This document shows, piece by piece, positions 1-35,993 of a stretch of 35,993 bases of DNA. Position numbers and translations under genes: made by a program. Within the stretch, counting starts at the first letter, position 1, and the number at the start of each line of letters is the position of its first letter. Under the pieces are notes generated by a model. That model saw only the letters and a list, made by a program, of their open reading frames with translations, had not been told where the DNA came from and ran no database searches. This DNA comes from Opitutus sp. GAS368 (GTDB lineage: Bacteria; Verrucomicrobiota; Verrucomicrobiia; Opitutales; Opitutaceae): positions 1 through 35,993 of the forward strand of contig CAMCHO010000026.1 of assembly GCA_945874455.1 (NCBI GenBank), written 5' to 3'.

Positions 1-2966
1 TAGAAATTGAAGACGGTGGGCGAACGCAGAGCGGCTTGGGCGATGTTGCTCAGGGCGCTGTAGATGAGGGTGGTGGAGTTGAGCGTAGAGATCTCGCCCT
101 GCGTGGCGGGCTTGGGGGTGGCGCTGGTGATGGGAGTTCCGTTCACGGCGTGCCGGTAGCCGAGGAAGCGGCCGCTGGTGGACGAGGCGCCGAAGGTGCG
201 GAGGAGGCCCGTGAGGCGGAGGAGGGGCTCTTTGAGTTTACCGTAAGTCGCGTTGCTCGCGACGGCGGGGGAGCGGGCCTCGTAGTCGGTGAGAATGGCG
301 CGGACGACGGCGCTGAGGTCACCGCGGGTGCCGGAACCGTTGTCCATGAATTTCTGGGACACGCGGTAGACGTAGGCGGGGCTGGGATTGCTGGTGACGA
401 GGCGCTGGATGAGGAGCTTCGAGATAAATGGCGGGGTGTTGGCGTGATTGAAGAGCGCATCGAGGGCATCTTTGAGGTCTTTGGTGCCGCCTTGAGCGGC
501 GGGGATGGGCGTCGCGGAGACGGGTGCGATGTTTTTGACGGTATCGTCATGGAACGACGGGAACACTTGCATCGCGGTGTAGTAGTTGGTGCCCGCGGTG
601 CGGAACTGCGTGAGATTGGTCGAGGGATAACCCCAGCCGGTGAAGACCTTGGCCATTTCGGTGATCGTCGTTTGGTCGTAGGTGGGGAGCGGCAAGCCGT
701 CGGGGCCGAGGGCGAGGGTGCCGTCCGGCTGGAGTTGGACGAGACCGATGGTGAACAGCTGCATGACCTCGCGGGCGTAATTTTCGTCGGGGGTGGTGCC
801 GGTGACGGGGTCGGCTTTGGCGTTGCGCAGCGAGCTGAGATACGCGCCCATGAGCGGGCTGAGGGAGACGTTTTCGAGGAGGGTGCGGAAGTTGCCGAAG
901 GCGCCGTTGCCGAGGATATCGTAATAGTTGGCGATCGGTTCGGCATGGCTGTCTTCGCCCAAGGCCACGTCGGAGATGACGAGGATCTGGCTGAGGGCGT
1001 AGGCGACGCGTTGGCGCAGTTGGTCGGGGGCGGTGAGGGAATTCTTGAACCACGCGGACTGGCGATTCTGGAGGTGAGTGGCGTTCCAATTTGTGAAGCT
1101 GCCGCTGCCGCCGTAGGTGGTGCGATCGAATTGGATGGCGGTCCGGTGGGAAGTGAACGGTCGGGCCAATTGCGCCGTAACCCAATTGTCGATACTGCCA
1201 CCGGTGAGACTGTCGATTTCCGCTTTGGTCGGGCCGAAGGTGGCTTGGGTGAGGAGGCGCGCGGCGTCGGTGGCGGTGACGTTGGTGAGGGCGATGGCGG
1301 GAGCGGCGGCAGGCTCGACGAAGGTGCGGGAGCCGGTGCCTTGGATAAACGTGCCCTTCACTTCGCCGGTGGGATATTTGGCGGTGTCGATGCGGACGGA
1401 GATGTTGCCGCTCTTGATCGCGGCGACGAGGTCGGCGACGGAGTAGGGGCCGGTCGGGACGAAGTTCCACTGAGCCCCGTTGACCTGACCTGGGGGTAAA
1501 TTGAACACGTAATCTTCGCTCGCGCCGATGGTGAGGTGGGCGGTGATTTGGGTGGAGCTGAGGTTGGAGAAGGAGACGTTGACTGCGGCGAGCGTGCCGC
1601 TGGAGCTGAGGAGAATCGCCGCGGTGCCCGAGGCCGTGGATCCGCCGACGGCAGTCGTGGTCGGGCGGACCGATGCGAGGTAGAGGGTGGCCGGGGTGTC
1701 GGTGATGGTGACGGTCGCGCTGCTTTGCGCGCCGATGAGGTAGCCGCCGCCGGTGGCGAGGGAGAGGACGACGGTGTCGGTGCCGTCGACTTGGACATCG
1801 GGGTTGGGCGAGAGCGGAATTTTCACGCTGGTGGCGCCGACGGGAATGACGACGGTGCCGAGGAGGACCGGATAGTCGAAGCCGTTGACGGCGGAACCGC
1901 CGACGCCGTAGTTCACCACGAGCGGCAGGCTATTTTCACCGGTGCGTGTGAGGGTGAACTCGCCGGGATTGGTGCCGGATTCATCGCTGGTGGCTTTGGT
2001 GGCAACGATGGTGACGGTGGGCGGATTGGCGGGCGTAAGGTCGTAGGCTTCGATAATGGCGAGGCCGCTGCTGCCTTCGTTGCCGGAAACTTGGATGCCA
2101 TAGTTACCGGGAGCGAGATCGAGGAGGACGGCCGAGTCTTTGCTGCCGGCCGGGAACGTGAAGGCCCCGGCGAGGCCGAAGGCGTTGGTGAGGCCGAGGG
2201 TGTCGGCGGCGCGGGTATCGGAGGGGGTGCCCCAATTGTCGTTGGAGGCGAGGGTCGTGCCGAGGGAGTTGGTGATGCGAATGGTGGGATCGGCGAGGGT
2301 GCCGGTGAGGCCGAAGGCGCCGAGGGCGGGGCCGGCGGTGCGGATGAGAAGTTTGCGGGTGCCGGTGCCGGGCGCGACGACCATGCCGATGATCGGACTG
2401 GACGCGGCGCTGATGGTGAGGCGGGTGGAGGTGTTAAGGAGCTTGGCGCCGGTATTGCCGATCTCGTAGACCTCGGCGAGGGCGACGCCCGTGGACGTGC
2501 CGGTGCCAGCGACCTGGGCGGTGTAGTTGCCGGGGGGGAGCGTCACGATCACGGCGGAGTCACGGCTGGTGGCGGTCAGAGCAAAGGCACCGACGCGGGC
2601 GAAGGCGGTGGAAAGTTCGGCGGCGGGGACGCCGCTGGAACCGAGCGGGGTGCCCCAGTCGTTATTGGTCGCGATGACGGCGTTGGCGCTGTTGAACACG
2701 GTGAGCACCGGGTCGGCGAGGGCCCCGGCGACGCCGAAGCCGGAGAGCGTCGGGCCGACGGCGCGGATGAGGACCGGTTTGTTGGGGCCGGGCCCGATGA
2801 CGAAGCCGAGGGTGAGTACGGAAGGGCCGGTGCCACTCAGGGCGCGGGCGGAGATGTTGGCGAGACGCGGCTCTTGGGGGCGGGCCGTGGGAGCCAAAGC
2901 GGCGAAGGCGGCCATGGCCAAAATGGAGCGGAGCAGCGAGGTGGCGGAAATGAGCGGAGATTTCAT
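1..2966 (-). CDS. Secreted DUF1800 protein with beta repeats, Calx-beta-like and CHRD-like domains (3' end outside window)
   Basis: About 988 codons are open on the minus strand from an ATG at 2966 to the window edge, so the C-terminus is missing. Residues 1-31 form a signal peptide with a cleavage region near ARPQ. Two tandem beta modules follow, at about 32-169 and 170-306; each carries an IRA/IRT-x-GP-x-L motif, a DP, an NDWGTP or NDNWGTP motif and a PGNY motif. Residues about 314-420 resemble a Calx-beta domain (GFDYP, then VTITD). About 426-538 resemble a CHRD domain, ending in YPTGEVKGTF. The DUF1800 domain opens near residue 566 with AARLLTQATFGPT and includes NYYDILG, NYAREVMQLFTIGL and, at the edge, RSPTVFNF, which is typical of the family's C-terminal part. 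DUF1800 genes are common in Verrucomicrobia and Planctomycetes, often beside DUF1501 genes; biochemical function is unknown. The product is probably exported to the periplasm or cell surface. Confidence 0.9.
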   Translation of the reverse strand, partial: MKSPLISATSLLRSILAMAAFAALAPTARPQEPRLANISARALSGTGPSVLTLGFVIGPGPNKPVLIRAVGPTLSGFGVAGALADPVLTVFNSANAVIATNNDWGTPLGSSGVPAAELSTAFARVGAFALTATSRDSAVIVTLPPGNYTAQVAGTGTSTGVALAEVYEIGNTGAKLLNTSTRLTISAASSPIIGMVVAPGTGTRKLLIRTAGPALGAFGLTGTLADPTIRITNSLGTTLASNDNWGTPSDTRAADTLGLTNAFGLAGAFTFPAGSKDSAVLLDLAPGNYGIQVSGNEGSSGLAIIEAYDLTPANPPTVTIVATKATSDESGTNPGEFTLTRTGENSLPLVVNYGVGGSAVNGFDYPVLLGTVVIPVGATSVKIPLSPNPDVQVDGTDTVVLSLATGGGYLIGAQSSATVTITDTPATLYLASVRPTTTAVGGSTASGTAAILLSSSGTLAAVNVSFSNLSSTQITAHLTIGASEDYVFNLPPGQVNGAQWNFVPTGPYSVADLVAAIKSGNISVRIDTAKYPTGEVKGTFIQGTGSRTFVEPAAAPAIALTNVTATDAARLLTQATFGPTKAEIDSLTGGSIDNWVTAQLARPFTSHRTAIQFDRTTYGGSGSFTNWNATHLQNRQSAWFKNSLTAPDQLRQRVAYALSQILVISDVALGEDSHAEPIANYYDILGNGAFGNFRTLLENVSLSPLMGAYLSSLRNAKADPVTGTTPDENYAREVMQLFTIGLVQLQPDGTLALGPDGLPLPTYDQTTITEMAKVFTGWGYPSTNLTQFRTAGTNYYTAMQVFPSFHDDTVKNIAPVSATPIPAAQGGTKDLKDALDALFNHANTPPFISKLLIQRLVTSNPSPAYVYRVSQKFMDNGSGTRGDLSAVVRAILTDYEARSPAVASNATYGKLKEPLLRLTGLLRTFGASSTSGRFLGYRHAVNGTPITSATPKPATQGEISTLNSTTLIYSALSNIAQAALRSPTVFNF

Positions 2967-3263
2967 ACGACGCAAAAATCGAGCGGATCGAGCAACCGAG
3001 AGGGTTGGGGAGAAATGAGGAGCGTGAAAGGAGATGCCGGGAACTGCGGATGATAACATGGGCGAGGAACGCAGATGACGGTTGTGAGTTTGTGCGGCCG
3101 ACGCTAACAAAAAAATGCGCAGCTGAGATGTAGCGCGAAGCGGTCACGCGCGGATTGAAGGAGCGCGCGGGGACGGCTATGGCCGGCGCGGTGCACGGCA
3201 GCGTTCGCTGACGGTCGCAGCTGCGGCGCTGCGCTCGCTGACGTTCGCAGCTACGGGCGGAGT
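2967..3263. other. Intergenic region between pyk and the DUF1800 gene
   Basis: There is no convincing gene here. The part next to pyk holds a two-copy direct repeat (3201-3256). The part next to the DUF1800 start should contain that gene's promoter and leader, but I see no clear -35/-10 pair. No hairpin followed by a T-run marks the end of pyk. Confidence 0.5.
3201..3256. repeat. Two-copy 26-bp direct repeat downstream of pyk
   Basis: The copies lie at 3201-3226 and 3231-3256, a 30-bp period. They share the core TCGCTGACG-TCGCAGCT and differ at three positions. The copies fall in noncoding DNA just after the pyk stop codon, so they resemble a small dispersed intergenic element. Whether it occurs elsewhere in the genome cannot be seen here. 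Confidence 0.7.
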
Positions 3264-4703
3264 TTAGCGGACGGTGCGCAGCTGCACGCTGTCGACGAGG
3301 CGGTCTTGGGAGACGATGTCGGTGGCGACGATGAGTTTGTCGCCGGGGACGATGCGGCCCTCGCGGCGGAGGAGGGCGATGGCGTTTTCGATCGTGACGT
3401 CGGGCTCGGAGGCGAGCGGCATCAGGACAGGCGCCACACCGCGCAGGAGGCGGAGCTGGCGGAACACCTCCGGTGACGGAGTGAAGGCAATGATCGGGGA
3501 GTGGACTGGGCGCAGCATCGCGAGGCCCTGCGCCATGAAGCCGTGGCGCGTGAACGTGAGGAGCTTTGAGCGCGGGAGCTCGTTGGCGAGGACGACGGCG
3601 GAGTGAAGAACCTTCATCCGTTCGCCGGTGAAGACGGCAGGTGGGCGGGATTCGCCGGACTCTTCCTTTTCAATGCGACGGGCAATTTTATCGAGCATCT
3701 GCACGCACTCGAGCGGGTATTTGCCGATGGTGGTCTCACCGGAGAGCATGACGCAGTCGGCGAGTTCGAAGACGGCGTTGGCAACGTCGGTGATCTCCGC
3801 GCGGGTCGGGACCGGTTGCGAAATCATACTCTCCAACATGTGGGTGGCGACGATGACCGGGCGGCCCTGGGCGAGGCAGGCGCGGACGGCGCGGCGCTGG
3901 ATCACGGGGAGTTCCTCGAACGGGCACTCGATGCCGAGGTCGCCGCGGGCGACCATCAAGGCGTCGCAGGCGGTGACGATGCTGTCGAGGTTATCGATGG
4001 CAGACTGGTCCTCGATCTTGGCGATGATGCGGCAGCGGGATTTTTTCTCGCTGAGAAACGCGCGGAGCACCGCGATATCTTTGGCTTCGCGGACGAAAGA
4101 GAGGGCGATGAAATCGATGCCCTCTTCGAGGCCGACGGTGGTGTCGGCGCGGTCTTTTTCGGTGAAAGAAGGCAGGTTTACCTTCACGCCCGGCAGGTTG
4201 ATGTGCCGTTTGGATTTCAACTCTCCGGGGATGATCACGCGGCAACGGATGCGAGCCTCATCTGTGGCGAGAACTTCGAGCCGGAGGAGGCCATTGTCGA
4301 CGAGGACGGTGTCGCCGACCTTGATGTCGTTGACGAGGTTCGGGTAGTTGACGTCGACGGAGCGGATTTCCTCGCCGCCCTCGATTGCGGGGCTGCTGGC
4401 GCCGGGTTTAACGGTGAAGTCGAAGATCTCGCCGGCTTTGAGCTCGATGGGCACGGTGAGGTCGCCTGTGCGGATTTCGGGGCCCTTGATGTCCATCATG
4501 ATGGCGACGTCGCGGCCGATGCGGGCGCTGACAGCGCGGACGCGGCGGATGACCAGGCGGGTCCAGTCGTGTTTGGCGTGTGCCATGTTGAGGCGGACGA
4601 CGCCAGCACCGGCGCGAAATAATTTCTCGAGCATCGCTTCGCTTTCGGTGGCGGGCCCGAGGGTGACGATGATTTTGGTGCGGCGGATGGAATCGGCGTT
4701 CAT
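3264..4703 (-). CDS. pyk: Pyruvate kinase
   Basis: The 479-residue product matches the usual length of bacterial pyruvate kinase, which transfers phosphate from phosphoenolpyruvate to ADP in the last step of glycolysis. The N-terminus has the family motif KIIVTLGPA (10-18), then RLNMAH (37-42) and MMDIKGPEIRTG (69-80). The catalytic lysine region is IIAKIEDQ (K229, E231), the metal-binding region ARGDLGIE (252-259), and ATHMLESM stands where ATQMLESM is usual. The C-terminal domain is complete. Two positions differ from the muscle-type enzyme: the potassium-site Ser of NFSH is Ala (NMAH), and the Thr of the DTKGPE motif is Ile. The glutamate after KGP, linked to potassium dependence, is kept. 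The gene is cytosolic in function, diverges from the transporter gene at 4932 and lies upstream of the DUF1800 gene. Confidence 0.95.
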   Translation of the reverse strand: MNADSIRRTKIIVTLGPATESEAMLEKLFRAGAGVVRLNMAHAKHDWTRLVIRRVRAVSARIGRDVAIMMDIKGPEIRTGDLTVPIELKAGEIFDFTVKPGASSPAIEGGEEIRSVDVNYPNLVNDIKVGDTVLVDNGLLRLEVLATDEARIRCRVIIPGELKSKRHINLPGVKVNLPSFTEKDRADTTVGLEEGIDFIALSFVREAKDIAVLRAFLSEKKSRCRIIAKIEDQSAIDNLDSIVTACDALMVARGDLGIECPFEELPVIQRRAVRACLAQGRPVIVATHMLESMISQPVPTRAEITDVANAVFELADCVMLSGETTIGKYPLECVQMLDKIARRIEKEESGESRPPAVFTGERMKVLHSAVVLANELPRSKLLTFTRHGFMAQGLAMLRPVHSPIIAFTPSPEVFRQLRLLRGVAPVLMPLASEPDVTIENAIALLRREGRIVPGDKLIVATDIVSQDRLVDSVQLRTVR

Positions 4704-4931
4704 GCGAGGGAGGTGGTGCAGGAAACGGGCTGATCGCGCAAGGGCGAGGGAGAACGCGGTGGGGCGCGGTGAGACGGTCGTGGGGCACCCGAGTGCGACG
4801 AGAAGAATGTCGCTGGTCCGTCGGAATCGGAACCTGCGCGGAGGACGTCAGGCCGGAGCTGCGCCCGAGATTTGCGGACTGGGGTGATTTTCCGTGCAGC
4901 GGATACCGTTTGAGTTACAGCCCCCCACTCC

Positions 4932-6200
4932 GTGACTTCGTCGTCCGCGGCCGTTGGAAAAAAGGAAACAGCGCGTTTGGTCCTGCCGCCCGGGTATGGC
5001 GCGAGGCGTGGGCTGAATTGGAGCGTCGTGGGGTTGCTCTACACGAGCTGCTACATGTGCCGCTACAACATCTCCATCGCGAACAAGGCGATGGCGGATG
5101 AGTTTCATTTCTCGAAGGAGAACATGGGCGATATTCTCGCGGCGTTTTTCTACGCGTATGCGATTGGACACGTGGTGAACGGGCTGCTCACCGACTTGCT
5201 GGGTTGGCAGAAGGCGTTGCTGATCGGCGCGGCGGGCACGGTAATCTGCAATCTCGCGTTCGGCGCGGCGTCGTTCATGGGGATGCTCTGGCTGTTCATC
5301 GTGTTGCGCGGGATCGATGGTTACGCGCAATCGTTTGGGGCGCCGGGATTCATCAAGATCAACGCATCGTGGTTTAGCGCGACGGAGCGCGGCACGTTTG
5401 CGGGCGTGTTCGGTTTCATGATTAACTTTGGGCGGGTGGCGATCAACCAGCTCGGGCCGGCGGGGATCGCGGCGATCGTCGCCGTGGCGCTCGCGATCTG
5501 GGTCAAGGATACGCCGGAGGAGGCGGGCTTTCATGAAGTCTTCAAGGGCGAGTCCGATCACGATGATGTCGTGAAGGCGGATCTCCGCGATGTGTTCGTC
5601 ACGATCGTCGCGAACAAATTCGTCTGGATCATCGCGGGTGCCTACGCTTGCACGGGTGCGGTGCGGCAGACGGTGGACCAGTGGTTTCCGCGTTACATGC
5701 AGGCGGTGCACAAGATCAACCTCGATGAGCCGCTGTTTCTCGTCGTTGTTTTTTTGATACCAGTCGTGGCGTCGGCGGGTTCGTTTATTTCCGGCGTCGT
5801 GTCGGATCACCTGTTTGGCGGGCGGCGCGCGCCGGTGGCTGCGTGGATTTATTGTATCGAGATCGTCACGATTTTGATCGCGTCACGAGTAAGTGGAGCG
5901 ACGGCCATCGCGGTGGCGTTTGTCATGGTGGCTTTCACGGCGAACTCCACGCACTCGCTGCTCGGGCCGGCGGCGGCGATGGACATCGGTGGGCGGAAGG
6001 CGGCGGCGTTTGCCTCGGGGTGTATCCATTCTTTTCAATACCTCGGCGCGGGCTTTGCGATACAGATTCTGGGGCGGCTGCTGGCTAAGACCGACTACAC
6101 TTACTTTTTTTATTTCACGGTGCCGTGGGCGGTGGTGGGGGCGGTGCTGATTTTTAGCATGGCTGGCCAGCGGAAATTGCGAAAGGGGTCGGGGCATTGA
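4932..6200 (+). CDS. MFS organophosphate:phosphate antiporter family transporter (GlpT/UhpT-like), apparently missing part of TM5-TM6
   Basis: The 422-residue hydrophobic protein belongs to the OPA branch of the major facilitator superfamily, which exchanges glycerol-3-phosphate or hexose phosphates for phosphate across the inner membrane. TM1 ends in YMCRYNISIANKAM, whose Arg aligns with substrate-binding R45 of GlpT, and VRQTVDQWFPRYM aligns with the second phosphate-binding Arg in TM7. The helix-end motif DTPEEAGF precedes the central loop. Between the ERG after TM4 and this DTP there are about 40 residues against about 56 in GlpT, so the end of TM5, the periplasmic loop and the start of TM6 seem shortened in frame. 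The start used is GTG at 4932, chosen because the N-terminus then fits the family; there is no clear ribosome-binding site and an internal start is possible. The substrate is not predictable. Confidence 0.85.
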   Translation: MTSSSAAVGKKETARLVLPPGYGARRGLNWSVVGLLYTSCYMCRYNISIANKAMADEFHFSKENMGDILAAFFYAYAIGHVVNGLLTDLLGWQKALLIGAAGTVICNLAFGAASFMGMLWLFIVLRGIDGYAQSFGAPGFIKINASWFSATERGTFAGVFGFMINFGRVAINQLGPAGIAAIVAVALAIWVKDTPEEAGFHEVFKGESDHDDVVKADLRDVFVTIVANKFVWIIAGAYACTGAVRQTVDQWFPRYMQAVHKINLDEPLFLVVVFLIPVVASAGSFISGVVSDHLFGGRRAPVAAWIYCIEIVTILIASRVSGATAIAVAFVMVAFTANSTHSLLGPAAAMDIGGRKAAAFASGCIHSFQYLGAGFAIQILGRLLAKTDYTYFFYFTVPWAVVGAVLIFSMAGQRKLRKGSGH

Positions 6201-6215
6201 CGCGGAATCGTTCCG

Positions 6216-6250
6216 CTGAGTGCTGAGGGTTGAGCGGTGAGCGGTGAGCA
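6216..6250. repeat. Degenerate heptanucleotide tandem repeat (5 units)
   Basis: Five consecutive 7-bp units occur between the convergent transporter and hydrolase genes: CTGAGTG, CTGAGGG, TTGAGCG, GTGAGCG and GTGAGCA (consensus NTGAGNR). The same motif occurs inside the M48 protease gene at 16439-16464, so it is a dispersed short tandem repeat rather than a unique sequence. Confidence 0.75.
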
Positions 6251-6295
6251 CCGGAAAGCGGCCCTCGGCAGCGAGGTGTCTGCAAATCAGAGGTC

Positions 6296-7102
6296 CTAGA
6301 CGTCGTAGAACGGCGTGCCTTCGCCGGGGGCGACGATGGAGAATTCGCAGCTGGTGAGGGTGGCGCGGACGCCGGCGAGGGCCTGTTCGACGGCGGCGGG
6401 AGAATTGCATTCGCTCGAGAGGTGCGTGAGGTAGACACGGCGCCAGCGGGGGCTCGCGATGGCGGCAAGGAGCTCGCGCGTGGCCTCGTTGGAGAGGTGG
6501 CCATGGCGGCCGGAGATGCGCTGCTTGAGCGACCAAGGGCGCTTGGTGTCGGCGGCGAGGAGGTCGGAGCAGTGGTTGGACTCGACGACGACGACGTCGC
6601 ACTCGCGGAGTTGTTCGCGGACGTTTTGCGGGGCGTGGCCGAGGTCAGTGACGTAGGCGAGAGAACGGCGCGGGGAGAGCAAGTCGTCGGCGTGACCGGT
6701 GGTGAAACGGAAGCCGACGGGTTCCTGGGCGTCGTGCGGGACGGCGAAGGTGGTGACCTCGAGGTCGCGGTAGCGGAAGCGCGAGCCGGTTTCGAAGAGC
6801 TGCCAAGCGGGGCGATGGGCGGCGTCGAGTTTGGATTGGACGGCGCGGCTGGTGGCGGGATTGGCGAAGACCTGGATGTGCGGATGCTTTTTCAGACCGT
6901 CGATACCGGCGGCGTGGTCGCTGTGTTCGTGGGTGAGAAAGATGGCGTCGATGCGCGCGAGGGATTCGTCGGCGTCGAGGAGGAGGGCGGAGAGTTTTTT
7001 CGCGGAGAAGCCGGCGTCGACGAGGACGCGCGCGCCCTCGGTGATGAGCAACGCGGCGTTGCCCGAGCTACCGGAACCGAGGATGCGGAAACGCATGGGC
7101 AT
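6296..7102 (-). CDS. Metallo-beta-lactamase-fold hydrolase, WalJ/YycJ-like
   Basis: The 268-residue cytosolic protein has the full metallo-beta-lactamase metal-site set. THEHSDH lies at 57-63, the second-shell histidine is in VPHDAQEP, TDLGH carries the bridging aspartate, and VESNHCSDLL, RHGHLSN and LTHLSSECN follow. The N-terminus RFRILGSGSSGNAALL and the motif order fit the WalJ/YycJ subfamily, whose members have been described as 5'-3' exonucleases or DNA-repair proteins; the substrate of this one is an inference. There are two in-frame ATGs, at 7102 and 7096, and I use the first. A 90-bp hexamer repeat lies directly upstream of the start, so any ribosome-binding site would have to sit between them. 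The gene converges with the transporter gene. Confidence 0.88.
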   Translation of the reverse strand: MPMRFRILGSGSSGNAALLITEGARVLVDAGFSAKKLSALLLDADESLARIDAIFLTHEHSDHAAGIDGLKKHPHIQVFANPATSRAVQSKLDAAHRPAWQLFETGSRFRYRDLEVTTFAVPHDAQEPVGFRFTTGHADDLLSPRRSLAYVTDLGHAPQNVREQLRECDVVVVESNHCSDLLAADTKRPWSLKQRISGRHGHLSNEATRELLAAIASPRWRRVYLTHLSSECNSPAAVEQALAGVRATLTSCEFSIVAPGEGTPFYDV

Positions 7103-7109
7103 GGGTCAG

Positions 7110-7199
7110 AGTGCGAGTGCGAGTGAAAGTGAAAGTGAAAGTGAACGTGCGAGTGAAAGTGAAAGTGAACGTGCGAGTGAACGTGAACGTGAACGTGAA
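7110..7199. repeat. Degenerate hexanucleotide tandem repeat (15 units)
   Basis: Fifteen uninterrupted 6-bp units of the form (A/C)GTG(A/C)(A/G), mainly AGTGAA with CGTGAA and AGTGCG/CGTGCG variants, fill 90 bp. They begin 7 bp upstream of the hydrolase start codon. On the transcribed strand of that gene the tract is pyrimidine-rich. A unit-number change would alter promoter-to-start spacing but not coding phase. Confidence 0.9.
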
Positions 7200-7268
7200 G
7201 GGAGGGGGCGGGGGGCGGGAGGGCCAAACTAAAACGTCGCAACGGCCAAGCGCGCACCTGTCGCGGGG

Positions 7269-7341
7269 GTAGGGACGGCTCTCCGAGCCTGCCGGGATTC
7301 CGAAGGTAGACGCGAGTGGCGGCCGCCTCGCAGCGGCGTCC

Positions 7342-7345
<4 letters not shown>
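7269..7345. repeat. Inverted-repeat element overlapping the fusion gene's stop codon
   Basis: The 9-bp ends GTAGGGACG (7269-7277) and CGTCCCTAC (7337-7345) are perfect inverted repeats. Between them are GC-rich segments that also partly pair, including CTCCGAGCC and GGCCGCCTCGCAGCGG. The layout is that of a small non-autonomous, REP/MITE-like intergenic element. Its right arm contains the TAG (7344-7342, minus strand) that ends the fusion gene. Confidence 0.55.
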
Positions 7346-10695
<3,350 letters not shown>

Positions 10696-10847
10696 GGGCG
10701 GAAACGAAGGCACAAAGTGTTTAACCACGGAGTTCACGGAAGGGCAGGGAAGACGGAAAGGAATTCAATCGCGGTCGATACAGGGATCACGCGGTGCATT
10801 GAATCGAGCCGTGTCTATCGCGAAACCCGTGGTGAAAAAAATGAATT

Positions 10848-11696
10848 TCAGGACTCCTCGGTGCGGACGGCGAGGAGTTCGACGAGCTGGGTGAGGACTC
10901 GGTCGCGATCGCGACCGGAGAGGGACAAGGCGAGCTGGGCGAGGAGCAGGCCATAAGGTGCGCCGATGTCGTAGCGGCGGCCGGCGATGGAAAACGCCAG
11001 ATAACGACGGCGGGCGGCCAGCGTGTGGAGCGCCGGCGAGAGACCGAGCGGTTGGTCGGGGGCGGCGGCGTGGTGTTCGTCGAGGATCGCGAACAGGTCT
11101 GGGCCGAGTACGTGGAGGCCGAAGAAGCAGAGGTAGAAGCCCGCGCGCAAACCGGGGACGATGAGGTGTTGTTCGGCGACGGTGGGCGTCGGTTTCTCCA
11201 GGACGGTGTCGATTTGGTAGAGCGGGCGGGCGCCGCCGATGAGTTTACCGCCGATGGCACCGTAGGAGGTGAGGTGGCTCTCGCGCGTGGGCTGCACGGC
11301 GGACACGGAGGTGTTTTCGGTGTTGGCGACCGCGATGAGTTGGCGGGCGCAACTGGTGGTGCCGTGGGCGACGTGGAGGTGATCACCGACGAGGTGAAGG
11401 AACGGTTGGTCGCCCACGAAGTCGCGGCCGCAGAGAATGGCGTGGCCGTAGCCGCGCGCGGTGGGTTGGGCGATGAAACGCACTAGTGAGCGGAGGGCGC
11501 CGCAGGCCTCGGCGTAGGCGGTTTCGTCACCGGGACAGACGATGACGCAGAATTCCTCGATGCCGGCGCCGGCGGCCTCCTCGAGGACGATCTCGAGGGC
11601 GGATTTCGTCTCGCCGCGTTGATCAATCAGCGTTTGGAGCGGGAGCGTGCGCTGGCGGGGGTTGGCGGCGGTGACGAGGGCTTTGCGGATAGGCAT
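10848..11696 (-). CDS. GalU-like sugar-phosphate nucleotidyltransferase
   Basis: The 282-residue protein has a Rossmann-type nucleotidyltransferase fold. KALVTAANPRQRTLPLQTL (5-23) stands at the nucleotide loop, EAAGAGIEEFCVIV (40-53) follows, then YGHAILCGRDF, LVGDHLHV with the metal-binding Asp, VLEKPTP, and RRYDIGAPYGLLLA, which matches GalU's GKRYDIG. The classical GalU loop (GLGTRFLP and PKEML) is replaced, so it is a distinct subfamily or has altered chemistry. I recall related loops in planctomycete proteins but cannot confirm this here. It is probably co-transcribed with the kinase/pyrophosphorylase fusion downstream. The intervening 152 bp contain imperfect CACGGA repeats. The likely role is nucleotide-sugar formation in the cytosol; the sugar is unknown. 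Confidence 0.78.
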   Translation of the reverse strand: MPIRKALVTAANPRQRTLPLQTLIDQRGETKSALEIVLEEAAGAGIEEFCVIVCPGDETAYAEACGALRSLVRFIAQPTARGYGHAILCGRDFVGDQPFLHLVGDHLHVAHGTTSCARQLIAVANTENTSVSAVQPTRESHLTSYGAIGGKLIGGARPLYQIDTVLEKPTPTVAEQHLIVPGLRAGFYLCFFGLHVLGPDLFAILDEHHAAAPDQPLGLSPALHTLAARRRYLAFSIAGRRYDIGAPYGLLLAQLALSLSGRDRDRVLTQLVELLAVRTEES

Positions 11697-11932
11697 GGGA
11701 GGCGCGGGGGCGGAAACGAAAGGCGGAGTCAGAAGCGCCGCGCCGGTTGATTCAATCGGAAAGGCGGCTCAACCCCATAACCACCGAACGACCTCTGCGC
11801 CGAACGACCACGGCGATTGACGGAGGAAACTATTGTGCTACTAGTTGGCCCTGCATGCCGTCAAAATCCGCCAATCTGAAACGCTCCGCACGCTCTCCGC
11901 GTGCGAGGGCACCGCGTGCATTGAGCGGCACC

Positions 11933-12352
11933 GTGTTCATCACGCGGCAAGTCCATTTCAACTCGGCGCACCGGCTGCACAATCCGACCAAGAGCCAAGC
12001 GTGGAATACGCGGCAATATGGCCTGTGCACCAATCCGCACTGGCACGGACATAACTATGTGCTCGAGGTGACCCTGCGCGGACAGCCCGATCCGGTGACC
12101 GGCTACATCGTGGACTTGGGTGAGTTGAAGCGGATTTTGCACGTGGCCGTGGTCGACAAGTGCGACCATCGGAATCTGAACACGGATGTGGATTTTCTCC
12201 GGGACGTGATTCCGTCGACGGAAAACCTCGTGATCGCGTTTTGGCACGAAATCGAACCGCGCATTAAGGCCGGGAAATTGCATTGCGTGCGCCTGTACGA
12301 GACGCCCCGGAACTTTGCCGAATTTTTCGGCCCGGAGGCCCGCCCCGCCTGA
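11933..12352 (+). CDS. 6-pyruvoyl-tetrahydropterin synthase (animal-type, PTPS-II motif)
   Basis: The 139-residue protein converts dihydroneopterin triphosphate to 6-pyruvoyl-tetrahydropterin in this family; the related QueD makes carboxytetrahydropterin. Zinc ligands are H13, H38 and H40, the catalytic triad C32, D78 and H79, and the pterin-binding glutamate E123. All sit exactly ten positions before their rat PTPS counterparts (H23, H48, H50, C42, D88, H89, E133). The cysteine spacing is C-x5-HGH, as in tetrahydrobiopterin enzymes, not C-x3-HGH as in QueD. Further similarity includes [24 protein letters not shown] and VRLYET. I choose GTG at 11933 because it starts where the family does; an in-frame ATG at 11855 would add 26 basic, low-complexity residues. 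folE2 follows 80 bp later. Confidence 0.88.
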
Positions 12353-12432
12353 CAATTTTAGCCGCTAAACTTGGCTACGCGCGGTTGTTATCGTCACCAA
12401 CCGGCGGGCCGTTTGCTCCCACGAAAAACGAC

Positions 12433-13407
12433 ATGAAAAAGAAACCGATGTATCTGCACGAGACCGCTGGCGGTGTGCCGCCGCTCGTGAACCGCCGCCA
12501 CGACGCGACGTTTAAATCCGATGCGGCTTATCGTGCCACGTTGCCCGACATGATGGAGGCGGTGAACGCGGCGGAAGGCGCGCGCGTGCCGATCCAGCAG
12601 GTGGGCTGCGCGAATTTCCGGCTGCCGCTGAAATTCTGCACGGCGAACGGAAAACTCCATACGCTGGAGACGAGCGTAACGGGCACGGTGTCGCTGCAGG
12701 CGGGCCTGAAGGGAATCAATATGGGGCGCATCATGCGTTCGTTTTATGAACATGAGGACGAGGTGTTCACGTTCGAAGTGCTGCGGAAGTTGTTGCTGAA
12801 GTATCAACGCAAGATCGATTCGTTCAACGCGCGCATCCGTTTGGCTTTTTCCTATCCGATGCTGCAACCCAGCCTGCGGAGTGGATTGGCGGGCTGGCAG
12901 TACTATCGCGTCGCGTTCGAGGCCACGATGGATGGCGACGGGAAATTCCGCCGCGTGATCGAGTTTGATTTTGTCTATTCGTCCACGTGTCCGTGCAGCG
13001 CGGAGCTGGCGGAGCACGCGCGGCAGACGCGCGGCGTGTATGCCACGCCGCATGCCCAACGATCGAAGGCGCGCGTGCGGGTGGAACTCGCGGCGGGCCG
13101 CAGTGTGACGATCGAGGATTTGCAGCGACACTGCGCGAATGCGCTCAAGACGGAGACGCAGGTGATGGTGAAACGCGAAGACGAGCAGGCGTTCGCCGAG
13201 CTGAACGGCGCCAACATCAAGTTCGTCGAGGACGCGGCCCGGCTGCTTTACCGCGAATTGGCGGGCGACAAACGCATCGCCGATTTTCAGGTGGCGTGCT
13301 CGCACCTCGAGTCGCTGCACTCGCACGATGCGGTGAGTGTGATTGTGAAAGGCGTGAACGGCGGGATGACGGCCGACTTCATGGATTTTGGATCGTTGGT
13401 GTGCTGA
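12433..13407 (+). CDS. folE2: GTP cyclohydrolase FolE2 (type IB)
   Basis: The 324-residue protein belongs to the COG1469 family, which opens the imidazole ring of GTP to give dihydroneopterin triphosphate, first step to folate, queuosine and biopterin. [16 protein letters not shown] (184-199) holds the metal and catalytic cysteines, C186 and C188. [28 protein letters not shown] (258-272) and [13 protein letters not shown] (291-303) are the other signature blocks. The reading frame stays open upstream, but the ATG at 12433 starts [10 protein letters not shown] and is the natural start; no clear Shine-Dalgarno sequence precedes it. The type IB enzyme is metal-promiscuous and zinc-independent in other bacteria. 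The gene lies between the pyruvoyl-tetrahydropterin synthase and short-chain dehydrogenase genes on the same strand. Confidence 0.93.
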
Positions 13408-13422
13408 AGGCGCGGCAGCAGG

Positions 13423-13446
13423 CGCACGGACACACGGACACACGGA
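13423..13446. repeat. Octanucleotide tandem repeat (3 units) in the folE2-SDR spacer
   Basis: Three 8-bp units, CGCACGGA then CACACGGA twice, lie in the 47-bp gap. The last GGA merges into GGAAGAA, the only Shine-Dalgarno-like sequence before the dehydrogenase start. Confidence 0.6.
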
Positions 13447-13454
13447 AGAACTTT

Positions 13455-14177
13455 ATGAAAACACCTGTCGTTCTGATTACCGGCGCGTCGCAAGGAATTG
13501 GCGAGGCGATCGCCAAGGTGTTTGCGAAGGAAGTGCGCGGGGTGCGGCTCGCGCTGGTGGCGCGGAATGAGACGAAGCTGCAGGCGGTGGCGCGGGCGTG
13601 CGGGAAAGTGGCGAGCGGCGGGGCGGCGGCGGTGGCGGTTTTCGGGTGCGATGTGAGCGACGAAGCGGCGGTCGCGACGCTGCGCGCGGCGGTGACGAAG
13701 CGGTTCGGGACGGTGGACGTGTTGATCAACAATGCGGGGGCTTTTACGATGGCGCCGTTTCTGGAGAGCAGCGTGGCTGATTTCGACCGGATGGTGGCGG
13801 TGAATCTGCGGAGCGCGTTTTTGGTCACGCGAGCGTTTGTGCCCGCGATGGTGAAACGGAAGAGCGGCGACGTGTTCTTCATGAGCTCGATCGCAGGCCT
13901 CGAGGCGTATCCGCTCAGCGCGGCGTATTGCGCGGCAAAGTTTGGGGTGACCGGGCTGGCGAAAGTTTTGCGTGCGGAGACCCAAGACAAGGGGGTGCGC
14001 GTGTGTTGCGTGCACCCGGGCGCGACGTGGTCGCCGTCGTGGAGCGCGAGCGGCGTGAAGCCCGAGCGAATCATGCCGGCGGCGGATGTGGCGCGGGCGT
14101 TTTTGGATGTTTATCGGCTGACTCGAAATACCGTCGTCGAAGAGATCGTGCTGCGACCGCAGCTGGGTGATCTCTAG
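13455..14177 (+). CDS. Short-chain dehydrogenase/reductase, candidate pterin (sepiapterin-type) reductase
   Basis: The 240-residue classical SDR has the NAD(P)-binding motif TGASQGIG (9-16), CDVSD (65-69), NNAG (92-95) and the catalytic set S145, Y158, K162 (YCAAK). The Arg after the second beta strand (VARNETKL) suggests preference for NADPH. In the family such enzymes reduce or oxidise carbonyl and hydroxyl groups. Its position after PTPS and FolE2 makes 6-pyruvoyl-tetrahydropterin, as used by sepiapterin reductase, a plausible substrate. That is inferred from context, because SDR specificity cannot be read from the motifs. Fatty-acid or sugar reductase roles remain possible. The start is ATG at 13455, MKTPVVLITG; the open frame upstream reads through folE2 out of phase and is not coding. 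Confidence 0.85.
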   Translation: MKTPVVLITGASQGIGEAIAKVFAKEVRGVRLALVARNETKLQAVARACGKVASGGAAAVAVFGCDVSDEAAVATLRAAVTKRFGTVDVLINNAGAFTMAPFLESSVADFDRMVAVNLRSAFLVTRAFVPAMVKRKSGDVFFMSSIAGLEAYPLSAAYCAAKFGVTGLAKVLRAETQDKGVRVCCVHPGATWSPSWSASGVKPERIMPAADVARAFLDVYRLTRNTVVEEIVLRPQLGDL

Positions 14178-14618
14178 GGTTGCTGATGGTAGGCTGATGG
14201 GCTTTCTGCTGGCGATGTCGGTCGTTCGCTCGGGGGCGCGGGTGCGACTGGAACGTCAGGACGCGGTCGGCGGTGCGGTCAGCCGGGCAAGGGCCATGGT
14301 GAAAACGAACGACCGGATCGAAGTCCTTGCGTATCGGGATGAGTATGACGGGAGGAAGAATCGCTGCCGAGATTACGCACGCACGGTCGCGGGCACGCGG
14401 AGACGGCGGGGATGACCAGTCTCGGCGGCCCTTGGGTGAACGCCAGCCGACACGGAAATTGGCGACGGCGTAGACGTCGTGGCGGAGGGCGTGGCCGAGG
14501 GTGTCAGCGTTGTCTTCGACGGGGACCGTGGAGGTGCCGTCGAGTGAAAACGTTGGGCGCGGTTTTCGACGAGGCCGTCGTGCTCGCGCTCGGCTTTGAG
14601 CGGTCGGGCAGAGGGAGT
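14178..14618. other. Gene-poor region, possible decayed TonB-dependent receptor fragment
   Basis: No intact gene is supported in these 441 bp, which lie between convergent genes. On the minus strand between about 14420 and 14565 one frame reads SLDGTSTVPVEDNADTLGHA and then DVYAVANFRVGWRSPKG. The second piece resembles the near-C-terminal strand of TonB-dependent receptors (pattern Y-x-VN-x-R-x-GW). No barrel end or start codon follows. This may be a gene remnant or chance similarity. Confidence 0.3.
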
Positions 14619-16625
14619 TTAACGCGGGCTGCGGAATGAACTCGGGGCGATGGTCAGCGGGGGCATCGGCACGTCGAGGGACGCGGCGACGGCGCGGAGG
14701 AGCTCGGCTTCGGCGGTGAGGATTTGGCCATCGGCCCCGGCGATGTGAGCGCAGGCGAGGATCGTGCGTTGGCGGATGGCGAGGCTGGCGGTGGCGAGCG
14801 TGTCGAGGGCAGGGTCGAGCGGGCCCACGTCGCAGTCGATGGGATCACGCAGCGTGAGCTGGTGTGCGATGAGTTTGATGTGCGCGGCACCGATGGCGAA
14901 GGCTTCGGAGGCAGAGAGGGTACGGTTGTCGGAGGTGTGAGCCATCGCAGAAAGTACGATGGAAATTTCGTCGACGACGGCGTTGAAGGAATAGATCTGC
15001 ACGTCGGCATCGCTGGGCGTGCGGCCAAGGGCGAGCGTGCGGATGAGAAGTTTTTGCAACGCGAACTCAAAGGCGGTCACGCGGCCGTCGACGTGGACGA
15101 GTTCGTCGAGTGTAGCGAGGAATGGGTCTAGGGCGGTGGGTGGAAGCAGGCGAAGCGCGGGGAGCGCGAGCTGCAGGAGTGGGAGTTTGTGCGCGAGGCC
15201 GAGCGCAGCCAAGGACGGTGCGAGCGCGTCGAGGGTGCGCAGGGCGTCGCCCCCGGAGCGGCTCGCCACGAGGCTGCGTTGGCGGGCGCGCGTCGCGGGG
15301 TCCTCATCGAGCAGGAGTCCGTAGAGGAGGATTTGGGCTTCGGCGGGGGTTTGGGTGGCGGCGCGGAGGCGGGCCGGGGTGGAGTCGAGCAGGAGTCGAG
15401 CGTTGGAGATTTGGTCGGGTGTGAGGGTGCCGACGGCGGCGATGGCGGCGGCGGGTGTAGCGGGCAGGTGGGCGAGGTGAGAGGTGCGCGAGGATTGCGC
15501 GGGGGCGAGACCGGCGGTGACGAAGGACTCGCGGGCGACGTCGACGACGTCGGGCGGGGCAATCATTTGGCCGTTGAATTGGGGATCGATGGCGCGGATG
15601 CGTTCGTCGAGGGGAGGGTGGGTGGCCCAGAGGCCGCCGAAGTGGGAGCGGAAGCCTTGCGCGAAAAAGAAGTGGCCGATGGCACCGCTCTGGTTGGACT
15701 GGATCGAGGAGCCAAGAGCGAAGCCGCCGATTTTTTTCAATGCGCCGCTGAGGCCACCGGGGTTGCGCGTGAATTGGACGGCGGAGGCGTCGGCGAGGTA
15801 TTCGCGTTGTCGTGACACGGCGGCCTGAATGAGACGGCCGAAGAAGTAGCCGACGTAGCCGAGGACGAGGAGGGCGAGACCGACGAACCCGATCGCGATG
15901 AGCATGCCGCCGGAATTCTTGCCCTCGCGGTCGCGCGAGCCGGCGAGACTTTGGAAGCGGATGGTCCACAGGATGCCGCGGCCGGCGAGACCGAGGACGA
16001 GAATACCGAAGACCAGCGCGGTGAGGCGCATGTTGAGGCGCATGTCGCCGTTGAGAATGTGGCTGAACTCATGGCCGACGACGCCTTGAAGTTCGTCGCG
16101 GGAGAGTTTTTCGAGGGTACCGCGGGTGACGGCGACGACGGCGTCGCTGGTGTTGAGGCCGGCGGCGAATGCGTTGATGGCGGGCTCCTCGTCCATGATG
16201 TAGACGGCGGGCATGGGGACGCCAGACGCGATGGCCATCTCTTCGACGACGTTGAGGAGGCGGCGTTCGAGGGTGTCGGTGGTGTGGGGATCGACGCGGC
16301 GACCTCCGACGCTCTCGGCCACGGCGGAGCCGCCGGCGGAGAACTCGTTCCATTTATAGAGCGAGGCGAGGCCGACGACGGCGAGGGTGAGGGAAGAGAC
16401 GCCGAGGAAAAGCTGGGGCTGCCACCAGGAAGGCGGCTCTGAGCGGTGAGCCGAGAGTTGAGGGCTGCGGCCGGAGCGGCGCGGGTTGTCGTCGTGCGTC
16501 TGGCGAAGGGCGAAGACGGCCGCGCCGTAGCCGCCCAGCACGGTGCCGAGGACGGCGAGTGCGAAGAGCGCGATGAGGCGGGACGTGCTCTTTTTGGCGC
16601 GGGCTTGGGCTTCGAAGAAATCCAT
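14619..16625 (-). CDS. Membrane M48 (HtpX-like) zinc protease with C-terminal TerB-like domain
   Basis: The 668-residue protein starts at the ATG at 16625 (MDFFEAQARAKKS); upstream codons look noncoding. Transmembrane segments lie near 18-40, 71-90, 196-224 and 240-265. The zinc motif is HEFSH at 185-189, and E275 in REYLADASAV is the third ligand, as in Ste24/HtpX enzymes that cut membrane proteins. THPPLDERIRAIDP ends the protease domain near 360. The long C-terminal part ends in AHIAGADGQILTAEAELL, which resembles TerB-type helical domains; this assignment is tentative. The N-terminal loop, about 50-65, is encoded by a heptamer repeat. LemA lies upstream on the same strand, and LemA/M48 pairs are common. 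HtpX itself is about 290 residues, so this is a much larger relative. Confidence 0.87.
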   Translation of the reverse strand: MDFFEAQARAKKSTSRLIALFALAVLGTVLGGYGAAVFALRQTHDDNPRRSGRSPQLSAHRSEPPSWWQPQLFLGVSSLTLAVVGLASLYKWNEFSAGGSAVAESVGGRRVDPHTTDTLERRLLNVVEEMAIASGVPMPAVYIMDEEPAINAFAAGLNTSDAVVAVTRGTLEKLSRDELQGVVGHEFSHILNGDMRLNMRLTALVFGILVLGLAGRGILWTIRFQSLAGSRDREGKNSGGMLIAIGFVGLALLVLGYVGYFFGRLIQAAVSRQREYLADASAVQFTRNPGGLSGALKKIGGFALGSSIQSNQSGAIGHFFFAQGFRSHFGGLWATHPPLDERIRAIDPQFNGQMIAPPDVVDVARESFVTAGLAPAQSSRTSHLAHLPATPAAAIAAVGTLTPDQISNARLLLDSTPARLRAATQTPAEAQILLYGLLLDEDPATRARQRSLVASRSGGDALRTLDALAPSLAALGLAHKLPLLQLALPALRLLPPTALDPFLATLDELVHVDGRVTAFEFALQKLLIRTLALGRTPSDADVQIYSFNAVVDEISIVLSAMAHTSDNRTLSASEAFAIGAAHIKLIAHQLTLRDPIDCDVGPLDPALDTLATASLAIRQRTILACAHIAGADGQILTAEAELLRAVAASLDVPMPPLTIAPSSFRSPR
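16439..16464. repeat. Heptanucleotide repeat inside the M48 protease gene
   Basis: The units CTGAGCG and GTGAGCC, a 5-bp interruption (GAGAG), and TTGAGGG match the 7-bp repeat at 6216-6250. Here they are translated, antisense, into the linker PQLSAHRSE between the first two membrane segments. Confidence 0.5.
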
Positions 16626-16959
16626 CAGGTGAAGTCGGTCACATTCGGGGCGCGAAGCGCAGGCCAAAAGACCTGAAGGCCGGGGAGTGTCCGCAGTGGG
16701 AGAAGGGGCGCTTAAAGGAAGGCGCCGCTATCGGCGTCCGGCCGTCCAACGAGCGGAGCGGTTTTTTTCTGTGCTGGTTCATCGTCCCAGGTTCTGCGGT
16801 CGGCATCGCGTTTGGATTTCTCAGCCGGACTGAACTGAAGGCTGTTGGGAATGACGCTATCGCGATAACCTCAGCGTTCTCGCGTCCGATCATAGAGCAT
16901 GCGTTTAAACGCGGGGCAGAGGAGCTTCACGGCGCGCGACCTCGAGGATTTTTGGTCGG
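16626..16959. other. Intergenic region between lemA and the M48 protease gene
   Basis: These 334 bp show no gene with family support. The base composition is less GC-biased than in the neighbours. I see no intrinsic terminator after lemA, so the two genes could be co-transcribed despite the gap. A short hairpin, GGCGCC-GCTATC-GGCGTC, is present near 16721-16738. Confidence 0.4.
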
Positions 16960-17559
16960 TTAAAACTGCACCTTCGGCGCGTTGCGCTCGGTGGGGTCGT
17001 CGATCTTGAAGAGCTCGGCGGCAGTGAAGCCGAACATGCCGGCGAAAATCACGTTCGGGAAAATTTCGCGGGCGGTATTATAGAACTGGACGCTGTCGTT
17101 GTAGGCTTGGCGGGCGAAGGAGACTTTGTTCTCCGTCGAAGTCAGCTCCTCGGTGAGCTGGAGCATGTTGGCGTTGGCCTTGAGTTCTGGATACTGTTCG
17201 GAGACGACCATGAGGCGGCTGAGAGCGCCGCCGAGGCCGGCTTCGGCGGACATGAGGCCCTTCATGGCGTTGGCGTCGGCGGGATTGGCGGCGGCTGCCT
17301 GCGACGCGGCGAGGGCGATATTGCGGGCTTTGATGACGGCCTCGAGCGTGCTGCTCTCGTGCTTCATGTAGCCCTTGGCGACCTCGACGAGATTGGGGAT
17401 GAGATCGTAGCGTCGCTTGAGTTGAACGTCGATTTGGGCGAACGCGTTTTTGAAACGGTTACGGAGTTCGACGAGTTTGTTGTAGATGCCGGCGACCCAG
17501 AGGCCGAGCACGAGAACGATGGCAAGTAGGACGCCGAGGGCAATGAGTGCGGTGATCAT
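16960..17559 (-). CDS. lemA: LemA family membrane protein
   Basis: The 199-residue protein starts at the ATG at 17559 with one membrane segment (residues about 3-24), followed by IYNKLVELRNRFKNAFAQID, the family hallmark. It continues with QLKRRYDLIPNLVEVAKGY, LEAVIKARN, GALSRLMVVSEQYPELKAN and RQAYNDSVQFYNTAREIFP, so all conserved LemA blocks are present. The C-terminal helical bundle probably faces the periplasm. LemA proteins have no firmly established enzymatic role. They often sit beside M48 proteases or TPM-domain proteins, as here. The gene diverges from the TPR-protein gene; the starts are 130 bp apart and must share a promoter region. Confidence 0.94.
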   Translation of the reverse strand: MITALIALGVLLAIVLVLGLWVAGIYNKLVELRNRFKNAFAQIDVQLKRRYDLIPNLVEVAKGYMKHESSTLEAVIKARNIALAASQAAAANPADANAMKGLMSAEAGLGGALSRLMVVSEQYPELKANANMLQLTEELTSTENKVSFARQAYNDSVQFYNTAREIFPNVIFAGMFGFTAAELFKIDDPTERNAPKVQF

Positions 17560-17689
17560 GGGAGCGGTTGGATTGATGGAAACAGGGGACTGTGCGCGAG
17601 GAACTTTTAGGGGCGAGACGGAACTTGTTACAAGGCGGTTGATTGTTTCCAAGGTGCGACCCAACTTGGCCGCGAACCAGCGCCCATCC

Positions 17690-20380
17690 ATGAGACTCAG
17701 GAAATTTCTCCTTCTATTCGTGTCGTGTTGCCTCGGGCTGATGGTGGCGGTGCGCGCGCAAGACGCGCTCACTGCACGGGCACCGCTGACGGGTTCGGCG
17801 GCGGGAACTCCGGTCTCGCCGGCGACGAGCGCGGTGACGCTGGCTGCCGCGCAACGTGCGCAAGAGCTGGGTTTCCCCTCGGTGGCGGCTGGGATCTACC
17901 GGCAGTTGCTTGAGGTACAGGGAGCAGATCGCCCAGCGCTGACCCTGGCTTTGGCCACGGTGTTGCTCGATGGCGGACAGCCGGCGGAAGCGGAAAACGT
18001 GTTGTCGGGAGGAGAGGGCTTGCGTGGGGCGGCGTGGCATTTGCGCGCGGGGCTCGCGGCGATGCAGTTAAGAAAAATGGACGTCGCGCGGGCGGAGTTG
18101 GCGGCGACGCGGGTGGATGAATTGTCGCCGGCGGACCGGGCGTGGGCGTCGTTCTTGCAGGGGGCCTTGTTCGATTTGGCGCCCGTGCAAGACATGACAA
18201 AAGCCAATGAGTCCTACATCCGAGCGGAACAGGCGGCGACGAATGAAATGGCGCGGGCGCGGTTCAAACTGGCTGCCGAGCAGGTGCGCCTCGGGGTCGG
18301 CAATCCGAGTGAGGCGGCGCAGCGAGTGGCGCGGCAGAATTACGAAAACAACAAAGGGCGAGCGGTCGGCTATGGATTTGCCGAGACCCTGGCGGTCTAT
18401 CTCCATCAGGCGGGGCGGACGGCGGAAGCAACGAGTTTTTTGCAGCAGGTGTTGCTGACGCTCCTGCCGCAAGAGCGCGCGCAAGCGGATCGGTTCCGTT
18501 TGGTGCTGGGGCTGATTGCGGACAAGGGGCCGGGCGGGGTGGGGCGGGTGGCGCTGAACCAGTTGATCGGAACCGGGAGCGATCCGGAGCGGCAGCGAGT
18601 GGCGCTGCAATTGCTCGCGCGGTCCTCGCAGGATCCGGTGGAGCGCGGGGTGTTTCGGGCGGAACTCAACCGGCTGATTGATGCCCCGACGAAACATCCG
18701 GTGCTGGAGAGTTTGTTGTTGTTTCGGGCGCAAGTGGCCCTCGCGGAGAAGGACTATGCACCGGCAGAGCGTGATAGCCGACGGCTCTTGGACGAGTACC
18801 CGGGTTCGCCGTTTCGGGTGTATGCGTTGGGGGTGTTGACGGCCTCGGCGTGGGAACAGCGGCGCTACCGCGCGGCAGCCGATAACGCGCGGAAGGCGGG
18901 GTTGGAACTCGCGCCTGGGACGCAGTCGGGCGGCGCGGTGGGGGCGGCGCAGGCGCGCGCTGAGTTGGTGTTGCTCGAGGCGGAGGCTTGGTTTCGCGCG
19001 GGGAGTGCGGGTGACGCCGGTGATTTTCGCAACGCGGCGGACGCCTATGCTGCGGCTTTGCGCGAGCGGCCGGAAGGTGTGCGCGCCGGAGATTTGATGT
19101 TTCAGCGGGTAGTGTCGGAGATCAAAGCGGGGTCCATGGATGCGGCGCAGCCGTTGCTCGACGAATTGGGGCGTGATCCGGGTTTTGACTTGGAGAACCG
19201 CTGGCGCGCGGAGTGGAATCTCGCCCGCGCGTTGCAAGTGCAGGGACCGACGGGCGTCCAGCGGGCGTATGCGCGGGTGAATCGATTGCTCGCGGAAAAA
19301 CGCGATGACGGCGCGGCGGTGACCGGGGTGGGATTGCCGGCAGAGTTGCGCGCGCGCATGGCGTGGTTGCAGGCCCGGCTGGCCTTGGACGCCGGCGAAC
19401 CGGAGCGCACGTTGCAGCTGGCTGACGACCTGGCTGGACTGCTCACGGGGCTGGACGAAAACCTTCGCAACGAAATTGCCAGCACGGCCAGCTTGGCCAA
19501 GGCCGAGGCAAACTTCGCCCTCGGCCGCGAGGCGGCGGCGCTGGAGACGCTGAAAAAGCTGCGGGAAGATCCCCGGTTTGAAAAGTCGGACGCGGCCGTG
19601 CAGTCCTACTTGATCGAGGCCGGGCATTTGGCCGCGCAGGAAAAAACCGTCGACGCCCAAAAGCTACTGACTCGGCTGGCGGATGATTTTCCGCAAAATG
19701 AACTCGCGCCCTACGCGCTTTACCAAGCGGCGTTGCAAGCGGAGCGCCGCGGGCAGGATGCCAATTACAAGGAGGCGAATCGACTCATCGAAGATCTCGT
19801 GAAAAAATATCCGCAGAGCGACTTGGTCTTCTCGGCGCGGCTCAAGCAGGGCGATTTGTTGCGTAACCTGAACGATCTGCCGGCGGCGCAGCGCGCCTAC
19901 GAGGACTTGCTGAACAAGCCCGCGTCGCAGGAAAATTTAATTTTGGCGCAGTTGGCGTTGGCGGCCTGCCACAATGCCCAGTCGTCGGGCGATGCGTCGC
20001 ACTTTAATAGTGCGCAGACGTTGTTCGAGCACTTGCGCGATCGCGTGGACGCGCCCGTGGATGTGCGGGTGGAGGCGGGTTACAATCTCGGAGAACTTTG
20101 GGTTCGCCGGGAGAACCGGGCCAAGGCACTGGAAATCTGGTGGCAGGACGTCGTGGCCACATTTCTCGTCGACGGAAAACGGGCGAATGAGCTTCAGGCC
20201 AAAGGGCGTTACTGGATGGCGCGGACGCTCTATCGTTTAGGCGAGGTGTTTGAGCAGCAAGAGCGGCTCGAGGAAGCCAAGGAAGCATGGTTGTTGCTGT
20301 TGAAATCAAAATTAGGCTGGGGTGAGACGCTGGCCAAGGCGAAGCTGGCGCGGTTCGGGGTGTCGGAGGCGAAGCCGTGA
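17690..20380 (+). CDS. Exported tetratricopeptide-repeat protein of the ExbBD-linked cluster
   Basis: The 896-residue product starts at the ATG at 17690 with a signal peptide, MRLRKFLLLFVSCCLGLMVAVRA, probably cut before QDALT. The rest is almost entirely helical with many degenerate TPR-type pairs: ELGFPSVAAGIYRQLLEV, YAPAERDSRRLLDEYPGSPF, EANRLIEDLVKKYPQSDLVF, DLPAAQRAYEDLLNKP and EQQERLEEAKEAWLLLLKSK. I see no catalytic motif. The periplasm or outer-membrane inner face is the likely location. A TPR protein followed by ExbB-, ExbD- and TonB-like genes suggests a scaffold for an energised envelope complex, somewhat as YbgF (CpoB) accompanies Tol-Pal. The specific function is not known. The exbB-like gene starts 59 bp downstream. 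Confidence 0.8.
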   Translation: MRLRKFLLLFVSCCLGLMVAVRAQDALTARAPLTGSAAGTPVSPATSAVTLAAAQRAQELGFPSVAAGIYRQLLEVQGADRPALTLALATVLLDGGQPAEAENVLSGGEGLRGAAWHLRAGLAAMQLRKMDVARAELAATRVDELSPADRAWASFLQGALFDLAPVQDMTKANESYIRAEQAATNEMARARFKLAAEQVRLGVGNPSEAAQRVARQNYENNKGRAVGYGFAETLAVYLHQAGRTAEATSFLQQVLLTLLPQERAQADRFRLVLGLIADKGPGGVGRVALNQLIGTGSDPERQRVALQLLARSSQDPVERGVFRAELNRLIDAPTKHPVLESLLLFRAQVALAEKDYAPAERDSRRLLDEYPGSPFRVYALGVLTASAWEQRRYRAAADNARKAGLELAPGTQSGGAVGAAQARAELVLLEAEAWFRAGSAGDAGDFRNAADAYAAALRERPEGVRAGDLMFQRVVSEIKAGSMDAAQPLLDELGRDPGFDLENRWRAEWNLARALQVQGPTGVQRAYARVNRLLAEKRDDGAAVTGVGLPAELRARMAWLQARLALDAGEPERTLQLADDLAGLLTGLDENLRNEIASTASLAKAEANFALGREAAALETLKKLREDPRFEKSDAAVQSYLIEAGHLAAQEKTVDAQKLLTRLADDFPQNELAPYALYQAALQAERRGQDANYKEANRLIEDLVKKYPQSDLVFSARLKQGDLLRNLNDLPAAQRAYEDLLNKPASQENLILAQLALAACHNAQSSGDASHFNSAQTLFEHLRDRVDAPVDVRVEAGYNLGELWVRRENRAKALEIWWQDVVATFLVDGKRANELQAKGRYWMARTLYRLGEVFEQQERLEEAKEAWLLLLKSKLGWGETLAKAKLARFGVSEAKP

Positions 20381-20439
20381 GCGCGCGTAGGATTTCGGAT
20401 TTACCCTTGGCGATGAACTCCCTCTAACTTCACTCCACG

Positions 20440-21105
20440 ATGTCTGTTCTTGATCCAAGTCTGTTTGCGAAGGGTGGTCCGATGATGTGGGTGCTGCTGG
20501 TGCTCGGCGGGTTCGCGCTCCTGCTCGGCATCGAGCGAACGCTCTATCTCCACCGGGGGCAGATCAAGGCGAAGGCGTTCATCGATGGCATCAAGAACAT
20601 CCTCGCGAAGCGCCGTCTCGTGGAGGCCCTCACCGTGTGCGAAGAGACGCCGGGCCCGGTCGCCGCAGTCGTAAAGGCGGCTTTGTTACACGCGGATGAC
20701 AGCGCTGAATCCATGCGGTTTCACGTGCAAGAGGCGGCGGTGATTGAGCTGCCGGCCTTGGAGCGTCGGTTAGGCTCGATTGCCGCAATTGCGCAGGTTG
20801 CCCCGTTGGTGGGTCTCTTGGGCACCGTGCTCGGGATGGTCACGACTTTTTTGGCGTTCGAGCAAGGTGGCAATTATGCGACCGCCGGGGCGCTTTCAGC
20901 GGGGATGTGGCAGGCGCTGCTCGCGACAGCGGGCAGCTTGATGCTCGCGATTCCGGCGCATTTGGCCCACCATTTTCTGAGCGGACGAGTCCGCGCCGTC
21001 GTGCGGGACGTCGAGTGGTCAGGCAACGAGATCATGAAATTCCTGCTCACCGAGTATCGTGTGGTAAAGTCGGGTGAAGTGGGCACGCCGGGATTGGGCC
21101 AATGA
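20440..21105 (+). CDS. exbB: ExbB/TolQ/MotA-type proton channel protein
   Basis: The 221-residue protein has three membrane segments, at about 15-36, 107-130 and 158-182. It has the conserved block PLVGLLGTVLGMVTTF, which includes the Thr of the ion path, and a second conserved Thr in LLATAGSLMLAIPAHLAHHF. In the family, five such subunits surround an ExbD dimer and use the proton gradient to drive TonB or Tol proteins. N-terminal MSVLDPSLFAKGGPMMW and length are typical of the short ExbB type. Its stop overlaps the start of the exbD-like gene (ATGA, 21102-21105), so the two are translationally coupled. Confidence 0.92.
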   Translation: MSVLDPSLFAKGGPMMWVLLVLGGFALLLGIERTLYLHRGQIKAKAFIDGIKNILAKRRLVEALTVCEETPGPVAAVVKAALLHADDSAESMRFHVQEAAVIELPALERRLGSIAAIAQVAPLVGLLGTVLGMVTTFLAFEQGGNYATAGALSAGMWQALLATAGSLMLAIPAHLAHHFLSGRVRAVVRDVEWSGNEIMKFLLTEYRVVKSGEVGTPGLGQ

Positions 21106-21554
21106 TCACACGTCCGCTCGAACTCTCGTCTCGATTGCGTCCCGAACCGCGGACCTTCGATTGGCTGTTCTACATCAACGGCGGATTGATCGTGTTGTTT
21201 TTCTCGTTGTTTGGGTCACAATTTGTACTCGCGCCTGGGCTTGGCGTCACGTTCCGGCTGCCGACCATGCCGGGCGCTTCGGCTGGAGCGGCGATCACCA
21301 CCCATCGCATCAGCGTGGTGCGGTCGGACCTCATCTTTACCACTGGCGAAGGTGCGATTACCGCGAAGCAACTGCGTGGATGGTTGGAGCGGGAAGCGAA
21401 AAAAACCAAGCAAGCTTCGTTGTTGGTCCTCATTGGGGCGGGCGTGCCCGCCGCTGATTTCACGGAGATTGCCAGCGCGGCCCACGCTGCGGGTTTCGTG
21501 CATGTGCAAATGGGGGCGCAGGATGCCACGACGCCCTCGGTCGGTGGCCGTTAA
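21102..21554 (+). CDS. exbD: ExbD/TolR-like protein with Asn in place of the proton-site Asp
   Basis: The 150-residue protein has one membrane segment (about 22-43) after a short cytoplasmic N-terminus, then a periplasmic domain beginning GLGVTFRLP, the ExbD layout. The periplasmic part contains HRISVVRSDLIFTTGEGAIT and a strand-helix end similar to ExbD (LLVLIGAGVPAADFTEIASAAHAAGF). In classical ExbD and TolR the membrane segment begins PLID or FID, and the Asp is essential for proton flow. Here the aligned motif is YIN (N26). A nearby D20 lies outside the predicted helix. It overlaps exbB by 4 bp and is followed by the TonB-like gene. Family assignment rests on topology, neighbours and these weak similarities. 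Confidence 0.75.
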   Translation: MITRPLELSSRLRPEPRTFDWLFYINGGLIVLFFSLFGSQFVLAPGLGVTFRLPTMPGASAGAAITTHRISVVRSDLIFTTGEGAITAKQLRGWLEREAKKTKQASLLVLIGAGVPAADFTEIASAAHAAGFVHVQMGAQDATTPSVGGR

Positions 21555-21558
21555 TCCG

Positions 21559-22275
21559 ATGGCCGCGCCAAGAACGCCCCAGAAGCTTTGGGTGATCGCT
21601 CTTGCGGGGACCGCAGTCGCCGCCGGTGCGGTGTTGATGTTGTTTCGCGAACCGCCAGCGCTGCGTCCTCCGGCGGAAAAGCCCCCTGCGAAGCGCACCG
21701 TGACCTTGGTCAATGACAAAGACCACGTGGTGACCGAAGAGTCGATTTTACTGGACCCGACGGCGCTGTTCCTGCCGACGCGTTGGAATGCGACTCAGCG
21801 TGAAATCCCGCGCCGCGAGGCGGGGGGAATGTTTCAAGGCTACGACACACCGAGGCACAGTTTCGCTGAAAATGAACTCAAGTTGGGTTTGCCCGCGCCA
21901 ATCGCCGTGCCGACCGGAGCAGCTGAGGCCGTGATGGTCGAAACATCGGTGTCGGCGCTAGTAGGATTAGGTCGGACGGATCAAGCCGTGCCGATCCCGC
22001 CACTGCGGGGCGGATTCGTGGAGATCGTCGCAGCCGCCAGTGGGCGGTCGGTTCTGGCGCAGGCCATTCTTGAGCGTCCGCCCGTGTCGGACCAATGGCA
22101 GCCGGTCGAATTTATGGCTGCGGTGGACGCGTCGGGATTGATTGGGCCCCTCGTCGTAACGACCCGTTCAGGCATCGAAGAAGTGGATAGTTTTTTTTCA
22201 AATTATTTGATTCGGACACTGCGATTCGGTTCGCGTCTCGGGCCCGGTTTCTATCGAATTTCCATCGGGCCGTAG
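21559..22275 (+). CDS. TonB-like membrane-anchored protein
   Basis: The 238-residue protein has an N-terminal membrane anchor (about 10-28) and a proline-rich stretch, EPPALRPPAEKPPAKR (31-46). The C-terminal domain pattern, DASGLIGPLVVTTRSGIEEV through LRFGSRLGPGFYRISIG, recalls the TonB C-terminal fold (short strand, SG, helix, then RF and a closing strand). The match is remote. It lies directly after exbB and exbD, where tonB is expected, so a role in transmitting energy to the outer membrane is a reasonable inference. The GTG at 21544 is an alternative start overlapping the exbD end. tRNA-Thr follows 95 bp later, with no clear terminator between. Confidence 0.62.
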   Translation: MAAPRTPQKLWVIALAGTAVAAGAVLMLFREPPALRPPAEKPPAKRTVTLVNDKDHVVTEESILLDPTALFLPTRWNATQREIPRREAGGMFQGYDTPRHSFAENELKLGLPAPIAVPTGAAEAVMVETSVSALVGLGRTDQAVPIPPLRGGFVEIVAAASGRSVLAQAILERPPVSDQWQPVEFMAAVDASGLIGPLVVTTRSGIEEVDSFFSNYLIRTLRFGSRLGPGFYRISIGP

Positions 22276-22370
22276 AGATTTCGGAGAAATGTTCGAATTT
22301 GCTGTTGACGGTGCGAAATCAGGGTTGCAAGTTCCCCCGCTCTTTTCGTTTTTTGGCACTCCCTTAGTCT

Positions 22371-22446
22371 GCCCAGATAGCTCAGTTGGCAGAGCACGTC
22401 CTTGGTAAGGACGAGGTCACGGGTTCGAATCCCGTTCTGGGCTCCA
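22371..22446 (+). tRNA. tRNA-Thr (anticodon GGT), CCA encoded
   Basis: The 76-nt cloverleaf is complete. The acceptor stem GCCCAGA pairs with TCTGGGC, the D arm is GCTC-loop-GAGC, the anticodon stem CGTCC/GGACG encloses TTGGTAA, and the T arm ACGGG-TTCGAAT-CCCGT is standard. The anticodon GGT reads threonine codons ACC and ACU. It stands directly before tuf, a classical tRNA-tuf arrangement. Confidence 0.97.
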
Positions 22447-22549
22447 GTGCCAGATTACCAACGTCGTTCCGGCTTCTCGACGAAAAACATGAGGTCATCT
22501 TTCATCATCCACACCACCAGTACTAACGTCTCCAACGTCTCACAAGCAC

Positions 22550-23740
22550 ATGGCTAAAGCCTCATTCGAACGCACCAAACCACACGTCAACGTCGGCACC
22601 ATCGGCCACATTGACCATGGCAAGACGACCACGACCGCCTCGATCTTGGCGGTGCAGGCCCGCAAGGGCTTGGCCGAAGTCAAGGCCTATTCGGATATTG
22701 CAAAGGGCGGAACCGTCCGTGATGCGACCAAGACGGTGACGATTGCCGTAGCGCACGTTGAATACGAGACCGCCAAGCGCCACTACGCGCATGTCGATTG
22801 CCCCGGCCACGCCGACTTCGTGAAAAACATGATCACCGGTGCTGCCCAAATGGACGGCGCTATTTTGGTGGTTTCCGCGGCTGACGGCCCAATGCCCCAG
22901 ACCAAGGAGCACGTTTTGCTTGCCCGCCAAGTCGGCGTACCAAAGCTCGTGGTTTTCTTGAATAAGGTCGATCTCATCGACGATCCCGATTTGCTCGAAC
23001 TCGTCGAGGAAGAGATCCGCGATCTTCTGACCAAGTATCAATTCGACGGTAAGAATGCCAAGATCGTCCGTGGCTCCGCCACAGCAGCTCTTGAGGGCAC
23101 CCCTGAAGGCGAAAAAGCTATCGGCGAACTGATGGACGCCATCGATAACGAGATCGCTGAACCGGTTCGCGAGATGGACAAGCCATTCCTGATGTCGGTG
23201 GAAGACGTCTTCTCGATCACTGGCCGCGGTACCGTGGCGACCGGTCGTATCGAGCGTGGTGTAGTTAAGGTCAACGAGGCCGTCGAGATCGTCGGCTTGA
23301 AGGACACTGTGGTCTCCGTGGTTACGGGTATCGAAATGTTCCGCAAGCTGCTCGATAGCGGCCAAGCCGGTGACAACGTGGGCATTTTGCTCCGCGGTAT
23401 CGATAAGGACGGCATTCAACGCGGCCAAGTGCTTGCCGCGCCGAAGAGCATTTTGCCGCACAAGAAGGCCAAGGCTGAGATATATGTTCTCTCCAAGGAC
23501 GAAGGTGGTCGCCATACGCCGTTCTTCAACGGCTACCGTCCTCAGTTCTATTTCCGTACAACTGACGTCACCGGTATCGTCAATCTACCCAAGGGCGTTG
23601 AGATGATCATGCCTGGTGACAATATCGCCGTGGAGATCGACCTCATTGTGCCAATTGCCATGGAGAAGACCCAGAAATTCGCTATCCGTGAGGGTGGCCG
23701 CACCATCGGTGCCGGTCGCGTCTCTGAGATCATCGAGTAA
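22550..23740 (+). CDS. tuf: Elongation factor Tu, with a divergent switch I
   Basis: The 396-residue protein delivers aminoacyl-tRNA to the ribosome as a GTPase. The three domains are complete: P-loop GHIDHGKTT (19-27), DCPGHAD (83-89), NKVD (138-141), GSA for base recognition, and the domain-2 and -3 motifs [25 protein letters not shown] and [12 protein letters not shown]. The switch I segment is unusual: where nearly all EF-Tu read EEKARGITI, this one reads RDATKTVTI (57-65). The Mg-binding Thr (T64) is kept but the RGI part is KTV. Val20 of the P-loop (E. coli numbering) is Ile here, and gate residue Ile60 is Val. The gene lies between tRNA-Thr and tRNA-Trp and starts with no evident Shine-Dalgarno sequence. 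Confidence 0.98.
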
Positions 23741-23770
23741 GCTGTCGGCCAACCCTCTAAACTCGACACC

Positions 23771-23797
23771 GCCGAGGCCTCAAACTGGGGCCTCGGC
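23771..23797 (+). terminator. Hairpin after tuf (weak terminator or processing site)
   Basis: A perfect 9-bp GC-rich stem, GCCGAGGCC/GGCCTCGGC, with a 9-nt loop lies 30 bp after the tuf stop. No T-run follows, so it may mark RNA processing or a partial stop rather than full termination before tRNA-Trp. Confidence 0.55.
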
Positions 23798-23822
23798 TGC
23801 GTCGTCTAAGAAAGCCCATTAC

Positions 23823-23898
23823 AGGCGTGTAGCTCAATTGGTAGAGTAGCGGTCTCCAAAACCGTTGGTTGGGGGTTCGATTCCCTCCGCGCCTGCCA
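23823..23898 (+). tRNA. tRNA-Trp (anticodon CCA), CCA tail encoded
   Basis: The 76-nt cloverleaf has acceptor stem AGGCGTG/CGCGCCT, anticodon arm GCGGT-CTCCAAA-ACCGT and a T arm with GTTCGATTC. The anticodon CCA gives tryptophan. It is placed just before secE, as in many bacteria where tRNA-Trp precedes secE-nusG. Confidence 0.96.
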
Positions 23899-23908
23899 TA
23901 TTCCGTTC

Positions 23909-24112
23909 ATGAAAAATCCGTTCCGCAGCACCCGCATCTTCCTCGGCGAAATGGTCGGAGAGCTTCAAAAAGCTACTTGGCCCTCCCGCATAGAATTGCG
24001 TGACTCTACCATCGTGGTCGTCTTCGCCGCGGTTATCCTCGGTGTTTTCACCGCCATCAGCGATTTTTCGCTCACTCAAGTCGTGATCCTTTTCACCGAT
24101 TGGGTCAGCTAA
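23909..24112 (+). CDS. secE: Preprotein translocase subunit SecE
   Basis: The 67-residue protein is the short one-helix SecE form. It has the amphipathic segment MVGELQKATWPSRIELRDSTI (15-35) with the family motif E-x-x-K-x-x-WP-x-R-x-E, followed by one membrane helix (36-55). SecE clamps the two halves of SecY in the Sec channel. The start lies 10 bp after the encoded CCA of tRNA-Trp and 18 bp separate its stop from nusG. Confidence 0.96.
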   Translation: MKNPFRSTRIFLGEMVGELQKATWPSRIELRDSTIVVVFAAVILGVFTAISDFSLTQVVILFTDWVS

Positions 24113-24130
24113 CCTCGGTCCTGACCATCC

Positions 24131-24709
24131 ATGTCCACTCAAACGACCGCGCCCGCCAGCGCCCAGTGGTTCGCTCTTCACACGCTTTCCGGCCAGGAAA
24201 ACAAGGTGAAGCATTACATCGAGAAATTTAAAAAGGCCGAAGAACTTGACGATGCTATTTTCGAAGTTCTCCTTCCGACTGAAGTCGTTTCAGAGGTCAA
24301 GAACGGTAAAAAGTCCACCAAAGTTCGCAAACTTTACCCTGGCTATGTCTTCATCCAAATGTGCCTCTACGGTGAGGACCAGAAGGTGATTAACAAACCG
24401 TGGTATTTTGTGAAGGAAGTCGCTGGCGTGATCGGTTTCGTGGGCGGTGATCGTCCGGCCGCTCTTCGTCAATCTGAAATTGACGAAATCCGTTCTCGTA
24501 TTGAGGCGGCCAACGGTAAGGAAGTTCCGAAAATCCAGTACTTGGTTGGCGAGGAAGTCAAAATTACGGATGGCGCCTTTGCGTCGCTCACTGGGCGGAT
24601 CGACGAGATCGATCCAGACCGTGGTAAGCTGAAGGTATCTGTTTCTATTTTCGGACGATTTACGCCGGTCGAGCTCGAATATTGGCAGGTGCAACGCCTC
24701 ACCGAGTGA
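24131..24709 (+). CDS. nusG: Transcription termination/antitermination protein NusG
   Basis: The 192-residue protein binds RNA polymerase and links it to Rho or to ribosomal S10. The NGN domain is at about 12-120: QWFALHTLSGQENKVKHYIE, FEVLLPTEVV, KLYPGYVFIQM, WYFVKEVAGVIGFVGG. The KOW domain is at about 138-190: GEEVKITDGAFASLTGRIDEI, then LKVSVSIFGRFTPVELE. It follows secE and precedes rplK, the classical order. Confidence 0.98.
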   Translation: MSTQTTAPASAQWFALHTLSGQENKVKHYIEKFKKAEELDDAIFEVLLPTEVVSEVKNGKKSTKVRKLYPGYVFIQMCLYGEDQKVINKPWYFVKEVAGVIGFVGGDRPAALRQSEIDEIRSRIEAANGKEVPKIQYLVGEEVKITDGAFASLTGRIDEIDPDRGKLKVSVSIFGRFTPVELEYWQVQRLTE

Positions 24710-24777
24710 GGCTCCGTAGCTACGTGCCTGCCGCCCTCCGCACCCTCTCAAACTAAACATCCGTCACTCTAACTCAC

Positions 24778-25203
24778 ATGGCCAAGAAGATCCAAGGTTA
24801 CATCCGACTCCAATTGCCCGCCGGTGCCGCGAATCCCGCGCCCCCGGTCGGTCCCGCCCTTGGCGCGCAAGGCGTCAATATCATGGCGTTCTGCAAGGAC
24901 TTTAACGCCCGCACTAAGGACCAAAACGGGATGATCCTGCCCGTGGTCATCACGGTGTTCACCGACAAGAGCTTCACTTTTATTCTCAAGTCGCCCCCGG
25001 CGAGCGTCCTCCTGAAGAAGGCCGCGAATATTGCCAGCGGTTCGGCCAAACCCAACCAAGACAAGGTCGGCAAGGTCACGACCAAGCAGCTCGCGGAAAT
25101 CTGGAAGCTCAAGAAGGCCGACATGAATGCCAAAGATGAGGCCGCTGGTATCAAGATCATCGCCGGAACCGCCCGTAATATGGGCATCGAAGTCGTCGGC
25201 TAA
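24778..25203 (+). CDS. rplK: 50S ribosomal protein L11 (uL11)
   Basis: The 141-residue protein has typical N-terminal [23 protein letters not shown], with the prolines contacted by thiostrepton and used by EF-G and RelA signalling. The C-terminal rRNA-binding domain ends [12 protein letters not shown]. Length is standard. L11 sits in the ribosomal stalk base with L10. The start codon lacks an obvious Shine-Dalgarno sequence. Confidence 0.98.
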
Positions 25204-25272
25204 TTTTTGTCCGCACTAAAATAACACTCGCCGCGGGAGTCCTCACGGACGTTAGCACCGCAAGGAGTCAAT

Positions 25273-25971
25273 ATGCCCAAAGCCCATAGCAAACGCTACA
25301 ACAGCGCCGTAAAAGTCGCTGATCTCACTAAGGATTATCCGCTTAAAGAAGCGATCGAGATCCTTGCCAAATTCCCAAAGGCCAAATTCGACGAGACCGT
25401 TGAGTTTTCATTTCGTCTCGGCGTCGATGGGACGTCAGGCGACCAGAACGTGCGCGGTACTACGCCGCTCCCGAATGGTTCTGGTAAAAAGGTCCGCGTG
25501 TTGGTCTTCACCGACGACACCGCGAAGGCGCTCGCTGCCGGCGCCGATCATGCCGGTCTCGCCGACATGATGCAGAAAATCAACGAGGGTTGGCTCGATT
25601 TCGACGTCGCGATCGCGACGACCGAAGCGATGAAGCAAGTCCGCACGCTCGCTCGCGTCCTCGGCCCCAAGGGCCTCATGCCTAATCCGAAGTCGGGTAC
25701 GGTGACAGACGACATTCCAGCCGGTATCAAGGCCGTCAAGGCCGGCCGCGTGGAGTTCAAAATGGACAAATCCGCTAACATCGGCATCGGCGTTGGCAAG
25801 CGCTCGTTTACGACCGCGCAGATCCTTGAAAACGCGCAGGTCGTTTTGGAAGCTGTGGGTAAAGCCAAGCCAGCCTCTTTCAAGGGTGGGCAATTTATCA
25901 AGACGATCGCCCTCTCATCCAGCATGAGCCCCGGCATTCGCATCTCGTCCACTGAGTTCAGCAAATACTAA
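25273..25971 (+). CDS. rplA: 50S ribosomal protein L1 (uL1)
   Basis: The 232-residue protein binds 23S rRNA at the L1 stalk and helps release tRNA from the E site. Family blocks include VEFSFRLGVDGTSGDQNVRGT, PLPNGSGKKVRVLVF, VLGPKGLMPNPKSGTVTDDI and VEFKMDKSANIGIGVGKRSF. AAGGAG at 25262-25267 is a good ribosome-binding site seven bases before the ATG. In other bacteria L1 represses its own operon; no clear mimic of the L1 site was identified. Confidence 0.98.
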   Translation: MPKAHSKRYNSAVKVADLTKDYPLKEAIEILAKFPKAKFDETVEFSFRLGVDGTSGDQNVRGTTPLPNGSGKKVRVLVFTDDTAKALAAGADHAGLADMMQKINEGWLDFDVAIATTEAMKQVRTLARVLGPKGLMPNPKSGTVTDDIPAGIKAVKAGRVEFKMDKSANIGIGVGKRSFTTAQILENAQVVLEAVGKAKPASFKGGQFIKTIALSSSMSPGIRISSTEFSKY

Positions 25972-25985
25972 AAGGATTCACGACC

Positions 25986-26483
25986 ATGAGAGCCGAAAAA
26001 AATTACCTGATCAAAGAGGTCGAGACCCATCTCAAGAAGTCCGACTACGTTATCCTCACCAATTTCTCGAAGGTGACCGTCGCCGACGCTGCCGATTTGC
26101 GCAAGCGACTCGAGGCCGAAAAGGCCGAGTTCCACGTCGTTAAAAACAGCTCTCTCCGCGTTGCGGCCAAGACCATGGGTCTGCCTGATTTCGAGAGCGC
26201 GTTGACGGGACCAACTGCTGTCATTGTGGGTGGGAATAACTCCGCTGGAGTCGCGAAAATCCTGAAGAAGTATTTCGGGGAAAAGCAGAAGCTCGAAGTG
26301 AAGATCGGCGTGATCGACAAGAAGCTCGTTAGCGCTGCCGACCTCGCCAAGATCGCCGACCTGCCCTCGTTCGAGGCACTGCGTTCGCAACTGCTTGGTC
26401 TGTTCACGCAGAACGCGGCGTCCTTCGTCCGCCTCCTCGACGCCAAGGTCAAGAAGGAGCAGCCCGCTGCTCCGGCCGCCTAA
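25986..26483 (+). CDS. rplJ: 50S ribosomal protein L10 (uL10)
   Basis: The 165-residue protein anchors L7/L12 dimers to the ribosome. It starts MRAEKNYLIKEVETHLKKSD and has the rRNA-binding block VTVADAADLRKRLEAEKAEFHVVKN and NSSLRVAAKTMGL. The C-terminal helix (about 130-158) carries the L12-binding part. It begins 14 bp after rplA, with AAAGGA as ribosome-binding site, so there is no room for a separate L10 leader RNA here. Confidence 0.97.
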   Translation: MRAEKNYLIKEVETHLKKSDYVILTNFSKVTVADAADLRKRLEAEKAEFHVVKNSSLRVAAKTMGLPDFESALTGPTAVIVGGNNSAGVAKILKKYFGEKQKLEVKIGVIDKKLVSAADLAKIADLPSFEALRSQLLGLFTQNAASFVRLLDAKVKKEQPAAPAA

Positions 26484-26507
26484 GTCCGCATCAATCCCGT
26501 CCATTTT

Positions 26508-26523
26508 CCCGGCGTGAGCCGGG
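26508..26523 (+). other. Hairpin in the rplJ-rplL spacer
   Basis: A perfect 6-bp GC stem closes a GTGA tetraloop: CCCGGC, GTGA, GCCGGG. No T-run follows. The 131-bp spacer is a plausible place for RNA processing or differential expression of L12, which is needed in excess over L10. Confidence 0.5.
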
Positions 26524-26614
26524 ATCCCAATATCCATTGTGGCAGGCTAGGGGATACGTCTCTTAAACGCGTTTCACTCTTCGAAACCGCTAGTCGGCCC
26601 AAGGAAAAGTCAAC

Positions 26615-26998
26615 ATGAGCAACATTACCAAAGACCAAGTTATCGAGTGGCTGTCCGCGCAGACGATTCTCGATCTCGCAAGCCTCGTCAAAGATCTCGA
26701 AGGCAAGTGGGGCGTATCCGCCGCAGCTGCCGCCGCTCCGGCTGCTGCCGGTGGCGCTGCCGCTGCCGCTCCTGCGGCTGAGGTTCAGACCGAGTTCTCC
26801 GTTATCCTGAAAGCCGCAGGCGCGAACAAGATCGGCGTCATCAAGGAAGTCCGTGCCATCACTGGCCTGGGCCTCAAGGAAGCCAAGGATCTCGTCGAAG
26901 CAGCCCCGAAGCCCGTCAAGGAGAACGCTCCCAAGGCCGAGGCCGAGGAAATCAAGAAGAAGCTCGAGGCCGCCGGCGCCCAAGTCGAGCTCAAGTAA
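26615..26998 (+). CDS. rplL: 50S ribosomal protein L7/L12 (bL12)
   Basis: The 127-residue stalk protein recruits translation GTPases. The N-terminal dimerisation part is followed by an Ala/Pro/Gly hinge ([20 protein letters not shown], about 36-55) and the conserved C-terminal domain: [54 protein letters not shown] nine bases upstream serves as ribosome-binding site. The hinge is rather Ala-rich but otherwise regular. Confidence 0.98.
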
Positions 26999-27047
26999 GT
27001 CTACCGCGAAGCTTGGCGATTTCACTCGCACATCTTCCGTTCATTAC

Positions 27048-27079
27048 GGGACAGGCCGTGCGCCCGCATGGCCTGTCCT
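27048..27079 (+). terminator. Attenuator-like hairpin between rplL and rpoB
   Basis: A 9-bp stem, GGACAGGCC/GGCCTGTCC, with a 12-nt loop is followed by TTTGCTGTTT. This is a partial terminator in the same place as the rplL-rpoB attenuator known in E. coli, consistent with lower rpoBC than ribosomal-protein expression. Confidence 0.7.
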
Positions 27080-27178
27080 TTGCTGTTTCCCTTTCCGTTC
27101 ATTCGTTTGTCTCCAGCGTTTCGCCCTCAGCGAGCCGCTCCGTCCCTTTCAGCCTTCCAACTCTCACCGGGAACTCCC

Positions 27179-30100
27179 ATGGCCGACCGCACCCACTCTG
27201 AACGCATTAACTTCGGCAAGCTCCGCGAAGTCATCCAGCCGCCGAACCTCATCGAGATTCAGATTACGTCCTATCTGGACTTTCTGCAAAAGGGCATTCC
27301 CGAAAAGCAGCGCAAGCCGCAGGGCCTTGAGGCCGTTTTCCGTGAGGTGTTTCCGATTCTTAGCTACGACGAGCGCCTGACGCTCGAGTACGTTTCCTAT
27401 AATCTTGGTGACGCCAAGAGCAACGAGCTGGAGTGCCTCCGGGAGGGGATTACTTATTCCGTGCCGCTCTATGTGAAGCTCCGCCTCCGCGAAGAAGACT
27501 TCATTAAGGACGAGGATATTTACATGGGCGAAATCCCCATGGTGACCGAGCGTGGTTCCTTCATCATTAACGGTGCCGAGCGCGTGGTGGTTTCGCAGCT
27601 CCACCGTTCTCCGGGTATCGCGTTCGAAGTTACCCCGCATCCTAACGGTAAGCCGCTCCATTCTTTCCGCATCATTCCCGACCGCGGCACGTGGCTCGAA
27701 GTGCAGTTCGATAATAACGATTTGCTTTACGTTTATCTCGATCGCCGCCGCCGCCGCCGCAAGTTCCTGATCACGACGCTCCTTCGCGCTATTGGTTATA
27801 GCTCGGACATCGATCTGTTGAATCTTTTTTACGACATTAAGGATCTCAAGGTCTCCAAGGCTCTCGATCTCGAAAATGTTTCCACGCTCGTCCTTGTAGA
27901 GGACGCGATCGATGCCCAGAAGGGGGTCGTGCTCGCTCGCGCGTTTGAGCCCCTGACGAAGGCGATCGTACGTACGTTCGAGAAACACGACATCACGACG
28001 CTGCGCGTTATTGATACGTCCGTGGACGAAGGTGCCCTCATCCGTGCGCTGAAAAAAGATCCGACCCGCAACGAAGAGGAAGCCCTCAAGGAAATTTACA
28101 AACGCCTTCGTCCCGGCGAGCCGCCGACTACCGCGAACGCGAAAGCCTTGCTCAAGCGCCTCTTCTTTGATCCCAAGCGTTACGACCTCGGCCGCGTTGG
28201 TCGTTACAAGGTCAACCAAAAGCTCGGTCTGAAGATCGAGCTCGAGCAGCGCATCTTGGAGTCCGGCGACATCGTAGCCGCGACGAAATATCTCGTTCGC
28301 TTGAAGCGCGGCGTGGGCGTCGTCGATGACATCGATCACCTGGGTTCCCGTCGCGTACGCACTGTCGGCGAGTTGCTCGCCAATCAATGCCGCGTCGGCC
28401 TCAGCCGCACCGAGCGTCTTGTGCGTGAGCGCATGACGATGTATGACCAGAGCGTTGACTCGATCACCCCGCAAAAGTTGATCAACCCTAAGGCGCTGAC
28501 GACCGTCATCCGTGACTTTTTCGCGCGTTCCCAGCTCTCCCAGTTCATGGATCAGATCAACCCGCTCGCCGAGGTCACGCACAAGCGTCGGCTTTCTGCG
28601 CTAGGGCCAGGTGGTCTCAATCGCGAACGCGCCGGTTTCGAAGTCCGCGACGTTCATCCGTCGCACTATGGTCGTATTTGCCCGATCGAGACGCCCGAGG
28701 GGCCCAATATCGGTCTCATCAATTCCCTCTCGACCTACGCCCGCGTTAACGAGTTTGGCTTCATCGAGACGCCTTACCGTCTCGCGAAGGACGGCCGCGT
28801 AACCGACAAGATTGACTACCTCACCGCCGACCAAGAGGAGGCCAAGGTCATCGCGCAGGCTAACTCTGAGCTCGACGACAAGGGGCACTTTGTGGGCAAG
28901 GTCACCGTGCGTAAAGACGGCGAGTTCCTCGAGGTACCCGCCGCTGACGTGAACTACATGGATGTCTCGCCCAAGCAGGTTATTTCGATCGCTGCGGGTA
29001 TGATTCCGTTCCTTGAGCACGACGATGCGAATCGCGCGCTGATGGGAGCCAACATGCAGCGCCAAGGCGTGCCCCTCCTCCAAGCCGAGGCTCCTTTCGT
29101 GGGCACCGGCATCGAAGAGCGGGTCGCTCGTGACTCCAAAATCGTGGTGGTCGCGGATGAGGCCGGTGTGGTCGCTTCTGTCGATGCCAAGCAAATCGTC
29201 GTCACGCGTGATGGTGATCTGCCGCGAAATATCAAGACCGACGCCAAGAATGGCGTGCAAGTCTACGAATTGCGGAAATTCATGCGCTCCAATGCGGGCA
29301 CGTGCTTCAATCAAAAACCCATCGTTAAGTTGGGTCAGAAGATCAAAGCCGGACAAATCATCGCTGACGGTCCTTCGACCGACAAGGGCGAGATGGCCCT
29401 CGGGCGCAACGTGCTCGTGGCGTTCATGCCTTGGAATGGCTACAACTTCGAAGACGCTATTCTCATTTCGGAGAAGTGCCTCCGCGAAGATATCTTTACC
29501 TCCATCCATATCCAAGAATTCGAGGTTACCGCGCGCGACACCAAGCTCGGGCCTGAGGAAATCACCCGCGATATCCCGAATGTCGGCGAGGAGGCACTCA
29601 AGAACCTCGACCACAACGGCGTCATTCGCATCGGTGCGGAAGTGAAGCCCGGCGATATTCTCGTCGGCAAGATCACCCCGAAATCCGAAACCGAGCTCGC
29701 GCCCGAGGAAAAGCTCCTCCGCGCTATCTTCGGCGAGAAGGCGGCTGACGTTAAGGACACTTCTCTCATCGTTCCGTCCGGCGTGACCGGTATTATCATG
29801 GACGTGAAGGTCTCCTCGCGCATCGACAATCAGGAAGAGAAGCTCTCGCCCTCCGATCGTCGTCGTCAGGTGAAACAGATCCAAGAAGAGTACAAGACTC
29901 AGATGGACAAACTTCGCGAAGGCCTCACCGAGGCCCTCTCGAATATCCTCTTGGGTGAGAAAATCCCGCTCGACGTCATTAACGGCGCGACGGCAGAAAT
30001 CATCATCCCGGCCAACCGCAAGATCACTAAGACCCTCCTGCGCAAGCTCGCGGCCGTCTCGAAGCACGTCCAGATCGATCCTTCCCCGGTCCGTATCAAG

Positions 30101-30958
30101 ATCATGGAGATCATCGGGGGTTACCAGACAAAGTTCGATGAGCTGGAGACTGATCGTGAGCGCAAGATCGGTTCCATCGAGGCGGGCGAAGGCTCGGCCG
30201 ACGGTGCGATCAAGCAGGTCAAGGTCTACATCGCCACGAAGCAAAAACTCGAGGTCGGTGACAAAATGGCCGGTCGTCACGGTAACAAGGGTGTAGTTGC
30301 CAAGATTGTACCCGAGGAAGATATGCCCTTCCTCCCCGACGGCACTCCGATCGAAATCTGCCTTAACCCCTTGGGCGTGCCTTCCCGCATGAACATCGGA
30401 CAGGTGCTCGAGACGCACTTGGGTTGGGCTTGTAAGAAGCTCGGACTCAAGATTGCGACGCCCGTGTTCGACGGAATTCCCGAAAAGAAAATCCGCGAAT
30501 ACCTCAAAGAAGCGAAGCTGCCCACCTCGGGCAAGAGCACGCTCTTCGATGGACGCACCGGTGAGAAAATTGATCAGGAGGTCGTGGTCGGCTACATCTA
30601 CATGATGAAGCTGAACCATCTTGTGTCCCACAAGATCCACGCCCGCGCGGTCGGTCCTTACTCGCTCGTCACGCAGCAACCGTTGGGTGGCAAAGCCCAA
30701 TACGGCGGCCAGCGCTTCGGCGAAATGGAAGTGTGGGCTCTCGAGGCCTACGGCGCTGCGCACACGTTGCAGGAATTACTCACCGTCAAATCTGACGATG
30801 TGCAGGGCCGCACCAAGATCTACGAGTCCCTCGTCAAGGGCGACAACACGCTCGTCGCCGGCACCCCGGAGTCGTTCAACGTCCTCATCAAGGAAATCCA
30901 GTCCCTCGGGCTGGATATCAAACTCCAGAAACGCGACGCCATCAGCTACGGTTCCTAA
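27179..30958 (+). CDS. rpoB: RNA polymerase beta subunit
   Basis: The 1259-residue protein starts at the ATG at 27179 ([15 protein letters not shown]); the 37 residues open upstream overlap the attenuator and are not coding. Family blocks include [20 protein letters not shown], the rifampicin-pocket region [67 protein letters not shown] and [20 protein letters not shown]. Length is shorter than E. coli RpoB because lineage-specific insertions are absent. Residues 189-194 are six arginines encoded by six CGC codons. In the rifampicin cluster, positions equivalent to E. coli N518 and S522 are Ile and Ala. rpoC follows after 54 bp. Confidence 0.98.
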
Positions 30959-31012
30959 ACCGGCGCAGCGTTTTTCACCTTCTCACGACATTTAGCTTAG
31001 GGAGACATCACC

Positions 31013-34000
31013 ATGATTCAACCCGCTGATACAGCCGCCTCTTCCCGCGACGACGTTCGTTCCGCACTCGGTATCGAGGAGAACGCATTCGATTGCGTCT
31101 CCATCACCGTCGCTTCCCCCGAGACCATTCGCAAATGGTCCAAGGGTGAGGTTAAGAATCCCGAGACGATCAACTACCGCACCTTTAAGCCCGAGCCAGG
31201 CGGTCTTTTCTGCCAAAAGATCTTTGGGCCCGTGCGTGACTACGAGTGCGCGTGCGGAAAGTACAAGCGCATCAAATACAAGGACGTCGTCTGCGATCGC
31301 TGCGGCGTCGAGGTCACGATCGCCCGCGTCCGTCGCGAGCGCATGGGGCACATCGAGCTCGCTGTCCCGGTTTCCCACATCTGGTTTCTGAAGAGCATGC
31401 CGAGCCGGCTCGGTCTCTTGCTGGATATGACCGCTCGTTCGCTCGAGCGCGTCATCTACTACGAGAACTTCATGGTCATTGATCCGGGCAAGACCCCGCT
31501 CGAGACGAAGCAACTCCTGACCGATACCGAATATCGTCAGGCCCTCGCCGAATACGGTGATGACTCGTTCGTTGCCAAGATGGGGGCTGAAGCGGTCCGC
31601 GATGCGCTCGCCAAGACCGACATGGAGGCCACCGTGGCTGAACTGCAGGAGCAGATGCGCGCGACGAAGTCCAAGCAGATCAAGAAGAAGCTCTCCAAGC
31701 GTCTCAAGGTCATCCAAGGCTTCATTCACTCGAAGAGCCGTCCGGAGTGGATGGTGCTCGAAGTGCTGCCCGTGATCCCGCCGGACTTGCGCCCGCTCGT
31801 TCCCCTCGAGGGCGGCCGTTTCGCGACCTCCGATCTCAACGATCTCTATCGTCGCGTCATCAACCGCAATAATCGTTTGCGGAACCTGATGCAGCTGAAG
31901 ACGCCCGACGTCATCATTCACAACGAAAAGCGCATGCTACAGGAGGCTGTCGACGCGCTCTTCGACAACGGCCGTCACGGCCGTCCGGTCACTGGCGCCG
32001 GCAACCGTCCCCTGAAGTCCCTCTCGGACATGCTCAAGGGTAAGCAGGGTCGTTTCCGCCAAAACTTGCTCGGCAAGCGCGTCGATTACTCGGGACGTTC
32101 CGTCATCGTCATCGGTCCTGAGCTCAAGCTCAATCAGTGCGGTCTCCCGAAGAAAATGGCGCTCGTCTTGTTCGAGCCGTTCATCATCCGCCGCCTCAAA
32201 GAACTCGGCTTCGTGCACACCGTCCGCGGTGCCCGCAAGATGATCGAGAAGAAGTCTCCGGAGGTTTGGGACATCCTCGAGGAAGTCACCAAGGGTCACC
32301 CGATCCTCCTCAATCGCGCGCCCACGCTCCACCGTTTGTCGATCCAAGCTTTCGAGCCGATCCTCATCGAGGGCGAAGCTATCCGCATTCACCCGCTCGT
32401 CTGCACCGCCTACAACGCGGACTTCGACGGTGACCAGATGGCCGTGCACGTCCCGTTGTCCCTCGAAGCGATCATGGAGTGCAAACTCCTCATGATGGCG
32501 ACGTCGAACATCTTCTCGCCGTCCTCCGGCAAGCCGATCCTGACGCCTTCCCAAGACATCGTCCTCGGGGCCTACTACCTTACCATCGAGCCCCGCACGA
32601 AGCCGGCCAAGGGCGTGCGCGTCCCGCTCCTCAGCGGTCTGCAGGAGGTTCTGTATGCCAAGGCTGACGGCGCTTTGAAGATGCACGACTGGGTCGAGGT
32701 TCCGAATCCCGACTACACGCGCGAGACCGTCTACGGGGACACGAAGCGCAAGACTATCCGCACCACCGTCGGTCGCGTGATCTTCAACCAGATCTGGCCT
32801 ACCGGTCTCGGCTTCGTGAACTTCCCCGTTCCGAAGAGCAAGCTCGGTGACCTGATCCTCAATACCTACAAGATTTCCGGTAATCACATCACGGTTGAGA
32901 CCCTCGACAAGCTCAAGGAGCTGGGTTTCCACACTGCGATGCACGCCGGTATCTCGATCGGTATCGACGACATGATCATCCCCGATTCCAAGAAGGACAT
33001 CGTCGCCGACTCCCGAAAGAAAATCACCGAGGTCGAGGCCCAATTCAACAAGGGTATCATCACCGACGGCGAGCGCTACAACAAGGTGGTCGATGTTTGG
33101 ACCGGCGCGACCGACAAGATCGCCAAGGCCGTGTTCGCCAAACTTGAGAACAACGATGGCAAGCCCGAGGTAAACCCTGTTTACATCATGATGGAGTCCG
33201 GTGCCCGCGGTAACAAGCAGCAGATCCGTCAGCTGTGCGGCACCCGCGGACTTATGGCCAAGCCCTCCGGCGAAATCATTGAGCGTCCCATTTTGTCCTC
33301 CTTCCGCGAGGGCCTCACGGTGCTCGAATACTTCATCTCGACCCACGGCGCCCGCAAGGGTCTCGCTGACACCGCGCTCAAGACCGCTGATGCCGGCTAT
33401 CTCACCCGCAAGCTCTGCGACGTGGCGATGGACGTAATCATTGCGGAAGACGACTGCGGGGCCCGCGACGGCGTGTGGAAGAAGGCAATCTTCGAAGGTG
33501 ACGACGAAATCGTCGGCCTCAAAGAGCGCATCATCGGCCGCTTCTCGAGCGACGACGTTTACAACCCGATTAATCCTTCCGAGCTGCTCGTCGGTTCCGG
33601 TGAAATCATCACCGAGGACATGGCGTCCAAGATCGACGAGCTCGGCATCGACCGCATTAAGGTCATGTCTCCCCTCACATCCGCGACCAAGGGAGGCATC
33701 GACGCGAAGTCCTATGGCATCAATCCCGCGACGAACAAAGTCGCGAAGATCGGTGACTCCGTCGGCATCATCGCGGCCCAGTCGATCGGCGAACCCGGCA
33801 CGCAGCTCACGATGCGCACGTTCCACATCGGTGGCGTAGCTTCCGGCGGCTTCAAGACTCCTGAAATTCGCGTCAAGGCCAGTGGCACCGTGAAATACAA
33901 GGGTCTGCGCTTGGTCGAAACGGCCGATGGAGCCGCTATCGTACTCAATAAGACCGGTACGATCCAAATCCTCGATTCCGAGGACAAGGAAGTCGAAAAC

Positions 34001-35152
34001 TACAACATCGTGGTCGGTTCCTTCCTTCACGTCGGCGACGGCGCGAAGATCGAAAAGGGCGCCGTCCTCGCGCAATGGGATCCGTATAACATTCCGGTTC
34101 TCTCCGAGAAGGGTGGCACGCTGCACTTCAAGGACATGATCCCCGGAGTCACTGTGAAGCGCGAACTCGACGAAGCGTCGGGCCGCATCGCCACGGTCGT
34201 CATCGAGCATAAAGAAGATCTCAATCCGCAGGTCGAAATCCGCGACGCCAAGAACAAGCCGCTCGCGGCCTATTCGATTCCCGTCGGCGCGCAGATCGCC
34301 GTGCAGGAAGGCGACACCATCGCTCCCGGTGCCTTGCTCGCGAAGACCCCGCGTCAAGCGTCCAAGACCAAGGACATCACCGGTGGTCTCCCTCGCGTCG
34401 CCGAGCTGTTTGAAGCCCGTCGTCCGAAGGAAGCCGCCGAAATGTCCCGGATCGACGGTATCGTCGGTTTCGAGGGCACCGTCCGTGGCAAGCGCAAGCT
34501 CGTCGTCAAAAACGAGGAGACCCAGCAGGAAGAAGAGCATCTCATCGCCACCGGCCGGCACATCATTGTGCAACCCGGTGACGTCGTGCACAAAGGCCAG
34601 CACCTTACTGAAGGTGCCGCCGACCCGCACGAGATCCTCGAGATTCTGGGGCCATCCGCGCTCTACGACTTCCTGATTTCGCAGGTGCAAGAAGTCTATC
34701 GTCTCCAAGGCGTGACGATTAACGACAAGCACATCGAGATCATCATCCGCCAGATGCTCCGCAAAGTTCGGATCACCGATCCGGGCGACACTGAGAACTT
34801 CTGGGGTGAGCAGGTCGATCGCGCCAATTTCCTCGCGGAAAACCGTCGTATCGAAGAGGCGGGTGGTAAACCCGCCGAGGCCGAGCCGATCCTCCTTGGT
34901 ATCACCAAGGCCTCGCTCGAGACCGAGAGCTTCATCTCGGCCGCTTCCTTCCAAGAGACGACTCGCGTCCTCACCGACGCGTCGACTCTGGGCAAGGTCG
35001 ACCTCCTGCGCGGCTTCAAGGAAAACGTCATTATGGGTCACTTGATTCCGGCCGGCACAGGCCTGCCGATCTACAAGCAGCTTAAGATCTCGTTGCCGTT
35101 CGGCGCCGAGCTCCCTGAGGAGCCCAAGGTGGTCGAAGCGACGGCAAGCTAA
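31013..35152 (+). CDS. rpoC: RNA polymerase beta' subunit
   Basis: The 1379-residue protein has the N-terminal zinc site (C79, C81, C94, C97), the catalytic NADFDGD loop (468-474) that holds the active-site magnesium, the bridge/trigger region with [15 protein letters not shown], and [19 protein letters not shown] near the trigger loop. The C-terminal part includes [18 protein letters not shown] and ends in [20 protein letters not shown]. Length is standard for a bacterial enzyme without large insertions. A Shine-Dalgarno-like AGGGAG precedes the ATG. A strong intrinsic terminator follows 14 bp after the stop, ending the operon. Confidence 0.98.
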
Positions 35153-35166
35153 GTCTAGACAATCTC

Positions 35167-35198
35167 AGCCCCGGACCGACTTGGTCCGGGGCTTTTTT
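35167..35198 (+). terminator. Intrinsic terminator of the rpoBC operon
   Basis: A perfect 11-bp stem, AGCCCCGGACC/GGTCCGGGGCT, with a 5-nt loop GACTT is followed by TTTTT. It starts 14 bp after the rpoC stop and is a textbook Rho-independent terminator. Confidence 0.95.
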
Positions 35199-35669
35199 AT
35201 GCCATCTGGTGTCGTCTCCGTTTATCAACGGACGAGCCTTTGTCTTTGGTTTTATCGACCGGCAACCCGAGAACGAACCTGAGAACGAATCCAACGCGGC
35301 AGGAGATCGGGTTGAAAAAAGACGGGTTCGCCCTGATCGAGGAGTCGATACCATTGCTTTGGGAGGGAACTCAACACGTCAACTTTTCGTGCATCACTCC
35401 GCAGGATTTTTACGCGAATGTAGCAATTTTTTTTCAACAGATGGGGTTTTAGCGGTTCATGAAAATCGACAATTAAGGCGAAAAATCGGCTGTTTTAATG
35501 TAAAAAATGGCATTTTTTGACATTATTTCGGGTTTTATTCGAAATACTGAAATTTACTGTTCTGTGAAAAAAATCAGAGATTGCGTGGATCGAGCTTTTT
35601 CTTTTGAACGACCTGCCTTCGACACCAACTAACGGCTGCAGCTGCCCGTAAACTCAACCAAGGCTTCTT
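35199..35669. other. AT-richer intergenic region between the rpoC terminator and accB
   Basis: No recognisable gene occurs. One open frame, TTG 35240 to 35452, gives a 70-residue product without known motifs and without support. The base composition turns markedly AT-rich from about 35400, as expected of a promoter region, with a palindrome at 35497-35524 and a TTGACA (35517-35522) at its right edge. Confidence 0.5.
35497..35524. promoter_or_regulatory. Near-perfect AT-rich palindrome upstream of accB (candidate operator)
   Basis: The left arm AATGTAAAAAATG pairs with CATTTTTT-G-ACATT on the right, 13 pairs with one bulged base and a one-base centre. The right arm overlaps TTGACA, a possible -35 element, but no good -10 at 16-18 bp spacing is evident. 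Position and symmetry suit a regulator-binding site for accB; this is untested. Confidence 0.4.
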
Positions 35670-35993
35670 TTGGACCTAAAACAAATCAAACAAATCATCG
35701 ACCTTATGAAGCGTTCGGAATTGACCGAGTTCGCGGTCGAGGAAGAGGGATTCAAGCTCAAGATTCGGCGTGGCACCAATGGCCTCCCGATCGTTTCAAC
35801 CGGCCGTGGTTCGAGTTCCCCGTTCTTGGAGTCGGATATTAACCCGCCGATGCCATCGCCGTCGGCCGCCCAGAATCCAATCCCGACGTCGGGTGGTTCT
35901 AATCCCTCGCAGGAGGAGGCGGGCATAGCCTTTATCAAGTCGCCGATGGTGGGCACCTTCTACCGGGCAGCTTCGCCTGAGAGTAAGCCTTTT
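35670..35993 (+). CDS. accB: Biotin carboxyl carrier protein of acetyl-CoA carboxylase (5' part, truncated by window edge)
   Basis: 108 codons are visible from TTG at 35670, giving MDLKQIKQIIDLMKRSELTE, the family's N-terminus (compare MDLRKIKKLIDL). The next in-frame ATG, at 35706, would cut into this conserved helix. A variable Pro/Ser/Gly linker (about 40-83) leads to FIKSPMVGTFYRAASPESKP, the start of the biotinyl domain. The biotin-accepting lysine (EAMKM) lies beyond the edge. AccB carries carboxybiotin between AccC and AccAD in the first step of fatty-acid synthesis. accC is expected next. Confidence 0.93.
   Translation, partial: MDLKQIKQIIDLMKRSELTEFAVEEEGFKLKIRRGTNGLPIVSTGRGSSSPFLESDINPPMPSPSAAQNPIPTSGGSNPSQEEAGIAFIKSPMVGTFYRAASPESKPF

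Follow-up and report, generated by a model that had tools for sequence, protein, structure and literature searches.

Among the described systems closest to the locus presented here, biopterin synthesis in the green sulfur bacteria, exemplified by Chlorobium tepidum (a PTPS-II, the sepiapterin reductase of structure 2bd0, and L-threo-biopterin) uses the same three reaction types, as set out in PMC5041015 and PMC5683033. The SDR of our locus has the Tyr, Lys, Trp196 and C-terminal Asp of the C. tepidum reductase. It differs in that Phe99 is not kept, and the operon differs by its tight FolE2 linkage and by having no glycosyltransferase, the gene arrangement considered being that of the window (the whole stretch of 35,993 nucleotides that was analysed) and of its relatives. 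An apparent sharing of the PTPS with queuosine synthesis also sets it apart. The animal PTPS enzymes (rat 1b66 and 1gtq, human 3i2b) have the same active-site spacing, the CxxxxxHGH motif and a fold that matches at Z 18.3-18.4 over 134 residues; the window PTPS differs in lying in a bacterial operon, in a genome with queuosine genes where no separate QueD was found. QueD itself (PTPS-I) has the same fold and the same types of zinc and catalytic residues, and the window genome has queC, queE and queF, but in the window PTPS the cysteine stands two residues further from HGH, and the protein falls outside the QueD branches and is not encoded next to queC/queE. A precedent for double use exists in the PTPS-I/III hybrids, where one COG0720 enzyme serves queuosine and folate (PMC5041015); here the proposed duties are those of PTPS-I and PTPS-II, and the motif has the PTPS-II cysteine only. 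As to neighbours, PMC5445326 reports FolE2 next to PTPS-IV; for PTPS-II it describes a looser association with GTP cyclohydrolase I and with nudix proteins. Among the literature matches listed, there was no Opitutaceae biopterin operon, no PTPS-I/II and no PTPS-II/FolE2/SDR operon.

The explanation we prefer, at about an even chance, is a shared trunk, with FolE2 as the entry and the PTPS feeding a biopterin-type branch and probably also queuosine.

Layout and conservation of the operon

The three genes of the operon are as follows.

11855..12352, + strand: candidate 6-pyruvoyltetrahydropterin synthase (PTPS) of PTPS-II type, motif CTNPHWHGH; likely start ATG 11855, alternative GTG 11933
12433..13407, + strand: FolE2, GTP cyclohydrolase I type IB, match to NF010200
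13455..14177, + strand: SDR, putatively of sepiapterin-reductase type, nearest structure 2bd0

The original prediction had described three co-directional genes with gaps of 80 bp (PTPS-FolE2) and 47 bp (FolE2-SDR), and we recover the same genes, strand and gaps; it had named FolE2 first, whereas the order on the DNA is PTPS-FolE2-SDR. Its GTG start at 11933 is possible, but the PTPS probably starts at the in-frame ATG 11855, giving 165 aa, because the basic stretch that this adds at the N-terminus resembles those of relatives. Downstream of the SDR, the next long gene encodes an M48 peptidase on the opposite strand (14619-16667), and no fourth downstream gene common to most loci was found. Rfam gave no match within the operon stretch, with two tRNAs elsewhere in the window (18 sources, gathering thresholds), and promoter and terminator scans returned no more signals than in shuffles. 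Matches in plasmid, phage and viral collections were distant only, mostly QueD-annotated or unannotated, and the SDR had no match in the plasmid collection at 1e-40. The source genome (G000) comprises 5.07 Mb in 333 contigs and is 95.5% complete, with the operon on contig 26 (C26); the named genomes closest to it are MAGs that carry the labels Opitutae, Opitutus and Opitutaceae.

At E 0.001 the operon PTPS matches in 19 of 132 genomes of the order, 15 of them strongly and 4 weakly. The strong genomes comprise nine of the ten drawn from the same family, five of family f24 and one of f21. FolE2 adjoins the PTPS in all 15, lying upstream of it in G095, and the SDR is beside the pair in 12, the others being G102, G024 and G095. 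A survey of neighbourhoods in named relatives likewise shows the trio to be deeply conserved: among the best 80 of 513 relatives FolE2 comes after the PTPS in all 80 loci (two of them from one MAG) and the SDR lies within the locus in 72. Spacing varies in a few of these. Some 3 kb separate FolE2 from the SDR in L107, L109 and L164, the intervening genes being, as judged by eye, seemingly on the other strand and unrelated, and in L161 the SDR is upstream on the other strand. Four of the eight named loci without an SDR end soon after at a contig end (L138, L156, L170, L177), and the other four have room for one (L117, L120, L146, L179). The association of PTPS, FolE2 and SDR is more than chance.

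This conservation bears on two alternatives. In one, the rat-like protein would be the clade's QueD, FolE2 would feed it, and the SDR would be unrelated to biopterin, the operon supplying queuosine and folate only; against this stands the SDR itself, which 72 of the named loci retain and which 12 of the 15 genomes of the order have next to the pair. In the other, the PTPS would work in the biopterin branch alone, and 6-carboxytetrahydropterin would come from an enzyme not recognisable as COG0720; here the difficulty is that the PTPS-FolE2 pair is retained with no SDR next to it in G102 (over an 18-kb stretch), G024, G095 and the four roomy named loci.

The window genome carries a second copy of the pair on contig 70, with a PTPS-II 73% identical and a FolE2 81% identical to the operon copies, and no SDR. 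In the FolE2 of this copy codon 274 is followed by an in-frame stop, ahead of a stretch where Cys, His and Glu are near-invariant. Of 77 full-length FolE2 matches no other has a stop, and this one may be a sequencing error. By its tetranucleotide make-up contig 70 could belong to the same genome (correlation 0.949), a weak piece of evidence since other genomes of the family reach 0.91.

Class of the synthase and type of the reductase

The PTPS motif CTNPHWHGH reads C-x5-HGH rather than the C-x3-HGH of QueD, as originally predicted, and fits CxxxxxHGH, which PMC5041015 gives as the PTPS-II signature. A constant offset of ten relative to the rat enzyme, also claimed from the letters, is borne out by the predicted model, of which residues 1..134 align to residues 11..144 of 1gtq (134 aligned). 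Seven residues, H13, C32, H38, H40, D78, H79 and E123, do not vary across 15 rows of the PTPS family, nor across 24 rows of PTPS and QueD together, where gaps put the cysteines in one column. By sequence the best PDB match is rat PTPS 1b66 (E 2.5e-33), with weaker matches to Pseudomonas aeruginosa 2oba (1.1e-9) and Escherichia coli QueD (1.3e-7), and a profile search gave 6.9e-44 for rat PTPS versus 2.3e-11 for E. coli QueD. Identity to animal PTPS is 35-38%. The predicted model (pLDDT 88) superposes on human and rat PTPS with Z 18.4 and 18.3 (rmsd 3.0, 134 aligned) versus Z 16.8 for E. coli QueD (rmsd 2.2, 118 aligned). Phylogeny, which had been proposed as a check, groups the protein with animal PTPS and not with QueD: a tree of 34 rows puts the operon family in one clade with the rat, human and C. 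elegans enzymes at 99/97 support, and neither the QueD rows nor the CRFPHGH rows fall within it. This tree includes the three animal enzymes and no Chlorobium or cyanobacterial PTPS rows, carries a long-branch warning for the outside rows, and has E. coli and P. aeruginosa as partial rows.

Set against the known classes, all 15 aligned rows of the family keep the cysteine and the HGH of CxxxxxHGH, and most loci also hold an SDR of putative sepiapterin-reductase activity, both as in PTPS-II. The CxxxHGH signature of QueD/PTPS-I is absent from the operon PTPS, and so is clustering with queC/queE, which lie on contig C256 and not with the operon on C26. The ExxHGH of PTPS-III is likewise absent, the window PTPS having Pro where the Glu would stand. 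Of the 15 family rows only that of G095, whose motif CNNEQWHGH holds both CxxxxxHGH and ExxHGH, has this glutamate. Assignment to PTPS-II rather than QueD is therefore supported by motif, tree, profile and predicted fold, and the cysteine spacing counts against the reading of the operon as a supply of queuosine and folate only. It also should be considered that likeness to rat PTPS is weak evidence of function, since the biopterin enzyme of Synechococcus is not the paralog that more closely resembles rat PTPS (PMC5041015), a case that favours that same reading.

FolE2 scores 289.2 bits on NCBIfam NF010200 (cut-off 215). FolE1 was not found in any of the 15 operon genomes, so FolE2 is likely the entry enzyme for folate as well.

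The SDR had been taken to act as a sepiapterin-type reductase, and its assignment to that type is supported: 2bd0 from C. tepidum is its best PDB match by sequence (E 3.1e-38, next 1.1e-33), is first in a profile search (3.1e-57, next 3.1e-49), and is the nearest full-length structure to the predicted model (pLDDT 91; Z 33.8, rmsd 1.7, 233 aligned; next entry 31.6). These three measures speak against an SDR unrelated to biopterin. Ser145, Tyr158, Lys162, Trp196 and a C-terminal Asp239 are present, the first four being invariant in a 22-row SDR alignment. Among 72 alignments of relatives, 70 show Tyr158, Lys162 and Trp196 and two do not extend over the site, while 67 show the C-terminal Asp and five do not reach it; the serine column in the 72-relative count (144) is one off from Ser145 of 2bd0. 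PMC7520308 reports that the C. tepidum enzyme needs Trp196 and Phe99 to bind its substrate. The Ser-Tyr-Lys set and Trp196 are thus kept as in the Chlorobium type, but position 99 is Met in the window SDR and Gly in 31, Met in 20, Ala in 12 and another residue in 9 of the 72 relatives. Because Phe99 is not kept, product stereochemistry is unpredictable and we do not class the SDR as a strict Chlorobium-type member; its assignment to the sepiapterin-reductase type, within the large SDR family, is supported by homology and the predicted fold.

Queuosine genes and COG0720 proteins across the order

It had been noted that queC, queE and queF were not nearby. This is true of the neighbourhood, but all three are present elsewhere in the window genome, with queE following queC and cut by the contig end. 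The separation from queuosine that had been implied is not supported, as the COG0720 proteins of this genome are the operon PTPS and its near-copy only, with no separate queD. The lack of another queD is one of three results that had been named beforehand as refuting the prediction; a second, grouping of the PTPS with QueD, is not seen. A missing queD in this genome alone proves little, given its 333 contigs and 95.5% completeness. Seven of the 15 operon genomes encode COG0720 proteins of the operon type only (G000, G035, G050, G066, G072, G102, G126). The six besides G000 have QueC and QueF in every case and QueE in five; G102 has both queC and queE, and the assemblies of G035 and G126, listed as 100% complete, consist of one contig each. 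More widely, QueC is present in all 15 operon genomes and QueF in all 16 genomes searched (the 15 and G091). QueE is present in 14 of the 16, with no match to the query in G126 and G091 and a distant match in G095 (1.7e-13). The presence of other queuosine genes without a separate queD suggests that one operon enzyme may serve both pathways. It also favours the reading of the operon as a supply of queuosine and folate only, and it burdens the confinement of the PTPS to biopterin, which would call for an enzyme of unknown kind in the seven genomes, all of which have QueC and QueF and six of which have QueE. No such QueD substitute was recognised by eye among the genes conserved beside queC (12 loci).

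The remaining 8 of 15 operon genomes have a second COG0720 protein with CxxxHGH, of QueD type in G080 and G095 and of CRFPHGH/CRYPHGH type in G013, G114, G024, G042, G057 and G119. This is what would be expected if a PTPS-II cannot replace QueD, and together with the PTPS-II motif, the animal-type clade and the SDR partner it speaks for a PTPS working in the biopterin branch alone. QueD is said, in work by Phillips from 2012, to tolerate a shifted cysteine.

Of the order's 132 genomes, 69 have a strong QueC, 70 have COG0720 and 68 have both. Strong here means E below 1e-50; 93 genomes match at E up to 0.001, and this limit sets 24 of them aside as weaker. Only 2 of the 63 genomes without strong QueC have COG0720. 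The exceptions are G014, with strong QueC and no COG0720, and G053 and G055, with COG0720 and no strong QueC; G031, with an intermediate QueC (2.1e-20) and no COG0720, falls short of the strong limit; counting it would add a second exception of the first kind. We attach no probability to this coupling because the genomes are related and hence not independent. Among the ten family members drawn, G091 alone lacks the operon PTPS; it is also without COG0720 and strong QueC, and QueF is kept. The joint absence of PTPS-II and strong QueC there again favours the supply of queuosine and folate only. The order-wide coupling of QueC with COG0720 counts against a PTPS confined to biopterin, which we judge unlikely, and the retention and type of the SDR leave a supply of queuosine and folate only quite unlikely too.

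Our preferred reading, a shared trunk, has its own difficulties. The PTPS is without the QueD cysteine spacing, the SDR family is large and Phe99 is not kept, G126 has QueC without a QueE match, a CxxxHGH protein is present in those eight genomes, and elsewhere in the order G014 and, with its intermediate match, G031 have QueC and no COG0720. The case for queuosine supply by the operon PTPS is one of elimination only, from the seven genomes with queC and queF and no other COG0720 protein, and we hold the double duty in biopterin and queuosine to be evenly poised.

A proposed pterin route and its use

In the route we propose from homology and gene content, FolE2 would convert GTP to 7,8-dihydroneopterin triphosphate, the PTPS would convert this to 6-pyruvoyl-tetrahydropterin, and the SDR would reduce the side chain with NADPH to a tetrahydrobiopterin-type pterin, the operon thereby encoding a whole route from GTP. 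In the window genome FolE2 would also feed folate, and the PTPS would also give 6-carboxytetrahydropterin to QueE/QueC for queuosine. A biopterin-type route by the operon is well supported by these homologies, and we regard a biopterin-type product as rather likely. What is observed is the identity of the genes, the conservation of the operon and which pathway genes are present or missing; the reactions, the product with its stereochemistry and the double use of the PTPS are inferred. The original reading of a tetrahydrobiopterin-like operon keeps its three reaction types, by homology, but queuosine has to be reckoned with.

Use of the cofactor is less simple. No aromatic amino-acid hydroxylase (PF00351) was found in the window genome on the search that had been suggested, which counts against a simple hydroxylase-cofactor story; the family is present in 3 of 15 operon genomes and absent from 12, a distribution in favour of the operon serving queuosine and folate only. 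Glycosides are the form in which biopterin is present in Chlorobium and cyanobacteria (PMC3546692, PMC5683033); PMC3546692 calls the function of these glycosides unknown, while tying pterins to UV-A phototaxis.

A folate bypass, in which the PTPS would stand in for FolB (dihydroneopterin aldolase), a role that PTPS-III has elsewhere, gains from FolB not being found in 5 of the 16 genomes searched, including the window genome, the complete G126, and G095 with its doubly signed motif. This absence leaves room for a minor folate role of the PTPS. As a full explanation the bypass is very improbable, with the ExxHGH glutamate absent from the window PTPS and 14 of 15 family rows and FolB kept in 10 of 15 operon genomes.

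Returning to the shared trunk, a new PTPS-I/II may be considered, in which a CxxxxxHGH synthase has displaced QueD in much of the family and FolE2 is the single GTP cyclohydrolase for all pterins; we put this forward tentatively, a little short of an even chance. The function of COG0720 proteins is usually read from cysteine spacing. If the proposal is true, the motif fails to separate the biopterin and queuosine pathways, and a gap in the reconstruction of queuosine synthesis would be explained. The relatives in Opitutaceae would then join the likely biopterin makers, 12 of 15 of them without the hydroxylase family that uses biopterin elsewhere.

Minus-strand genes beside the operon

Upstream of the PTPS, FolE2 and SDR operon the window carries, on the opposite strand:

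3264-4703, minus strand, pyruvate kinase
6296-7102, minus strand, MBL-fold protein
7342-11696, minus strand, protein of 1131 aa that in part resembles UDP-glucose pyrophosphorylase, and a nucleotidyltransferase

The last two genes lie between the operon and the MBL gene and are divergent to the operon. Pyruvate kinase and the MBL-fold protein are close to the operon in many relatives, the MBL type being found in 45 of the 80 named loci (the best 80 of 513 relatives, many of these loci being short).

PTPS and FolE2 without the SDR

The same genome holds a second pair on contig 70:

L003, 6411-7937, PTPS-II and FolE2

The SDR is absent from this locus, and the reading frame of its FolE2 runs into a TAA stop after codon 274. 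At L120, another locus where the SDR is missing, ketoacyl synthase-like genes (3863-8550), as judged by eye, follow FolE2. Among 16 genomes searched, FolB, the dihydroneopterin aldolase of folate synthesis, had no match in the window's genome (G000), G066, G080, G095 and G126, despite the presence of FolE2 there.

Other COG0720 proteins of the order

One PTPS, from genome G095, unites two signatures:

L038, 8650-9123, PTPS with motif CNNEQWHGH

This motif satisfies both CxxxxxHGH (PTPS-II) and ExxHGH (PTPS-III), making the protein a candidate PTPS-II/III hybrid; G095 also has a separate QueD. Proteins with CRFPHGH or CRYPHGH form a branch apart (L060-L065; genomes G042, G119, G013, G057, G024 and G114), and queC is present in the genomes that carry it. 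The COG0720 proteins of G096 and G106 resemble this branch by score and may be the QueD of these genomes, since each is the only COG0720 protein there.
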